Source: Deltaproteobacteria bacterium CG11_big_fil_rev_8_21_14_0_20_45_16
GTDB lineage: Bacteria; Bdellovibrionota; UBA2394
Direction: 5' to 3'
Length of the DNA: 64,000 nt
Assembly: GCA_002787535.1 (NCBI GenBank)
Contig: PCXB01000004.1
Span: 34,890 to 98,889 of the forward strand
In this document: piece after piece, positions 1 through 64,000 of the stretch
Numbering within the stretch: the stretch's first letter is position 1
Layout of the letters: each line of letters starts with the position of its first letter
Made by a program: the position numbers and the translations under genes
Notes under the pieces: model-generated
What the model saw: the letters and a program-made list of their open reading frames with translations, nothing else
What the model was told of the DNA's origin: nothing
Database searches by the model: none

Positions 1-1313
1 GATGTATCCTCTTCCGCTGGATCTGGATTGAATTCAAAATCGATGACATCGTTTACCATGCCAATTGCTTGAGTGAAGCTTAAATCATTTCCTTGATCGT
101 CGATCACAGTGATTCGAGGTCCATCTAGGGCAACGCCAACGTTTTGGGGAAGCCCTCCAGCATCGACTATCGCATAATCACCATTTTGATCCGTATCATC
201 GCTATTACCTCCAGCAATCTGAACGGTAATTTCTTCTAAAGCCACGGATTCAGCTTCGTTTGACGTGGTGTCGGGCTCAATACCTGGCGTTGCGAAGCCT
301 GTAACGTTTCCAGAGATATCCGCATCACTTTTTTCGGATTGTGTATTTATAATTTGGCCAGTCGTTGCATCAAGAAAGAATAGCTTTTGGTCGATTACGG
401 AATTGGAGTCCCCATATTTTTTTCCACGTACTTTCCAGGTTCGGACGGATTCTGAAATTATGGGTGAAGGATGATCGATGAGGATTACCAACTCAGGCGC
501 TTCGAACTCAAACTCTGTTCCATACACTAGATCCGATCGGAGATTGTCTAAGATATTTTGCGATGAATAATTTATCGCTCCAAAACCTGTCGATGGAGGG
601 TGCGCAATCTTTGAGTACATAAAGGCCACACGAGGTGAGCCGTTGATTCTTTTAAGCATCAAGCGAATCAAACTCGCTTCAACAGGACTTTGACTTAGAT
701 ACTGTCGATAAGAATAAACAGTAATGCTGCCGTTTTTGATATCTTCCTTTCTTAAAAATCGAAGATCGATTTGTGACAAACCAATCACAGAACCGTTCTG
801 AGCGATCCAATTGGAAACAATATCATCATCACTTTGTGGAGAGTCCTCGGACAAAGTGGAACCAAAAATAATTCGCTCAGATGCACTGGGCTCCATCGTC
901 ATTGCACCCGGGTTCTGCTGCAAAATCATCTGAAGAGCTTCAGAGCCTTCTGTCTGGAACTCAAAACTTTCTAGCTCCGGAAGTGGCCGGTTTGGCTCGG
1001 GTTGTACTTCGGGTTGAGGTTCAGGCGTCGGCTCGGGTTGCAACCCGAGAATTTGTCCTACATCTTCTGGTGCCTCTTCAACTTCAATGGGCAACTCAAT
1101 GGGTGCCTCCGAAAAGTTCGGCAAATTCTCAACCGCAGGCGTGTCCGAAACATTCTGAGGAATGAGAGCCGATCCTTCTGACGCAGGCGTATCCGCCGGC
1201 AGATCGGGGGAAGACTCGGACGTTTCAATTTTGGTTCCCCTCTCTTCCGGGATACAAGACGCCAAACCGACGCTGAGCATAAAAACCAAACTGAGCCTTA
1301 TGGCATCTTTCAC
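1..1313 (-). CDS. Lipoprotein with FTP/PepSY-like pro-region (C-terminus beyond window)
   Basis: The minus strand is open from a GTG at 1313 to the window edge (about 437 codons), so the gene is cut at its 3' end. The first 20 residues form a lipoprotein signal ending in the lipobox LASC (Cys20). A Pro/Glu-rich spacer of repeated PEP-type units follows (about residues 75-115), probably a flexible stalk. Near residues 310-330 is the pattern LFFLDATTGQII preceded by a TWKV strand. This ending is typical of the FTP/PepSY pro-region of thermolysin- or fungalysin-type secreted metalloproteases. A Gly-rich segment (ISGNVTGFATPG) leads into a beta-rich domain. The HExxH catalytic part would lie outside the window, so protease function is inferred. 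An in-frame TGA lies 21 bases before the GTG and I see no good ribosome binding site, so the exact start is uncertain. Confidence 0.7.
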   Translation of the reverse strand, partial: MKDAIRLSLVFMLSVGLASCIPEERGTKIETSESSPDLPADTPASEGSALIPQNVSDTPAVENLPNFSEAPIELPIEVEEAPEDVGQILGLQPEPTPEPQPEVQPEPNRPLPELESFEFQTEGSEALQMILQQNPGAMTMEPSASERIIFGSTLSEDSPQSDDDIVSNWIAQNGSVIGLSQIDLRFLRKEDIKNGSITVYSYRQYLSQSPVEASLIRLMLKRINGSPRVAFMYSKIAHPPSTGFGAINYSSQNILDNLRSDLVYGTEFEFEAPELVILIDHPSPIISESVRTWKVRGKKYGDSNSVIDQKLFFLDATTGQIINTQSEKSDADISGNVTGFATPGIEPDTTSNEAESVALEEITVQIAGGNSDDTDQNGDYAIVDAGGLPQNVGVALDGPRITVIDDQGNDLSFTQAIGMVNDVIDFEFNPDPAEEDT

Positions 1314-1528
1314 AAGACTTACTTCGGCAAAGCTTCAACTTGCGCAAAGAGTCAGAGTGAATCTTGCTTCCTGAAGTAAAAAAATTGGTCCAGACCTGCA
1401 AAATCAATAGTGTGTCAATCAAAGGACGCAAAATTGCCCTTTCTGTTCTCTTGCTTAACCCCCTGTGTCATTAGATAATGATTAGAGTTTTCATCGTCCT
1501 TAAGTTCTAATTTAAAAGGAGAAAATCC

Positions 1529-3424
1529 GTGTCTGTAGTCGATGCCGTCAAAAGATCCGAAGATGAACGTCAAGCCATGCAAGTCGCCGAGGATGCTCGG
1601 GAAGATAGTTGGAAACATAAAAGTTTCTGTGAGGAGCTATTTTCAGGAAAATTTAATTTTGGCTTAATCTATCCTTTTCCAGAGCAATCTCAAGATGACA
1701 AAAAAATTGGATCAGAACATGTCGCCAAGGTACTAAAATTTTTGGAAGACAATCTTGATCCTTTGACCTTGGAACAAACTCGTGAAATCCCGCCGACCGT
1801 AATCAAGGGCTTGGCCGAGATGGGAATGTTCGGCATTAAGATTCCCAAGGAGTATGGGGGCCTTGGACTTTCTCAAACCAACTACAACCGGATCATTCAT
1901 GCGGTGGGAAGCTATTGTGCTTCGACCGCTGTTTTACTCTCCGCACATCAGTCAATCGGCGTACCCCAACCTTTGAAAATATTTGGAACGCCGGAGCAAA
2001 AGAAAAGGTTTCTACCTCGATTGGCAAAAGGTGCCATTTCAGCGTTTGCGTTAACTGAACTTGAAGTGGGATCCGACCCCGCTCAAATGAAAACCACCGC
2101 CACTCTTTCGGAAGATGGAAAGCATTGGATTATCAATGGAACCAAACTCTGGTGTACTAACGGTCCAGTCGCGGAAATCATTATTGTCATGGCCGTCACG
2201 CCTCCAAAAAAATTACCCGATGGTCGAGAGAAAAAGCAAATTTCAGCTTTCATCGTTGAAAGCAATTCGCCTGGATTCAGCGTTTTGTATCGCTGTGACT
2301 TTATGGGCCTCAAAGGAATTCAAAACGGTCTACTAAAGTTTGATAATGTAAAAATCCCGCGAGAAAATTTGTTGTGGGACGAAGGTAAGGGTCTCAAACT
2401 AGCTCTCGTTACCCTAAATACAGGACGTTTGACTTTGCCCGCGGCCGTGGCGGGTGGCTCTCGAGTGTGTTTCGAAATCTCAAGAACCTGGTGTAAAGAG
2501 CGTTCTCAATGGGGCGGCCCCATTGGCGATCATGAATCAAGCGCCGCTCGATTGCTTGTTGCAGCCGGAGGAACGTATGCTCTCGACGCGGTAGCCAAAC
2601 TTACCTCGGGGCTCGCTGATAGAGGTCAAACTGATATTCGAATTGAAGCTTCAGTTGCTAAATTGTTTTCGACCGGACTTTCGTGGAAAATCATCGACAA
2701 TACTTTGCAGCTTCGAGGCGGGAGAGGTTATGAAACCGCTCTTAGCTTAAAAGGTCGCGGCGAGGATTATTATCCGATTGAAAAATTAATGCGAGATTCG
2801 CGAATTAACTCGATCATTGAAGGTACGAGCAATATTCAAAGGTTGTTTGTTTCGCGAGAAGCGCTTGATCGTCATTTGAGATTAGCCGGGGCGTTATTTA
2901 ATCCCAAAGCTAGTATAGGTGAAAAACTGACGGCTGTTGTCAAAGCCAGCGGATATTACGCGTTTTGGTATCCTCGACTTTGGCTTAATTTCGCCTTTTG
3001 GCCGCGATATGCATGGGCTGGAGGATGGGAAGGCTGCTATCTTCGTTATGTACATAAAATGAGCGCCAGACTGGCTCGAAAAATGTTTCATGCTATGGTT
3101 TTGAATGGACCCAAATTGGAGAAGAAACAGCTAACCCTGGGTCGGATCGTCGATACGGGTTCAAACCTCTTTGTGATGGCCGCAGTTTTATCGCGCTATA
3201 TGACTAGAAAGAAAAATGGCCTTCTTAATCCGTCGGAAGATATTGTCGCTCGGCGGGTTTGCGCATCGCTAAAAGCAGCTACATGTTCTTCTTATAATAA
3301 AATCCGAATAATGCCCGGCAAAAGCCCGGTTCTAAGCCTTTCGAAAAAGATTATGGCCGGTGAACTCGACTGGTTGAGTGAGGATATTGCGGACGTAATC
3401 CGATTATCACGAGCTAAGAAGTAG
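1529..3424 (+). CDS. Acyl-CoA dehydrogenase, long (VLCAD/ACAD9-like) form
   Basis: The 631-residue product is an FAD-dependent acyl-CoA dehydrogenase catalysing the first alpha,beta-dehydrogenation of fatty-acid beta-oxidation. The GTG start is set by the ribosome binding site AAAGGAG at 1515-1521. Family hallmarks are the middle-domain motif FALTELEVGSD and the C-terminal block IIEGTSNIQRLF, whose Glu431 aligns with the catalytic base of VLCAD-type enzymes. Usual short- and medium-chain enzymes are about 380-400 residues. The extra ~180 residues after the catalytic domain match the extended VLCAD/ACAD9 architecture, where the tail binds membranes. It stands alone, divergent from the lipoprotein gene, with no electron-transfer flavoprotein genes nearby. 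Substrate chain length is inferred from architecture only. Confidence 0.92.
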   Translation: MSVVDAVKRSEDERQAMQVAEDAREDSWKHKSFCEELFSGKFNFGLIYPFPEQSQDDKKIGSEHVAKVLKFLEDNLDPLTLEQTREIPPTVIKGLAEMGMFGIKIPKEYGGLGLSQTNYNRIIHAVGSYCASTAVLLSAHQSIGVPQPLKIFGTPEQKKRFLPRLAKGAISAFALTELEVGSDPAQMKTTATLSEDGKHWIINGTKLWCTNGPVAEIIIVMAVTPPKKLPDGREKKQISAFIVESNSPGFSVLYRCDFMGLKGIQNGLLKFDNVKIPRENLLWDEGKGLKLALVTLNTGRLTLPAAVAGGSRVCFEISRTWCKERSQWGGPIGDHESSAARLLVAAGGTYALDAVAKLTSGLADRGQTDIRIEASVAKLFSTGLSWKIIDNTLQLRGGRGYETALSLKGRGEDYYPIEKLMRDSRINSIIEGTSNIQRLFVSREALDRHLRLAGALFNPKASIGEKLTAVVKASGYYAFWYPRLWLNFAFWPRYAWAGGWEGCYLRYVHKMSARLARKMFHAMVLNGPKLEKKQLTLGRIVDTGSNLFVMAAVLSRYMTRKKNGLLNPSEDIVARRVCASLKAATCSSYNKIRIMPGKSPVLSLSKKIMAGELDWLSEDIADVIRLSRAKK

Positions 3425-3457
3425 GCGATTCGAAAACCAAACTTGTTAAATTTTCGA

Positions 3458-3486
3458 TTGGCAGAGATTGAAGAATCCTATTATAG
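3458..3486 (+). promoter_or_regulatory. Candidate sigma-70 promoter for the sigma-like gene
   Basis: TTGGCA at 3458-3463 and TTATAG at 3481-3486 are separated by 17 bases, a good match to the vegetative -35/-10 layout. The overlapping hexamer TATTAT at 3479-3484 is an alternative -10. The site lies 27 bases upstream of the GTG at 3513 in the only gap before that gene. Recognised by eye only. Confidence 0.4.
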
Positions 3487-3512
3487 CTAGCTCAGGTTTT
3501 TTGGGTATTTAA

Positions 3513-4538
3513 GTGGGCAAATTTAGTTATTTTTTAATATCAGTTATTTGTGTGGCGACTTATTCAGAGCTGAGTTTTGGCTGTCCTGCATTTCAAAAAC
3601 TCGCCACTAGAGATCACCCTACCTTGGATCGAGCTGCCCTTGAGTATCAATCTACGGGGACTCAAAGTTCACAAAACATTATGTATGGACTGATGTGGTC
3701 CTATATTGAAAGAACCGCAAAGAAACTTGCTAATCGACTGCCTCCCAATATTGAAATCGCGGATCTCGAGACAGAGGGCTTCCGAGGAATGTTGGATGCT
3801 GCCACAAACTTTGATGTAACCAAGGGGGCCGTATTCGCGACCTATTCTCAGCCAAGAATCTTGGGCGCCATGTTAGATTTTATAAGGGATACCTCAGAAA
3901 TTCCTCGAGTAACGCTTACTCGTAAAAAGTTTCTTAATCGATGCCTGGAGAGATATAGAACCACATACGGTCGAAACCCTTCCCCAGAGGAACTTAGAGA
4001 GGCAGTCACTCAAGCCGTTGAGGCTAAGCGCCAAGCAGCATTAAAGAAGGGGAAACTTCCAGCCAACTTCGAATCCATTCATAGTATTGATAAAATTTTG
4101 GATACACTCACAGTAAAGAACAACAGCTCTCTGGATAGATCAATTGATCGCCCCGAGTTCGAAAAAAGCAAAGATGATTTGGTAATTGATACGCTTTCTA
4201 GCGAAAGAGAAGGAAATCCACGAGACACTACAGAAGCTCTAAGTTTGTTTAAGTGGCTAGAAAGGAAATTAATTGACCCTGTTGATAGGGATATTTTTAG
4301 GCTCTATTTTGGCCGAGCCCTCAACTACCGTGAAGCCGGAGCCATTTTAGATCTAACTGAAAGTCGTATAAGTCAGCGTGTAAAACTGATCCGTGAGAGA
4401 CTGGTTCAAGCGATTTGGAGAGAGTTTCCTGATGTAGCCTCTCGATTGAATTCACAAGCTTCAGTTGTGTCGCGGAATATCCTTTTGGGCGGTGGACTAG
4501 AAGATCTTGAATTTGAACTTGAAACAACTCCTGAGTAA
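3513..4538 (+). CDS. FliA/WhiG-type sigma-70 factor homologue with N-terminal signal-peptide-like segment
   Basis: The 341-residue product has the parts of a group 3 (FliA-like) sigma factor. Region 2 is at about residues 57-125 (RLPPNIEIADLETEGFRGML, FATYSQPRILGAMLDFIRD). Region 3 is at about 145-160 (YGRNPSPEELREAV). Region 4.2 is at about 265-300 with the helix-turn-helix block LTESRISQRVKLIRERL. The unusual part is the start. The first ~24 residues (MGKFSYFLISVICVATYSEL, then SFG and Cys24) form a short basic-hydrophobic segment followed by a plausible signal-peptidase site. The GTG at 3513 directly follows an in-frame TAA, so no longer start exists. The next strong candidate is an internal ATG at residue 57, right at region 2, which would remove the hydrophobic part. 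No clear ribosome binding site precedes the GTG. The gene converges with the exported PrkA/SpoVR-like operon. Either the start is internal and this is a normal cytoplasmic sigma factor, or it is membrane-tethered or exported. Confidence 0.8.
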   Translation: MGKFSYFLISVICVATYSELSFGCPAFQKLATRDHPTLDRAALEYQSTGTQSSQNIMYGLMWSYIERTAKKLANRLPPNIEIADLETEGFRGMLDAATNFDVTKGAVFATYSQPRILGAMLDFIRDTSEIPRVTLTRKKFLNRCLERYRTTYGRNPSPEELREAVTQAVEAKRQAALKKGKLPANFESIHSIDKILDTLTVKNNSSLDRSIDRPEFEKSKDDLVIDTLSSEREGNPRDTTEALSLFKWLERKLIDPVDRDIFRLYFGRALNYREAGAILDLTESRISQRVKLIRERLVQAIWREFPDVASRLNSQASVVSRNILLGGGLEDLEFELETTPE

Positions 4539-4539
4539 C

Positions 4540-7500
4540 TTATTCCTTCCCAAAATAAGTCAGTAGCGCTCGAATCATACTCGCGCCATCCGTGCCAAGT
4601 TCGGCATATCCGATTTTCTTTGAATCTTCCTGGGATAAGGCTTTAAAGGCCTGGGATAAAACGGCCATCTCCCCGCGATACATTCCAAAAGCATCAATAT
4701 GAGCGTATCCCATATACTCGACTTGCTCAGCGAGTTTTCGGATCATCTCTACCGCCGCCTCAGTATTAAAATCATCTCCATCTGAAAAATTGAAAATATA
4801 TCGATTATATTGTGACCGAGGAAAGCGCTTAAGAACTTCATCAGCTTTCTTATAACCCGAAACGGCTTCTGTTCCGCCCCCAGTGTTTTTTCTGTAATAA
4901 TCCTTTTCGCTGAGTTCCTCAGCCTCCGTTCCATAGCCGATATAAACCAACTCAATATCATCGTAGACCTTGCGCAATAGCGCGGTGGTCAACTTGGCAA
5001 AAGTCTTCTCTATCTTTCGCTTGTGCTCGTCCATGCTTCCCGACCGATCGGCTACAAACATAATAACCGCTTTCATAAAGGGCTTGGGGTGTTCTTCGCG
5101 ACGATAAACATGCAAATGCTCGGGTTTCATTCTTGAATAGCCCAACTCCAAAATATCTTGGGGATCCATTTCTTCGATGTCTTTGCCTTCCTCAATGGCC
5201 GCCGCCATACCTAGTCGAATGGCTTCTTGAGTAGTTTTGACAATATGAATTTCACCATCGCTTTTTCGAACCGAAGATTTTCTTTGATAGCGAATATCTT
5301 TGTTATTACCTTCGGTCTCTCTAATATTTTTGAGACTTAATTTTTGCAAGAGCGCTTCTAAAAATACTTCTGTGGGAATTTTGAAATCTGCGGGATTATC
5401 CTCACTTCCTTGCTCACCTCGACCTTGCCCTGCTTGAGTGCTCCCTTCTTCCTCTCCGGGCTCACCTTCCTCAGACTCCTCTCCTTGTTCCCCTTGGCCC
5501 TGGCCTTTCCCTTGAGGCTCAGGCTTCCAACTTTCGCCAGGCAAGTAAGGACCTTCACCCAACTCAAGATCTTCATCACGAAGCATTGGGAAATTCGAAC
5601 TTTCTGGTTGCAAGTTCGAAGACCGCCCTAAGGCTTCTGCACCAAAGGCATCAAAAGGATTGGTCGCTAAATTTGCCCAGGAACGATCCGGCATACTCGT
5701 TGGCAATATCGAAGCACGCAAATTTCTTGCACGCTTATCCAATTGAAAGCTTGGAATGTCCGGCAAAACCTTAAGTCCAATGGACTTACCATCTGCCGAA
5801 ATATTTATGGCTCGCTCTCCCTTAAGAGCTTCTTCCATAATTCGATGAAGCCGATGACTCATAAAGTTCATATACTCGATAATGGCTCGACTTGCTGAAG
5901 CGGCATGAAGGGCATGGTTTTCAGCCGAATCAACTCGGATATTATTGGCGCTCATTACTGCATCGATGTATTTTTGGAAATCCGCACGCATCGGCTCAAT
6001 TACATAGCTAAGTTGAGAATTTGCGATGTATTCCTGCACACTGGAGTTTACAATTGACTTGATTTGTTCGGAGAGGGCTTGCTCGCCTTCTTCCACAATA
6101 AGTTCACCATTTGGCCGAACCGTTAGGCGTACGCGAAAGGTTTTAGCGAGATCTTCCATTCTTTCGATCGGAGGATAGGGCAGCTCTCCATAAAAACTTT
6201 CGAATTGTTTCCGCTTCACGGGGTCTTGAACAATGCTCAAGGGAACTTTTTCGTGAGCCATCCACAGACCCGAGCCAATCGTATCAAGAGTGACCGGTCT
6301 CTCTAGAATTTGCGCCAAGACATACAGTGTTGGGCCAATGGAAGCCGGATCCAAGGGAATATCAAGATAAGGATCGTGTCGGAGCAAAACTCGTCCGCTT
6401 TCGTTAAAATCAACGATTTCAATTCGAGCCTGTTTCAGATCCGGGTTGGCCACTCGATGAGCAATCAAATCTGCAATACGTTCGGGATCACGAGTGATCG
6501 CTAGGTTTTTGGGCCCTGCCTGGGGATCATCAACTTCATTTGGCTTTTGTTTTCGATAGAGCAAAAGCCCATGACGCTCAACAAATTCATGATTATAGGC
6601 CAGGCGCAACAAACTATAATCCGTTAGCCCACTCTGCATCAAATCTCTTGCGTAGTCCGCGAACTGGCGATCTTGCTCCAACACACTTAGGCTCACAATT
6701 TCCGGACGCCTTAAGAATCTTTCGTATAAAATGAACCAAGCCTGAACACCCGTAAAATATGGACTCGATAAATCCGGTCGAGCAGCGACTCCTGCATTGA
6801 TATTTCCAAACTCAATCGCATTCGCCGGGGAATTATATTTACTGTGCTTGAGAATCAGATACTCAGAAAAAGTTGCCCAACCTTCATTAATAATTCTTCC
6901 ATGATAGAAAACAGGATCAAGCCGCCGCTTTCTCTCAAAAAGTTCGAGTAGTTCCGTCTTCCACGACGCTGCAGAAGACGGGAGATTATATACCAGCGCC
7001 TGCATGACGGATCGCGTGGGAGCTAGGGGATGCCTCTGCTGAGTTTCGACGACCCTTTGGATGGGCTTTCCGTCGGCCCGCTCACTCTCTTGAAGACGCG
7101 CGCGTTGATTCACGACCGAATTCTCATAACGCTCAGGCAAATCAATACTGCCACGTGAAAAATCCTGTAGACTCACAAGGCTTTGAAGCCATTGATAGTA
7201 ACGAGTAACCTCCTCGTAGTCTTCCGTCTCGATCAACTCGCCCATTCGGTGCGCCAGCAGCGATGAATCAAAGATTCGATCCGGAGCTCGCTGTAACTTT
7301 AGAATAAAATGCTTATTAAAATCATAATGACCCGCGACATGGGATAAAACGATCAAAGTAGCTTCATCTGAACTTGTATCATTAAGATATTGAAGGTCCC
7401 GCGTATGACCCGCTTCGATAAATTCAAGGACGCTGGTTCCCATCGATGCCGCCTGAAGAATGGAGTAGCCATCTAACCAAAATGGCGCCGGATCGCCCAA

Positions 7501-7755
7501 ACCGCCTATCAGACCAACCAGGGAGTTGGGAGTTAGTGATTGAATCATCATATCGGGAACTTGATAACCAAGTTGCGGTGCAATCCTATGGTAGATCTCC
7601 TGAGAAGCATCGGCATAGAACTCCATCCGATCAGAGTCTCGCCCACTTCCGTGGATAACAATTTTTGCTAAATCATGAGAACAGCGCCCGCCATTGTGAG
7701 CGTGCAACGTGATCGGAGCTAAACAGGAAAAGAGCAATAAGCCTAAATTTCTCAT
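4540..7755 (-). CDS. Exported SpoVR-like / YeaH-YhbH (DUF444, VWA) fusion protein
   Basis: This 1071-residue protein starts with a signal peptide (MRNLGLLLFSCLAPITLHA). Residues ~45-500 resemble SpoVR: a His-rich block VLSHVAGHYDFNKHF (139-149), NEGWATFSEY (290-299) and the later 'LLRHDPYLDIPLD' strand all have counterparts in SpoVR/YcgB. A helical region and a Gly/Glu/Gln-rich acidic linker (about 748-790) follow. Residues ~790-1071 match YeaH/YhbH (DUF444), a von Willebrand A fold. It has the metal-site motif DRSGSMDE (from 903), the GGGTE turn (around 962) and SDGDD (991-995). In other bacteria SpoVR and YeaH/YhbH are separate cytoplasmic proteins encoded with the kinase PrkA; here they are fused and carry an export signal. 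It is the last gene of a three-gene operon, and its ATG overlaps the previous stop as ATGA. Biochemical activity is unknown. Confidence 0.82.
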   Translation of the reverse strand: MRNLGLLLFSCLAPITLHAHNGGRCSHDLAKIVIHGSGRDSDRMEFYADASQEIYHRIAPQLGYQVPDMMIQSLTPNSLVGLIGGLGDPAPFWLDGYSILQAASMGTSVLEFIEAGHTRDLQYLNDTSSDEATLIVLSHVAGHYDFNKHFILKLQRAPDRIFDSSLLAHRMGELIETEDYEEVTRYYQWLQSLVSLQDFSRGSIDLPERYENSVVNQRARLQESERADGKPIQRVVETQQRHPLAPTRSVMQALVYNLPSSAASWKTELLELFERKRRLDPVFYHGRIINEGWATFSEYLILKHSKYNSPANAIEFGNINAGVAARPDLSSPYFTGVQAWFILYERFLRRPEIVSLSVLEQDRQFADYARDLMQSGLTDYSLLRLAYNHEFVERHGLLLYRKQKPNEVDDPQAGPKNLAITRDPERIADLIAHRVANPDLKQARIEIVDFNESGRVLLRHDPYLDIPLDPASIGPTLYVLAQILERPVTLDTIGSGLWMAHEKVPLSIVQDPVKRKQFESFYGELPYPPIERMEDLAKTFRVRLTVRPNGELIVEEGEQALSEQIKSIVNSSVQEYIANSQLSYVIEPMRADFQKYIDAVMSANNIRVDSAENHALHAASASRAIIEYMNFMSHRLHRIMEEALKGERAINISADGKSIGLKVLPDIPSFQLDKRARNLRASILPTSMPDRSWANLATNPFDAFGAEALGRSSNLQPESSNFPMLRDEDLELGEGPYLPGESWKPEPQGKGQGQGEQGEESEEGEPGEEEGSTQAGQGRGEQGSEDNPADFKIPTEVFLEALLQKLSLKNIRETEGNNKDIRYQRKSSVRKSDGEIHIVKTTQEAIRLGMAAAIEEGKDIEEMDPQDILELGYSRMKPEHLHVYRREEHPKPFMKAVIMFVADRSGSMDEHKRKIEKTFAKLTTALLRKVYDDIELVYIGYGTEAEELSEKDYYRKNTGGGTEAVSGYKKADEVLKRFPRSQYNRYIFNFSDGDDFNTEAAVEMIRKLAEQVEYMGYAHIDAFGMYRGEMAVLSQAFKALSQEDSKKIGYAELGTDGASMIRALLTYFGKE

Positions 7756-10700
7756 GGCAATAAACCCCTCAATAAGTAATCACATCGACCGCTAAACCGT
7801 TCGGCCCACTTGCTTTCGCGTTCGGCTGTCTCATTGACGAGTCGAATGCTAGAGGCCAGACCCGAAATCCAGCTCTGGTCAAATGGTTTGAGGGGTGAGG
7901 AAGAATTTTTGCTAAACAGCAAGTCATGAACAAAGCTGGACTCTCCGATGGAAAGGTCCTCGCTCGCCAATCGCAAAGATTCTGACAAAAATCCCGAAAT
8001 CGCATCCCAGGGCATTTGATAGATCGCCCGATCAATGGCCATAACAAAAAATCTGATTGCCTCATACTGGCTCATTCTTAAGCCCTCTTTGGCTATCTCT
8101 CTTTGCTCATCGGTAATCTCTTCCGGACTGATCGAATCAACTCCAGATGCAGCCACCGAGAAAATTTCATCTACATAGGTCGCCAGTATTTTTCCAAAGT
8201 CAGCCACAACTTCGGATGAAGCTCTCGGCACTTCACTACCCTGTTTGAGCCAGGTTTCCACTTCAGGCAATCGATCCACATCTTGTACTCGAATCATTTT
8301 GGCCAATAACTGCTCGAAACCAGTCTGCAGGCCTCGAATGGTTTCGGCGAGCACGTGTTGCCGAGTCTTCTCTTCTGGCATCGAGCTAAAACTTCCAAAC
8401 TCTTGTGCGGCCCGAACGCTTGAAACTATTCCAACCGGCAATTTTCGGGAGTTATCTCCCTGAATTCTAGCTTGGGCGATCTCCGCCCTTAAGGTTTCCA
8501 TAAAAGCTTCTCGGGTCATCACATCCAAAATTCCAAAGTACTTGGAGTCAATGGTTAGTTCTTCTAGATTGGCTTTCGGATGTTCTTCGAGATGTCTAAG
8601 TATAGATTGAGCCAATGGTAGAACCGTTAGCTGGCGAACCTCAGGCCTTGAAGCAAAGCGCTCATCTTCGGATATGCTTCGAAGAACAAACTCAAAAGCT
8701 CGTCTTCTAAAATTTTCGATAAGAAATTTCATAAAGGAAACTTGGCCTCGGTGATCGCCGACTATAGGAATCGCTTCGAATTGCCGACGCACGCTCTCAC
8801 GGATCTGGCTTGCATTCCCTCCACCTGAAGCTTCGAAATGTGAACGCGAGGGTTCGCCTCGTGAGATCAGACGACGAGGGACAATCATAAAAAGATTGCC
8901 ATCACCACTAGGAAGCCCCAAAAAGGCATTAGAGGCTTCTGTCAAATAATCTCGAGCATCGGCATTTGGAAATTGGCTGCTAATTTTTTCGACGCTGTCG
9001 GCGCCGACTAGAATCAGCCTTTGTTGATTCATAAAACTTGAATCCGAAGCTCCCGAGAGAGTATCCAGAAGTGCTGAGGTCTTCGAACCCACTCCAAAAC
9101 TTCCAAAGTTGATAATCGCTCCAAAGCGTGTGAGCGTCGAAGGCTCAATTTCGCCGCGTGAATCTGCCAAAGTAGCCAAGGTGATTTCAACGTCAGTAGG
9201 ATGACCTTTATCTTTAGAAAATTTTGCAATTTTTTCGGAAGAGACTGTCGGATTAATAAACAAAAGAAGAGAAATATTTCGAACAGGTCTTTCAAAATAT
9301 TTTTCTCCCACCCGGCGCTTAAAGACGGGATTGTCTTGAAACTCTCGTACAAGTCTCAAAACTTCATTGCGCACGTTTTCGGAGGCCGTATGAAAGTCAT
9401 CCAAAATAATATAACCACGAGGACCGTTTGGCAGTGACAGGAACACCAGAAGATGCTGCATAAAAGCTTGAGCATCATTAACTTCATTCATGCTGATATA
9501 GAAACCGTTGGCCTCACGGTTCTCTTGAGGTTTAACCAAAAAATCATAAAGTTTGAGCCCTAGAAAATTAATGAGACTCATGGCCGTCCGAGTTTTGCCA
9601 GTTCCGGAGTTCCCCAATATAATGGCGGACGAGGGCATATTTCGAACTTGGTGAGAAGAAAGCTGGCCCTTCAAAACATCAAGAAGTCTTTCACGCAGTT
9701 CAAGGGGGGCTGGACATCCGGCTCGCTTCCACAAAAAGGAGGCATTCTCCTGACTAATAATTTGGAGAGGATCATTGGGGGGAAGATAGCGAACATTAAG
9801 GGGCGTTGAGAAGTTGGCGGCCAAAACTCGCTCTATCATTGCACGACCAAATTCTCGCCGGTTACGAAACTCCGAATTATAGAAAAGCTCTTGCTCAAAG
9901 TCTTCCAACAGCCACAAAAAGGACTCAAACACCGATCGCTTCTCATCCAAAGCAAGTCGCTCGGCACGATTGACCATAAAGCCAAACAATAAATCAAAGG
10001 CCTGTTCATTGCTGACTCCTTCGGCGCTAGTTTTCACGCCATCCAGACTCGGCTCATAGCCTAAGCTTGCAATGTCTGGTCGCCTGAAAAGGGATTTTAG
10101 TATGTTTTTTCGAAATTCAGCGTTGGGCTCACCCAATTCGACAACCTCAAATGAGTCGGATACGGCAAGTTCCCCTTCAATACCGGCAGAGGCGACAAGC
10201 TCTTCCCACTCTGCTTTCGTGCCAACTAAAATCATCGGAACACTTGCTTGAACCTCCTGAGACTTGTACGCGTTAAGCGGAATTCGCCTACCCTCCGTCG
10301 AAAGCAAATAAAGAATATGCGGCTCAATCGCCACTTTCTCAGCAGACTCGCCTACACTACCCAAAGAGATCCCACGCTCTCTTGGCTTCAAGGCCTCTAT
10401 ATAAAAATCCCTTTCGCCACCGGCCTTTGGACGATCCAAAGCCATTAAATTGCGAAGATTGGCCATCAATACAGGCCGCTTATTTCGGCGAACTTCTTCT
10501 CGAACGGCTTCAAGATTTTTCATCACCGTGGCTTGATCAGCTTTATCGCCGACTATTGACAGGGAATGGGCCGCTTCTTTTGTAGTCCAAAATTCTGCGC
10601 CCAACTCAGACTGTAATCTGAGAGCTTGGGGATAGTGGTAGGCATATTCTGCCAACTCAGGGCTTACGAGAAGCACGATATGCCTTGCGGACACGGCTGG

Positions 10701-13115
10701 ATTGGCCAGCTGCTCTAGTAAGTTTCGATACTTTGGGAAGACATTGCTTTGATAAATTGTGGCAAAACGGAGCTTTTCCTGTTCGGACTTATCTTTCGAG
10801 CGAGAGTCTCGATTTACAATTCGCCAAGAGTCTGATGACGCCGCCTCTTCTTTTTCCGCCCGTCTACCCAGTTCGTAATAGTTGCGAAACCCGTCTCGCT
10901 CAGAACCAAGGACTTCCAAATCCTTGCCATCCTGAACACGCATCAGCACCAGCTTTTCGTCGTACTCGCCTTGATCTCCCCGTTTGGTCCAGTAAATGAA
11001 TCCCTTATCGTCAAAAAGTACTCTCGACAAAACATCTTCACGATTCAAATCCGAGGTCGAAACTTGGCGTCCATCTCGACCGGCAACCTCCCAAGAATCT
11101 TGCGTCCTTCGAAGATTGATCTGAAACACAAAGGTTCCTTGGTCTCTAAAACTCGCAAAAGCATAAACAGGTCGAGAATCTCGTTTGGATTTTTCAGACC
11201 CAATATCGGAAGACGCCGGCGTCGCGATAAGTCCAAAATCCAAAAGCTGATCAGGATCAAAGCTTAGATTGTCTTTTTTAAGAATCGCGATGTCTTCCTT
11301 GCGAGCATTGTCGGTACTCGATTTGCTTACAGCTATATAAAGCTGAGAATATTTTTCCCCATCTTCTTTCGTCGGCGCCAATAAAAATAGGTTTATTTCA
11401 AGGCCATCCTGCAAACGCACGCTGTCCAAGCCCCAACTAATATCCTTTCTAACATTTGGATGATCGACGAGTCGGCCTCTCATCAAAAGAGCCTCTTGAT
11501 TATCTTTCCCATCAAAGGAATAGGGATAAATACCTGTTCTCAAATCCTTCCCTTCAGCGCTTTCGTATTCCAAATACTTAAAGCGATAACCAAGACTTCT
11601 TGTGGATTTTGGAGAAGGAAAAAAAATCCTTGTTTCTGAATCGGTAAGACTTTGAACAATATCTATATGCGGCGCCGTTAACCGATGGAGTTGGGTATAT
11701 TGATCATTATCAGTAGAATCTGGAGTGACCGCATCAAAAGCCAACTTGCCTCCGTACACGCCTACTCTTCTTTGAAGCTCTTTCGCATTAAAGAACCTAC
11801 CGGCTATCTCTTGTTGAGAAACCAAGCGAAGTGGCCCCTCTTCAATACGATAAGCCGAGGTTTTTTGGTCGGCATCTGTTTTCCACGAAACCAACAGAAG
11901 CTTAGAATCTGAAAGGTAGCGCCACTTAATATCTTTAATTTCCCCTTGAAATCCAAAGCTTGGCCGAAGGCGTAAACTCTGAAATCCATTTGCATTAGAA
12001 ATAAAGTAAATTTCTCCTGATTCCAAATAAACCATGGCGTGCCGACTATCTCGACTATTCTCCACCTTAGGTTCGTTTTTGGAGTCCAATAATGGTCGTC
12101 CGCGAAATGCGGGCTTAAGACTCGTCCAGTTATATGTTGAAACCACGGTCTCAGCCAGAAAGTAAGCTCCCTCTCCGTTTCGAGGATCAAAGCAAAGCTT
12201 GAACTCTTGGCCCGCTATTCGCACCATCTTAAATGGCAGCTCACCAATCTCGGGAGTTCCGGAAATAATATCCAATACGGGAAGCCAAGAAATAGGCGTT
12301 CGCAATCTTACGGTCTCAACAGTCGGAGAATCACGAAGCATTCCTCGCCACTGCTTCAAGCTAGGATTATCGAAGACTTGAGGCTCTTCAAAGGATCGAA
12401 GGAGATTGAGCGAAATCGCAGAAGGCCGTGGCGCCTTGGTAACAATCATCGATTCAAGATCAGATTTGGGATGAAAATTCCAATCCAAAAGAATCGGATC
12501 TTGTAACAGATTAATCTGAGTTCCTATCTGATTTCGGGGATCCAAGGCCAGAACGAAGCTAATACCCTCGCCGTGCACAGATTGAAACTTGGTTGAGACA
12601 ATAATTAATTGAAGAGGGCCATCAGGACCATCGACCAATCTCTGAATGGCACGTATATCGTCCAAGTTTTCAATTTTGGGAAGCTTAAAGCGAGCCTTAC
12701 TCACTGGATCTTTAATCTTGATAAGGTCGCTGCCAATTTCCGCAAAGCTACCCACGCTATCCTGAGCCGATTCAATTGAAAAAATTCCGAGACGGCCATC
12801 AACAACGCTCAATATCTCATAGCGGTCGGTAAATTTTGTGATCTCAAGCTGAAGCTGTACGCCTCCCACTCGAGGCGTCGGAAAAAAATTTCCATCAAAT
12901 ACTTTCTTCCATTTACCGTCGGCTCGAACGTAAAGGCCTGATGATTCGCGCCGTGAACTCCCCTGAGGATCGTCATAAACAATAAGAAAAGGCGAACCCC
13001 CTCCAAAAGCGCTAGTAATCACTTCTTCCGCACGTTGCGCGATGAGATCAGGAGTCATAAGCCCCCAGACTATCGCCGCGCCAAAGGTGAAAAGTTTCAG
13101 CGATACTTGCTTCAT
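7752..13115 (-). CDS. Exported giant protein: beta-rich N-terminus plus Clp-like tandem AAA+ region
   Basis: The 1787-residue product begins with a signal peptide (MKQVSLKLFTFGAAIVWGLM, then TPDLIA and Gln). Residues ~30-780 are strand-rich with repeated short beta motifs and no recognised enzyme motif; a propeller-like fold is possible but unproven. Residues ~830-1060 resemble a Clp-type first AAA+ module: FEVVELGEPNAEFRKNILK parallels the ClpB 'EPSVEDTISIL' segment. I find no Walker A there, so this module looks inactive. The second AAA+ module is intact, with Walker A GNSGTGKT (1168-1175), Walker B IILDD (1236-1240) and a possible arginine finger in LTRFG. The helical C-terminal ~350 residues are unassigned. 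The gene overlaps both neighbours by ATGA, so it should be made together with the PrkA-like and SpoVR/VWA proteins. An exported ATPase is odd, since the periplasm lacks ATP. Family assignment rests on motifs only. Confidence 0.75.
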   Translation of the reverse strand: MKQVSLKLFTFGAAIVWGLMTPDLIAQRAEEVITSAFGGGSPFLIVYDDPQGSSRRESSGLYVRADGKWKKVFDGNFFPTPRVGGVQLQLEITKFTDRYEILSVVDGRLGIFSIESAQDSVGSFAEIGSDLIKIKDPVSKARFKLPKIENLDDIRAIQRLVDGPDGPLQLIIVSTKFQSVHGEGISFVLALDPRNQIGTQINLLQDPILLDWNFHPKSDLESMIVTKAPRPSAISLNLLRSFEEPQVFDNPSLKQWRGMLRDSPTVETVRLRTPISWLPVLDIISGTPEIGELPFKMVRIAGQEFKLCFDPRNGEGAYFLAETVVSTYNWTSLKPAFRGRPLLDSKNEPKVENSRDSRHAMVYLESGEIYFISNANGFQSLRLRPSFGFQGEIKDIKWRYLSDSKLLLVSWKTDADQKTSAYRIEEGPLRLVSQQEIAGRFFNAKELQRRVGVYGGKLAFDAVTPDSTDNDQYTQLHRLTAPHIDIVQSLTDSETRIFFPSPKSTRSLGYRFKYLEYESAEGKDLRTGIYPYSFDGKDNQEALLMRGRLVDHPNVRKDISWGLDSVRLQDGLEINLFLLAPTKEDGEKYSQLYIAVSKSSTDNARKEDIAILKKDNLSFDPDQLLDFGLIATPASSDIGSEKSKRDSRPVYAFASFRDQGTFVFQINLRRTQDSWEVAGRDGRQVSTSDLNREDVLSRVLFDDKGFIYWTKRGDQGEYDEKLVLMRVQDGKDLEVLGSERDGFRNYYELGRRAEKEEAASSDSWRIVNRDSRSKDKSEQEKLRFATIYQSNVFPKYRNLLEQLANPAVSARHIVLLVSPELAEYAYHYPQALRLQSELGAEFWTTKEAAHSLSIVGDKADQATVMKNLEAVREEVRRNKRPVLMANLRNLMALDRPKAGGERDFYIEALKPRERGISLGSVGESAEKVAIEPHILYLLSTEGRRIPLNAYKSQEVQASVPMILVGTKAEWEELVASAGIEGELAVSDSFEVVELGEPNAEFRKNILKSLFRRPDIASLGYEPSLDGVKTSAEGVSNEQAFDLLFGFMVNRAERLALDEKRSVFESFLWLLEDFEQELFYNSEFRNRREFGRAMIERVLAANFSTPLNVRYLPPNDPLQIISQENASFLWKRAGCPAPLELRERLLDVLKGQLSSHQVRNMPSSAIILGNSGTGKTRTAMSLINFLGLKLYDFLVKPQENREANGFYISMNEVNDAQAFMQHLLVFLSLPNGPRGYIILDDFHTASENVRNEVLRLVREFQDNPVFKRRVGEKYFERPVRNISLLLFINPTVSSEKIAKFSKDKGHPTDVEITLATLADSRGEIEPSTLTRFGAIINFGSFGVGSKTSALLDTLSGASDSSFMNQQRLILVGADSVEKISSQFPNADARDYLTEASNAFLGLPSGDGNLFMIVPRRLISRGEPSRSHFEASGGGNASQIRESVRRQFEAIPIVGDHRGQVSFMKFLIENFRRRAFEFVLRSISEDERFASRPEVRQLTVLPLAQSILRHLEEHPKANLEELTIDSKYFGILDVMTREAFMETLRAEIAQARIQGDNSRKLPVGIVSSVRAAQEFGSFSSMPEEKTRQHVLAETIRGLQTGFEQLLAKMIRVQDVDRLPEVETWLKQGSEVPRASSEVVADFGKILATYVDEIFSVAASGVDSISPEEITDEQREIAKEGLRMSQYEAIRFFVMAIDRAIYQMPWDAISGFLSESLRLASEDLSIGESSFVHDLLFSKNSSSPLKPFDQSWISGLASSIRLVNETAERESKWAERFSGRCDYLLRGLLP

Positions 13116-15601
13116 CGTCGCTGTACCGACCGCACCTCTTGGATCAACCGTCGAACCGACTCGGGGGAATAGCCCAAGTTTTGTTCTAATGATCGCACGA
13201 CATCATCCGCACGTTGCCGCACTTGATCGGTCACTTGGCCTTCTTGACCGGCGACAACCGATAAGAGCGTATCCATATTCATGCGATTCGCTTCGAGTAC
13301 GGCGTCTGCTTGATATAAGCGAATAGCTTCCATCAATCCCTTGTGCTTTTGCTGGGCACCTGCACGCCCACCAGACTGCGTAGCCGAAAATTGTACGAGC
13401 CACTTTCCGATCTCCGGCACCTCGAAGCGGACTCGATTAACTCGAGCAAAAGCTTCACCTATCTTCTTCAAGCGCTCTCTATCGATCATCTGCTGATGAG
13501 AGTCAAAATAGGATTGAGCGTCCGGATCCACATGAAGAGCGGCGATTTCTTGAATCACTTCAGAATAAATCCGATCTACGACATCTGAATTGCCGCCAGC
13601 CACAGCAAACTGAAGATCTCGATTCATCGCCGGAAGCGTAAATTCGGACCAAACAAGTTGGGCATATTGGGCCACCAAAACAGCGGCTTCGGCCTGATCT
13701 TTAAACAACTCACCCTCTCGAATTTTTTCGATCAGTACGTCTCGGATAAGCATGGGTGTAATCACGCCGCCGCGATCAGCTTTTTGCGCGTGATAGGCCG
13801 CCTCGCTCCAAACTGAAACCGCTTCCCGATGCGATAGGCCGAAGGTTCCTTCGTCACTGGCTTCACTGATTTCAGCCAACTCCACAAGATTAGTTCTTGA
13901 GACTTCAGCCGTTCCCGTCAAAGCGCGCAGTCGCGAAACGGGATCGCGAAAAAGATTGCTGTTCGTTTTAACCATCGGAAACGCATCGGCAAAACGAACC
14001 TTGCTACGCTTAAAGTTGCTACGACTAAGGGACGCCAACATAGAGAGGAATTCCAAAGTATGAGGCATCACTTGAATGGCTTGCGCACCCTCCCCCAGTT
14101 GCAAAGCGTAACGACCCGCCGGACTAAGAATAGGACTTCGTGGATCTTGATTCGGAGGGAATAGTTCATCGAGTCGATTCTCTTCTTCGGCGCGAGGATC
14201 TACTGGAATAAAACCAGCGTTGGATTCTCCAAGACGACGCATATAGAGGTCGGGCATTTCCATCGCCAAGGTTTTCCCAATCGTGCTGGGTCGTATGCTG
14301 AGATTCATCTGAACCTCATCCAAGCGATCCAATAGTGGGGGGCGCTGCTCCTTAGCTCGAATTTTTCGAACATCTTCAGTGTTCGTCGCGGTCAACCATG
14401 TGATATCCGCTTCAATTGTTGGCACCCCGTTTGCAGATATTGTTCCCGACTGAAAGGCTTCTAAGAGTGTGCGCAACAAAGCATCTGGATTCTTCAAAAC
14501 TTCATCTAATACCGCCAAACTTCCGTTAGCCTTTGGAAGCCGTGATAAGTTCCAAGCCATAGGATGGTCGGCACCATAGGTCGCACCAACTAAGGCGTGT
14601 TCCGAGGCAAAAAGTGCGCGTTCATTAATTTCATCGCCTTGCGCAGTAATAAAAGGAGTGTTTTCTTCGGTCCCCAAAATCCGTCTGACAATTCGAACAT
14701 GCTTATTTAAGGCTTCGACAACCTCCATATTCGATAGAGGCCCTTTTTTAAGCTCAGCGTAATGTTGAATAATTTCTCGGCGAATAAAGTCAGTCTTGAA
14801 GTCTCGATTACGCTTAGGTAGGGGCTTCCGACCAATTCTTTCTTGAACGAGATCGGTGGTCATCGCTATGAGTCGATTTTGAAAGCTTTTAGGCAAAAGC
14901 ACAAAAGGCGAATCTGCCATCGGCGCAGGATAGCCCACGGTTGTCCCCGGCTCGCGTGCGGCTTTTGGTACAAAAGGCGCCGATCGAATAGAGGGAATTT
15001 GATCTAAACCTATGAACTCAAAAGTATAAGCATAGTACTGTGGAAACTTAAGCGTTGCCGTATAAAGACTGTTACGTAGAATTTTTAAAAAGAGAGATTT
15101 ACCAGTCCCCGGGTCGCCCGCCAAAAGCACAACATTTCTGCCGCTCTGACTGCCGCTGGCTTGTGCTTCAAAACTTTGGATCACCCTTTCGACAGCGCTG
15201 TATTGTTCGTTCAAGCGCAATCCACCTGCCAAAGGATGCCCACTAGATATTAGATTGTAGATTCGCCTAAGCCCCATTCGCCCCGTGGGATCAGGAACCT
15301 CTTCATAACCCGCGTCGCGGATGATGGAGTACACCCGCTGAGGGCTCCGCATGACGATAAAGGGATGCTTGAGGGCCAAGTTTTCAGCGTCGGGTCGAAT
15401 CAAATCGATTAACTGATGTCTTTCGGCCAGCGCCTTTTCCATATCGTCACTACTATTTAAGGCGGATTCAATATCTGTTTCCTCACCGGCTGCACCAGCT
15501 AGAAAGGCCCGACAAAGACCCTCGATTTCACCTTGAGCCCATAGCGAACTGCCCCCCATTAAAAATAATGCCACTATAGGTAGCGCAAATAATTTCCCCA
15601 C
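13112..15601 (-). CDS. Exported PrkA/YeaG-like AAA+ protein
   Basis: The chosen GTG at 15601 is preceded by AGGAGG (complement of 15612-15617) and gives 829 residues starting with a signal peptide (MGKLFALPIVALFLMGGSSL, cleavage near WAQ). A longer reading from 15727 is open but lacks this site. Walker A GDPGTGKS is at 162-169. The sensor-rich region NGSLAVLDEVLKNPDALLR then LLEAF, followed by LDRLDEV, aligns by eye with the PrkA block 'NRGMVEFVEMFKAP...LLTATQEG...LDR'. The C-terminal part (GLSHREAVSVWSEA; VDRIYSE; DRERLKKIGEAF) resembles the PrkA C-terminal domain. Known PrkA/YeaG proteins are cytoplasmic, about 630-645 residues, and are co-encoded with YeaH and SpoVR. This one leads a three-gene operon with the SpoVR-YeaH fusion and carries an export signal. 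Kinase activity, also debated for PrkA itself, cannot be judged from the sequence. Confidence 0.8.
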   Translation of the reverse strand: MGKLFALPIVALFLMGGSSLWAQGEIEGLCRAFLAGAAGEETDIESALNSSDDMEKALAERHQLIDLIRPDAENLALKHPFIVMRSPQRVYSIIRDAGYEEVPDPTGRMGLRRIYNLISSGHPLAGGLRLNEQYSAVERVIQSFEAQASGSQSGRNVVLLAGDPGTGKSLFLKILRNSLYTATLKFPQYYAYTFEFIGLDQIPSIRSAPFVPKAAREPGTTVGYPAPMADSPFVLLPKSFQNRLIAMTTDLVQERIGRKPLPKRNRDFKTDFIRREIIQHYAELKKGPLSNMEVVEALNKHVRIVRRILGTEENTPFITAQGDEINERALFASEHALVGATYGADHPMAWNLSRLPKANGSLAVLDEVLKNPDALLRTLLEAFQSGTISANGVPTIEADITWLTATNTEDVRKIRAKEQRPPLLDRLDEVQMNLSIRPSTIGKTLAMEMPDLYMRRLGESNAGFIPVDPRAEEENRLDELFPPNQDPRSPILSPAGRYALQLGEGAQAIQVMPHTLEFLSMLASLSRSNFKRSKVRFADAFPMVKTNSNLFRDPVSRLRALTGTAEVSRTNLVELAEISEASDEGTFGLSHREAVSVWSEAAYHAQKADRGGVITPMLIRDVLIEKIREGELFKDQAEAAVLVAQYAQLVWSEFTLPAMNRDLQFAVAGGNSDVVDRIYSEVIQEIAALHVDPDAQSYFDSHQQMIDRERLKKIGEAFARVNRVRFEVPEIGKWLVQFSATQSGGRAGAQQKHKGLMEAIRLYQADAVLEANRMNMDTLLSVVAGQEGQVTDQVRQRADDVVRSLEQNLGYSPESVRRLIQEVRSVQRR

Positions 15602-15782
15602 TATCGTTCCCCCTCCTGAAGTTGCTCGAAGATACAAATGAAATTGAAATGCAAAATTACTTTGAAAAATCCCCATCGTCCCCTCCATCACGTAACAGAA
15701 GGATAAGTTAGAGAAATTCGACTTCAAGCGTCAACGTCTAGTTGCATTGCGCCAAAAATTTGCGTCATAAACATTTGAATCG

Positions 15783-15797
15783 TAACGCATCGCGTTA
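15783..15797. promoter_or_regulatory. Inverted repeat in the divergent promoter region
   Basis: TAACGC-ATC-GCGTTA is a perfect 6-bp dyad with a 3-base centre. It sits in the region between the divergent PrkA-like operon and the GDPD gene, so it could be an operator serving either or both. No regulator is assigned. Confidence 0.3.
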
Positions 15798-15859
15798 GTT
15801 AGATTATTCTAAGCTTAGTATTTCCTCAGTCGCCAAAGGGGTAGAAAATTGAATGGCTC

Positions 15860-16615
15860 ATGTCATTATCAGCTAGACGCTTTAAAGTTTTAGGACATCG
15901 GGGCTTTTCAGCTAAGTATCCCGAGAACACACTGCTCTCGCTTTCTAAGGCCATTGAAGAAGGTGCGGACGGATTCGAGTGTGACCTTCGAATTTCAAGA
16001 GATAATGAAGTTCTTGTTTTTCATGATGATGATTTCAAAAGACTATGTGGATCGAATGGGTCAATCGAAGAAAGCTCCTGGAAAGAAATTAAAAAATTAA
16101 AAGTTAAAAATAAAGAGCCTATTTGCCACTTCGATCAGCTAGTCGAGAGCTTTTTCGGCCACCATCTTTCCATTAACCTAGAAATCAAAGAGTCTCCACT
16201 TGCTCCTCAGCTCATTGAGGTGCTCGCAAAAAAACTATTAGCCTTGCTAGAGTCTTGCACCGCCCAGCTGATGATTTCCAGTTTTTCGAAGGACCTTCTA
16301 CTAAATGCAAAAGATAAACTGAGAGATCCTAGAATTAATTTCAGCCCGATTCTTGGTCAATTTAAGGATCCGATCGTCCGAAGTCTCAAATCTGCCGATG
16401 AGGTTTACTCTTGGAATATTCACTACTCCGCCCTCAAAGACTTTGCCGCCGATCCGACTCGTTTTTGGGCGCCCGTCTCCGAAACTTTTTGGTGCTGGAC
16501 CGCAAATGATTCCGACGCCTGGAAGCTAATTGAAAAGAGTCCTCTTTTTGTGGAGGCCGTCATGACCGATCATCCCGACAAACTAATTGCCTACGAAAAT
16601 GATGCCGCGTCTTAG
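15860..16615 (+). CDS. Glycerophosphodiester phosphodiesterase family protein
   Basis: The 251-residue product belongs to the GDPD/UgpQ family, which hydrolyses glycerophosphodiesters to glycerol-3-phosphate and an alcohol. The metal and catalytic residues are visible near the N-terminus: HRG (His13), FECDLR (Glu40, Asp42) and VFHDD (His54). ENTLLSLSKAIEEGAD is the usual second motif. Its length is normal for the compact cytoplasmic UgpQ type, and no signal peptide is seen. The ATG at 15860 is the first start after an in-frame TGA just upstream. It is divergent from the exported AAA+ operon and followed 100 bases later by a PHP-domain gene. Confidence 0.9.
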   Translation: MSLSARRFKVLGHRGFSAKYPENTLLSLSKAIEEGADGFECDLRISRDNEVLVFHDDDFKRLCGSNGSIEESSWKEIKKLKVKNKEPICHFDQLVESFFGHHLSINLEIKESPLAPQLIEVLAKKLLALLESCTAQLMISSFSKDLLLNAKDKLRDPRINFSPILGQFKDPIVRSLKSADEVYSWNIHYSALKDFAADPTRFWAPVSETFWCWTANDSDAWKLIEKSPLFVEAVMTDHPDKLIAYENDAAS

Positions 16616-16715
16616 CTAGATCTTTATCTACCCTGAACTCTCCTAAGAAAGATTAATCTTATATTAGGCTAAGGCTAACCCCCGATTTTCCCAAACTCCA
16701 TTACTCTAACCTTGA

Positions 16716-17672
16716 ATGTGGATGGCTGACTTTCATATGCATACTAAATACAGCGACGGAAAACTCGAGTTGCGAGACTTGGTTGATTTGTACGGAAAAC
16801 TTGGCTTTGGAGCGATCGCCATCACCGACCATCTTTGCGAAGAAAAAACTCTTCTCGGCAAGGCCGCCGCCTACCTCGACAAAACCCTAACGCCTCAGAG
16901 TTTTCCCCTCTATCTTGAAGAGATTCGAATAGAAGCCGATCGCGCCTGGACGCTTTATCGAATGCTTGTCATTCCTGGCATTGAAATCACAAAGAACTCT
17001 CTAAGGCATCATCGGTCAGCGCATATCCTCGCCTTAGGAATTAAAAATTATATTCGAGCCGACCTTTCTATCCCGGAAATTTTAAAAGAGATACGAAGCC
17101 AGGGAGCTATAAGCGTTGCTGCCCATCCCATTTCGAAAAATTATGTGCGAGGCGGCCACTACCATCTTTGGGATCATCGAGAAGAATTGAAAGATCTCTT
17201 TGATGCTTGGGAAATTACTGACAATGGTGAATTGCTCAAAGCCGTGGCGGAGACCAAACTTCCTAAACTTGCCAACTCTGACTTACATCGTCCCCATCAA
17301 ATTCAAAGTTGGAAGAATACTTTTGGCTGCGAACGCTCCTGGGAAGCCGTAGCTGATGCGATTAGAAATCAAAATCTTGATTTCAGATTTTTCTCTTCTC
17401 CAGTCGAACCCATGACATCCACTCTATTTCCAATTTTGCAAAACTTCAGGTCGCTTAAACATTTAGGTTCTAAACATTTTGCATCAACGGATCGTGTCAA
17501 AAGATTAAAATATTTTTATGCGGTGGATATATTTTCTCGATCCCGCGCAGCACGAAAGGTAAGATCGTCAGTGGGGGAGGAACTTAATGTCTCAAATATC
17601 AATGCGGGCTCGCGTCTGCATACTACTACTATCATCATTAGCAACATCATCAATCATCACACGGGCGGCTGA
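16716..17672 (+). CDS. PHP-domain metal-dependent phosphoesterase
   Basis: The product (318 residues) has the PHP signature: DFHMHTKYSDG (His7, His9), AITDH, a later GIEIT, AAHPIS, and a C-terminal NSDLHRP block. These supply the His/Asp metal ligands of the TrpH/histidinol-phosphatase-like superfamily. The substrate cannot be told from sequence. The last ~50 residues lie outside the PHP core and overlap the next gene by 86 bp in another frame, an unusually long overlap. An ATG two codons downstream is an equally good start. The gene is cytoplasmic by appearance and oriented like its subtilase neighbour. Confidence 0.85.
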   Translation: MWMADFHMHTKYSDGKLELRDLVDLYGKLGFGAIAITDHLCEEKTLLGKAAAYLDKTLTPQSFPLYLEEIRIEADRAWTLYRMLVIPGIEITKNSLRHHRSAHILALGIKNYIRADLSIPEILKEIRSQGAISVAAHPISKNYVRGGHYHLWDHREELKDLFDAWEITDNGELLKAVAETKLPKLANSDLHRPHQIQSWKNTFGCERSWEAVADAIRNQNLDFRFFSSPVEPMTSTLFPILQNFRSLKHLGSKHFASTDRVKRLKYFYAVDIFSRSRAARKVRSSVGEELNVSNINAGSRLHTTTIIISNIINHHTGG

Positions 17673-19059
17673 TCTCGATGACAACCTTAACGCCTGGATG
17701 AACCAACGACCGTCTTCAAAATCTCAACTCACAAATGAAACCAAAGATGTGATTGTATATTTTAAAGATCCACAGTTTCACGATAGGTCTGGTCTTCTTC
17801 GATCTCATGCACTCGAAGAAGAACAGACCTATGTTACAAGCGAGATTGCGATCAACAATGTCGGTCTTCGAAAGGACCTGGATGGAAACTCAAAAGTAAT
17901 CGATTCCTTTTGGTCTTCCAATGCAAGTTTCGTTCGAGTTGATCGAGCCAGCCTCAAGCGTCTAGCTAAGCGAGACGATATCAAGGGCATTCTAGCTAAC
18001 GAAATCATTAGTCTTGATGTTCCGATCGTATCGAACGCCACCAAGGCGTCGTTAGGCGAAGACGAAAATACCTACGGGCTTGATCTCATTCATGCGCCTC
18101 AGGCGTGGGAAAAGGTCGATAAGCGAATCGCTCCCGTTGTGGGAATCATCGACTCAGGGATTGATCAAACACATCCCGACTTACTCGATCGTGTGATCGC
18201 CGGTCAGGACTTTACTTCTGACGGAACCATTGATGATCGCAACAGTCACGGAACACATGTGGCAGGAACGATCGCGGGTGGTAATCGATCAGGTACGGCC
18301 ATCGGCGTGGCGCCTAACGCCAAACTGGTCATCGGCAAAATATTTGATGATCGTGGATCAACTGATCTTGCGACTATCTTAAGAGCCATGGAATGGATCA
18401 TGAACCCAGACGGTGACCCCAATACGGATGACGCACCTCGCGTTGTCAGCAACTCGTGGGGAGCTTCAAGCCAATTCATTTTGGGCTTTCGAAATATTGT
18501 CAAAACTTGGCGGCGATTTAATATCTTTCCAAGTTTTGCAGCAGGAAATTCTGGATCCGGTTGGATGACGACAGGTGCCCCGGGTCGCTACCCAACAGCT
18601 TTCGCCGTTGGCGCTCTTGATTCGAAGCAAGTCGTCACAAGCTTCAGTAGCCGAGGTCCAAGCTTCTGGTTTAAGGCCTGGGGCACCCGCGAAGATCGCG
18701 AAATGGGTTGGTTCGAGCGGTGGACGCCTCGACTCTATACGAAGCCTGATATTGCCGCGCCTGGATTGGATGTCTTGTCCTCTTTGCCTGGGGGCAGCTA
18801 CGGTCGCTACTCAGGAACAAGTATGGCAACGCCACATATCACCGGCGTTGTTGCCTTAGCATTATCAGCCAATCCTGGTTTAAGCGTTGATCAGCTTGAG
18901 CACATTATCGAATCAACTGCCGTGGATCTTGGAAAATCCGGACACGATAATGCTTACGGCAACGGATTGGTACAAGCGGATAAAGTCGTCGAAGCGGCCC
19001 TTGCACTACCCAACCAATCGAAAGCATTCACTGATACGAACCCAGACTCAATGGATTAA
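17587..19059 (+). CDS. Exported subtilisin-like serine protease (S8)
   Basis: The 490-residue preproprotease starts at an ATG preceded by GGGGGAGG. The signal peptide (residues 1-28, ending near TRAA) is followed by an I9-like propeptide (about 50-145, VIVYFKD to SLDVP). The catalytic domain carries the full S8 triad: Asp189 in GIIDSGIDQTHPDL, His221 in NSHGTHVAGT and Ser412 in YSGTSMATPH, with the oxyanion Asn321 in AAGNSG. The protein should be secreted or periplasmic and mature by propeptide cleavage. Its start lies within the 3' end of the PHP gene. A strong terminator follows it. The short C-terminal tail has no sorting domain. Confidence 0.93.
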   Translation: MSQISMRARVCILLLSSLATSSIITRAADLDDNLNAWMNQRPSSKSQLTNETKDVIVYFKDPQFHDRSGLLRSHALEEEQTYVTSEIAINNVGLRKDLDGNSKVIDSFWSSNASFVRVDRASLKRLAKRDDIKGILANEIISLDVPIVSNATKASLGEDENTYGLDLIHAPQAWEKVDKRIAPVVGIIDSGIDQTHPDLLDRVIAGQDFTSDGTIDDRNSHGTHVAGTIAGGNRSGTAIGVAPNAKLVIGKIFDDRGSTDLATILRAMEWIMNPDGDPNTDDAPRVVSNSWGASSQFILGFRNIVKTWRRFNIFPSFAAGNSGSGWMTTGAPGRYPTAFAVGALDSKQVVTSFSSRGPSFWFKAWGTREDREMGWFERWTPRLYTKPDIAAPGLDVLSSLPGGSYGRYSGTSMATPHITGVVALALSANPGLSVDQLEHIIESTAVDLGKSGHDNAYGNGLVQADKVVEAALALPNQSKAFTDTNPDSMD

Positions 19060-19122
19060 TTTGTACAAAGTTTTTCTCCCGCTCATGTGAGAGAAATCCC
19101 AACAACAAACAGAAATCCCCAC

Positions 19123-19154
19123 GGAGGCCGACCCCAAGTCGGCCTCCCTTTTTT
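19123..19154 (+). terminator. Rho-independent terminator after the subtilase gene
   Basis: A perfect 10-bp stem GGAGGCCGAC / GTCGGCCTCC with loop CCCAA is followed by C and six T (19149-19154). It ends the GDPD-PHP-subtilase run and is the clearest intrinsic terminator in the window. Confidence 0.93.
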
Positions 19155-19221
19155 GTACTCCAAGCCCCTGGCAGAATACTCCTTGCTTGGCCGGTCTAAA
19201 TATTGCAATACAAGATCTTAA

Positions 19222-21078
19222 ATGACGCCCCGGAAGTTCCTTCAAATCTTGATCGGCCTTCTATTTTGGCTTCAAATCCCAAGACTTGAAGCTCAGGTTT
19301 ATTCCGATCTTCCCAGCGCGCCTTGGGTATTAAGGCTGATTCTTCCGACCCCGGAAGGGCGAACCGATTCTGGAGTTCGGTGCGAAATTCTTGCTTCTCC
19401 TGATGCTTCCTTAATAGGGCAAATAGGACATCTAAGTCTCAAGCAAGCAGAGGGGGAGAGCCGTTGGACCGACCACTTATACAATATTCCTCTCAGCCCC
19501 GACGGCATCGATGTTCAAATGGATAAGAGAGCCGAGCACGGCCGTGAACAAGGCCTTATTCAACCAGAACGCCTAGATGGCCTACAAAATGTTAGCCTCC
19601 TCCAGAGTTTGGCTGGAGCTCGTCCCAAAGACGATATGATTGTTCGACTGGATGAAGTGCCCGAGATTCAAAAAACTAATGAAGGTTTTAAAATCATTAT
19701 TTCGCGAGAACCTATTCAGGTCGCCGGACCCGCACGGATTTTTGTTCAGTTTCAAGGGCCCGTAGGAAAAATTGGCTGGTCCAATTCTATCTACACGGCA
19801 GGATATGTTCGTCATTATGATCCGCAAGCCAGAGGTTTCCGTGGTGCCATTGAGTTGATTCGTTTCAATCTAATCGATTCAGATCTAGACGAGGGCAATG
19901 AAAGTGTTGGCCCCCTCTACCGACCTATCGCCACGCTTCGAGGCATTGGGTCCCATCCTTGGAACGAAGGTGGATTTTTTCTCTACGGAAGAAGAGACTC
20001 AGATGGAATTTTTTTCGCTGAAGCTTTGGTCCCCGCCGACTTATATCGCCTGCCTTCCGCGCAAGAGGATCTGCCCCTTCTTGAGTCACAATTGCCCTTC
20101 CGAGATGCGATATGGGAAGACATTGAAGATTTACGCGCTACGGGTGAAATGCTTGAAATTCCATTTGCTATGCCGGCTTGGAATTTACACCAAGGTTCTG
20201 AGTTCCTCCTTCTCCATACGTTTGGTGGAAACTCAGCTTCCCCTCGAACTTTTGGATTTATCGCCGGTCATTCATCCTGGGGAACGGCTCGCGTGGAGCG
20301 CAACCCCTGGACCCATGAGGCCCTACTTGTTCCAACTTACGAACAAGTCTACGCTCACAATTCTCGAGGCATCATTTCGGGCCGTCAGGATGCCGCTGAA
20401 TATTGGGGTAATTTTCAACGGGGCAATGGTTGGTCTCGTGCAGGAACTGATATCGCTTTTCCCTTGCCCATCTTGACGGATCCTTTGCGAATCAAGGGTC
20501 AAAATATTGTTCCTATGGATTGGATTCGCTTTCATCTTTCCGAAATGATGTATCGCTATCGAACAGGCGATGGATCTGGAGTTGCCTTTGTCACCGCGTG
20601 TAGTTCTTGTGCACAAGATTCCAATCAGGCCTTTCTTACGGCGATCGAGGAATTTATCCGTTGGCATAAATCTCAAACTAAAGACTTAGAGCTATCGCCT
20701 CAAGATCGTACGCAAATTGCCTTACTCGAACAACTCGCTTTGGATTATCGACGGGAATTCGGAAGCCAGCATCTGCTACCATTCTTGGGCAATGAACCCA
20801 TTTCAACTGTTGTACGAAATGCGGATTCTAAGACTGAAAAACTAAGGGCTATCTATTGGGGACTGACACGCTATCGAAGTCTTTTTCCGCGGGCTTTCGT
20901 AGATCGAATGTTTGGCGTCTTGAGGCCATTTGCTTTTGGACGAACTCTTATCATCCAAACCGGCTTAATGGCGCTTGATCCTTCGGCTCCTGAGAATCTT
21001 CAACCAAAACCGCCAACGAGCCCGCTAAGCAAGCTTCGTGGATTTTGTAGAAGTCTTTTCGGCGCCCTGGTCAATTAG
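19222..21078 (+). CDS. Exported protein of unknown function (618 aa)
   Basis: The protein starts with a signal peptide (MTPRKFLQILIGLLFWLQIP, then RLEAQ). The rest is soluble, mixed alpha/beta, and rich in Trp, Gly and Arg. A conserved-looking centre (FGFIAGHSSWGTARVERNPW and YAHNSRGIISG) and a small cysteine motif (TACSSCAQDSNQ) suggest a folded catalytic or binding domain, but I recognise no family. The last ~30 residues are basic and Pro-rich. It is the last gene before a convergent pair: its stop overlaps that of the next, also exported, unknown protein by 4 bp. Confidence 0.75.
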   Translation: MTPRKFLQILIGLLFWLQIPRLEAQVYSDLPSAPWVLRLILPTPEGRTDSGVRCEILASPDASLIGQIGHLSLKQAEGESRWTDHLYNIPLSPDGIDVQMDKRAEHGREQGLIQPERLDGLQNVSLLQSLAGARPKDDMIVRLDEVPEIQKTNEGFKIIISREPIQVAGPARIFVQFQGPVGKIGWSNSIYTAGYVRHYDPQARGFRGAIELIRFNLIDSDLDEGNESVGPLYRPIATLRGIGSHPWNEGGFFLYGRRDSDGIFFAEALVPADLYRLPSAQEDLPLLESQLPFRDAIWEDIEDLRATGEMLEIPFAMPAWNLHQGSEFLLLHTFGGNSASPRTFGFIAGHSSWGTARVERNPWTHEALLVPTYEQVYAHNSRGIISGRQDAAEYWGNFQRGNGWSRAGTDIAFPLPILTDPLRIKGQNIVPMDWIRFHLSEMMYRYRTGDGSGVAFVTACSSCAQDSNQAFLTAIEEFIRWHKSQTKDLELSPQDRTQIALLEQLALDYRREFGSQHLLPFLGNEPISTVVRNADSKTEKLRAIYWGLTRYRSLFPRAFVDRMFGVLRPFAFGRTLIIQTGLMALDPSAPENLQPKPPTSPLSKLRGFCRSLFGALVN

Positions 21079-22286
21079 CGCAAGCGGCGCCAAGGAGCGG
21101 CCGCATTGGCCGTTGGGATATCTCCAAATTCTGTGGCCGAAGTCTTTACTCGAAGAATAACTGAGGAAAGACTCTGATCATTTGAATAAGATGGCTCCAA
21201 CCATATGGGGTGCTTAGGATAGTTAAGGTCATCTCCCGCATGAATGAACTGATAAGCGAAGTATCCCGTTGGATCCACTGAGGTAGTGAGTGGAAATGTA
21301 TAAGTCGCAATGATTGAGGCGCAGTTCGCAAGAAGGGCCTGTCGATATCTCCCGAAATAATCGACCGCCCGCTTCTCAAATAACTTAACCGCCTCACTAT
21401 CATCCAAAACTTTGACATCCTCAAAGTAATCTCGAAAGGCTGTGGCGATGGCTGACGCGTTTGCTTGCAAATCTTCCGGCTTTTGAAATCCTATCCGTTT
21501 CGCTCTCAGCCAGTCCATGAGCTCAACAAATCGAAAAGCGAACTTCATATCTTCATTCGAAGGACCAAATCGCCGAGTGAGATAACGAGAAATAAAACTC
21601 ACGGTCGAAAATACACCCCCGCGCCCTAAAGATTCACCCGACTTATCTCTCCACTCAACATCCACCCAAAACAAATCTTCATCCATTCCGTTAGGCTTCC
21701 CAACCGACCAATAAAAATTCATTTGAGGAGTCAAACCCGGCGATGATTTCTCGATGCGAGCTCCAATAAAATCTGGAAGCTTTGTATTTGAAGTCGAGCT
21801 GCCCCAAATCTCAATCTGATCGATGGACTGAGTAGAGCCAGATTCCAAAGAGTCTACAACGATTCTTTGGGTGTCGTCAGGATGCGGCATTTTAAAGTCC
21901 GTTGGAGATTTTCGGATCATCCAAAATTCCATGATCGAATCATCCAGATCTTTACTCGGAAATCTCAAAAATAAAGTCTTGTTATCGATCTCGGCATTCA
22001 GAATATAGTTTGCGCTTCTGTCTGGAGCAACCAAAAGGGCCAAGGCCCTTTGTTGTTTACTGTGACCTTTGTAACGAGGATTTCTTGAGAACAGCCACTG
22101 ATCGTAGGTTGGATTATCCACACGAATAATCTGAAGCTGCCAAGAGTTGGACGAAGGGGTTTGAATGGCGATATCCAAAACCGAAATCGTACCAAATACC
22201 TCTTCGGCTTCAGCTCGCGATGTTACGGGAGGGGCTAGTAGATCTCCTCCCAATAACATTACGAATAATAGTGGTGATAACAACAC
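21075..22286 (-). CDS. Exported protein of unknown function (403 aa)
   Basis: The GTG at 22286 gives a signal peptide (residues ~1-26, ending near TSRAEA) and a soluble, Trp- and aromatic-rich mature protein. No catalytic motif or known domain was recognised. It lies 11 bases downstream of a small exported cysteine-rich reading frame on the same strand and probably shares its transcript. The ribosome binding site (AGAGAAAG) is modest. Its 3' end overlaps the convergent 618-residue exported protein by 4 bp. Confidence 0.7.
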   Translation of the reverse strand: MLLSPLLFVMLLGGDLLAPPVTSRAEAEEVFGTISVLDIAIQTPSSNSWQLQIIRVDNPTYDQWLFSRNPRYKGHSKQQRALALLVAPDRSANYILNAEIDNKTLFLRFPSKDLDDSIMEFWMIRKSPTDFKMPHPDDTQRIVVDSLESGSTQSIDQIEIWGSSTSNTKLPDFIGARIEKSSPGLTPQMNFYWSVGKPNGMDEDLFWVDVEWRDKSGESLGRGGVFSTVSFISRYLTRRFGPSNEDMKFAFRFVELMDWLRAKRIGFQKPEDLQANASAIATAFRDYFEDVKVLDDSEAVKLFEKRAVDYFGRYRQALLANCASIIATYTFPLTTSVDPTGYFAYQFIHAGDDLNYPKHPIWLEPSYSNDQSLSSVILRVKTSATEFGDIPTANAAAPWRRLR

Positions 22287-22297
22287 GAAGACTTTCT

Positions 22298-22507
22298 CTA
22301 GTCACAAGCATTCGAATTTGATTTGCACCAATCGAAAGCGTCTACTTCGCAGAAGTCCCCGGTTCTGGTTTGGCAAGTGTCTTTGGTTTGGCCTTTTTGA
22401 CAACATTCGTTGTTAGCCGGACAATTTTCATCCATGGTCATCTGAAAAACAGTATTCATGATTTGATTGGCTTCACCAAAAGCCCGCGCATAGACTCGCT
22501 CGGCTTC
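22298..22507 (-). other. In-frame continuation beyond the amber codon, cysteine-rich
   Basis: Directly after the TAG the same frame continues (EAERVYARAFGEANQIM...) to a second TAG at 22298-22300. It encodes about 69 residues with seven cysteines, including NECCQKG and FCEVDAFDWCK. Such a composition would suit the disulfide-bonded C-terminal domain of an exported protein. The full frame 22849-22298 would be 184 codons. This is either the 3' part of a pseudogene, a readthrough extension, or a sequence error at one base. Confidence 0.5.
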
Positions 22508-22849
22508 CTAGGCCGTTTGATCTTGAAAGCTAAAAGGATCCGCGGGAAAAGGAAAATTTACAAATGTTTGACGGCCAGGGTAAGCCAGATCGTTAAAGCC
22601 ACTCAGTATGGGGCATTTTCCTTGCGAGTTTGACCGCTGAAGTCGAAGTTGAACGCCCGGCCATTGAGCAATTACCTTAAATGGTACTAATTTATCGAAC
22701 TGGCCAATTGCCGCAAAATAATTGGCCGCCCACTGATAGCGTGAATTGGCCGTGTTTTGATTCGACGATTCGTTTTCAGGGCGCTGAGAAAAGCCTGCGA
22801 ATGATATAAGTGCAAATAAAATAGTAAGTATGAGGGGTGAACGTTTCAT
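22508..22849 (-). CDS. Small exported protein, ends at an in-frame amber codon
   Basis: The ATG at 22849 follows a strong AAGGAG site. It opens a 113-codon frame with a clear signal peptide (MKRSPLILTILFALISFAGF, then SQ) and a soluble mature part without a recognised domain. The frame stops at a TAG (22508-22510) but then stays open for about 69 further codons in the same frame, in coding-like sequence (see the next entry). The product may therefore be truncated, or the stop may be read through, or the base may be wrong. Confidence 0.6.
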   Translation of the reverse strand: MKRSPLILTILFALISFAGFSQRPENESSNQNTANSRYQWAANYFAAIGQFDKLVPFKVIAQWPGVQLRLQRSNSQGKCPILSGFNDLAYPGRQTFVNFPFPADPFSFQDQTA

Positions 22850-22875
22850 AAGTAATCTCCTTCGTTTATAAATTT

Positions 22876-22899
22876 GAAATTCAAATCGAAATTCAAATT
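22876..22899. repeat. Two tandem 12-bp AT-rich repeats upstream of the small exported gene
   Basis: GAAATTCAAATC and GAAATTCAAATT are adjacent and differ only in the last base. The left copy also takes part in the dyad ATTTGA-AAT-TCAAAT. They lie just upstream of the ribosome binding site of the minus-strand exported gene, where a promoter or operator would be expected. Confidence 0.45.
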
Positions 22900-23011
22900 C
22901 GAGTTGATGTTCACTTAAGCCCCATGACTTAGTGTGTCAATTTCGCTGGGGCACGATGTTTGCGTTTGCTGGGCGTTTGTGAAACGAGGAAATTGCTCAT
23001 AATCCAGACAC

Positions 23012-23374
23012 TTGCATTTGTTTCGAAATGAATGCAACTTTGCAGGCAAGGTGGACCTTGAAAAGCATTCGACTGAAGCAGAATACATCGTTGGCAATGA
23101 ACTTGAACTGAAGGAGCTCGACTCAGCGATTAATTTGGAATCAAAAAATGGCGTTACCGTTCTCCTTAACGCGCGAGCCTTCCAAACCTCTACTGGGGAA
23201 CAGCGAATTCATGCGAAGGTAACGGTAACAGGCACTGAACAAGCCGCTCAAGTTCCACCACTCGCGATAAATCTACCCCTTGATACAACAGGATTTACCT
23301 ATTCAGGTGCTTGTGATGATCCTAGTGATGTAGGAACGTATTCCGTTCACCTTGCAATTAGGGATACGGACTAA
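23012..23374 (+). CDS. Possible small hypothetical protein or gene remnant
   Basis: A frame of up to 120 codons begins with TTG and has no ribosome binding site or signal peptide. An internal GTG (about codon 15) is the only other plausible start. The last ~75 residues (NGVTVLLNARAFQ, a VTVTG strand, PLDTTGFTYSGACDDPSDVG) look like a folded, beta-rich exported domain. This suggests the remains of a longer gene that lost its 5' end. It ends 3 bases from the convergent dusB. No family is recognised. Confidence 0.35.
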   Translation: MHLFRNECNFAGKVDLEKHSTEAEYIVGNELELKELDSAINLESKNGVTVLLNARAFQTSTGEQRIHAKVTVTGTEQAAQVPPLAINLPLDTTGFTYSGACDDPSDVGTYSVHLAIRDTD

Positions 23375-23377
23375 AGA

Positions 23378-24397
23378 TTATCCATGCCCACCCATCAAAA
23401 AATCCTCTTTAAGAAATTCGAAGTCCCGCCCCTCTAGATGCGTCTCAAAAAACTCACGGCCATAAACCCAGACTTCTTCAAAACTTGTAAGTGAAAAGGT
23501 TTTTTGACGAAATTCTTTGCAATGAGGAAATCCGGCGGAATACCAAATCAAAAATTTCTTCGATTGCAATAAGGCTGATCGAGCATTGCTTCGCATTTCC
23601 AAAAGCTTCTTTTGCAGATCCATCAGTGCGAAATACTCGTCGGCTGTGGCGATGGCGTATGAGCCCGTGCGCAAGAGTTCGCGAGCCTGACGGAAAATAA
23701 ATGGATTACGGAGCGCTCCCCTTCCAATCATAACGGCATCCACGGCATAAGTTTTCAATCTCTCGACCGCTTTTTCCGGCGTATTGATATCCCCGTTACC
23801 TAAAATCGGAATCTTAACCTTAGATTTGATATTTCCGATTAATTCCCAGTCTGCCTCACCCGAATAGCCCTGCGCTCGCGTACGCGCATGGATTGCCACC
23901 CACGTAATGCCGACATCCTCAGCCACGCGAACAACCTCTAAGGCATTGACACTTTCGGCATTCCATCCCGAGCGAATCTTTATCGTTACCGGAAATTTGA
24001 CGGCCCTGACCATGGCCGATAAGACTTTGCCCAATTCAACGGGGTTTCGGCACATCACACTCCCTGCGCCCTTTTTAACAATTTTACTCACGGGGCAGCC
24101 CAAATTAAGATCCACAAAATCCGCTCCCAGCTTCTCTATATATTGAGCTGCCTTTACTAGGAGCTCGGAGCGCTCACTGAAGATCTGCAAACCAACCGGC
24201 CTCTCTCCCTCACGAAATTCCAAAAGTTCTCGAGTGCGCCCACTATCGTATTCAAGGCCGTTGGCCGACGCCAATTCGGATACCACTACCGAAGCCCCTA
24301 CCCGTCTCATAAGCTGCCGAAACGGGCTATTGGTGATCCCCGCCATGGGGGCCAAGACAAAAGGCGTCTCCAGCTCAAAAGGCCCAAGATTATGCAT
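23378..24397 (-). CDS. dusB: tRNA-dihydrouridine synthase (DusB type)
   Basis: The 339-residue FMN enzyme reduces specific uridines to dihydrouridine in tRNA. Motifs include the N-terminal FVLAPMAGITNSPFR, the catalytic-cysteine block DLNLGCPVSKIVKKGAGS, KIRSGW and the FMN-phosphate segment GNGDI...VMIGRGALRNP. Length and motif spacing fit DusB. It is divergent from fabD (103 bases between starts) and convergent with a doubtful small frame. The exact Dus subtype rests on overall similarity. Confidence 0.92.
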   Translation of the reverse strand: MHNLGPFELETPFVLAPMAGITNSPFRQLMRRVGASVVVSELASANGLEYDSGRTRELLEFREGERPVGLQIFSERSELLVKAAQYIEKLGADFVDLNLGCPVSKIVKKGAGSVMCRNPVELGKVLSAMVRAVKFPVTIKIRSGWNAESVNALEVVRVAEDVGITWVAIHARTRAQGYSGEADWELIGNIKSKVKIPILGNGDINTPEKAVERLKTYAVDAVMIGRGALRNPFIFRQARELLRTGSYAIATADEYFALMDLQKKLLEMRSNARSALLQSKKFLIWYSAGFPHCKEFRQKTFSLTSFEEVWVYGREFFETHLEGRDFEFLKEDFLMGGHG

Positions 24398-24500
24398 TAT
24401 GGGGCCTTACCTATCATAGATAGCCAAATTTCCCAGCCTTTTCATTTTCAGGTGATAAGCTCTTGAGTCGTCAAGATCTTGGAGTAAAAGTCTCTTCAAT

Positions 24501-25469
24501 ATGATGATGGTTCCCTCTTCCTTTAGTTCAAAAAAATTAGGTTTTGTTTTTCCCGGACAGGGCTCACAAAGCGTTGGGATGGGCTTTGAGTTAGCCGAAA
24601 GATTTGGGGACTTTCAAAAAATCTATGGCCAGTGCCTCCAAGAAGCTGACGATACTCTAGGTTTTAATCTCTCAAAGCTAATGAGGAATGGGCCAGCCGA
24701 TGAATTGAAGCTTACCCCAATCACTCAACCTGCCCTCCTATGCCTAAGCACAGCTCTTGGTGGGTGGCTTAAGGCCAATGATATTAAGGCCGATATTTGC
24801 ATGGGCCATTCGCTTGGTGAGTATTCGGCACTTGTGCATGCCGAATCACTTTCTTATTCGGACGCGCTCCGCATCGTTCACGCTCGAGGAGAATTTATGA
24901 ACGAAGCTGTCCCGGCGGGACTTGGCGGAATGGCCGCTCTGGTTGGCGCCTCCATCGATGACGCTCGCGCCATTTGCCAGGCTGTTGCGACGAAGGATTT
25001 AGTTCTCGAACCATCCGTCATCAATTCTCCTGGTCAGATCGTTATATCGGGACATAGCAAAGCCATCGACCTTGCGGAAGAAAAAATTCAGAATCTGGGC
25101 ATTCGAAAGATTGTTAAGTTGGAAGTTTCAGGACCCTTTCACTGTTCGCTTTTGAAATCAGCCGGTGAAAAACTTGGCGAACTGTTGGCAGGCGTTTCGG
25201 TAAAAGCGCCTTCGGTTCCGGTCGTGTTCAATACAACCGGCAAACCCGAGACCGATCCGAAACATATAGTACAAAATCTTATCCACCAGGTTTCTCGAAC
25301 CGTACTTTGGGCTGACTGCATTCACTATGCGTCGGATGAGACTGGAATTAATGACTTTATTGAGCTTGGTTCGGGAAAGGTTTTGACAGGCCTCATTCGA
25401 AAGATCCTTCCCGATGCCCGATGCACGCCACTCGAAGGCCTGCAAAAACTGGAGCTTATAGCAGCCTAG
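24501..25469 (+). CDS. fabD: Malonyl-CoA:ACP transacylase
   Basis: FabD moves the malonyl group from CoA to acyl carrier protein, starting fatty-acid elongation. The 322-residue product shows FVFPGQGSQSVGMG near the N-terminus, the catalytic serine in GHSLGEYSALV (Ser104) and the catalytic histidine in VSGPFHCSLL, all in the usual order. Two further ATG codons follow the first one, so the start may shift by a residue or two. It is not in a fab cluster here. It is followed 64 bases later by miaB on the same strand. Confidence 0.95.
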   Translation: MMMVPSSFSSKKLGFVFPGQGSQSVGMGFELAERFGDFQKIYGQCLQEADDTLGFNLSKLMRNGPADELKLTPITQPALLCLSTALGGWLKANDIKADICMGHSLGEYSALVHAESLSYSDALRIVHARGEFMNEAVPAGLGGMAALVGASIDDARAICQAVATKDLVLEPSVINSPGQIVISGHSKAIDLAEEKIQNLGIRKIVKLEVSGPFHCSLLKSAGEKLGELLAGVSVKAPSVPVVFNTTGKPETDPKHIVQNLIHQVSRTVLWADCIHYASDETGINDFIELGSGKVLTGLIRKILPDARCTPLEGLQKLELIAA

Positions 25470-25533
25470 ATTCGTTTTTAAAGCCGTCTTGAGCTCCAAA
25501 GACCTATTTGCTAGCTTTCGGTAGAGCTTCAAT

Positions 25534-26886
25534 ATGAAAAAAGTCTTTATACAGACCTATGGCTGCCAAATGAATGAATACGACAGCCAACAAATGCTTC
25601 AGGTTCTTAGCGCCAAGGGCTTTGAAAAAACTACGCGACCGGAAGAGGCTCAACTTTTGCTGATTAACTCCTGCGCCGTTCGTGAAAAATCCGAAGTAAA
25701 AGCACTAAGCTTTTTAGGACGAATAGCCAAACTTAAGAAAACCGATCCTAGCAAAGTCATTGGCTTTGGTGGATGCGTCGGCCAAACCGAAGGCCCCAAG
25801 CTCCTGAAACGTCATTCGTTCTTGGACTTTGCTTTCGGCACAAATAATTATCGTGAACTTCCTCAAATGATCGAAGACTTTGAACATCGATGGGCCGATA
25901 CAAGTGCCGACGATGAACGGGATACCTTACTACCAAGTTTTCGGCCGGACTCTAAAAGCCAAGCCTTTATTACAATTACCAATGGGTGCGATAAATTTTG
26001 TTCCTATTGCATCGTCCCCTTTACACGTGGTCGCGAACTGAGTCGCATGCCCGAAGAAATTGTAGCCGAAGCGGAGATCCTCGTGCAGAGAGGCGTTTCG
26101 GAGATCATGTTGCTTGGGCAGAATGTAAATTCTTATTGGGGCAAAAATCAAAGTGGACGATACACCAAACTTCATGAGCTTCTTCATATTTTTCAGAAAG
26201 AAAGTGAAGGTGGAAAACTTTCGGGCCTCAAACGTCTGCGCTATACAACCTCCCATCCACGAGACTTCGACGAAGATCTCGCAAGAGACTTTCGAGACCT
26301 TGAGATTTTGTGTGAATATCTTCACCTGCCATTTCAAGCAGGCTCGGACGCCGTCCTTAAACGAATGCGACGATTTTATAGGATTGATTCCTATTTGAGA
26401 AAATTGGAAAAACTTCGAGAGTATTCACCAGATATCGCCCTCTCGACAGATATCATCGTGGGATTTCCAGGCGAAACTCGAGAGGATTTTCAAAAGACTT
26501 TGGATGTGCTCCGACAAGTAGAGTTTGATAATGCCTATTATTTTAAATACAGCGCACGCCCGTACACACGTTCGGAACAAATGGAAGATGATGTTTCGCC
26601 TGAAGAGAAAACAGAGCGCATCCAGGCCCTGAAGGAATTACAGCGCTCAATAAGTCGAAAAAAATATCGCGAAGATATTGGTCGTAAGGTTGAAATCATG
26701 CTGGAAGGACCCTCGCGCACGAAGTCTCATCTCTGGACAGGACGGACACGTGGCAATCGTCTTGTTCACCTGCCCAAGGAAGATACGTTTGCAAACGGTG
26801 ATATCCTTTGGGCCGAAATTTTGGATGCCACTCATTGCTGGCTCGATGGGCGGCGTCTCGATCTTCCACGAGCGATAGTTGCTTGA
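25534..26886 (+). CDS. miaB: tRNA-2-methylthio-N6-isopentenyladenosine synthase
   Basis: The 450-residue radical-SAM methylthiotransferase modifies A37 in tRNAs reading UNN codons. The N-terminal UPF0004 domain shows the three auxiliary-cluster cysteines (Cys11 in YGCQMN, Cys47, Cys81 in GGCVGQTEG). The radical-SAM motif CDKFCSYC (Cys152, 156, 159) follows, with the YCIVPFTRGRE block typical of MiaB. The last ~65 residues form a TRAM-like RNA-binding domain. The stop codon overlaps the TTG start of the VanZ-like gene (TTGA), so the two are probably coupled. Confidence 0.95.
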   Translation: MKKVFIQTYGCQMNEYDSQQMLQVLSAKGFEKTTRPEEAQLLLINSCAVREKSEVKALSFLGRIAKLKKTDPSKVIGFGGCVGQTEGPKLLKRHSFLDFAFGTNNYRELPQMIEDFEHRWADTSADDERDTLLPSFRPDSKSQAFITITNGCDKFCSYCIVPFTRGRELSRMPEEIVAEAEILVQRGVSEIMLLGQNVNSYWGKNQSGRYTKLHELLHIFQKESEGGKLSGLKRLRYTTSHPRDFDEDLARDFRDLEILCEYLHLPFQAGSDAVLKRMRRFYRIDSYLRKLEKLREYSPDIALSTDIIVGFPGETREDFQKTLDVLRQVEFDNAYYFKYSARPYTRSEQMEDDVSPEEKTERIQALKELQRSISRKKYREDIGRKVEIMLEGPSRTKSHLWTGRTRGNRLVHLPKEDTFANGDILWAEILDATHCWLDGRRLDLPRAIVA

Positions 26887-27320
26887 GACTTAAAAGCATA
26901 ATCCGTTATTGGTCGCCAGTTGCCTTTCAGGCGAGCATAATTTTTTACCTCTCCTCGATCCCGCAAAACAACCTGCCTCATTTTGAGTTTTTTATGCTCG
27001 ATAAGGTTGTTCACTTTATTCTTTTTTTGTTTCTTGGACTCTTTACCATGCGACTATTGGTTAACTTTACGCGATGGCGACATCGTCGAAAAATTGTTTG
27101 GGTGGCCGTGGCAATGGCAAGCCTCTATGGATTCATGGATGAATTTCACCAGATGTTTACGCCAGGTCGGGGGGTTGAATTGGGAGATTTTTTGGCGGAT
27201 TGTATGGGAGCCACCGTGGGGGCTCATTTGATCGATGTCTATTTGAGTTTAAGAGCGCGCTGGACGAAGAGACAAAACTTGCCGGAAAATCTCAGTCGAG
27301 GGAAGATAAGCCGTGGGTAA
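26883..27320 (+). CDS. VanZ-like membrane protein
   Basis: Starting at the TTG that overlaps the miaB stop gives 145 residues. Longer readings run inside miaB and are unlikely. The family pattern is visible: an N-terminal membrane segment, DKVVHFILFLFLGLFTMRLL, then YGFMDEFHQMFTPGRGVELG followed by DFLADCMGATVGA. This is the DE-hQ-F-pgR block of VanZ-like proteins. It should have about four membrane spans. Function is unknown; the family is named after a teicoplanin-resistance accessory protein, which says little about the role here. Its 3' end overlaps the next gene by 8 bp. Confidence 0.85.
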   Translation: MRLKSIIRYWSPVAFQASIIFYLSSIPQNNLPHFEFFMLDKVVHFILFLFLGLFTMRLLVNFTRWRHRRKIVWVAVAMASLYGFMDEFHQMFTPGRGVELGDFLADCMGATVGAHLIDVYLSLRARWTKRQNLPENLSRGKISRG

Positions 27321-27789
27321 GTTCACCAGTTTAGAAAAGTGCTGTCTTACGAAAGATTGGCGAATAGAAGAGCGAGCCGCTCTGGCTCACTATCTTGAGA
27401 AACAAGAACTTACAAAAAATGAACCCTTATTTATTGAGGACCATAGCGAACGAAAACTTTATATTATCGACAGTGGCCTTGTTTCTGTCTCCTTGGGATT
27501 TATGACAGTGGAAATGGGCCCTGGTCAGTCGCTCGGCGAATTTTCACTTTTTCAAGACACCAAGAAAAAAACAACGGCTATCGCCTTGGAAGATTGTAGC
27601 TTTTGGGTTCTTACACTCGAAAGATGGGAACTCGTCAAAGAAGAGGTGCCTGATGTCGCCGCGAAGCTCACACAGAGTATTAATCAGAAAATGGCCAATT
27701 TGTTGGAAATCTCTCAGTTGCCGCCAAGAGTTTCAGAGATGATTACGGGCCGAAGTTTCCATGATACCGAGGTCCATCGGCAAATCTGA
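27313..27789 (+). CDS. Stand-alone cyclic-nucleotide-binding-like domain protein
   Basis: The 158-residue product is essentially one CRP-type ligand-binding domain: FIEDHSERKLYIIDSGLVSV, then a GQSLGEFSLFQ motif equivalent to the phosphate-binding cassette, and a C-terminal helix. There is no helix-turn-helix, so it is not a transcription factor by itself. The cassette lacks the canonical RTA-type arginine, so cNMP binding is doubtful. It may be a partner or anti-factor domain. Its 3' end overlaps lipB on the other strand by 57 bp. Confidence 0.75.
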   Translation: MGKFTSLEKCCLTKDWRIEERAALAHYLEKQELTKNEPLFIEDHSERKLYIIDSGLVSVSLGFMTVEMGPGQSLGEFSLFQDTKKKTTAIALEDCSFWVLTLERWELVKEEVPDVAAKLTQSINQKMANLLEISQLPPRVSEMITGRSFHDTEVHRQI

Positions 27790-28434
27790 CTTTTGCGATC
27801 CGAATCGGCTTATAAAGATCGACTCTAATTCCTCGGCAACTTCTTTCAGGCTCAACTTGACTGACTCATTTTTCATGGATGTCATAATCGAAGCATCAAA
27901 ATCGCATGGACGAATTTTATCAAAAAGCGAAAGATCATTCGAAATATTTAAAGAAATTCCATGATAGGTTACCCACCGCCGCACCGCTATCCCAAGACTC
28001 GCAATCTTTTTAATTTGATTCCCTGAATCTTTAATCCAAACTCCCGTCGGGCCAAATCGCCCCGCACGGAGACCCTTGTTTATAAGATAATCAATAATGA
28101 TCTGCTCACAAAATCTTAAGAAACTACTGAGACCGCCCAGAAATTCGCCCCCTTGCAATTTGATCAGTAGATAAATAACAAGCTGTCCTGGCGAATGAAG
28201 CGTGACATCCCCACCTCTCTCAATATCAAATACCGGCAAGCCCGTCTTATCTACAATATTCGAATCTTGACTGCGGCGCCCTTTGGTAATGACGGCTTCA
28301 TGTTCACAAAAAATAAGACTCTCTGCCGCCTGTCCACTTACAATATCCTTCACTCGCTCTTGCTGAAATTTCCAAATTTCTTCGTAAGATCGGCTTTGAG
28401 CGCCATAGAAATGAAAGACCTCCAACTTCATCAC
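27733..28434 (-). CDS. lipB: Octanoyl-[ACP]:protein N-octanoyltransferase
   Basis: LipB transfers octanoate from ACP to lipoyl domains, the first step of lipoate assembly. The 233-residue product has the substrate-site motif RGGDVTLHSPGQ, Lys142/143 in KKIASLG, YHG (His158) and the catalytic cysteine in IRPCDF (Cys177). It is the last gene of lipA-E2-lpd-lipB, so cofactor assembly and its lipoylated target are made together. Its start shares a base with the lpd stop. The 3' end runs 57 bp into a convergent gene. Confidence 0.94.
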   Translation of the reverse strand: MMKLEVFHFYGAQSRSYEEIWKFQQERVKDIVSGQAAESLIFCEHEAVITKGRRSQDSNIVDKTGLPVFDIERGGDVTLHSPGQLVIYLLIKLQGGEFLGGLSSFLRFCEQIIIDYLINKGLRAGRFGPTGVWIKDSGNQIKKIASLGIAVRRWVTYHGISLNISNDLSLFDKIRPCDFDASIMTSMKNESVKLSLKEVAEELESIFISRFGSQKSDLPMDLGIMETSARNHL

Positions 28435-29882
28435 TAGGCTGTTGCACTCGACTTATCAGATCGAGAATGCCCCGGTTGATAAACATGAATGGCATGTCCA
28501 AAGTAAGCTTCGGCAGCCTCCATGACAGATTCTGGGTAGGTTGGGTGTGTATGAATCGTGAGAGCCAGATCTTCGACACTCGCGCCCATTTCCATCGCCA
28601 GCGCACCTTCGGCAATCAAGTTGCCCGCATCCGGCCCGACGATATGCATACCGAGCAAATCATTGGTCTTGGCATCGCCAATAATTTTAACAAAACCTTC
28701 GGGATGATTGTTGGCTAGCGCCCGTCCCAAGGCGGCGAACGGAAACTTCCCGATTTTGACATTGAGACCTTTGGCCTTGGCTTCAGCCTCAGAAATCCCT
28801 ACTGAAGCGATTTCCGGATCTGTAAACGTGGCTGCCGGAATAACTTTGTAATCAACAAGCGATTTGGCATCACCCGCGACATGGGCTGCCGCTATCATGG
28901 CCTCATGAGAAGCTCGATGCGCCAAAGCCGGGCCCGTGGTGACATCTCCAATGGCATAGATATTGGAAATATTTGTTTGAAGCGCACGATTGACCGGAAT
29001 GAAGCCTCGTTCATCTTTTTTGACTCCCGCTTTCTCGATAGCCAATTTATCCGTAAAGGGTTTTCGTCCCACCGAAACCAAAACAATATCCGCCTCGAAG
29101 GTCATTTCCTCAGACTTCTCGTTTGTGCCACGAACCAAAATATTTTTGCCCTTTTTCTCAGCACTCTGAACTTTGAATTTCGTGAAAATTTTGCCCCCTC
29201 TTCCGACGAAGGCCTTCTCTACCGGCTTGACCAAATCGACATCTGTTCCCGGCAAAATCTGGGGAGCATACTCAAGAACCGTAACTTCTGTACCAATCAT
29301 TGAGTAAAAGCACCCAAGCTCCATCCCAATAATACCGCCACCAATCAAAATCATTTTCTTTGGTAGCTCAGGGAGATTGAGAGCTTCTTTACTCGTTACA
29401 ATTTGTTTCCCATCTATGTTAATCCCAGGAAGACTCGACGAGGCCGCACCTGTAGCGATCACAGCCTTCTTAAACTGAAGGCTTTCTTTTTTTCCACCAT
29501 CATTCAAACTTACATCCACCTGCGTAGCTGATTTAAACTCCGCGGTTCCGATAAATACTTCAACACCGTGGCGTTTGCAAAGTCCGCCAATACCCTGTGT
29601 CAGCTTTTGAACGACTCCGTCTTTCCAAGAGTTAAGTTTTTTAAAATCTAAATTGAGCTCCTTAAAGCTAAATCCCATATCTTTCGCGCCATGATGCATC
29701 GTCTCGTAAAGGTGGGCGGCATGAATTAAGGCTTTCGAAGGAATACAACCCCAATTAAGGCAAGTGCCTCCCAGATTATCTCGATCAATCAGCGCGGTCT
29801 TCACTCCCAACTGAGCCAATCGAATCGCACAAACATAGCCTCCAGGGCCCGCACCAATGACAACTGCATCAAAACTTTTCAT
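28434..29882 (-). CDS. lpdA: Dihydrolipoyl dehydrogenase (E3)
   Basis: The 482-residue FAD/NAD disulfide oxidoreductase reoxidises dihydrolipoamide in 2-oxoacid dehydrogenase complexes. Evidence is the N-terminal FAD-binding GAGPGGYVCA, the redox-active disulfide GGTCLNWGCIPSK (Cys41, Cys46), the NAD site GGGIIGMELG and the C-terminal interface motif HTHPTYPE with the catalytic histidine. A further ~25 residues (ending RSDKSSATA) form a short tail. It lies 30 bases after the E2 gene and touches lipB. Confidence 0.95.
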   Translation of the reverse strand: MKSFDAVVIGAGPGGYVCAIRLAQLGVKTALIDRDNLGGTCLNWGCIPSKALIHAAHLYETMHHGAKDMGFSFKELNLDFKKLNSWKDGVVQKLTQGIGGLCKRHGVEVFIGTAEFKSATQVDVSLNDGGKKESLQFKKAVIATGAASSSLPGINIDGKQIVTSKEALNLPELPKKMILIGGGIIGMELGCFYSMIGTEVTVLEYAPQILPGTDVDLVKPVEKAFVGRGGKIFTKFKVQSAEKKGKNILVRGTNEKSEEMTFEADIVLVSVGRKPFTDKLAIEKAGVKKDERGFIPVNRALQTNISNIYAIGDVTTGPALAHRASHEAMIAAAHVAGDAKSLVDYKVIPAATFTDPEIASVGISEAEAKAKGLNVKIGKFPFAALGRALANNHPEGFVKIIGDAKTNDLLGMHIVGPDAGNLIAEGALAMEMGASVEDLALTIHTHPTYPESVMEAAEAYFGHAIHVYQPGHSRSDKSSATA

Positions 29883-29912
29883 TTAAATCTTCCTTTCAGT
29901 TTTTAGAAATCT

Positions 29913-31193
29913 CTACGCAAAAAAAGCCAAGCGACCTGGATTTTCTAAATAATCACAGATCAATCTCATAAACTCTGCTGCCACGGCGCCGTCCACAATA
30001 CGATGATCACAGGTGATATTTACATACATCATAGGACGAATAACGATCTGATCCTCGCCATCAATTTCCTTAACAACGGGTCGCTTTTTAATTTGGTACA
30101 TTCCCAAAATAGCCACCTCAGGAAAGTTAATCACTGGCGTTGCATGTAGACCGCCGATATTACCGACACTGGTTATTGTAATCGTCGATCCCGTCAGATC
30201 CTGAAGACTGGCTTTATTATTTCGCGCGCGATCAACAACCTCACGTAAATCTTTGGCAATTTCAAAAATACTTTTTCGATCGCAATCCCTAACGACTGCC
30301 ACCATCAGACCTTGTGGTGTTTGAACAGAGAAACCAAAATGATAATCTCGCTTGATAACAATCTCATTTGTTTTTTCATCCAGGGTCGAATTCAAGATAG
30401 GGAACTGCTTCAATCCCGCAATCGCCGCTTTTACAAAAAACGGTAAGTACGTGACCTTCACTCCTAAGCCATGCCCTTCGGAATACTGATTGGCTTCATC
30501 CTTAAGTTTCATGACTTCCGAAAAATCGGCCTCATCATGATGTGTAAAATGAACGGCCGTATGCATGGATCTGGAGAGACTCTCCGCAATCTTTCGTCTA
30601 ACTCCCACAAAGGGAATTCTTTCTTCCCGCGCCAAAGCATGAAGACTTCCGACAGCCTGCGAACCATTTGTCTCGAGATCCACTCGTAAGACGCGGCCAC
30701 GATCACCTGAACCTTGAACTCGAGTCAATTCAACGCCCATCTCCCGAGCCATTTTGCGAACGGCCGGCGAAGCCAAAACCCTTTCGCTGGAGCCTGTTCG
30801 TAGCACAACGCTCTGCGGCCCCGAACTTTCCGCCACGGGAGATAAAGCGCTCGGGCTTGAACCCGCCGCCATTGGCCGAGCCGCAACCGGCACCGAACCC
30901 ATCGAGGCTGCCTGAACCTTCGATTCTTCTTGCGTCTCAACCTTTGACTCTTGTGCACCCGACACGGCAATTTCAATTAGCGCCTGTCCAACTTTTGCTA
31001 CCTGACCCACTTTATAATAAAGTTTTTTGACGACGCCGGTCGCGGGTGCGGGAACTTCAATAGTGGCTTTGTCCGTCATGACTTCCACCATGCTTTGATC
31101 AGCCTTGACGGAATCCCCTTCTTTCACTTTCCAGCCAACGATTTCGCCCTCCTCAAGGCCCTCGCCCAATTCTGGCAGATTAAAAATGCTCAT
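29913..31193 (-). CDS. Dihydrolipoamide acyltransferase (E2) of a 2-oxoacid dehydrogenase complex
   Basis: The ATG at 31193 is preceded by AAGGAG with good spacing and gives 426 residues. The N-terminal lipoyl domain has the lipoylated lysine in MTDKATIE (Lys42). An Ala/Pro/Ser-rich linker and a peripheral-subunit-binding domain (SPAVRKMAREMGVELTRVQG, about 130-165) follow. The acyltransferase core ends with the catalytic DHRIVDGAVAAEF. One lipoyl domain and a ~430-residue length fit branched-chain, 2-oxoglutarate or small pyruvate types equally. No E1 gene is present in the window, so the substrate is open. The 3' end of lipA overlaps this start by 14 bp. Confidence 0.9.
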   Translation of the reverse strand: MSIFNLPELGEGLEEGEIVGWKVKEGDSVKADQSMVEVMTDKATIEVPAPATGVVKKLYYKVGQVAKVGQALIEIAVSGAQESKVETQEESKVQAASMGSVPVAARPMAAGSSPSALSPVAESSGPQSVVLRTGSSERVLASPAVRKMAREMGVELTRVQGSGDRGRVLRVDLETNGSQAVGSLHALAREERIPFVGVRRKIAESLSRSMHTAVHFTHHDEADFSEVMKLKDEANQYSEGHGLGVKVTYLPFFVKAAIAGLKQFPILNSTLDEKTNEIVIKRDYHFGFSVQTPQGLMVAVVRDCDRKSIFEIAKDLREVVDRARNNKASLQDLTGSTITITSVGNIGGLHATPVINFPEVAILGMYQIKKRPVVKEIDGEDQIVIRPMMYVNITCDHRIVDGAVAAEFMRLICDYLENPGRLAFFA

Positions 31194-32154
31194 GAGATAC
31201 TCCTTCACCGTCTTGTGATGCGCTCTTCGATTGACGAAGCTCGCCTTCCATAAAAACTTCAGCCGCCCGATAACTACTTCGAACTAAAGGCCCTGAGGCG
31301 ACAAATCGGAAGCCCATTTCCTTGCCCTTTAATTCAAATTCCTTAAATTCATCTGGATGAACGTATCTAATAACGGGATGATGAAATTTCGTAGGTTGTA
31401 AATATTGCCCGAGAGTCACCACGTCGACCCCGGCCTCCTTCAATTCCTGCATACACTCCAAAACTTCTTCGCGGGTTTCCCCCAAACCTAACATGATAGA
31501 AGATTTAGTTATCAAATCCTGCTTAAGAGACTTGGCGTATCGATGAAATCCTAAAGAAACATCGTGATCGCATCGAGCATCACGAACGTGTGGAACCAAC
31601 CGACGAATAGTTTCGACATTATGAGCCAATACATCCACTCCAGCGTCTATCATCCGCGCAATGGAATCGACTTGCGTTCGCCGAAAATCAGGAGTCAATG
31701 TCTCCACTAGAATATTAGATGATAGTTTTTTAATTGCGCGAACCGTATCAGCAAAATGCTGAGATCCTTCGTCGAGCAAATCATCTCGATTGACGCTCGT
31801 CAAAACGATATACGACAGCTCCAGGGTCGCAACACTTTCCGCAATTTTCTGTGGCTCATCGTGATCAAGCGCTCCAGGTCGGCCGCCCTTTACGTGACAA
31901 AACTTACACGCTCGCGTGCAAGTATCCCCCATCAGCATAAAAGTCGCCGTGCCTTGATTCCAACACTCATAAATATTTGGACATCGAGCTTCGGAACAGA
32001 CGGTCGCTAATTTATGGGTCTTTACAAGTTGATCAATCTTTTGAAAGCGATCCCCTTCTTGCAGGCGAATTCTAAACCAGTCTGGCTTTTTAGCCGAAGC
32101 ACGCTCTTCGGGTAAGTCCTGGCGGGTTTTAAGAGGTTTGAGAGGTCGTGGCAC
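31180..32154 (-). CDS. lipA: Lipoyl synthase
   Basis: LipA is the radical-SAM enzyme inserting two sulfurs into octanoyl-lysine. The product shows both [4Fe-4S] motifs: the auxiliary CSEARCPNIYEC and the radical-SAM CTRACKFC, then TSVNRDDL and HNVET blocks. The start is uncertain. The frame is open to a TTG at 32310, but LipA proteins normally begin shortly before the KPDWFR region. I used the GTG at 32154 (324 residues), which directly abuts an AAGGAGG, so spacing is poor. A TTG at 32190 is an alternative. It is the first gene of lipA-E2-lpd-lipB. Confidence 0.88.
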   Translation of the reverse strand: MPRPLKPLKTRQDLPEERASAKKPDWFRIRLQEGDRFQKIDQLVKTHKLATVCSEARCPNIYECWNQGTATFMLMGDTCTRACKFCHVKGGRPGALDHDEPQKIAESVATLELSYIVLTSVNRDDLLDEGSQHFADTVRAIKKLSSNILVETLTPDFRRTQVDSIARMIDAGVDVLAHNVETIRRLVPHVRDARCDHDVSLGFHRYAKSLKQDLITKSSIMLGLGETREEVLECMQELKEAGVDVVTLGQYLQPTKFHHPVIRYVHPDEFKEFELKGKEMGFRFVASGPLVRSSYRAAEVFMEGELRQSKSASQDGEGVSHEHF

Positions 32155-32310
32155 CTCCTTATATAAACACCGATCTGCAGCCGCATACAAGCTCTGGAGA
32201 TAGGCTTTCCGGGGGTGAAAAGCATCAAAAATGCGGTTTCGAGCCGAAATGACGCAATTGTGTTCGATAAGCCCTCGATCGCTTGACACACGATATCGCC
32301 CTAAGCACAA

Positions 32311-33348
32311 ATGTTAACCATGTGCCAATTGTTGAACTTTAGACTTTGGACCTTTCTCAGCTTTGCTCACTTTTGTTTTTTGGCCTCTCACGCTTCGGCC
32401 TCCGATATTTGTACGGGGACTCTTGCCAACATCGTTCCAGAAAATCCCTATGCCCTAGAAATTGGAGAAGTCTTTGAAGTCCAATTTCCCGGTTCTAATG
32501 GTAAGCAAAATGTTCACTTTTTAGGAGCTTCCCGACTCCTTGATGGGACAGTTGGCGGCTATATTTTCTTTGACCCTCGAAAACTAGAAATCCATCATTT
32601 CCCCTTGGGCCAAATGGAAATTCTTGGCCCCGACTCCAAGCCCATTGCGGATAAGGACCTGGAGTCCATTGTTCGTTCCATTGATCAAGAAGGAGGAACC
32701 TGCGCCGCTTACGCCATTTTTAATTGTATGCATCAACTTTATGCCTCCAATCAGTTGGGCAATGGGACAATCGTACATCACATGGACACTGAACGTAATC
32801 GCCAGCGCTTTTATGTCCGAATTCATAATGAATATTACGGTGACGACACTCATATCGGAGCGGAAGACGAAATTGGGAAAGAGCTTGGCTTTGTGATCTC
32901 AAGACTCGACTCGTCGAGCATCATCAACTTTGCGGATGACGTCCGACGTTCGTCCTCGCTTGGGTGGCCCATGATTATAGGCTTTAATGTCGGCCGACGA
33001 ATGTCAGAAACACCCTATACGATTTTGGATCACGAAACCGGCCAAATATCGGATCGACGGCTTTGGGTTCCTCAGGATGGGAGCGGCTCCTCAGGCGGAC
33101 ATGAAATTGTGTTTCTAAGGACCTTTAAAGATCTTGAGGGAAGTGAGTGGATTGTCGTTGTAGACTCCAACTGGCAGGGACCAAGATTATGGTCGATAAA
33201 GGAGTTAAATCATCTGCATACGGGAAGGCTTCAGGGATGGACCGTCTGGCAGAATAAGCCAACGCCACATCCATTGCCGCCAGCTCCGATCGCTCCGTTC
33301 GGCAATGAGGATCTAGGGCCTGACCTACGCTACCCTCTAGAGTTTTGA
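32311..33348 (+). CDS. Exported papain-like (cysteine peptidase fold) protein
   Basis: The 345-residue product begins with a long signal peptide (residues ~1-30, ending SHASA). An EGGTCAAYAIFNCMHQL block places a cysteine at the start of a helix after a Gly-Thr turn. This is followed much later by SSGGHEIVFLRTF (His) and WIVVVDSNWQG (Asn/Asp). The order Cys-His-Asn with these contexts resembles C1/C39-type papain-fold peptidases. The usual glutamine before the catalytic cysteine is replaced by Glu-Gly-Gly, so activity is uncertain. A Pro-rich tail ends the protein. It is divergent from lipA and convergent with ddl. Confidence 0.65.
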   Translation: MLTMCQLLNFRLWTFLSFAHFCFLASHASASDICTGTLANIVPENPYALEIGEVFEVQFPGSNGKQNVHFLGASRLLDGTVGGYIFFDPRKLEIHHFPLGQMEILGPDSKPIADKDLESIVRSIDQEGGTCAAYAIFNCMHQLYASNQLGNGTIVHHMDTERNRQRFYVRIHNEYYGDDTHIGAEDEIGKELGFVISRLDSSSIINFADDVRRSSSLGWPMIIGFNVGRRMSETPYTILDHETGQISDRRLWVPQDGSGSSGGHEIVFLRTFKDLEGSEWIVVVDSNWQGPRLWSIKELNHLHTGRLQGWTVWQNKPTPHPLPPAPIAPFGNEDLGPDLRYPLEF

Positions 33349-33352
33349 CGCA

Positions 33353-34420
33353 CTACTTAGAATCACCGGACCGCGCCGCATGAATTAATCGACTCAACAA
33401 GGAAGCATAATCAAGGCCTGCCAAAGCCATAAGCTTAGGATACATACTGATGGGAGTAAAACCAGGCATGGAATTGATTTCGTTTAGCAGGAATGTTCCG
33501 TTGGCATCCATAAAGAAGTCCACTCGCGCCAAACCTCGACAGTCTAAGGTTCTAAAAATTCGTTTTGCTAGACTTTGAATCTCCTTTAACTCCTGATCTT
33601 TCAGTGTAGCCGGAATAATCAGCTCGGCCGCATCCGCGTGCACGTACTTCGCATCATAGGAGTAAAAATCTGACTTAAGGCAGCGGATTTCCCCGGCCGG
33701 ACTTGCAAGAAACTCCTTCCCATCATCAAAGACAGCGATTTCAATTTCACGACCCACAATCGCTGGCTCGATCAAAATCTTTCCGCCAAACTTTAAGGCC
33801 TCATCGTAAGCCACCTTTAGATCGGCCTCTGATTTCACTCGGGAAACACCCAGGCTACTGCCCTCTTCCGACGGTTTAACAAAACACGGATAGCCAAAGG
33901 GATTCTCAAGCTTGTCTCCCGCCCTTACAATATGAAAAGGCACAACTGGAATATCCGCTTCCATACAGACCGCTTTCGTCATGGCTTTATCCATCGCAAG
34001 ACTGGCAGCCTTAACACTCGCGCCAACATAGGGAATACCAGCGGACTGTATAAAGCCTTGGATGCTTCCGTCCTCGCCACCTACTCCATGCAAAATTGGA
34101 AAAATCACGTCGGGCTCAAAAAAAGTCTGAAAATCTGCCGAATAAAATCCAGGCCCTCGAGTCTGTGACGCATAAGCCTGAAAAAGCATTTCTTGCCCTA
34201 AGGGTGTTTTGACATTCTTTGGATTATCCGAAATTTTGTGAAGCTCGGACTCATCCACCCATAGCATTCGCCTGGCCTTATCAATGACAATCAAGCCCAG
34301 CTCAAACTCTGATCGATTGATTGCCTTCAAGATATGCTTGCAAGAAATCAGTGAAATTTCATGTTCTCCTGAAATCCCCCCACATAAAAACAAAACCTTG
34401 GTTCGAATCACTTTTTCCAT
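33353..34420 (-). CDS. ddl: D-alanine--D-alanine ligase
   Basis: Ddl makes the D-Ala-D-Ala dipeptide for peptidoglycan. The 355-residue product shows GGISGEHEISL, HGVGGEDGSIQG, the ATP-grasp segments CFVKPSEEGSSLGVS and EPAIVGREIEIAVFD, YDAKYVHADAAEL, and the metal/ATP block FLLNEINSMPGFT. Length and the long central loop fit the DdlA/VanA-like subgroup. The ATG at 34420 is preferred over a TTG four codons upstream; both lie inside the 3' end of the thioredoxin-like gene, so the two are coupled. Its partner murF is 24 kb away. Confidence 0.94.
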   Translation of the reverse strand: MEKVIRTKVLFLCGGISGEHEISLISCKHILKAINRSEFELGLIVIDKARRMLWVDESELHKISDNPKNVKTPLGQEMLFQAYASQTRGPGFYSADFQTFFEPDVIFPILHGVGGEDGSIQGFIQSAGIPYVGASVKAASLAMDKAMTKAVCMEADIPVVPFHIVRAGDKLENPFGYPCFVKPSEEGSSLGVSRVKSEADLKVAYDEALKFGGKILIEPAIVGREIEIAVFDDGKEFLASPAGEIRCLKSDFYSYDAKYVHADAAELIIPATLKDQELKEIQSLAKRIFRTLDCRGLARVDFFMDANGTFLLNEINSMPGFTPISMYPKLMALAGLDYASLLSRLIHAARSGDSK

Positions 34421-34956
34421 TTGATGCCGCAACCTATAGCACTGGTTTGAGACGTACGCACGGGGCGAGAATTAAGGAGATCATCCAAGGCCTCTTTAAT
34501 ATAATGATGCTTTACGGCTTCCGGATTCTGTTGATTGTCATCCAGTCGTCCATGGTAGCAGAGCCTTCGATCCTGATTGTAAATATAAAACTCGGGCGTA
34601 CACGCGGCATTGAAATTTTTTGCCACGGCCTGAGTTTCATCTCTCAGGTAATCAAAGTTAAAATTTAGTTTTTTAGCTCGGATTTTCATTTGTTCAAACG
34701 AATCATCCGGATAGTTAATCTCATCATTGGCATTGATACATACAAAAGAGACGCCTTTGGACGAATATTCCAGCGCCAACTGATTAAGCCGCTGTTCATA
34801 GGCTTGTACATAGGGACAGTGGTTACACGTAAAGCCTATCAGTAGAATTTTGGAAGTCGCATAAGACTCTAAAGAATGCTCTCGGCCATCTACACCAGGT
34901 AAATTAAAGTTCGGACAAGGAGATTGAAGTTCGATAGGTTTGGATTCTATAGCCAT
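34408..34956 (-). CDS. Thioredoxin-fold (AhpC/TSA-like) family protein
   Basis: This 182-residue cytoplasmic protein has a redoxin fold: PCPNFNLPGVDGREHSLESY, then ILLIGFTCNHCPYVQAYEQR with a CxxC pair at the usual active-site place, VCINAND, and a cis-proline segment CTPEFYIY. The CNHCP motif is typical of a widespread thioredoxin-like group of unknown substrate. A short tail ends in GCGIKWKK. It overlaps ddl by 13 bp and probably shares its mRNA; a functional link with cell wall synthesis is not evident. Confidence 0.85.
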   Translation of the reverse strand: MAIESKPIELQSPCPNFNLPGVDGREHSLESYATSKILLIGFTCNHCPYVQAYEQRLNQLALEYSSKGVSFVCINANDEINYPDDSFEQMKIRAKKLNFNFDYLRDETQAVAKNFNAACTPEFYIYNQDRRLCYHGRLDDNQQNPEAVKHHYIKEALDDLLNSRPVRTSQTSAIGCGIKWKK

Positions 34957-35004
34957 CCGACGAGCTTAACCAATTGCTAAGCAGCTTTGAAGTCAGAAGT
35001 AGTT

Positions 35005-37110
35005 TTAATGCCATTGCTGATCGGTAAGACCAAAAAGATCCGAATCCGACAAACGATCATGACTTAAACTTAGCCATTCGGCCTGATTATCAACATCGAT
35101 AACACCAGGAAAGTCATTAAAGAAGCGTCGATCGTCGAATAAAAAGATCGAGTAATTAAAGCCTTCAATACAGCCATTTGTACAACTCCCGCCATCTCTC
35201 GGGTTTGTGTACATCTTCTTTAGGGGATTCGCCTCTTGCATCGTCAGTCCACCTCTAGCCACGAGTATTCCTAAATTCATCAGGGGCTCGAGGGGCGGCT
35301 GGTCTTGAATCTCGTGAAAGCTAAACTCGCCCTTTCCGCCAGAGCCACCACCATAATCATTGGGAGCATCCACTAAACCCCTAATCACAAAGCTTTTCGT
35401 TTGGATCTTGGCATCAATAAAAGCTACTCGAGAATTAAAAAAGTCATTGGAGCCAGCCTCGGCAAAGGATGAGACAGGAATCTCTTCGTCCTCCGACTGC
35501 AAACCAAAAATCGTATTTCCCGTTGATCCATTATAAACACGCCCACCATCTACGGGATTACCAAGACTGGATTTCAAACCCGTTGCGCTATAGGGGTCAT
35601 AAACGAGATAGCCCGTAGTCACAATCATCGCTCCTGACGTCTGATTCTCATTAAGAGCTGGGACTCCTTCGGTTACCGAACCTTGGGCTGTTGGGTCCTG
35701 ATAGGTCAGTGGATCAAACCCAGGCATAAATACTTTATCAGTCGATGCATCGGCATAACGAATAGACCCAGCCAAGAAAACATTTCCAGTTGCATAGATT
35801 CCGACTTTACCTTTGACGATATTGTCGCCAGAAATCTGGACCGGCTTTGTTGCATAAATGGCAGTCGCCCTATCCGTTAGAAGGTTCGTCACGACCGCAT
35901 CACTACAATCGGAAACTGTAACCTTGCCCTCGCCTCCGCCGCTTACTGAAAACTTAATATTACAACCATTGCTCGTAATTTTTATGATCGGATAGGGAGA
36001 ATTTTCTGGGTCCTGAGCGTAAGTTGCCACTTCTGCTACAGAAGCTTGAATCTGCCCCATAATTCCCTGTGACCCGCCAATTGGTTCCGTATCCGTTGAA
36101 TAGCCAGAATGAAAAATAACCGGCTCAGCATCTTCAAATTCCGGAGCGGGGGGGGCGCAAGAGGGCTCGCAACCAGGATGATCTTCGTAATAATTTAGGT
36201 TTTCAATTTCTGCCACTTTCAGACCCGAGGTTGTAAAGGGTCGCCAAGCATGGAATGAGTTTTTTCGACTATCGAGTCGGATGTAGTATTGGTTCCCATC
36301 ATCACAAATGATATCCGGAGAGTTAAAATGTACGCGCCCAAAGTAGTGGTTGCCAAAGAGCTGAAAGGGGTTTTCACAATCTGGCGTGGGAATATTCCCA
36401 AGGGCTAAGGAATAGTCGGAAAGACTGACTGGATGCACTTCAGCGACTTCGCGAAGTGTCTGAACAATCCCATCCTTTTCCGCCCGAATCTTAATTTCGA
36501 TTTTCTTAGGCAAATAGGTCCAATCTTTAAGCTGCCAACTTGTGCGCGGATAGGTGTCGGAATTCAGGGGGCAACCATCATACTCTCCGGTCCAATAGCC
36601 TGGAGAATCTGGGTTATTCGGATCTCCGTCCGAACCTGTCACCTTCTTTAAACAGCGTACCGAGAAACTATAATGCACATCTCCAGACTTCGTTACGGCG
36701 TCTGCCCGATAGCCTGCTTCCCTGGCCCAATCGATAAAGTCTTCCGCGAGATTAAATTCCTCACCATTGATGGCGATATTATTCTCATCGGATAAAAATA
36801 AATCATAAGTCAGCTTATCTCGATAGGCGGCAAATCGAGTCTCAGCCTCTGGCTCACCTAATTGGGCCTTTACCGCCCCAAAATACTGAATGCTCTTTAA
36901 GGTTCTTTTCTGAACATACTGGAAGGCCTCATCGAGACCCTGAGAGAGTGCAATTTTTTTTATATCGGCAGAACTAAGTGTCTTAGTGTTGCGAGAAATC
37001 TTTAAGACATAGGCTATCATTATTCCAACGATCAAAATTACGCCAAGGACAAAGGGGAGGGCGCTAGCCTTTCTCTTCGTTCTTTTAAAATCACAAAACT
37101 TACTTCTCAT
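35005..37110 (-). CDS. Large PilX/GspK-like minor pilin-type protein
   Basis: The 701-residue product has a basic N-terminus followed by one membrane helix (ALPFVLGVILIVGIMIAYVL) placed like that of PilX or GspK pseudopilins, which often lack the conserved Glu5. A helical continuation (IALSQGLDEAFQYVQKRTL) follows, then a very long beta-rich exported region with scattered cysteines and Gly/Ser/Asp-rich strands. Ordinary PilX is under 200 residues, so this is a pilin stem carrying a large domain. It is the last minus-strand gene of the pilus region, separated from the cysteine-rich prepilin by a plus-strand gene. Adhesin-like or priming function is inferred. Confidence 0.6.
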   Translation of the reverse strand: MRSKFCDFKRTKRKASALPFVLGVILIVGIMIAYVLKISRNTKTLSSADIKKIALSQGLDEAFQYVQKRTLKSIQYFGAVKAQLGEPEAETRFAAYRDKLTYDLFLSDENNIAINGEEFNLAEDFIDWAREAGYRADAVTKSGDVHYSFSVRCLKKVTGSDGDPNNPDSPGYWTGEYDGCPLNSDTYPRTSWQLKDWTYLPKKIEIKIRAEKDGIVQTLREVAEVHPVSLSDYSLALGNIPTPDCENPFQLFGNHYFGRVHFNSPDIICDDGNQYYIRLDSRKNSFHAWRPFTTSGLKVAEIENLNYYEDHPGCEPSCAPPAPEFEDAEPVIFHSGYSTDTEPIGGSQGIMGQIQASVAEVATYAQDPENSPYPIIKITSNGCNIKFSVSGGGEGKVTVSDCSDAVVTNLLTDRATAIYATKPVQISGDNIVKGKVGIYATGNVFLAGSIRYADASTDKVFMPGFDPLTYQDPTAQGSVTEGVPALNENQTSGAMIVTTGYLVYDPYSATGLKSSLGNPVDGGRVYNGSTGNTIFGLQSEDEEIPVSSFAEAGSNDFFNSRVAFIDAKIQTKSFVIRGLVDAPNDYGGGSGGKGEFSFHEIQDQPPLEPLMNLGILVARGGLTMQEANPLKKMYTNPRDGGSCTNGCIEGFNYSIFLFDDRRFFNDFPGVIDVDNQAEWLSLSHDRLSDSDLFGLTDQQWH

Positions 37111-37424
37111 TGTAATCGAGCCTCATAAATAGAGATCTTTCCGCGAGATCTGGATATACAAGTCCTATGCCAGGATCGTCCCGGTCTAGGTTGTTGAAAT
37201 TGCTACAGAATTGGATGCAACGATTTTTGTCTATGCACACCAAACTATGAAAACTTTCTCATTGGCGGACTATTTCTCCAGACCTCATGAGATGCCAACT
37301 AGAAGCCAAAAAAATTTCTGTCGATCGACGATAAGGCTTGTACAAAACTTTCTATTTATGAAATAAATTTTTTTACGGATGAGGGGTTTTAATTTAATGC
37401 GTATGTTATTGAGGGATCAGAGAG
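37111..37424. other. Intergenic region (314 bp) between divergent genes
   Basis: No gene or RNA was recognised. It contains AGATCT-TTCCGCG-AGATCT (37133-37151) close to the start of the PilX-like gene, which could be an operator or 5' hairpin. It also holds AT-rich sequence upstream of the plus-strand membrane protein: TTGTAC at 37338-37343 and AAATAA at 37361-37366, 17 bases apart, a weak promoter candidate. Confidence 0.4.
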
Positions 37425-38435
37425 TTGGACGAAGACGTCGAACCTGAGCCTCGGATTCTTCCGAGGAACATTCAAAGTAAATTCAGATGGATGACAACGA
37501 GCCTAATGTTTTTTGTCGTTCTTCTACCGACAAACTCCTTTACCAAAGAACCGGACCTATCTGAGCTAACGAGCCTCGAGCTTTCCACTATTCAAACTAT
37601 AGAGACATTAAGTTCTGTTGACGCAATCGAGCTTGAGCGCGCCCATCCCGAAGCTTTTGCCAAAGCTAGGTCCATAGCGACTTGGATGCTTTCGCGCGGT
37701 GCCATCAAACAAAAATGGGGCTTTGATCCGATTTTAATATTATCTAGAGGAATTTTGGTTGGATATTTGATCGGCAGTGATTTGGCGAATAAGACCCAGA
37801 TCGAAAGCCACCCCTGGATAATCGCCTCGGTTGCGGCCAGCATGTCGATGGGCTTTCAGTATTACGATGCCCGCTATACGGACTGGCTCGAGCTTAAAGG
37901 CTGGAACCCTTGGCGCATTGGAAGAGAAAGAAAGCGTCTGCCTGAAGGTGAACGACCTCCTCATGCCAGTTTTATCGAATCGACGGCAAAAGAGTTTAGC
38001 CTTCAGCTTTTTTACGCTGGTGTTATGCATCTTACCTTTGCCTTTTCGGGATTTCAGTATTTGGACGGAACAATGTACTCACTTGGTCGAATAGATGTTC
38101 CTTTGAAAATTGCAGCTTTAAGCCTGGCTTCCGAAGGAATTTGGTATGCTCTTCGCGCACAAATTGTCGGCCATCAACTTCGACTTCATCCTGAACGAGA
38201 GGAACGAGTGTGGCGAATCAGCAAAGCATCCGCCCTAGCCATTGCTGCGGCGACTTCAATTCTCTATTCCTTAAATTTCACGCCAAGTCTGGCCAATCTT
38301 AAGGCCACTGGAGTTTATTTAGCAATTTCCGGAGTCGTTTGGGCCTCAACATTTGGAAACTACAAAAAAATATGGGCCGGGGGCAAAACCGTAGCCACGA
38401 GGTGCAAAAACGTCTTTGCAGGCTTGCTTCCGTAA
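37425..38435 (+). CDS. Integral membrane protein of unknown function
   Basis: The frame from a TTG at 37425 gives 336 residues. An ATG at 37491 would begin with a signal-like segment (MTTSLMFFVVLLPTNSFT) and may be the true start. About six further hydrophobic segments are seen (for example ILILSRGILVGYLIG, HPWIIASVAASMSMGF, ALAIAAATSILYSL). No motif or family is recognised. It is a lone plus-strand gene inside the minus-strand pilus region, and its 3' end is 9 bases from that of the cysteine-rich prepilin. Confidence 0.65.
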   Translation: MDEDVEPEPRILPRNIQSKFRWMTTSLMFFVVLLPTNSFTKEPDLSELTSLELSTIQTIETLSSVDAIELERAHPEAFAKARSIATWMLSRGAIKQKWGFDPILILSRGILVGYLIGSDLANKTQIESHPWIIASVAASMSMGFQYYDARYTDWLELKGWNPWRIGRERKRLPEGERPPHASFIESTAKEFSLQLFYAGVMHLTFAFSGFQYLDGTMYSLGRIDVPLKIAALSLASEGIWYALRAQIVGHQLRLHPEREERVWRISKASALAIAAATSILYSLNFTPSLANLKATGVYLAISGVVWASTFGNYKKIWAGGKTVATRCKNVFAGLLP

Positions 38436-38444
38436 ACCTAAAAC

Positions 38445-40910
38445 TCAGATCGATGCGCCCCCTGTATCTTCAGAGCCACCTGTAGTGCCGCCTCCACCAA
38501 GACCGCAGAAATCTTCCATGGCTTCTTGCGCGCACTCCGGATCGACAACGCCACCCGGAGCACAGCTCGGAAACTGCGCCTGAATGGCGGCCGTGTTAAT
38601 GAGACTGATAGACGCTCTTTGTGGATTCAAGCAAGCACAACTTCCTTGGCCTTTGGTCGCCACAAACCAGTCGTTGTCCTTGGAAGGTACGTAGCCATAA
38701 AAGTTTGCTGCCGTAGAATCGAGAGCATCCAAAGGCATGCCCGCAAGCTCGCACGCACAATAGCGGCTAGTTGCGCCCCACGAACCTCCAGGCGAAGGTT
38801 CTGCCGGAACACTGGCTGGGAAGTTAGGGATAGGACCTGGCCGACGAATCATATGATTTTCCCCGCCCTGATCATCAAATTCAAATTTACAAAAGTTCGT
38901 TGTTTCTCCATCGGACTGCCCCCAAATGGGATCCCAGCAAATCTGAGGTCGCCCGTTAACGTTGTTATAATTATTTACCGCCGCCGGGTTAAGGTTTTCG
39001 AAGTAATCCATATCTCCCGCGTGGGCGACAAATCTGTCTTTCCAGTTTGGATAGTTGTAAGGAAAAAGGGCGGCCCCATCGGGGTAAATAGCATTGTAGC
39101 CTCCTGGCAAGCTAATCTGCCTAGAGGAACCCGTAAAAAACAATGTCTCCGCACATTTGCAAGCTGGCGACAAATCTGCCGGATCTTCACTCTGACCTCT
39201 CAGCACAAGATATTTTCCTGCGCCGGGACCAGAAGAAATCCAACCCCACTCGTTTGTATCGGGGTAGTCGACGCCAGGCAAATCCAAGTTTAAACCGAAT
39301 GCTCCATCATCTATGCTAATGATCTTTTCCTGGTTATTAACGTATTTCGATGGAACCTCAACGTCACAATTGATCGGTCCCGACACTTCGTTTCCACACT
39401 TGCCGTTTATTGAATCCAGGGCGCCCGAAAAACTCCACTGGAAACTTGGATCAGCATCTGATCCCAAAGGATCACAAAGTCCTTGAACATAACCAACTCC
39501 CTGAGTTACCGAATCGGCATCCTCGAAACGACAGGTGTTAAGCATCCGGTAGCGCCCACAAATATTGGGAAGACAATAGGCAAACCAAGGATTGTCGACC
39601 CGATTCATATGCGTACAGGAGTTCCAGCAAATTTGCCCGGACTGCGCCTCTAATTTATTTCGATAGAGACAACAGTTTTGCCATCTAGAGTTATGGGTCG
39701 CTATTTGCCAGGAATTAAAATTATCATCTCCCTTGCATAGGCAGTAAGGTGAGCCGGGCTTCCAATCGTTATTCGTATAAAAATCGGCACACTCTGGCTT
39801 GCAACGAAGATGTTCAAAATTGTCTCCATCGCAATTGGAGGCCGGACCGCTTAAATCCAAGTAGTTGGCTGAGCCCCAGTTGCGGGGATCAAAGCGCGAT
39901 GGAGTTGAAGAAAAAATCGGATCCATTAAGTTCAGCTCTTCACTGGTCGAGCGGTTTTCGGGATGCCGCGCATCGTATTCCAACAAAACTTTGGTATAAA
40001 CCAAGTTGTTATAGTTACAGCCCGCCAGATTCCAAGCCGTTGAATTAAATCGAAAGTCTTCAACCCCCGCACCCATAGATTCGGGATTGCAGGGATCCCC
40101 TACTCTTCCAATGGCCGCGACATTCTTTGGCATCAACTTATAATAAACTTGAAACTTTTGAAGATCCGAAATTAACAAGCGACTCTGCTCCAATTTCTCT
40201 TGAGACGATAACGCTGTAAATTCTTGCCTTGATCGATCCGAGATAATCCGTAAATCTTTTTGTCCTCCGCCAATGCTCTGAGCAAAATAAAGATCCGCCT
40301 GAATAGGAATCGCAACCGGTCTTGTTTGAAAACCCCCTGGATTGTTGAAGTAGTCCGGCAATGCCGGCTCAACGACTATTTCAGCATAATCCGCTTGTAA
40401 ACTTACCGATTGAATCCTTGCCAATGCCGTTCGCCCCTCAGCCGCGACCAGCAGTTGCTTTTCGTCCTGCAAAACTTCGAGAGGAATGCTTTGTGAAGGA
40501 TCCAGGGACACTTCGATCGTGCTCGTTCCTCCACCCTGTAGAACCGCATCTCGTAACTGAAAACTGACTCCGCGATTACCCGACGAAAAGGAATATACCA
40601 GAATGGCATCATCTTCACTCTCCGGATCCGGATAGGGCCAACTTTCGACGCCAAAGGGGCCGGGAGCACCTGCACCCGCCTGGTCACCAAATGTAAAATA
40701 AATCGAATCCCCCAATTGGCCCGACGATATTAGCTCAAACCTTTTGTAAGCATCCCACTGTAAAGATTGATAACGAATCTGTCGGCTCTTTTTGTAAAAA
40801 TTGCCTGCGACTAAGGCGACACCTCCGGCAATAACCCCAAGCAAAGCTAGAACGACCATTAACTCAACCATGCTGTAAGCTTTTTGGTACAATTTATCAT
40901 TACGAAACAT
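38445..40910 (-). CDS. Giant cysteine-rich protein with type IV prepilin N-terminus
   Basis: From the ATG at 40910 (or the GTG at 40919) the product is about 821 residues. It begins with a class III prepilin signal: KAYSMVELMVVLALLGVIAG, with Glu5 of the mature helix present. After a short stem (about residues 45-130) comes a very large region with some 40 cysteines, many in pairs or clusters (CLCKG, NCCLYRN, CWNSC, CKCAE, CACEL, CACLN), many Asn/Gly/Asp/Trp turns, and a Gly-rich tail. Minor pilins are normally 150-300 residues, so this looks like a pseudopilin with a disulfide-rich tip domain, possibly an adhesin. It is downstream of the TPR gene and pilMNOPQ-accBC on the same strand. Confidence 0.7.
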   Translation of the reverse strand: MFRNDKLYQKAYSMVELMVVLALLGVIAGGVALVAGNFYKKSRQIRYQSLQWDAYKRFELISSGQLGDSIYFTFGDQAGAGAPGPFGVESWPYPDPESEDDAILVYSFSSGNRGVSFQLRDAVLQGGGTSTIEVSLDPSQSIPLEVLQDEKQLLVAAEGRTALARIQSVSLQADYAEIVVEPALPDYFNNPGGFQTRPVAIPIQADLYFAQSIGGGQKDLRIISDRSRQEFTALSSQEKLEQSRLLISDLQKFQVYYKLMPKNVAAIGRVGDPCNPESMGAGVEDFRFNSTAWNLAGCNYNNLVYTKVLLEYDARHPENRSTSEELNLMDPIFSSTPSRFDPRNWGSANYLDLSGPASNCDGDNFEHLRCKPECADFYTNNDWKPGSPYCLCKGDDNFNSWQIATHNSRWQNCCLYRNKLEAQSGQICWNSCTHMNRVDNPWFAYCLPNICGRYRMLNTCRFEDADSVTQGVGYVQGLCDPLGSDADPSFQWSFSGALDSINGKCGNEVSGPINCDVEVPSKYVNNQEKIISIDDGAFGLNLDLPGVDYPDTNEWGWISSGPGAGKYLVLRGQSEDPADLSPACKCAETLFFTGSSRQISLPGGYNAIYPDGAALFPYNYPNWKDRFVAHAGDMDYFENLNPAAVNNYNNVNGRPQICWDPIWGQSDGETTNFCKFEFDDQGGENHMIRRPGPIPNFPASVPAEPSPGGSWGATSRYCACELAGMPLDALDSTAANFYGYVPSKDNDWFVATKGQGSCACLNPQRASISLINTAAIQAQFPSCAPGGVVDPECAQEAMEDFCGLGGGGTTGGSEDTGGASI

Positions 40911-41068
40911 ATGACTCACATTTCCGCCACCGATGGACAGCCCATTATGTATGAGCGATGACATCTTGAAAACAGAAAATCCCCAATATCCCACTCGTCA
41001 TCGCAAAGTGTAGCAGTCTAAATTAATTGCTGAGCCGTCGGTAGAGTTTTGCGGAGCTGGTTCTAGAC

Positions 41069-43687
41069 CTAAGCCTTACACTCTTGAAGCCTCGTTTGTG
41101 CTTCACGAAACTCTGGATCCAGAGCAAGCACCTCTTCATAGAATTTTACGGCTTCAGATCTTTGATTTAGCTGAAACAAGCATTCGGCGAGTTCATAGGA
41201 AATTGAAATTTTTTCCTGATCTTCCAAACTCGATCCAGCCAATGCCGATTCAAAGGTTTTCTTAGCAGCTTCGAGCTGGCCTTGGTTCATTTCACAAAGG
41301 CCAATTTGATAGAGGGCACTGGTTTGGTGAGAAGCAACCTTGGAGCAAAGTTCAAACTCTTTAATCGCATCGTCGACGAGGCCCATTTCTCGATAGGCGA
41401 TTCCTAAATCATAATGAGTCTCGACATCAGCGTCCGAAACGCTTGCGGCAACACCCTTCTTAAACGCATCGAACACGCCTTGAACCTCTACGGGAACATC
41501 GCTTTTGACATTTTCTTCGTCTTCAAGCTCCGCAAGAATTTCTGCCCCGAGATCGAAGAAGCCAGAGTCATCATCAGAGCGTTCATCTTCCTGTACTTTG
41601 AGTTTCATTTTTGTGCCAAGGGCTTCTAGTTCAACTTCCTTACCCGCGCCTGTAACAGGCGACGACGAAGCAGGGCGGTCCATAGCTTCTAGTAATGGGC
41701 TTGTAATTTTTTGATCCCAATTCTTATAATTAGGATACTTTTGTTTCAAACTCATCAAAAGGGACTCGGCTTCATCGTCAAGTTTTTGAGAACGAAAGAA
41801 AGCGACTTCTTCTAATCCCTGCTTAACTTCAAATTCCGCATCGCCAACAACTTCGCCCGATTCATCCGAAATGCTCAAGCCCTTGGCCATCGCCTCTTGA
41901 GCCTTGTCGAGTTCCTTGTCGGCCTCATCCTCAATCTCAAGCGGCTCAAGCTCAAGCGCCGGCTCTTGATCGAGACCAACGGGGGCGGGATCCAGTTGAG
42001 ACCCAAGCTTTCTTAATTCATCGTCACTAAAGTCGGCTTCCGTGAGCAAAAAATCGGCGTCACCGGACGAGCCCGCCTCGTCTTCAGGCGTTTCCAATAG
42101 ATCCAGCTCCTGATGCGAGGCTTGAGCTTCGGGCTCCGCTTCGGACGCTTCCAACAGCACTTCTGGTTCGCCCAAATCCAAGACATCCGAATTTTCTTCA
42201 ACCGACTCCAAGAGTGGCTCAGATTCCAAATCCTCCACAATACCTTTAGGTTGTTCTTGAACATCTGAAATAATGTCATCGTCGACCACAATTGAAATAT
42301 CCGATTCATCAAACGAAGCACTAAGGCCGTCATCTTGAAGGTCAAGGATCATCTCTTCATCCGCCTTGGGCGACGGCGCCGTAGGATTTTTCTTAGAACT
42401 AAGTCCCAGTCCAGACAGTGCGGAGTGATCAGGATCTATTTGAAATAGATCTTCCGCAGCAACATCTACCCACTGATTCAATTTCAAATCTTTAGCCAGA
42501 AGAATAATTTCACTCAAAGCGTGGATGACATCATCTTTTTCTTGGAGATCCTGAAGGACGGTTTTCAATTTCCATCGCAGCGCCAAGGATTTAGGAAATT
42601 TCTGAAGATTGGCGTTAAGAACCTCTTGCGCCTTTTCAGCAAGACCATATTTTAAATAAACATCACATTCCGAAATGATTTTTCGCTCGTCCGGATCTTG
42701 AACGCTTTGTTTGATTAAGGTTTCTGCAGGGTCCAAACTTTCTTCGTTAAGTTTGCTCGCGCCCGATTGCGCTCGCGTAGAGCCTGTCGCCGAAGCAATG
42801 GGAATAGCATCCCGCGGGCCTGGAGCCGTCCCCTTAATTCGAGCCTCAAGCTCTTGAACCTTTTCAGCTAAACTAGCCTTGCGATATATTTTTAGAAGTT
42901 CTACGTCAACAGCCTTCGACTTTTCGGGTTGTTTCAAATCTCGAAAGCTCTGTGATAACATCTCAAGCACCTGGGGATTGTGGGGATCCTCACGAAAAGC
43001 CAGTTGAAGCTTGGCGAGCGCTTTTTTCGGTTCGCCGCCTCTCAGATAAGTGCCCACCAGTTTTTCGAGTGGCTCCATCTCTTTAGGGAAGGCTTTCACC
43101 CAACGTTCATAAATCGCCACGACATCGGCCAACTGGGAACGAGCTTCGAAACCTTCGGCCAAACTTCTAAATGTATCTTTTGCGTCTTCGACTTTGCCTT
43201 CAGCTGCGAAAATCTCCGCCAATTTAACCTGACTCTCAATATTCGAAGGATCGAGATCTGAAATTTTTTTCAATACACTCAACAAAGCCTCACGATCATT
43301 GGCCTGATCAAAAAAATCGACAACTATCTTAAAATGAGACATTGCATCCGATACCAAGCCAAGTTGCCCATAGAGACTAGCCAACCTCTCATGAGTACGT
43401 ATGGTCTGATCTTTTGGTGCGCTCTCATCAATTTTTAAAATCCGCTTATAGATTGCGATGGCTTTACTATAAAAGCCATCGCGCGTGTAAATCCCTCCGA
43501 CACGAGTTAGATAATCGAGAGCTTTTTCTGAATTATTCACTTTAAGACAAATGTCCGCCGCTTTATTTAAAGCTTTTACGTCATTGGGATCGGCAGAAAG
43601 AATCTTTTCTAAAGACTCCAGAGCCTTATCTGGTTGATTTTTTTGAACGGCTTTATCCGCCGTTGCGAACAACTTTAGTTTGTCCAC
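41069..43687 (-). CDS. Tetratricopeptide repeat protein with acidic middle region
   Basis: The 872-residue product starts at a GTG preceded by GAGGGGG. The N-terminal ~330 residues are a series of TPR-like helix pairs (for example DKALESLEKILSADPNDVKA, and YSKAIAIYKRILKI). The middle (about 440-640) is a low-complexity acidic stretch rich in Glu, Asp, Leu and Ser, and more TPRs lie at the C-terminus (about 760-872). There is no signal peptide, so it should be a cytoplasmic scaffold. Its place between accC and the giant prepilin suggests a link with pilus assembly or its control, but that is inferred from position only. Confidence 0.85.
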   Translation of the reverse strand: MDKLKLFATADKAVQKNQPDKALESLEKILSADPNDVKALNKAADICLKVNNSEKALDYLTRVGGIYTRDGFYSKAIAIYKRILKIDESAPKDQTIRTHERLASLYGQLGLVSDAMSHFKIVVDFFDQANDREALLSVLKKISDLDPSNIESQVKLAEIFAAEGKVEDAKDTFRSLAEGFEARSQLADVVAIYERWVKAFPKEMEPLEKLVGTYLRGGEPKKALAKLQLAFREDPHNPQVLEMLSQSFRDLKQPEKSKAVDVELLKIYRKASLAEKVQELEARIKGTAPGPRDAIPIASATGSTRAQSGASKLNEESLDPAETLIKQSVQDPDERKIISECDVYLKYGLAEKAQEVLNANLQKFPKSLALRWKLKTVLQDLQEKDDVIHALSEIILLAKDLKLNQWVDVAAEDLFQIDPDHSALSGLGLSSKKNPTAPSPKADEEMILDLQDDGLSASFDESDISIVVDDDIISDVQEQPKGIVEDLESEPLLESVEENSDVLDLGEPEVLLEASEAEPEAQASHQELDLLETPEDEAGSSGDADFLLTEADFSDDELRKLGSQLDPAPVGLDQEPALELEPLEIEDEADKELDKAQEAMAKGLSISDESGEVVGDAEFEVKQGLEEVAFFRSQKLDDEAESLLMSLKQKYPNYKNWDQKITSPLLEAMDRPASSSPVTGAGKEVELEALGTKMKLKVQEDERSDDDSGFFDLGAEILAELEDEENVKSDVPVEVQGVFDAFKKGVAASVSDADVETHYDLGIAYREMGLVDDAIKEFELCSKVASHQTSALYQIGLCEMNQGQLEAAKKTFESALAGSSLEDQEKISISYELAECLFQLNQRSEAVKFYEEVLALDPEFREAQTRLQECKA

Positions 43688-43774
43688 AATACCCCCTCGG
43701 TTCCATTGGACTTAAAGTCTATTTTACAACTTTTTGACAAAGACGGGGGGCGTTAAAAGCCCCATGATAAGCAT

Positions 43775-45115
43775 TTAATTGCTAAAGTTTTTCTGAATAA
43801 ATCCCGTATCATAACGTCCCGCAACAAAATCCGGGTGAGTCATTAAAGATTGATGAAATGGAATACTGGTTTTGATGCCGTGTATCACAAACTCCTTTAG
43901 AGCCTCACGCATCTTTAAGATAGCATTCATCCGAGTATCCCCATGCACGATCAGTTTGCAAATCATCGAGTCGTAATAGGGGCTTACGATATAATCGGAA
44001 CAGGCCGCCGACTCAAGTCTCACGCCAAGCCCACAGGGCGGATGAAAAAGTTGAATTCGACCTGGAGCGGGCATAAAGCTTTTGGGATCTTCAGCTGTTA
44101 TTCGACATTCAATCGCATGTCCTCGAACCTGAACATCTTTCTGAGTAATGGAAAGATGTTCCCCTTGGGCGACCAAGATTTGCTCCCGGAGCAAATCAAC
44201 GCCCGTCACCATTTCGGTTACTGGATGCTCGACTTGAATTCTCGTATTCATTTCGAGAAAGTAAAAGTTTAAGTCCTGATCGGTAACATATTCGATCGTT
44301 CCCGCAGACGAATAGCCAACCGATTCCGCTAGAGCTATCGCTGCAGCGCCCATTTTCTTTCTAATCTCCGGAGTGATAACGGCGCTTGGACTCTCTTCAA
44401 CCAACTTTTGATGGCGTCTTTGAATGGAACAATCTCTTTCGCCTAAATGAATCACATGGCCATGCTCATCGGCCAAAATCTGAATTTCTATATGCCGAGG
44501 ATTTAAAGCAAATTTTTCGATATAAACTAGGTCGCTCCCAAAGGCCTGAAGGCTTTCATTCTTAGCGACTTCTATCATTCTTTCGAGTTCATCCATTTTA
44601 TGAACAAGCTTCATCCCTCGCCCGCCGCCACCCATGGCCGCTTTGATCAATACAGGCAAGCCCATCGCTTCGACTTTTTCCTTGATCACTTTCATCGAAA
44701 CTTTCTGATCCAGCCTCAAGCTGGGCAAAATGGGAACGCCGGCTTTTTCCGCCGCCTCTTTCGCATTTACTTTGTGACCCATCCGATGAATCACCTTGGA
44801 AGATGGTCCGATAAACTTAATGCCGGATTCCGTGCACAAATTTGCAAAATCCGCATTCTCCGATAGGAAGCCATACCCCGGGTGAATTGCGTCCGCACCC
44901 GTGACTTCAGCCGCCGCCAGAAGAGACTGCATATTAAGATAGCTTTCCTTAGCAGCAGGGGGTCCGATGCAAACAGACTCATCGGCAAATTTGACATGCA
45001 AAGCATCAACATCGACCGTTGAGTAGACGGCCACAGTCGACAATCCCAGCTCATGACAAGCTCGATTTACACGAAGAGCAATCTCGCCTCGGTTCGCTAT
45101 AAGAACTTTTTTCAT
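43775..45115 (-). CDS. accC: Acetyl-CoA carboxylase, biotin carboxylase subunit
   Basis: AccC carboxylates biotin on AccB using ATP and bicarbonate, the first half-reaction of fatty-acid synthesis. The 446-residue product has the N-terminal KKVLIANRGEIALRVNRACH block, the ATP-grasp glycine loop AAMGGGGRGMKLV, and the conserved EMNTRIQVEHPVTE segment. It lies 8 bases after accB on the same strand. The pair sits directly behind pilQ rather than with other fab genes. Confidence 0.96.
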   Translation of the reverse strand: MKKVLIANRGEIALRVNRACHELGLSTVAVYSTVDVDALHVKFADESVCIGPPAAKESYLNMQSLLAAAEVTGADAIHPGYGFLSENADFANLCTESGIKFIGPSSKVIHRMGHKVNAKEAAEKAGVPILPSLRLDQKVSMKVIKEKVEAMGLPVLIKAAMGGGGRGMKLVHKMDELERMIEVAKNESLQAFGSDLVYIEKFALNPRHIEIQILADEHGHVIHLGERDCSIQRRHQKLVEESPSAVITPEIRKKMGAAAIALAESVGYSSAGTIEYVTDQDLNFYFLEMNTRIQVEHPVTEMVTGVDLLREQILVAQGEHLSITQKDVQVRGHAIECRITAEDPKSFMPAPGRIQLFHPPCGLGVRLESAACSDYIVSPYYDSMICKLIVHGDTRMNAILKMREALKEFVIHGIKTSIPFHQSLMTHPDFVAGRYDTGFIQKNFSN

Positions 45116-45123
45116 GAAATGCC

Positions 45124-45603
45124 CTAGCTGCGCCTTAAAGAAAATAAAGGCGCATTAAAATCCACCGGCGTACCATCTTCCACGTAGATGGTGTCCACAA
45201 TGCCGGATGAATCAGATTCAATTTCATTCATGATTTTCATGGCTTCGACGATACAGATAATTTGGCCCTTTGAAATCGACTGACCTTTCTCGACAAAGAC
45301 AGGACTCGAAGGTGATGGTGAGCGATAAAAAGTCCCTACGAAAGGCGATCGAATGATGTGAACATCGGCATTCACTTCTTTATCTCGAGAGGATGTAGGT
45401 GTAGTCGGCATCGATAAAGATGTCATGGGATGAGAAGCTGTCGAAACAACCTGAACCGCTTGAGCCTCTTTGGCTTTGACCCGGACTTTAAGCTCACCAA
45501 CCGATATCTCAATTTCGGCCAAATCAGTGGCCCGCAACAATTCAGACAAACGGCGAATAACACGCTCGGGAACTTCGGGCTCAGAACCTCGACTGGATTT
45601 CAT
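45124..45603 (-). CDS. accB: Biotin carboxyl carrier protein of acetyl-CoA carboxylase
   Basis: The 159-residue product has an N-terminal helical region (RVIRRLSELLRATDLAEIEI) typical of AccB, a Ser/Thr/Pro-rich linker, and a C-terminal biotinyl domain with the biotinylated lysine in EAMKIMNEIESD. The preceding IR-SPFVGTFYRSPSP segment is the usual AccB 'thumb' region. Its ribosome binding site (GGAG) lies immediately past an 11-bp inverted repeat that separates it from pilQ, so its expression may depend partly on readthrough. Confidence 0.95.
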   Translation of the reverse strand: MKSSRGSEPEVPERVIRRLSELLRATDLAEIEISVGELKVRVKAKEAQAVQVVSTASHPMTSLSMPTTPTSSRDKEVNADVHIIRSPFVGTFYRSPSPSSPVFVEKGQSISKGQIICIVEAMKIMNEIESDSSGIVDTIYVEDGTPVDFNAPLFSLRRS

Positions 45604-45610
45604 TCTCCAA

Positions 45611-45659
45611 AAGAAACCGCTCTTTTAGCCGCTTGTCGACGCTTTTATAGCGGTTTCTT
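45611..45659 (-). terminator. Inverted repeat between pilQ and accB, possible attenuator
   Basis: AAGAAACCGCT (45611-45621) and AGCGGTTTCTT (45649-45659) are a perfect 11-bp inverted repeat with a 27-base loop. On the minus strand the second arm ends in TTCTTTT just before the accB ribosome binding site. It could be a weak terminator or attenuator between pilQ and accBC; the T-run is short and the loop long. Confidence 0.45.
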
Positions 45660-45669
45660 CGAGAACCCC

Positions 45670-47991
45670 TTAAGGCATCAACGGGCTATCACTTGAGGGC
45701 GAAACCTGAGCTTCGCGTACGTCAGTCAAGATATAAGGCGTGATGAAGATAAGCATTTCTTCTCGGTTATTACTTTCCGACTGGCCTTTGAACAACCAAC
45801 CCAAAATAGGAATATTCATAAGTCCCGGAACCCCGCCCTTACCTTTGGTTTCACTCGTCTTAAATACTCCTCCAAGAACTGCTGTCCGACCGCTCTTTAC
45901 GAGCATATCGGTTTGCGCCTCTCGAATATTGATGATCGGGTTACCACCAACCTGCTCTGATCCAGGTTCATTACTTTGAGTCGAAACCGTAAGAATCACG
46001 GAGCCATCATTCGTAATTTGTGGCGTCACCGATATCTGAATACCGGCTTCTTGGAATTGAACATTTGATCCTTCGGAACTTGAAGACAAGAATGGAATTT
46101 TTGATCCCTGGATGATTCGAGCCGTTTTGTTATCCAGTACGGTAATGCTGGGTCTCGAAACCACTCGCGCCATCTGCTCGTTTTCCGCATAACTCAAACG
46201 CAAATCCAAGTTAAATACATCGCTGATTCCGCCCAATCGAAAGCCCATGCTACCCCCCGTAACCGTATTACCCGGCAAAGCATCGACGGCAAAATCCGTC
46301 AAGCCGCCCGGCTCGGGCGAGATAAAGGCGGGCGATGCGACCCCATCTGCCGTCGTCGGAGCGGTAAGAACGTTAATAGTATTGGGAAACTGCCAATCTG
46401 TGGCATGACCATTACTTCCATCCAATCTCAAAGTCGGACCCCACTGAATACCCAGTGATTGGGTGAATCTGTCGTTAGCTTGAACGATACGACTCTCGAT
46501 CCGAACCTGAGGCGTCTGTGTATCCAGAACCGCTATGAGATTTTCCATTCGCGAAAGTGTCTCGGCAATATCTTCAACAATAAGTGTGTTGGTTCGCTCA
46601 TCCGTGTCTACCGTGCCCCGCTCAGAAAGAAGGGCTTTGATACGATCTTTCATATCGCCCGCTTTGGCATAATTGATATTAAAAAGCTTCAAACGCAAAG
46701 GCTCTAATTGCTTGGCCGCTTTATCGTTAGCCAGGGCAATCTCTCTTTCCTTCTTAAGAGATTCGATCGGCGCTACGCGAAGAATATTTCCAGCCTGAAC
46801 TTTGTCCAAGCCTTTGGAAGTCAGGATAATATCCAAAGCTTGATCCCAAGGAACATCCACGAGCTTGAGCGTGATCGTACCCGTCACATCGTCAGCAATG
46901 ATCACATTAAGTTTGGAAACTTCAGCAATTAATCTCAAAACATCCTGAACCCGCGCGTCTTGAAATTCGAGAGAAACTCGCTTCCCCGTATAAACCTTTC
47001 CGCCCATTCCGCTCAGCAGTGAGGTACCCTCGGTTAAAACCGAGCTTGGAATTTCTTGCGTAATGATCGGCGCCACAGGAACATCGGGTTCTGGTTCTGG
47101 CTCCACCACAACTTTGTTGTCCTCCGCTTGAGCAAGGGGTTCAGGAGCCAATTCGGGAAGCGGCAAAGCTTCGGGAAGGCTTTCTTCATTCAAAACTTCT
47201 GGAGCTTCTGCAACTTCTTCTTTCGTTTCTTCCATCGGTAGCGGCACGGGAAGTGGCATCGGGAGAGGCACAATTTCTTCGGATGGCGCCGGTATTTCGG
47301 GTATGATTTCTGGCTCTGACTTCAACGCCATCTCCGGTATGGGGGTCTCTTCTATAGGAGTCTCTTCGAGCGGCTCCAATACTGGAGCTTCAGGTAACGC
47401 AAGTTCCGACTCCATGCTTGGGTCTTCAAGCGCGGGCGGAGCGGAGTCTCCCATCTGAGCCTGGGGTTCTTCTAATGGTTCTTCTAACAGTGGAATTTCC
47501 ATTGATGACAAATCTTCGTCCGACTCCAAACTAGGAGTTTGACTCAAATCCTCATTGGGAATTCCGGCCGTGACCGGAATCAATCGAACAACAAGCCCAT
47601 CTTCTTCCATTCCAGCTAAATAATTTGACGACTCATTTAAATAGACTTCGAGACGAACTAAATTTGAAAGGCTGTCCTGAATGGGTGTAACTTTGATTTC
47701 AGAAACTAATTCGTTTCCAGCTATCGATGCCGGTGTAGACTCCAGCGTGCCTGCATCAATTAAATCGATCATGACACGTTCGGGATCGGCCAGCTTAAAT
47801 ACATTGTATTTAAGCTCTGAGGGGGCTTTGATAACAATCCGACTTTGACCATTGGCTTCACTCAACTCAATGGATTGAATCGCATAGAGTCCATCAGCCG
47901 TTTGCGCATCCGAAATCTCTCCGTTTTTCTGTGAACAAGCCACGCCCAGTAGCATCAATGCCGCTGTTGTAAACGCTGCAAGATTTTTCAT
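45670..47991 (-). CDS. pilQ: Type IV pilus secretin PilQ
   Basis: PilQ forms the outer-membrane pore for the pilus. The ATG at 47991 has GAGGGG upstream; a GTG four codons earlier overlaps the pilP stop. The 773-residue product has a possible lipoprotein signal (LLGVAC, Cys19, with an atypical Gly at -3), an AMIN domain (about 35-140), and a long Pro/Glu-rich linker (about 145-320). It continues with an STN domain (about 332-410), a secretin N domain (about 430-495) and the secretin beta-domain (about 590-760, with RPSITVLDNKTARI, VPGLMNIPILGWLFKG and EEMLIFITPYIL). One AMIN domain instead of two or three, plus the Pro/Glu linker, is somewhat unusual. Confidence 0.95.
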   Translation of the reverse strand: MKNLAAFTTAALMLLGVACSQKNGEISDAQTADGLYAIQSIELSEANGQSRIVIKAPSELKYNVFKLADPERVMIDLIDAGTLESTPASIAGNELVSEIKVTPIQDSLSNLVRLEVYLNESSNYLAGMEEDGLVVRLIPVTAGIPNEDLSQTPSLESDEDLSSMEIPLLEEPLEEPQAQMGDSAPPALEDPSMESELALPEAPVLEPLEETPIEETPIPEMALKSEPEIIPEIPAPSEEIVPLPMPLPVPLPMEETKEEVAEAPEVLNEESLPEALPLPELAPEPLAQAEDNKVVVEPEPEPDVPVAPIITQEIPSSVLTEGTSLLSGMGGKVYTGKRVSLEFQDARVQDVLRLIAEVSKLNVIIADDVTGTITLKLVDVPWDQALDIILTSKGLDKVQAGNILRVAPIESLKKEREIALANDKAAKQLEPLRLKLFNINYAKAGDMKDRIKALLSERGTVDTDERTNTLIVEDIAETLSRMENLIAVLDTQTPQVRIESRIVQANDRFTQSLGIQWGPTLRLDGSNGHATDWQFPNTINVLTAPTTADGVASPAFISPEPGGLTDFAVDALPGNTVTGGSMGFRLGGISDVFNLDLRLSYAENEQMARVVSRPSITVLDNKTARIIQGSKIPFLSSSSEGSNVQFQEAGIQISVTPQITNDGSVILTVSTQSNEPGSEQVGGNPIINIREAQTDMLVKSGRTAVLGGVFKTSETKGKGGVPGLMNIPILGWLFKGQSESNNREEMLIFITPYILTDVREAQVSPSSDSPLMP

Positions 47992-47999
47992 ATTACCCC

Positions 48000-48494
48000 T
48001 CACTTCTGTTTCTCCTCCGTGTTCAAACTCATGGAGTATTCACTGACAATAAGCTTACCCAGAGGATCTCGAAATTCCTCTGCCACCACGACTTGGTCTT
48101 TAAGAATTCTCATTACTTTGCCTCGATTTCGGCCGATACGCGTTCCTTGCGTAATAATATGACCCTTGCCATTGCCATCTAGGACAATCGCCCGAGGATT
48201 GGCCATACCCCAAACCACCCCCGTCAAACGGAACTTAGATAAGTCGAAATTTAAAAGTGGATTGGGTGATACGGGCGCGTCATTACCACCCGCAGACTGA
48301 ATATAAGATTCAAATGGATCCCGCTTTCCAAATGGATTGTAGGTATACGCGAAAGGATCAATCATGGGCGCAGATTCCATCGTTTCGCCTCCAATTGGTG
48401 CGGCCGCCTCAGCAGACTCCTCAGGTTTGGCCGCGGGCTTTGTCGGTGCCTCCGCTACAAGGGCAAATATTATGATGGTTTCAAAAAAACCCAC
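48000..48494 (-). CDS. pilP: Type IV pilus assembly protein PilP
   Basis: PilP links the inner-membrane PilNO complex to PilQ. The 164-residue product starts with a short hydrophobic segment (FFETIIIFALVAEA) without a lipobox cysteine, unlike many PilP lipoproteins. A Pro/Ala-rich linker follows, then the PilP core: YNPFGKRDPFESYI, LSKFRLTGVVWG, AIVLDGNGKGHIITQGTRIG. It lies between pilO (2-base gap) and pilQ (GTG/TGA overlap possible). Confidence 0.88.
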   Translation of the reverse strand: MGFFETIIIFALVAEAPTKPAAKPEESAEAAAPIGGETMESAPMIDPFAYTYNPFGKRDPFESYIQSAGGNDAPVSPNPLLNFDLSKFRLTGVVWGMANPRAIVLDGNGKGHIITQGTRIGRNRGKVMRILKDQVVVAEEFRDPLGKLIVSEYSMSLNTEEKQK

Positions 48495-48496
48495 GC

Positions 48497-49075
48497 TTAG
48501 CTACCTCCACCCAGAAACATAAAGGTTGTCGCCGTGCAGGCAATGTTCAAAACATCTTCGCCGTCTTTTCCTTTGGACGAGTTCACATCTAGATTGGAGA
48601 CATTTACGATTCGAGACATCTTTCCAATCCGATCGAAGAAAACGGCAATTTCATGATAACCGCCAACGATTTGCAATTTTAAGGGCAGCTCTGCGTACAA
48701 ACTCTTATTGGCTTCCTTCTGAGGTTCAAAAGATTTGAATTCAACACCTGACTTCATCCCCAAAGTAAAAATGTCTCGCAACAAGCTAGGAATTTCTTTG
48801 CTCCGAGGAAGTTGTGTAAGGGCCGCATTGAGGTCCTCTTCAAGTTTTTTCGTATTTTGTTGAAATGTCGGAAGATTATCCGCAACCGCCTTCTGTTCTT
48901 TATACTTCCGATCGAGGTCATCTCGCTCACGTCTCAATGATTCCGACTTCTTCTCTAGCTCCGTCCAAGTCGTCATATACTGACCCACGACAATACCAAC
49001 TAAGATAATGGACAGGGCGATTACTTTGTAAAGAACCGGGATTTTATTTAACTTGTCTAAAGGATTACCTGCCAT
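48497..49075 (-). CDS. pilO: Type IV pilus assembly protein PilO
   Basis: The 192-residue bitopic inner-membrane protein has one membrane helix near the N-terminus (YKVIALSIILVGIVVGQYM), a coiled coil (about 35-75) and a C-terminal ferredoxin-like domain (LKLQIVGGYHEIAVFFDRIG). This is the classical PilO layout. It pairs with PilN in the periplasm. It is 21 bases after pilN and almost touches pilP. Confidence 0.92.
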   Translation of the reverse strand: MAGNPLDKLNKIPVLYKVIALSIILVGIVVGQYMTTWTELEKKSESLRRERDDLDRKYKEQKAVADNLPTFQQNTKKLEEDLNAALTQLPRSKEIPSLLRDIFTLGMKSGVEFKSFEPQKEANKSLYAELPLKLQIVGGYHEIAVFFDRIGKMSRIVNVSNLDVNSSKGKDGEDVLNIACTATTFMFLGGGS

Positions 49076-49096
49076 AAGTTACCTAACATCCAATTG

Positions 49097-49639
49097 TCAG
49101 TCGTACTTCACCGTCGCATTGATCGTGAAGCGCTGAAGGCTGTTTCCTTCCCGATCTTGTTGGTTCACCGTTTGTAAATCGATATCCGAAAAGAATTTGG
49201 CTGTTTTCAAGGAATCCAAAAAATCTGCTATGACCGGACCGTCACTTGCAAAACCCTGCATGGTCACCTTTTTGTTTGATTCCTTAAATGAACTTATCCA
49301 AAGTTTTCGAGGTATGAGATCAGTTAGCTCATCCATCATTCTCACGGGACCCGCCCGACCCGCTTGCAAGGAATTAATGACAGCGAGTTGATCCTTAAGA
49401 GTTTTCAGTTTCTGTTTGTATTTTTCAACTTCGCCAACCTTAGCCTTTAGCTTATTTATTTCCTCGGTTATCTCTCTATTCTGTTTTTCAAGTTCTGCCA
49501 CGCCTGATTGCTTTGAAGCCGTTACGAAATAACAGCCGACAAAAACCAAAATAATCGCAACGGCCGCGACCACGGCTTCGATAATTAGCTTTTCCTGCTT
49601 TCGTACTTCAGGAACGGGTATCAGGTTAATACGAATCAT
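49097..49639 (-). CDS. pilN: Type IV pilus assembly protein PilN
   Basis: The 180-residue product begins with the PilM-binding sequence MIRINLIPVPE (the INLLP-type motif of PilN), followed by a membrane helix (VVAAVAIILVFVGCYFVTA), a coiled coil (about 45-90) and a small periplasmic domain. Its ATG overlaps the pilM stop by 4 bp, the usual coupling of these partners. Confidence 0.93.
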   Translation of the reverse strand: MIRINLIPVPEVRKQEKLIIEAVVAAVAIILVFVGCYFVTASKQSGVAELEKQNREITEEINKLKAKVGEVEKYKQKLKTLKDQLAVINSLQAGRAGPVRMMDELTDLIPRKLWISSFKESNKKVTMQGFASDGPVIADFLDSLKTAKFFSDIDLQTVNQQDREGNSLQRFTINATVKYD

Positions 49640-50709
49640 TGTGGTTTATCCCCCAATCTTCGCACAGCTAAGCCAGTTACAACGGAACTTAAAGGCGCTA
49701 AATCCGCCAAATAATCTGGATCAAACTCCTTCGGATTAAAGGTAATATTTCGAAAAGGATACGAAATTTCCACTTTCACATTTAAAGTCGATTCAAGTGC
49801 CTCCTTCAGTCCCGCGACCTTAGCCGTCCCACCGCTTACAACAACACGTGAAAGCCTAACTCTTGTTGCGGTCGCTAAATAGAAATCAATACTTCGTTGA
49901 ATCTCGACAGACATTGCTTCCGATGTACTTCGAAGTATGGATCCAACTTCCTGAGGAACGATAGCCTCAGTTGTCGAAGACGAGCTGCTGATATTCCCAC
50001 CGAGCTTTAGGGCTTCGGCTTCCTCGTAGCTAACGTTTAATTGCTTCTGAATTTCTTCGGTGAACTGATTACCACCCATATTGATATCCCGGGTAAAGGA
50101 CGTAACGCCGTTGTTAAGAATATTGATGTTAATGAGGCTCGCACCAATATTTACAAGCGCAACAACTTCATTAGGCTGAGCCTCTTCACTCAAATCAAAA
50201 GTGTTCTCGATCGTGAAGGAAGCGACATCCATAATGAGTGGCTTTAAACCAGCTTCCTGCACAACAGCCGTATATTCTTGAATGATATCCTTTTTGGCGG
50301 CCACCAGGAGGACATCCATTTGACCCGAATCTTCATTAAGGCTCAAAATCTGCGTGTCAATATTCACATCAGAGATTGAAAACGGAATATATTGCTCGGC
50401 TTCCCATTGAATACTTTCGGCCAACTCTTCTTCACTCATGGCGGGAAGCGTAATTTTTTTGATGATCACGGAGTGGCCAGAGATACAAGTCGACACATCT
50501 CTTGTTTTAATCTTGTGACGAGCAACAAGATCCCGAATGCCCTCAACGACGGCGGCACTATTCATGATCGAACCGTCGACAATGGCTTCCGCAGGAAGTT
50601 TATGAAGTCCATATTTCAAGAGCTTCCACGTGCCTCCCTTGCCTTCCTTAAGCTCCATAATTTTTATGGAGTGACTTCCGATATCTAGACCTAAAACTCC
50701 GCGCGCCAT
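49636..50709 (-). CDS. pilM: Type IV pilus assembly ATPase-fold protein PilM
   Basis: PilM is a cytoplasmic actin/FtsA-like protein that binds the PilN N-terminus. The 357-residue product shows VLGLDIGSHSIKIMEL (phosphate 1), SIQWEAEQYIPFSI, VVALVNIGASLININI (phosphate 2) and VVSGGTAKVAGLKE (adenosine site). It is the first gene of pilMNOPQ, preceded by a 205-base gap that should hold its promoter and contains a hairpin. Confidence 0.95.
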   Translation of the reverse strand: MARGVLGLDIGSHSIKIMELKEGKGGTWKLLKYGLHKLPAEAIVDGSIMNSAAVVEGIRDLVARHKIKTRDVSTCISGHSVIIKKITLPAMSEEELAESIQWEAEQYIPFSISDVNIDTQILSLNEDSGQMDVLLVAAKKDIIQEYTAVVQEAGLKPLIMDVASFTIENTFDLSEEAQPNEVVALVNIGASLININILNNGVTSFTRDINMGGNQFTEEIQKQLNVSYEEAEALKLGGNISSSSSTTEAIVPQEVGSILRSTSEAMSVEIQRSIDFYLATATRVRLSRVVVSGGTAKVAGLKEALESTLNVKVEISYPFRNITFNPKEFDPDYLADLAPLSSVVTGLAVRRLGDKPQ

Positions 50710-50827
50710 TTACTTTATGCCTCACTGGTTGTTAAAAAATTCAGTTATGCTCCTTCATGATATCGACCCCCTAACGAATCTGCAAGTTTTCATGAATAAT
50801 TTCAAATACTTATAAGCATCGCATCAA

Positions 50828-50851
50828 GCGCATTGCACGAAAGCAGTGCGC
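50828..50851. promoter_or_regulatory. Hairpin in the gap upstream of pilM
   Basis: GCGCATTGC-ACGAAA-GCAGTGCGC folds into a 9-bp stem with one T-G wobble and a 6-base loop. No T-run follows on either strand, so it is not a standard terminator; it may be an operator or part of the pilM leader. Confidence 0.35.
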
Positions 50852-50914
50852 GATAAATACCGCAAACCTATGTCGCGGCAAAAAAGGAGGCGGTCTGGAA
50901 TCAAGATGTCGGAT

Positions 50915-51520
50915 TTAGTTAACGCGGGTCGTAACCAGGTTGATGCTGCGCCACTTGTGAAATCGATCCTTCCATAGAACGACGGTAACAATTCGATACT
51001 CGGTCTTTCCATCATTGGGATCCGGGTCGTAGGTTCGATAATAACGAACATATTGATTTTGAGGCAGACTATTGAATTCCGAGCAAAACGTAGCGCTCGA
51101 GGCTGCGGCAGAAACAAGATTGGCCGTGACCCGATCCCAGGTCATCTCGTCTCCGGAATACTGCTCGACAATTCCGGAAATCGCGCACTCCGTCCCTTGT
51201 GAACCTTCTGCGGGATAAATAGATTCATTCGCTCCAACGCCACTGTCTTCGAGAATTAAGCAAGATCCTGCACTGAAACTAACAATATTACCCTCGGTCT
51301 GACAGTCCTTTAAATTGGCGAAGGGTTCTCGCTTCAAAGTCTCCATCAAATCACTCGTGATCGTGGTCGCCTCCGAAATCTGCTGAGACAAAACATTACT
51401 GCGAAGCACCACAACCGTCATGGCAGCGAGGCCCAACAAGCCTATAGCCAAAACCAACATGGCGACCATGACTTCAATTAGTGTAAAAGCATTTTGTTTT
51501 GTAAAAAATATCTTCCTCAT
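50915..51520 (-). CDS. pilV: PilV-like type IV minor pilin
   Basis: The 201-residue product has a class III prepilin signal (QNAFTLIEVMVAMLVLAIGL, with Glu5) and a PilV-type continuation (LLGLAAMTVVVLRSNVLSQQ). The C-terminal domain carries several cysteines. It lies 12 bases after the FimT/GspH-like gene. Processing by a prepilin peptidase is expected; no pilD gene is in the window. Confidence 0.85.
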   Translation of the reverse strand: MRKIFFTKQNAFTLIEVMVAMLVLAIGLLGLAAMTVVVLRSNVLSQQISEATTITSDLMETLKREPFANLKDCQTEGNIVSFSAGSCLILEDSGVGANESIYPAEGSQGTECAISGIVEQYSGDEMTWDRVTANLVSAAASSATFCSEFNSLPQNQYVRYYRTYDPDPNDGKTEYRIVTVVLWKDRFHKWRSINLVTTRVN

Positions 51521-51532
51521 CCGTCCTCGTTA

Positions 51533-52327
51533 TCAAAAACAATTATCCGTCGAATTCGCTCTTCCACCCGGGTTACAGGGGCGAATGGAAGTTTCTCCAC
51601 TTGAATCCATCACGACCAAAAAGCCTGCACAATCTGCATCGGGATCTGTTGGATCACAGTCATCCATTCGAACCTGAAACACAACAGAGGCACCATTGGC
51701 GGCCAAACCATCGTCTACGGGTATATTGGCAAAATCAAGATTGGCGTCAGCGTCGGTGATGCTGGATGGAAACCATAAGGAGTTCCCTGCTTCGGCGGAA
51801 GCCTCCGATACCCAATCCGAATAATCGGGAACCGCGTCGCTCCCCGAGTAGACCGGCGTCAAGGCAATGCCGATAGGCAATTCCTGCGGCTTTCGATCAA
51901 AATCCCAATTGTCAAAGTACGCTGTCGCCCCTCCATCCGGATCACCACCTCCATCACTCGAATAACAGCTCCCATTGGAATCGGTGTATTGAACTTTTCG
52001 CAATATTGCAAAATACCGCGCCAAAGTTGAGCCGCTACCGATGGCTTCCGCCCCAGCGGTAATCGTCGAAACAGTTCTCCCACTATCGGTACAGTTTCTC
52101 TCAATACAAAAAATAACTCGGGTCGGACAACCTTTAAAAAGAGCGGCGGTCTTCGCATACGAAAGGTCTGCCGCTAAGGCTTGTGCCGCCTCTTCAAGCC
52201 TAGAAACTTTCATACGAGAATTAAGGGAGACCACCCCCAATACCGTGATGATCGCTACAATAGCTACCACGACCATTAGCTCGGTAAGCGTAAAGCCAAG
52301 AATTCTTAAAGACTTCGATGCATGCAT
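51533..52327 (-). CDS. FimT/GspH-like pseudopilin
   Basis: The 264-residue product has the prepilin signal GFTLTELMVVVAIVAIITVL and the FimT/GspH continuation RLEEAAQALAADLSYAKTAA. The C-terminal region is longer than usual for FimT and contains cysteine pairs. It heads a small pseudopilin operon with the PilV-like gene, right behind the two-component system. Confidence 0.88.
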   Translation of the reverse strand: MHASKSLRILGFTLTELMVVVAIVAIITVLGVVSLNSRMKVSRLEEAAQALAADLSYAKTAALFKGCPTRVIFCIERNCTDSGRTVSTITAGAEAIGSGSTLARYFAILRKVQYTDSNGSCYSSDGGGDPDGGATAYFDNWDFDRKPQELPIGIALTPVYSGSDAVPDYSDWVSEASAEAGNSLWFPSSITDADANLDFANIPVDDGLAANGASVVFQVRMDDCDPTDPDADCAGFLVVMDSSGETSIRPCNPGGRANSTDNCF

Positions 52328-52438
52328 GTTTCAGTATTATTATCGACCACAAAGCCGTAGTCGACCAGTAAGACCTTCCGAAAGCTTTGTTGCCCCATCA
52401 ATTATTGCGGCACCGCAAAGTTTTCCCGTCTGAAAGGC

Positions 52439-53863
52439 TTACTTATAGGAAAGTCCAGGGTCTTTATCTAACATATAGCGCTCTAAGCCATAGCGCTTGA
52501 TCTTATAAAGAAGCGCTCGATGAGAAATTTCCAGTAGCTTCGCCGCCCAGGTACGGTTCCCATTGGTCTTTTCAAGAGCTTTCTTGATGAGCTCTTGTTC
52601 CATAATAGTCATCATTTTTTTAATCGAAAGCTCATTAGCCGCAGCTTTGATGGCAGGATTGACTTCCTGGTTCTTAATCACATTCGGAAGATGCTCAAGA
52701 GTCAGAATGGGACCAGTTTCCAAAACCATGGCACGCTCGACAGTGTTTTCAAGCTCTCGAACGTTTCCTGGCCAAGAATAGTCGGTTAATGCCTGAATAA
52801 CTTCCGGCGCCATTTCATGCACTTCCTTATTCATTTCTTTTCGGAAACGCTCCAAAAAGTGAGTTACCAAAATCGTGATATCTTCTTTTCGCTCTCGAAG
52901 TGGTGGAATGTGAATTGGAAGAACATTAAGTCGATAATAAAGATCTTCTCTAAAATTGCCCCGCTTAATTTCTTCACTCAAATTTCTTAAAGTCGCCGTT
53001 ATGAGACGAACATCCACTTTTTGTGAAGTGTTAGATCCGACTCGCCTAATTTCTTCCTCTTGAATAACTCGAAGAAGTTTGACTTGAAGCGGAACAGGCA
53101 AATCGCCCACTTCATCCAGGAACAAAGTACCGCCATTAGCTTCTTCAAATAGACCTTTTTTATCTTTGTTCGCTCCCGTAAAAGCTCCCTTGACGTATCC
53201 AAAGAGCTCGCTTTCTAAAAGCGTGTCTGGAATTGCGCTACAATTGATGGCCACAAAAGGCTTGTTGGAGCGCGGTGAATTATAATGAATCGCTCTTGCA
53301 ATGAGTTCCTTACCTGATCCACTCTCTCCGGTAATCAAGACCGTCGTACGATATTCCGCGATCTTTCGAATCGTATCGAAGATTTCAAGCATTCGAGGGG
53401 AACGAGCAATAATATTATTAAAGTCTGTCTGCTGATGAAGCGTGCGCTTTAGATTCTCATTTTCATGGACAAGATCTTCCTGAGCGGTAAGCCGCTGCAA
53501 GCGAATTAGAATTTCATCGGCTTTGAAGGGCTTACTAACGTAGTCATAAGCTCCCTTTTTCATGGCCTCAATGACTGTATCAACATTGCCAAAGGCCGAC
53601 ATCATAATGATGGGAAGTCCGTTTCGAAGTCGTTTGGCTTCTTCAAGAAAGCTAAGCCCATCCATTTCGGGCATGCGGATATCACAAAGGACGAGGTCAT
53701 AGTCAGAGCCTTTGATTTTATCCAGCCCTTTACGGCCGTCTTCAGCTGAATCAATATCATAACCTTCCCGCTCTAGAAGAACGCTAAGCATATGGCGCAT
53801 TCCGCCCTCATCATCGACAATAAGAACTTTTCGCTTGATCGCCGCCGCAGTCAGTAAAGACAT
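52439..53863 (-). CDS. NtrC-family sigma-54-dependent response regulator (PilR-like)
   Basis: The ATG at 53863 is preceded by GGGAGGAG and gives 474 residues. The receiver domain has the phosphorylated Asp61 in [10 protein letters not shown]. The AAA+ domain carries Walker A GESGSGKE, the sigma-54 contact loop GAFTGA and Walker [14 protein letters not shown] Fis-type helix-turn-helix closes it ([20 protein letters not shown]). The neighbouring histidine kinase is upstream and the minor-pilin genes are downstream, so a PilR-like role in controlling pilin genes is likely but inferred. Confidence 0.93.
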
Positions 53864-54013
53864 CTGATCTCCTCCCACATGGAAAAGTTTTTCTAGTGAA
53901 AAATTTCCCCTGTAATTATTTTATATTAACGCTTTGCGCAATACAACCGGGTCAAAATAGCCTGCAATAAGGCTTACTTAAGACAATCTGTCTGCATTAA
54001 CTGCATAGGTAAT

Positions 54014-55549
54014 CTAATTAGGGTTCTTGGGAAGCAGCACGGAGAATGAAGTCCCATGTCCAGATGAGCTCTGAACAACGATCGCGCCGCGAAAACTCTC
54101 GACGATGCTTTTGGCTACATAAAGACCTAGGCCCGTTCCTTTTCCGGTTTCTTTAGTGGAAAAAAATGGCTCAAAAAGTTTTTTCTGATCGTCAGCACCA
54201 ATTCCGATTCCATTATCCACAACACTGACCATCCAATAGGCCTGAGGCTGAAGGGCGCGCAGACTCGAAGTGTCTAAACTTCCAGGTCCACTTATAATGT
54301 CGGCACTAGCCTGTGGGAGGCGACGGCTTACGACTCTAATTTTAATGTATCCTCGTTCAGAGCTGGCTTTGGCTTCGATCGCATGACGAGCATTGATCAA
54401 CAAGTTCAAAAAAACCTGAATCATCTGATCTTTTTCACATAGTGCCACTGCTGAACGATCTTCCATTTCGAATTCTAAATCGATGGAGTCCGAAATCTGC
54501 GCCAAAGCCACGCTGCGTTCTAACAAAGGCAATAATTCCACCGGACGAATTCTATCTTGTGGCGGCCTCGCTTGCTGCAAAAGAGCTCGAATAATTTTAC
54601 TGATTCGATTGGTCTCGGCTTCAATTCGATCGAGAAATTCAATTTCAGTATTTAGATTTTCAACCTTCGAAACACTTCGTCGCAAAATGTCAACATAGCC
54701 CGCAATCGCCCCAAGTGGGTTGCCAACCTCGTGAGCTACACCCGCCGCGAGCCGACCTACCGAAGCAAGCTTCTCAATTTGCAGTTGCTCATTCTTGCTC
54801 AATTCAATTTCTTCATTGGCTCGCTGCAAGGACTGAATAGTTAAAACGAGCTTTTTCTCTCGATCTTGAATCTTCACAGCCATTTCGTTTAAGGCTTCCG
54901 CCACCTGACCTAATTCATCGCGCCGCTCCACCGGACAGCGGGCCGACCAATTTTCATTGAGAAACTCACCAGCCGTATGACTTAAATTTGAAATAGGAAC
55001 AAAAATATTCCGACGAAATAACAGATGGTAGCCGATGAAAACCAATAGCATGGCTAACGGAATGCTAATGAAAAAGACCCAGTACTTGTAGCGATCTAAA
55101 GTACCGTGAAGAGATTCAATGGATAATTGATAGCTTACGGCCACCTCCTTATCGACGGATGTCGTAAAATGAAAAATCTCCGGCGAAACAAGAAAAAAAA
55201 GCAAGGATCGGTTCTGAACACGAAAGCTCGACTGAGCGTCTTGCGAACGCAAAAAACTAAGTTCTACAAAATTATAAGGGAGAGCCTCGGAGCGCTTTAA
55301 AAATATATCAAAACTTTGGACCCAATCTCCAAAGTTCTCGCCACTTGACTGTGCCGCTTTAAACTCCGGACTCTCCATAAACTGCGCGTGCAATAGCTTG
55401 AGCTCCGATTCCATCAAGGGGGAAAACAAAGCGGGAATTGAAAGCCGAAGCATGACCACAAGTAATCCGCTGCTCAAAATCAAGGCACAGAAGGAGAGGA
55501 GCCCTAGATCAAAAATAAGTTCGCGTTTTAAAGAAAGCTTAGACGTCAC
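54014..55549 (-). CDS. Membrane sensor histidine kinase (PilS-like position)
   Basis: The 511-residue kinase has two membrane helices (about 15-37 and 160-180) around a ~120-residue sensor region, then HAMP, HisKA with His273 in AAGVAHEVGNPLG, and HATPase_c with DNGIGI and GKGTGLGLYVAKSIV. It is likely the partner of the NtrC-type regulator downstream. Its GTG overlaps the ABC permease stop (GTGA). The periplasmic sensor differs from the six-helix sensor of classical PilS, so the PilS label is positional only. A weak hairpin with T residues (53959-53974) follows the gene. Confidence 0.93.
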   Translation of the reverse strand: MTSKLSLKRELIFDLGLLSFCALILSSGLLVVMLRLSIPALFSPLMESELKLLHAQFMESPEFKAAQSSGENFGDWVQSFDIFLKRSEALPYNFVELSFLRSQDAQSSFRVQNRSLLFFLVSPEIFHFTTSVDKEVAVSYQLSIESLHGTLDRYKYWVFFISIPLAMLLVFIGYHLLFRRNIFVPISNLSHTAGEFLNENWSARCPVERRDELGQVAEALNEMAVKIQDREKKLVLTIQSLQRANEEIELSKNEQLQIEKLASVGRLAAGVAHEVGNPLGAIAGYVDILRRSVSKVENLNTEIEFLDRIEAETNRISKIIRALLQQARPPQDRIRPVELLPLLERSVALAQISDSIDLEFEMEDRSAVALCEKDQMIQVFLNLLINARHAIEAKASSERGYIKIRVVSRRLPQASADIISGPGSLDTSSLRALQPQAYWMVSVVDNGIGIGADDQKKLFEPFFSTKETGKGTGLGLYVAKSIVESFRGAIVVQSSSGHGTSFSVLLPKNPN

Positions 55550-56310
55550 TTAAAATCTCGTTTAGCAAAAATTACGATCGAAAATGTTAAAAAAATAGCA
55601 ACGAGAAAGGTACTATATAAGATCGGATAGTAAACATCAGAAGCATAGACCGGCAGTTGATGAACCACTTCCGTGCGTAGATTAAAGGCTTCTAGATCAA
55701 AAATCTTTTGAACGCTTGTGGCAAATATTTTGAAAAGTTCATTACGACTCCTCTCCCCAAATAGGCCCAACTCATTCGACACCCTTCCTACCATAAACAC
55801 TCCCGTCGTAAAGAGACCGCTTAAGAAGGGACTGGAAAAGCTCGAAAAGAAAACAGCAAAAACCGCGACGATAAAAAGTTCAAAAAGAATTAGTACCAGA
55901 GCAGGGATCAGCTCTAGATCAAAGCGAAACTCAATAACAAAACAAGTAAGGTAAAGGAAGGCCGTCATGAGAACTAAGTTGACGGTCAAAACCAAGACTA
56001 TCCCAAGGTATTTCCCCAAAATAATTTCGAATCGATCCACTGGCTTGGAGACAATCGTATAAATGGTTCGCAACTCGAGTTCTTTATAAAGGAGGTTGAC
56101 CCCCATATAGATCGCAACAAAAACTCCAAAAAGTGAAATTGTAGCCATTCCAATATCTTTGACGACCTTGATGTTTTGATAGAGGCTAACTTCACCCATG
56201 AAGAGAGAAAAGACTATGAGGACAGCCGCAAAACCACCGGCTAAATGAAGAACCTTATTATGGCGTGCTTCGTTAAAGGTATTCTTGGCGAGAATGTAAA
56301 TTCGACTCAT
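55546..56310 (-). CDS. ABC-2 type transporter permease (PilI-like position)
   Basis: The 254-residue product has six predicted membrane segments and the ABC-2 layout, with a conserved LLYKELELRTIYTIVSKPVD segment after the second helix, typical of NatB/CcmB-like permeases. It is 12 bases after the ATPase gene and overlaps the kinase gene by 4 bp. In Myxococcus-type pilus clusters an ABC pair (pilH, pilI) sits in the same neighbourhood, so it is probably the PilI equivalent; the substrate is unknown. Confidence 0.88.
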   Translation of the reverse strand: MSRIYILAKNTFNEARHNKVLHLAGGFAAVLIVFSLFMGEVSLYQNIKVVKDIGMATISLFGVFVAIYMGVNLLYKELELRTIYTIVSKPVDRFEIILGKYLGIVLVLTVNLVLMTAFLYLTCFVIEFRFDLELIPALVLILFELFIVAVFAVFFSSFSSPFLSGLFTTGVFMVGRVSNELGLFGERSRNELFKIFATSVQKIFDLEAFNLRTEVVHQLPVYASDVYYPILYSTFLVAIFLTFSIVIFAKRDFK

Positions 56311-56322
56311 TTCATTATCTCT

Positions 56323-57285
56323 CTAAATTCGAGTGTCCAAAACTCCAACTTGGCGAACAAATACATCTTCTAGACTTTCTTTCTTTCTAGATACCGACTG
56401 AATTCGACCGCCACGATCGAGGCAAGACTTAACAAGCTTATTAACTCGACCATCAAAGTCTGATTGAGTTTCTTCCTCCCCTCGAAGAAGTTTCATATAG
56501 GTCGTTTCTACTTGATCGTACAGCTCCAGGATATCCTGAAGATCCCAAGCCTTCACATCGCGAATGGGATTGTCCCATAAAATATCCACGTACTTGCTTT
56601 CGGCTGAGATGAGCGTTTCTAGTGGCCCACAACTCAACAATTCACCCTTGTTCAGAATTGCGATTCGATCACAGATTGCTTCAACATCCCCCAAAATATG
56701 AGTCGAAAAAAAGACCGTTTTCCCATTTGCTTTCAAATCCAGCATAATGTCACGAACCTCTTTGCGCCCCAAAGGATCAAGACCGGTCATCGGCTCATCC
56801 AATATAATAAGATCCGGATCATGAAGAATAGCCTGTGCCAAGCCTACGCGCTGAACCATTCCTTTCGAAAAAGTTCTTAATCGAGAGTTCTCGGTTCCTT
56901 TCATCCCGACCTTTTCCAACACTTCAAAGATCCGACTCTTCAAGTTCCGACCACCCATGCCCATCAAAGAACCATGGAATTCAAGGAATTCCCTTGCTGT
57001 TAGGTAATCATAAAAATATGGGTTTTCGGGAAGAAATCCGATTCTCGATTTCACTTCACGTGAGCCCGCTGGTTTGTCGAAAACCAGAGCCGCGCCGGCC
57101 GAGGGAAAGATAATCTCTAAGAGAATTTTGATCGTTGTACTTTTTCCAGATCCATTGGGACCAAGGAATCCAAATACTTCGCCAGGCAAAACCTCAAAGC
57201 TAACTTCCTTTAAAACCTTCCTACGCGGTGTCCAAAAATGTTGGCGGTAATATTTCGTCAGCTGTTTAACTTCGATGGCCTTCAT
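56323..57285 (-). CDS. ABC transporter ATP-binding protein (PilH-like position)
   Basis: The 320-residue ATPase has Walker A LGPNGSGKSTT, signature FSKGMVQRVGLAQA, Walker B LIILDEPMTGLDP and the H-loop FFSTHILGD. A C-terminal extension (about 220-320) is typical of ABC-2 exporters' ATPases. It leads the minus-strand run ABC ATPase-permease-kinase-regulator. The divergent membrane-protein gene starts 69 bases away. PilH equivalence is inferred from gene order. Confidence 0.92.
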   Translation of the reverse strand: MKAIEVKQLTKYYRQHFWTPRRKVLKEVSFEVLPGEVFGFLGPNGSGKSTTIKILLEIIFPSAGAALVFDKPAGSREVKSRIGFLPENPYFYDYLTAREFLEFHGSLMGMGGRNLKSRIFEVLEKVGMKGTENSRLRTFSKGMVQRVGLAQAILHDPDLIILDEPMTGLDPLGRKEVRDIMLDLKANGKTVFFSTHILGDVEAICDRIAILNKGELLSCGPLETLISAESKYVDILWDNPIRDVKAWDLQDILELYDQVETTYMKLLRGEEETQSDFDGRVNKLVKSCLDRGGRIQSVSRKKESLEDVFVRQVGVLDTRI

Positions 57286-57354
57286 CCACCTAAGAGCTTA
57301 ACGAAAAGCCAAGCTAGCTTTCAAGGCACAAGAGCTTTAAGCTTGTATTGGTTA

Positions 57355-58800
57355 ATGAAATTCTCCAATCTGGGCAGCTTAGTAAAGTCAATCATGTCTC
57401 ATCCAGCCTTTGCGCTGACCTTGGCCTTGCTGCCTTGGATTTTATCAAGCTCTTACCTGTGGCAGCTGACTCCTCTGCCTGTTGCCTTACCCCTCGAAAC
57501 CCATGACCTCGAAGCCATTGGCCAGCTTTTGCAGCTTCATCGGATTATTCTTCCTTACTGGCTCGCTCCGGCTTTTTTGATCGCCTGGTGTTACTTCAAT
57601 CTTGCCCTGTTGGGATCTCTTCTTTTTCTTCTCTATAAATTACTACCCCTCAGACAAGAAAGCCGCCTTGTCATAATCTTCGTTTTCATGGCTCTCATCT
57701 ACCCTTGGGCCAAACCAGGAACCCTGTCATTCGAGTTATTGGACCTTAATCTTTCTTGCCTTATGCTTTTGGCCTTTTTGCAATTTCGACCTCACGCTCT
57801 GCTTGCTTGGTTTACGGCAAGCGCCTTCGTTCTGCTGAGCCTCTTACTCCCCAAGTATTTGATCTGGTCCTTTTGGGCCTTTAGCTCGCTATGCTTAGGA
57901 GAAGTTTTTCACTTTTTCTTCGTCGATCGATTCCAAGTTGGTGTTTCATTTAAACGCAAACTACTCGAACACCTCAGCTACATCCTGGGTTGCCTATCGC
58001 TTTGCATCTTTGCCCTTCTGACCCTGTCTTATGGACCCTGGAAGGCGTCGAACTTTGAAATCTCAACCTATTGGTGGCTAAGCTTCTTTGGATCGGTCGC
58101 GGCCGTGGGACTCACTTGGCTCCAGCCGTGGCAAAGTCGAGTTTGGATTCGACTTTCTATCATGAGTCTTGGGCTGCTGATATCTCCGGAACTCCTCATA
58201 CCTGTATTGCTTTTGCTAGCCTGGGAAGTTTTGAAACTCTTCGAACATATGATGGCCAATTTAGATTCTAAAAAATTAACTAAAGTCGTTAAGTTTGCCA
58301 CAGCGATTTCCATCTTCATGGGAAGCTTATCTTGGGGATGGATGTGGTATCAGGCCAAAACGAGCGTGCAAGAAAGAACCTTTACCGCAGATTGGCTTGT
58401 CGCTCTGCAACTTATGGAAAAGAAGTCAGAAGATGCCTTTATCATAGTCGGAGATTCAATCGGCTTTCTTTCCGTTTTCCATCCAGCAGCCTTACTAGAA
58501 AATCCACCGATACTTTTAGAAAGCAGCGAAAACGCATTTTTAGATTATATGAATAAGGGAAATTTCAAAAATATTATTGTGGACAAAATCTTTTTGAAAA
58601 AACACTGGAAAAACTTAATTGCCTCGGGAATTGATCCTAGCAAAATTAACAATTCTATTTTATCTCGCCTTATTCTTTATCAAGGGGAAGAACTGAATAC
58701 CAAAACGCTTAAACTCAAGGCGATTAAGGAACTCAAAACCGAAGCATTAGCCAACAGCGATCTCTATTGGATTTATAGAGTGGAAAAAAATGAACGCTAA
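57355..58800 (+). CDS. Polytopic membrane protein upstream of murF
   Basis: From the ATG at 57355 the product has 481 residues; a longer frame would run into the divergent ABC gene. About ten hydrophobic segments fill residues 15-345, followed by a soluble C-terminal domain of about 130 residues (FIIVGDSIGFLSVFHPAALL onward). The layout, many helices then a soluble tail, resembles GT-C-type glycosyltransferases, but no motif confirms this. It overlaps murF by 11 bp, so the two are translated together, which hints at an envelope role. Confidence 0.7.
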   Translation: MKFSNLGSLVKSIMSHPAFALTLALLPWILSSSYLWQLTPLPVALPLETHDLEAIGQLLQLHRIILPYWLAPAFLIAWCYFNLALLGSLLFLLYKLLPLRQESRLVIIFVFMALIYPWAKPGTLSFELLDLNLSCLMLLAFLQFRPHALLAWFTASAFVLLSLLLPKYLIWSFWAFSSLCLGEVFHFFFVDRFQVGVSFKRKLLEHLSYILGCLSLCIFALLTLSYGPWKASNFEISTYWWLSFFGSVAAVGLTWLQPWQSRVWIRLSIMSLGLLISPELLIPVLLLLAWEVLKLFEHMMANLDSKKLTKVVKFATAISIFMGSLSWGWMWYQAKTSVQERTFTADWLVALQLMEKKSEDAFIIVGDSIGFLSVFHPAALLENPPILLESSENAFLDYMNKGNFKNIIVDKIFLKKHWKNLIASGIDPSKINNSILSRLILYQGEELNTKTLKLKAIKELKTEALANSDLYWIYRVEKNER

Positions 58801-60139
58801 ACTCTTAGAACAATGTTTTGGGCAAAAGCTTGGCGACTTTTCCATTCATCGGATTTGGACCGATTCACGAAGCATCCAGGTCGGAGATGTTTTCGTCGCC
58901 ATCAAAGGTGATAACTTCGATGGCCATAACTTTCTTGAGCAGGCTCAAGAAAGCGGCGCGGTAGCCTTGATTGGCTCTGAAGCTCCATCCAAATCCATTA
59001 GAATCCCATACATCCAAGTTTCTGACAGCGTCGAAGCGATTCGAAAGCTTGCCGCAGCCTACCGCGCCATCTTGAATATAAAGATCATTGCCGTTGCCGG
59101 CAGCAATGGTAAAACCACGACCAAAGAAATGATTTTTCATCACCTTTGTGAGATTCATACTAAAGAAAAAGTTTTTAAATCCAAGAAATCGGAAAATTCG
59201 ATATTGGGAATTGGCTTAAGCCTTTTACAGATTCGAAATGAAGAAATTGCTGTATTAGAGGTAGGCATCGACGAACCGGGCTGGATGATAAAGCATCTTC
59301 AAATTCTTCAGCCGGACATTGGTATCATTACAAGTATTCAAGAGGAACATTTGGAACGACTCAAGGATATCGAAACGGTGGCTCGCGAAGAGCTTCGACT
59401 TGCCAGTGACCTTAAGGAGCGCCAAAAAATATTTGTTGCCAATTACGATTCCGAGTGGATTCGATTGGAAGCCCTTGGAAATCGCACACTGTCGTATTCT
59501 CTTAAACATCGAGCCGATATTGAAGGAAGATTTTTGCCCCCAAATACATTGGAAGCCTTTGGCCTCCAATGGAAAAATCCACTACCAGGCTCCGCAAACG
59601 CTGAGAATCTTCTGGGCTCCTTAGCCGTCATAACGGCTTTGCAGCCTGAACTCAAGCTGGCCGACTACCGAAAACTCTGTAAACAATTTGAAAATTTTCA
59701 GGGGGAGCCCCATCGAAGCCTTTGGTATGAAAGCACTGAAGATTGTTTTGTCTATGATGATTGTTACAACGCCAACCCCTCCTCAATGGAAGCCGCCATT
59801 CAAACCTTCTTGGAGATCGCCGAGGGCTTTTCGCGAATCGCGATTCTGGGCGATATGTTTGATCTGGGACCCTCAAGCTTCCAGGCTCATCAAAGGATTC
59901 TCAATCTCGCAATGGTGTCTGGGTTTGATAAGATATTTGTCTTTGGCGTTAATTTTAGGGAGTGTTTATCTCAAATGCCTTCACCCCCTTCTCACATTCA
60001 ATCCTTCATTGACAAAACTGAACTACGCCAAGCTCTTCACTCCATGCACAAAGATTTTGCGGCTTATTTAATTAAAGGCTCGAGGGGAAATAGACTGGAA
60101 GAAATTCTGGATCTCTTTCCCAGGAGGAAAAACAAATGA
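58790..60139 (+). CDS. murF: UDP-MurNAc-tripeptide--D-Ala-D-Ala ligase
   Basis: MurF adds D-Ala-D-Ala to the UDP-MurNAc-tripeptide, the last cytoplasmic step in the peptidoglycan precursor. The 449-residue product shows the N-terminal TDSRSIQVGDVFVAIKG, the ATP loop AVAGSNGKTTTKEM, the central EVGIDEPGWM block, YDDCYNANPSSMEAAI and LGDMFDLGPSSFQAH. All domains are present at normal length. It is not in a dcw cluster; ddl, its substrate supplier, lies elsewhere in the window. It overlaps both neighbours. Confidence 0.95.
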   Translation: MNAKLLEQCFGQKLGDFSIHRIWTDSRSIQVGDVFVAIKGDNFDGHNFLEQAQESGAVALIGSEAPSKSIRIPYIQVSDSVEAIRKLAAAYRAILNIKIIAVAGSNGKTTTKEMIFHHLCEIHTKEKVFKSKKSENSILGIGLSLLQIRNEEIAVLEVGIDEPGWMIKHLQILQPDIGIITSIQEEHLERLKDIETVAREELRLASDLKERQKIFVANYDSEWIRLEALGNRTLSYSLKHRADIEGRFLPPNTLEAFGLQWKNPLPGSANAENLLGSLAVITALQPELKLADYRKLCKQFENFQGEPHRSLWYESTEDCFVYDDCYNANPSSMEAAIQTFLEIAEGFSRIAILGDMFDLGPSSFQAHQRILNLAMVSGFDKIFVFGVNFRECLSQMPSPPSHIQSFIDKTELRQALHSMHKDFAAYLIKGSRGNRLEEILDLFPRRKNK

Positions 60140-60888
60140 ATGTGATTTATATTGTTTTAGCAGGTTGGGTTTCGAGCTTGGTTGGCGGCATCGTTGGCCT
60201 CGGCGGTGGATTTATTTTGATTCCCATTCTGACGTTGATCTTGGGTTGGGACGATAAGGATGCCATTTTTATTTCAATCACATCGATCTTTGTTTTGGCC
60301 CTACTAAAAAATCATAAGAATAGAGCTCTTATTAAAACACATCGCCAGCTACTTATCCCACTAGCCCTATTCTCCATTCTAGGCTCAGGACTCTTCACTC
60401 TTGTCCTGAATGTCACACCCTCGCTCTATTTGGCACGCGGATTCGCTGTCTTGATGATTGGCGTGGGGCTATTTTTTCTTGTGGATAAAAATCCAGAAGC
60501 CTTGATCGATGCAAAAAAAGATCCTATTTGGAAGATGCGTTTGGCGATTTTTCTGTCCGGCGCCTTGAGCGGTCTCTTTGGTGTGGGTGGCGGTATTATC
60601 AACGTGCCCATTCTTCATAAGATTAAAAGATTCGATATGAAAACGGCTGCTAACTTAAGTTTCTTTTTTATTTTTATTTCGTCCCTAGCCGCCATCATCA
60701 CTCAACTCCAGGTACGCCGCGCCGCCATAGACCAAATTCCCATTAGCTATTTGGTGGCCATCATGACGGGGACGATGCTCGGCTTTTATACCAATCGTTT
60801 TGTGCCGCTCGGCAACCACGGCATCAAACGTCTTTTCGCCATTCTTGTTATTTTTGTTGGTGTTAGCAAACTCTGGGGCAGTCTTTAA
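60136..60888 (+). CDS. TauE/SafE-family permease
   Basis: The 250-residue inner-membrane protein has the two-fold repeat of the TauE/SafE (DUF81) family: GGIVGLGGGFILIPIL in the first half and GLFGVGGGIINVPIL in the second, each with 3-4 membrane helices. Family members export sulfite or sulfonates, but the substrate here is open. Its ATG overlaps the murF stop by 4 bp and its stop overlaps that of the convergent P5C dehydrogenase gene by 4 bp. Confidence 0.9.
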   Translation: MNVIYIVLAGWVSSLVGGIVGLGGGFILIPILTLILGWDDKDAIFISITSIFVLALLKNHKNRALIKTHRQLLIPLALFSILGSGLFTLVLNVTPSLYLARGFAVLMIGVGLFFLVDKNPEALIDAKKDPIWKMRLAIFLSGALSGLFGVGGGIINVPILHKIKRFDMKTAANLSFFFIFISSLAAIITQLQVRRAAIDQIPISYLVAIMTGTMLGFYTNRFVPLGNHGIKRLFAILVIFVGVSKLWGSL

Positions 60889-62480
60889 TCCCCCGCAAAG
60901 CCACGTCGAACCGTGTTTTCGGAATACGTACGAGGTTCTAAGAATTGATATAAATAATCTGGGCCGCCAGCCTTACTACCAATCCCCGAAAGCTTAAAAC
61001 CGCCAAACGGATGTCTCTCGACAACGGCGCCGGTAATACTTCTATTTATATAGAGATTCCCCACTTCCATCTCGCGCTTAGCCCGCTCAATATGAGAAGG
61101 ACTTCGCGAGTAAATGCCTCCTGTGAGCGCGTAACGCACGGAATTTACATCGGCAAAGCCCTCTTCCAAGCTTCGAATTTTTTTGATGACGACGACTGGA
61201 CCGAAAATTTCATTTTGAAAAATCGGATCTTTCGTATCCTGAGTTTCAAAAATCGCCAGCGGTACAAAATGTCCCCCTGTTGGCAGATCTGTTTTCTTAT
61301 ATAAAAGCTTCAAGCGCTTTTCGGCCTCCGCTATCGTTTTTTCAATTCGAGTCTGCGATTCAGAATCGATGACGGGCCCCAATTGATTCTCAGGATTGGC
61401 TCCGGGTCCCATTCTCAAAGTTTTGGCTGCCTCTACAAATCTTGAGACAAAGGAATCATAAACATTTTCATGCACCAGCAATCGAGAAAGCGCCGAACAC
61501 TTCTGTCCTTGAAAACTAAAGGCGCTGTGAACACAGCCCAAAATCGCCTCATCAATATCGGCATCCTCATCAACGATTACGGCATTCTTTCCACCCATCT
61601 CCGCGATGACTTTTTTGACGCCCCGTTGATGGGCGCCGGGTTTTTTGGCTGCCGTTTCGATGATGCTGAGACCGACAGAAGCCGATCCCGTAAAAGCTAT
61701 GACATCGACCCTTTCGTCGGCCACAAGACTGGGACCAATTTTTTCGCCTTCTCCCGCCAAAAAGTAAAATGAGCCCTCAGGAAAGCCAGCTTCTTTAATA
61801 GCCCTGGCAAGCATCGCCCCAATAACACTGGATTGTTCCGCCGGCTTAAATAAAGTCGCATTCCCTGAGACTAGCGAAGCCACTGTCATCCCGGTTAAAA
61901 TCGCCAGTGGAAAGTTCCAAGGAGCTATCACCAGACCAACCCCCTTCGGGTGATAGCTAAGCTCATCCCGCTCGCCGCTCAAGACTTGAGTCAAATGCGG
62001 CTTCGAGAGCTTCAGCATCTGGCGGGCATAATAACGACAAAAATCAATAGCCTCACAAACATCAGCATCGGCTTCGCGCCAATTTTTTCCGACTTCAAAA
62101 ACCATCCAAGCAGACAATTCAAAGCGCTTGGCCTCTAAGATATCGGCCAACTTCTCAACTAACTGAATTCGCGTTTTCGCCTCAGTTTTTTTCCAAGTTT
62201 TAGAATATCGATGAACCTTATCCAAAGCCGTCAGAGATTGCTCTAAATTAGCATATTCAACATAACCCACAACTTGATCTATCTGAGCTGGGTTGAAGCT
62301 TGGATTACAATTCTGATTTCGCTGAGTGATAATCGTCGCGTCTTCAAGTCGATAAGTTTGCCCTAGTTTAGAATGAACATCGGCTAAAGCTCGTTCCATT
62401 TTTTGACGGTCCCCAGATTCCGCAAAGTTCAAGACTCTAGTATTCTCAAACGCGGGTAGCACAAAATCTTCATTCATCAT
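60885..62480 (-). CDS. L-glutamate gamma-semialdehyde (P5C) dehydrogenase
   Basis: The 531-residue NAD-dependent aldehyde dehydrogenase oxidises glutamate semialdehyde to glutamate, the second step of proline breakdown. Motifs are the NAD-site FTGSASVGLSI, the general base in VIAEMGGKNAVIVDE, and the catalytic cysteine in FQGQKCSALSRLL. It starts 12 bases after proline dehydrogenase, as a split version of bifunctional PutA, which favours channelling in an assembled pair. RocA/PutA C-terminal type; the exact symbol is left open. Confidence 0.93.
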   Translation of the reverse strand: MMNEDFVLPAFENTRVLNFAESGDRQKMERALADVHSKLGQTYRLEDATIITQRNQNCNPSFNPAQIDQVVGYVEYANLEQSLTALDKVHRYSKTWKKTEAKTRIQLVEKLADILEAKRFELSAWMVFEVGKNWREADADVCEAIDFCRYYARQMLKLSKPHLTQVLSGERDELSYHPKGVGLVIAPWNFPLAILTGMTVASLVSGNATLFKPAEQSSVIGAMLARAIKEAGFPEGSFYFLAGEGEKIGPSLVADERVDVIAFTGSASVGLSIIETAAKKPGAHQRGVKKVIAEMGGKNAVIVDEDADIDEAILGCVHSAFSFQGQKCSALSRLLVHENVYDSFVSRFVEAAKTLRMGPGANPENQLGPVIDSESQTRIEKTIAEAEKRLKLLYKKTDLPTGGHFVPLAIFETQDTKDPIFQNEIFGPVVVIKKIRSLEEGFADVNSVRYALTGGIYSRSPSHIERAKREMEVGNLYINRSITGAVVERHPFGGFKLSGIGSKAGGPDYLYQFLEPRTYSENTVRRGFAGD

Positions 62481-62492
62481 AACTTAACTCTC

Positions 62493-63977
62493 TCAATCTA
62501 TAACTCGAATCTTGTTAGGTGATTTTTGATTCAAGGAAGGATGCCGCAGCAAATCTTTAATTTCTTTCCCATCCATAAAACTCTGTCTCAAAAACGAATC
62601 ATTAGCTGTATTCTCCAATAGCCGCCGAACCAAATACGAAAGGCCCGGAAGCATATCTCCCATGGGGCAATACTCACGTACTCTCATACCCATTTCCACA
62701 AGTGCGGACTTAAACGCTCCGGACATTCCATAGAGCATTTGAATCTCAAAGCTATTCTTGGGAAGCTTGCGATGCTCAGCGTAAGCTATCGTATGGGCAA
62801 GCGACCGAATATTATGAGAGGCAGCCGCCAATTCAATCTTGGGATAATTATCCAAAAGCATCTTCGCGCAATCTTCGAAGCAAAGATCGGATTCCCACTT
62901 GTGTTCAAACACGGGACAGGGCCAATGATTTTGATTGGCTACAATGGTTTCGTAATCCCAATAGGCTCCTTTTACCAAGCGAATCGTAAAGGGGCAGCCT
63001 CGAGTCTCCGCAAAGCCAATCCAATCTTTAATGTCCTCTCGCGAGCATTGTAAATACGCCTGATTGACGACTCCAAAAAATGGATACGCCTTAAATTCCG
63101 GCTTCATCAAAATTCTCTTAAATAATTCCCGAGTTAATTCTTTGAGAGAATACTGCTCCATATCAAAGTTAATAAAAACGCCCCACTTCATGGCCTTTCG
63201 CAAGAGTGGCTCGATACGCTCTTGCAATCTAGCAATCGACACATCCTGAGCCATGGGATCGACAAGTGGATCAAAGGCCGAAACCTTGATGGAAACATTT
63301 ACCTTCGGAATCTCCCCTCGAGCCGAATAATCACACGTTTTCATTCGTGACCAAGCCGCGGACGACTCCCCTAGATAATCAATGATTTTCTCGTATTGCT
63401 GTCGATACTCTTTGGTTTCAGCCTCAGACAAAACAGCCTCACCCAAAATATCGAGAGTAAAGCTCACATCTTGCTTTCGCAGTTTTTGCAAACGCGGCAA
63501 AATTTCTTCAGGATTTTTTCCGACTATAAAAAGATCGCCCATCGATTTAACCTGTCGATCAGCAGTTTTTACAATGATGGATTGCAAGGGGCTCTTTAAA
63601 AAACTCGTCGCCAATTTCAAAAGCCAGGGCCAGCTCTTTACACCATCAGGCGCCGACAAATATTCGATCAAATGTTCTCGCTTCAAGTATTCAGATTTCA
63701 AGACGGGCAAAACATCAACAAATCGAAATAACTGAATCTTCACGCGCGGATCTCCCGTCGTGAGTTTCATCATTTTCTCTTGCCAAAAACCCTGGTTGAA
63801 TAAGCCCGCCGCAAGCTTCCGACTCCGCCGAAAAATCTTCTGGCCGATTTCTAGCGCGCGTGTTTCAATCGAAGCGTCTATCGCATGATGATACTCATGG
63901 TCGCTATTACTGGAGGGGGTGTTGGATGAAGATCCGGATGATAAATTCAAATCGATGGCCCCTACTGGTTCTGACAT
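62493..63977 (-). CDS. Proline dehydrogenase (PutA N-terminal type)
   Basis: FAD enzyme oxidising proline to pyrroline-5-carboxylate. From the ATG at 63977 the product has 494 residues. The frame stays open to the window edge, so a longer N-terminus is possible. Hallmarks are VKIQLFRFVDVLPVL, the barrel strands KVNVSIKVSAFD and IRLVKGAYWDYE, and the C-terminal substrate block CPMGDMLPGLSYLVRRLLEN. It is longer than the ~300-residue monofunctional enzymes and matches the PRODH half of bifunctional PutA. No PutA DNA-binding domain is seen. It is followed by the P5C dehydrogenase. Confidence 0.93.
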   Translation of the reverse strand: MSEPVGAIDLNLSSGSSSNTPSSNSDHEYHHAIDASIETRALEIGQKIFRRSRKLAAGLFNQGFWQEKMMKLTTGDPRVKIQLFRFVDVLPVLKSEYLKREHLIEYLSAPDGVKSWPWLLKLATSFLKSPLQSIIVKTADRQVKSMGDLFIVGKNPEEILPRLQKLRKQDVSFTLDILGEAVLSEAETKEYRQQYEKIIDYLGESSAAWSRMKTCDYSARGEIPKVNVSIKVSAFDPLVDPMAQDVSIARLQERIEPLLRKAMKWGVFINFDMEQYSLKELTRELFKRILMKPEFKAYPFFGVVNQAYLQCSREDIKDWIGFAETRGCPFTIRLVKGAYWDYETIVANQNHWPCPVFEHKWESDLCFEDCAKMLLDNYPKIELAAASHNIRSLAHTIAYAEHRKLPKNSFEIQMLYGMSGAFKSALVEMGMRVREYCPMGDMLPGLSYLVRRLLENTANDSFLRQSFMDGKEIKDLLRHPSLNQKSPNKIRVID

Positions 63978-64000
63978 TCTCAATCTGCCTTTTGACCTTT

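What the first reader, a model, noticed from the sequence alone, without database searches (positions are those of the whole stretch)
4540..15601. An apparently exported PrkA-SpoVR-YeaH system in one coupled operon
Seen: three minus-strand genes overlapping by ATGA encode a PrkA-like AAA+ protein, a Clp-like giant and a SpoVR-DUF444 fusion, and each begins with a signal-peptide-like segment. The PrkA start is set by a strong AGGAGG. Known: PrkA/YeaG, YeaH/YhbH and SpoVR/YcgB are co-encoded, cytoplasmic and linked to stress or sporulation. Inference: this is a relocated, membrane-facing or secreted version of that module. ATPases outside the cytoplasm need an ATP source. Possibilities are membrane anchoring with a cytoplasmic body, action inside another cell (if the host is predatory or symbiotic), or use of protein folds without ATP turnover.
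Basis: partly seen in the sequence, partly recalled or inferred. Interest (0 to 1): 0.9.

Follow-up and report, generated by a model that had tools for sequence, protein, structure and literature searches.

The report
Exported AAA+ machine of predator bacteria
Bacteria of the Bdellovibrio group carry, beside the usual internal copy, a second and fast-evolving version of a widespread bacterial stress-protein trio whose members begin with predicted export signals, so this ATP-driven machine likely works outside the cell that makes it, perhaps inside its prey.

Summary
Observation confirmed and extended. Window 4540-15601 (- strand) holds a coupled operon: PrkA-type AAA+ (GTG 15601, AGGAGG 10 nt upstream), a 1787-aa giant (AAA+ motifs; beta-rich, perhaps propeller-like N-terminal part) and a SpoVR-DUF444 fusion. 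Each starts with a Sec-signal-like segment. The cassette is a family of its own: the giant is in 26 of 368 genomes of the phylum (Bdellovibrionota), gene order is kept in 24 of 25 loci with giant and fusion, and its SpoVR parts form one clade apart from the cytoplasmic paralogue, which the window's genome also has. A simple signal test passes 54 of 67 cassette ORFs and 0 of 46 cytoplasmic control rows. Independent support: cysteine is about fivefold rarer than in those controls, and what remains sits near one end of each protein. Walker A and B and SpoVR HxxGH...EG motifs are conserved, so 'folds without ATP use' looks unlikely. Beside the operon, 3513-4538 (+) encodes a sigma factor with a signal-like N-terminus, kept in the one full-length relative found. 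Best reading: an exported AAA+/vWA remodelling machine, likely acting where another cell supplies ATP. Export is well supported by sequence; destination and target are inferred.

The parts
13112..15601 (-). PrkA-type AAA+ protein, 829 aa from GTG 15601, exported paralogue; single cysteine at residue 30
15536..15601 (-). signal-peptide-like segment of PrkA (VGKLFALPIVALFLMGGSSLWA|QG)
15612..15617 (-). AGGAGG ribosome-binding site, 10 nt before GTG 15601
7752..13115 (-). giant, 1787 aa: beta-rich, perhaps propeller-like N-terminal part; AAA+ motifs GTGKT 1171-1175, DD 1239-1240; invariant cysteine 1778
13038..13115 (-). signal-peptide-like segment of the giant (cleavage after LIA is my reading; the script put it at residue 18)
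4540..7755 (-). SpoVR (125-407) - DUF444/vWA (882-1044) fusion, 1071 aa; invariant cysteine 25
7699..7755 (-). signal-peptide-like segment of the SpoVR-DUF444 fusion (MRNLGLLLFSCLAPITLHA|HN)
3513..4538 (+). sigma-70 family (FliA-like) factor with signal-like N-terminus, convergent neighbour; belongs to the system only by inference
3513..3581 (+). signal-peptide-like segment of the sigma factor (MGKFSYFLISVICVATYSELSFG|CP, cleavage site my reading)

Best explanation
The operon encodes three proteins with predicted Sec signal peptides (PrkA-type AAA+, a giant AAA+ protein and a SpoVR-DUF444 fusion) that likely form an ATP-driven protein-remodelling machine exported by Bdellovibrionota, which would work where another cell, most likely prey, supplies ATP. 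Mechanism (inferred by analogy with MoxR-vWA pairs): the PrkA ring and the DUF444 vWA domain act as AAA+ motor and metal-dependent substrate adaptor, the giant adds a second AAA+ motor on a propeller-like scaffold, and the SpoVR part, which keeps a zinc-peptidase-like HxxGH...EG motif (likeness recalled), acts on the presented substrate. The conserved cysteine near one end of each protein is predicted to tie the parts together by disulfide bonds after export. In the window's lineage a likewise exported sigma factor would reach the same compartment. Shown by sequence: conserved cassette, signal-like N-termini, cysteine pattern, intact catalytic motifs. Inferred: assembly, ATP source, destination, substrate.
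For: Signal-like N-termini in 54 of 67 cassette ORFs vs 0 of 46 control rows; more positive charge on the N side in 55 of 58. Cysteine 0.17, 0.16 and 0.30% in PrkA, giant and fusion against 1.02% in cytoplasmic paralogues (Fisher odds ratio 0.19, rows not independent). One invariant cysteine column: fusion 22 of 22, giant 13 of 13; 25 of 29 giants over 700 aa with their own stop have Cys in the last 25 residues. Walker A lysine 15 of 15 PrkA and 13 of 13 giants; SpoVR H139, GH142-143, EG291-292 in 22 of 22. Giant in 26 of 368 genomes; fusion directly after giant in 24 of 25 loci holding both; exported SpoVR one clade. vWA fold supported, NorQD complex among the matches. Native Sec signals drive a reporter into the medium in B. 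bacteriovorus (PMC12622784, passages).
Against: No SignalP run and no experiment; the signal rule is loose (it also passes 1 of 10 other sigma-type ORFs of the genome). No outer-membrane or prey-membrane route identified. Host is an unnamed draft genome; predation is inferred from the phylum only. No match in 342 of 368 genomes of the phylum, so not needed for predation in general. PrkA cysteines do not fall in one alignment column, and 4 of 29 giants lack the terminal one. No DsbB match in the window's genome, though two DsbA matches exist. Giant fold model is low confidence (pLDDT 65.5). The sigma factor is seen beside the cassette only in the window and, by inference, in one relative.
Confidence: 0.45

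Rival explanations
1. The trio stays in the producer's own periplasm or on its surface and is driven by ATP that leaks from lysed prey, or works slowly as an envelope chaperone.
For: Signal peptides alone take a protein only to the periplasm (established knowledge); the conserved terminal cysteines fit an oxidising compartment.
Against: No ATP supply is known there (established knowledge); both AAA+ motors keep their ATP motifs over long divergence; a sigma factor (neighbour) makes sense only where an RNA polymerase is.
Confidence: 0.27
2. The proteins use the AAA+ and vWA folds as scaffold or adhesin without ATP turnover, as MIDAS adhesins of Bdellovibrio do.
For: A surface vWA/MIDAS protein acts in prey invasion in B. 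bacteriovorus (PMC11003981, listing and passages); MIDAS motif mostly kept here.
Against: Walker A lysine 15 of 15 and 13 of 13, Walker B acidic residues kept.
Confidence: 0.13
3. The hydrophobic segments are anchors, or start codons are misplaced, and the bodies are cytoplasmic.
For: Downstream in-frame starts exist; no SignalP run; the rule used can pass a non-exported ORF.
Against: Signal-like segments recur in 54 of 67 cassette ORFs and 0 of 46 control rows; charge bias points C-out in 55 of 58; cysteine depletion; AGGAGG placed for the GTG.
Confidence: 0.06
4. It is a selfish or conflict cassette spread between lineages, acting against competitors or phages rather than prey.
For: Patchy (26 of 368 genomes), long branches and families mixed in the tree; MoxR-vWA ternary systems are described as conflict systems (PMC7159879, passages).
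Against: No toxin effector or immunity gene recognised among the neighbours read by eye; the giant had no match in the plasmid collection.
Confidence: 0.09

Closest known systems
PrkA/YeaG - YeaH (DUF444) - SpoVR/YcgB cytoplasmic module
   Same: Same three domain families; AAA+, vWA and SpoVR motifs kept
   Different: Signal-like N-termini, SpoVR and DUF444 fused, extra giant AAA+ protein, cysteine depletion; in 10 of 10 genomes of the 97-genome search with a long exported-type hit, an ordinary YeaH-sized hit is present too
MoxR-vWA ternary systems (VMAP, iSTAND, FtsH, beta-propeller; PMC7159879)
   Same: AAA+ motor with vWA partner and a third conserved protein, one class with a propeller (passages)
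   Different: Motor is PrkA-type; bpMoxR model scores 13.3 bits against a cut-off of 27; exported; no known effector
NorQ-NorD and other MoxR-vWA chaperone pairs
   Same: vWA of the fusion matches NorQD complex chains in PDB
   Different: Known pairs are cytoplasmic (recalled) and lack SpoVR and the giant (recalled)
Bdellovibrio MIDAS adhesins (Bd0875 and kin, PMC11003981)
   Same: Surface proteins with vWA/MIDAS domain in the same phylum (passages)
   Different: No AAA+ partner mentioned in the passages seen; Bd0875 and Bd1483 carry a lipobox, 0 of 58 rows here

Membership tests
PrkA family (PF08298/PF06798) | AAA_PrkA and PrkA C-terminal domains above cut-off | tested here: met
   window 30.5 and 32.4 bits, cut-off 25; 12 and 11 of 15 members match at E<=0.01; PDB 9xip, serine protein kinase, E 8.4e-34 with the profile
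PrkA family (PF08298/PF06798) | intact Walker A and Walker B | tested here: met
   Walker A lysine 15 of 15; Walker B acidic pair in 15 of 15, its D being E in 2
PrkA family (PF08298/PF06798) | cytoplasmic location (no signal peptide) | tested here: not met
   signal-like N-terminus in 13 of 16 exported-type ORFs, 0 of 3 cytoplasmic control rows; sequence test only
SpoVR (PF04293) | SpoVR domain above cut-off | tested here: met
   40.9 bits, cut-off 27; matched in 22 of 22
YeaH/DUF444 (PF04285) | DUF444 domain above cut-off with vWA MIDAS motif | tested here: met
   123.7 bits, cut-off 27; 22 of 22; MIDAS DxSxS in the window, variants in some relatives; vWA folds
MoxR-vWA-beta-propeller ternary system | bpMoxR-type MoxR component | tested here: not met
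   13.3 bits against cut-off 27; 1 of 15 members, E 0.0026
MoxR-vWA-beta-propeller ternary system | beta-propeller component | tested here: inconclusive
Sigma-70 family (neighbour 3513-4538) | regions 2 and 4 above cut-off | tested here: met
   31.1 and 33 bits, cut-offs 24 and 24.1; no region 3 match listed
[quoted passage not shown]
   K1174, D1239, D1240 invariant in 13 of 13; curated Pfam cut-offs of AAA models not reached by the window protein

The most novel reading that the evidence does not exclude
A predatory bacterium injects a complete AAA+ remodelling machine, plus in some lineages its own sigma factor, into the prey cytoplasm, where prey ATP drives it and prey RNA polymerase is redirected: a cell-to-cell takeover kit in which the weapon is a displaced copy of the bacterium's own stress-survival module, assembled through one disulfide-forming cysteine per subunit.
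Probability: 0.2. Interest if true: 0.97.

Novelty: new variant of a known kind. Interest (0 to 1): 0.86.

Why it matters
AAA+ machines are treated as intracellular because they need ATP. A family whose signals and cysteine pattern say 'exported' while its ATP sites stay intact makes a clear question testable: where does an exported AAA+ machine get its energy? It would also give a first handle on what predators do to prey from within, and an exported sigma factor would be a new class of effector. My phrase searches for periplasmic, secreted, exported, extracytoplasmic or extracellular 'AAA+' and for secreted, exported or translocated sigma factors or sigma factor effectors returned 0 papers, and the two papers holding both 'Bdellovibrio' and 'SpoVR' mention SpoVR only as an ordinary gene in the passages seen; these are exact-word searches of an open-licence library only.

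Tried and rejected
Sigma factor as a standard part of the cassette: rejected; searching 97 genomes with it gave matches that, outside the window's own gene and in the listed rows, all begin at residue 34 or later, after the signal-like segment, and of the best 120 of 194 homologues listed only P0009 besides the window's own protein covers the full length. Uniqueness of its signal: weaker than I first thought. The same rule run on the 10 other sigma-region-2 ORFs of the genome passes 1 (L137, through an upstream TTG, core 2.21 against 3.06) and rejects 9; earlier looks were, which read 5 of 11 loci on the wrong strand. So the sigma signal rests mainly on P0009. Plasmid origin: no match of the giant in the plasmid collection; phages not searched. 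Lipoprotein or Tat export: 0 lipobox-like and 1 twin-arginine-like of 58. PDB relatives by sequence: none for the fusion at E<=0.1; for the giant only weak P-loop matches, mostly ClpX. The giant's AAA+ half was not folded (both jobs went to its N-terminal part and the fusion). Zinc-peptidase reading of the SpoVR part rests on the motif alone: none of the 50 listed fold matches names a zinc peptidase, and the model there is weak in places. (sigma family over 368 genomes) was run with an unsuitably strict limit and tells nothing. Other phyla were not searched genome by genome; protein database searches, in which only about 8,000 candidates were scored each, found 6 fusion relatives (one, P0005, without the DUF444 part; P0007 matched 9% of the query and was dropped) and 2 giants besides the window's own.

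Signal test: a home-made rule (hydrophobic core, K/R before it, small residues at -3/-1; best start in the first 60 codons, same for controls). Of the 13 misses in 67, 6 are internal pieces of broken ORFs, 1 is masked with N, 5 have a hydrophobic start but fail one criterion, and 1 (L117 PrkA) has no start within 60 codons that gives a core. Among the passes, the L116 giant passes only through a later start, and some predicted cleavage sites are doubtful. Three control rows only stand for PrkA, one of them a duplicate and one partial. In the cysteine count, ORFs with masked residues beyond position 60 were dropped, signal segments were removed only where called, and the comparison group of other signal-bearing ORFs (1.18%) is raised by two cysteine-rich proteins.

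Full report
What is there. On the minus strand, 13112-15601, 7752-13115 and 4540-7755 form a tightly coupled operon with two ATGA overlaps. The first gene starts at GTG 15601, ten bases after AGGAGG. Pfam puts PrkA and AAA_PrkA, SpoVR and DUF444 above their cut-offs; the giant has only sub-threshold AAA matches. Across relatives, DUF444 and SpoVR match 22 of 22 fusions, AAA_PrkA 12 of 15 and PrkA 11 of 15.

It is a family, not an oddity. Searching 97 genomes of the phylum (own included) with the fusion gave long hits to an exported-type protein in 10, one of them cut by a contig end and one with a stop inside; all 10 also hold an ordinary 364-399 aa YeaH-type hit. The giant, for which that search shows no cytoplasmic counterpart, matches in 26 of 368 genomes (own included), 23 of 181 genera, 17 of 234 good-quality genomes. 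Four named records are Bdellovibrionaceae, Bdellovibrionia, Bacteriovoracia and 'Deltaproteobacteria'; the two classes belong to Bdellovibrionota, as does the family (recalled). In fetched loci the fusion directly follows the giant in 24 of 25 loci with both, at gaps of -107 to +9; the exception is L042. PrkA precedes the giant in 18 of 18 loci with both, divergently in one. In a quick tree of 27 exported-type and 20 cytoplasmic SpoVR rows the exported ones are one side of a fully supported branch, with longer end branches and families intermixed, which fits one origin, fast change, and loss or transfer.

Export. A simple signal-peptide rule passes 13 of 16 PrkA, 19 of 24 giant and 22 of 27 fusion ORFs, and 0 of 3 and 0 of 43 control rows; it is loose, as it also passes 1 of 10 other sigma-type ORFs. 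Charge is more positive on the N side in 55 of 58 rows, which places the body outside; 0 lipobox-like and 1 twin-arginine-like segments. Independent of start-codon choice, cysteine is rare: 25 in 14,664 residues of PrkA, 72 in 45,522 of the giant, 72 in 24,246 of the fusion, against 183 in 17,938 of cytoplasmic paralogues. What remains is ordered: one column invariant near the mature N-terminus of the fusion (22 of 22), one near the C-terminus of the giant (13 of 13 aligned; 25 of 29 over 700 aa with their own stop), and in PrkA one within 22 residues of the predicted mature N-terminus in 13 of 13 rows with a called signal, though not in one alignment column. In an oxidising compartment such lone cysteines suggest disulfides between subunits; that is inference. 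The window's genome has two DsbA matches and no DsbB match.

The neighbour. 3513-4538 (+) lies one base from the fusion's stop codon, convergent, and encodes a sigma factor (regions 2 and 4). Its GTG start follows a stop codon directly, without a clear ribosome-binding site, and it begins MGKFSYFLISVICVATYSELSFG-C. The only full-length relative listed, P0009, is 57% identical overall, with the hydrophobic segment kept though its letters change. P0009, P0001 and P0129 report the same longest contig (33,049 bases), so the genes are probably linked there too; I infer this. Of the 10 other sigma-region-2 ORFs of the genome, 9 fail the signal rule and 1 passes weakly through an upstream TTG.

How it likely works. 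MoxR-vWA pairs use the vWA domain to hold a substrate and the AAA+ ring to remodel it (PMC7159879, passages). Here the ring would be PrkA, the vWA is in the fusion, the giant brings a second motor and a scaffold, and SpoVR may be the acting enzyme. ATP is not known as a steady supply outside cells (established knowledge), so another cell is the most economical source. In B. bacteriovorus native Sec signals release a reporter into the medium, and one such protein is cited as secreted into the bdelloplast (PMC12622784, passages); Sec is discussed as the route for enzymes sent to prey (PMC2797640, passages). The ordinary operon bd0228-bd0231 is described among putative attack-phase core genes (PMC5430801, passages). 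PrkA of one Bacillus species showed negligible kinase and protease activity in vitro (PMC13001217, outline and abstract), so the chemistry of the module is open.

Limits. No wet data, no SignalP, shallow alignments for models, mostly draft genomes, no route across outer membranes, no isolate. Most genomes of the phylum show no match (342 of 368).

Noticed in passing
window 3513-4538 (+): Sigma-70 family factor with a signal-peptide-like N-terminus, kept in P0009; less conserved than the cassette in what seems the same relative (57% against 86% for part of the giant and 90% for the fusion).
   Followed up: partly
L040 1912-2448 (+) and L110 1757-2299 (+): ORFs resembling a tyrosine-recombinase N-terminus (by eye) about 320 bases upstream of the exported prkA in two genomes.
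   Followed up: no
L042 325-1215 (-), L123 6173-6967 (-) and 2703-5990 (-): Extra genes with signal-like starts (264-296 aa and 1095 aa) beside the giant in two genomes of one family, which also carry two giant copies each.
   Followed up: no
L105 1-7782, L111 1743-7975, L112 2158-8314, L038 24-3515: Cassette genes split into several ORFs; broken genes or assembly errors.
   Followed up: no
window 38445-40994 (-): 849-aa protein with a type IV pilin-like N-terminal segment (by eye), unusually large, near a 701-aa PilX-like candidate (35005-37110).
   Followed up: no
G000:C79 24249-31060 (L043 12249-19060): Ordinary cytoplasmic PrkA-YeaH-SpoVR operon of the same genome, with a further gene of 586 aa between YeaH and SpoVR (L043 13864-15624).
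   Followed up: partly
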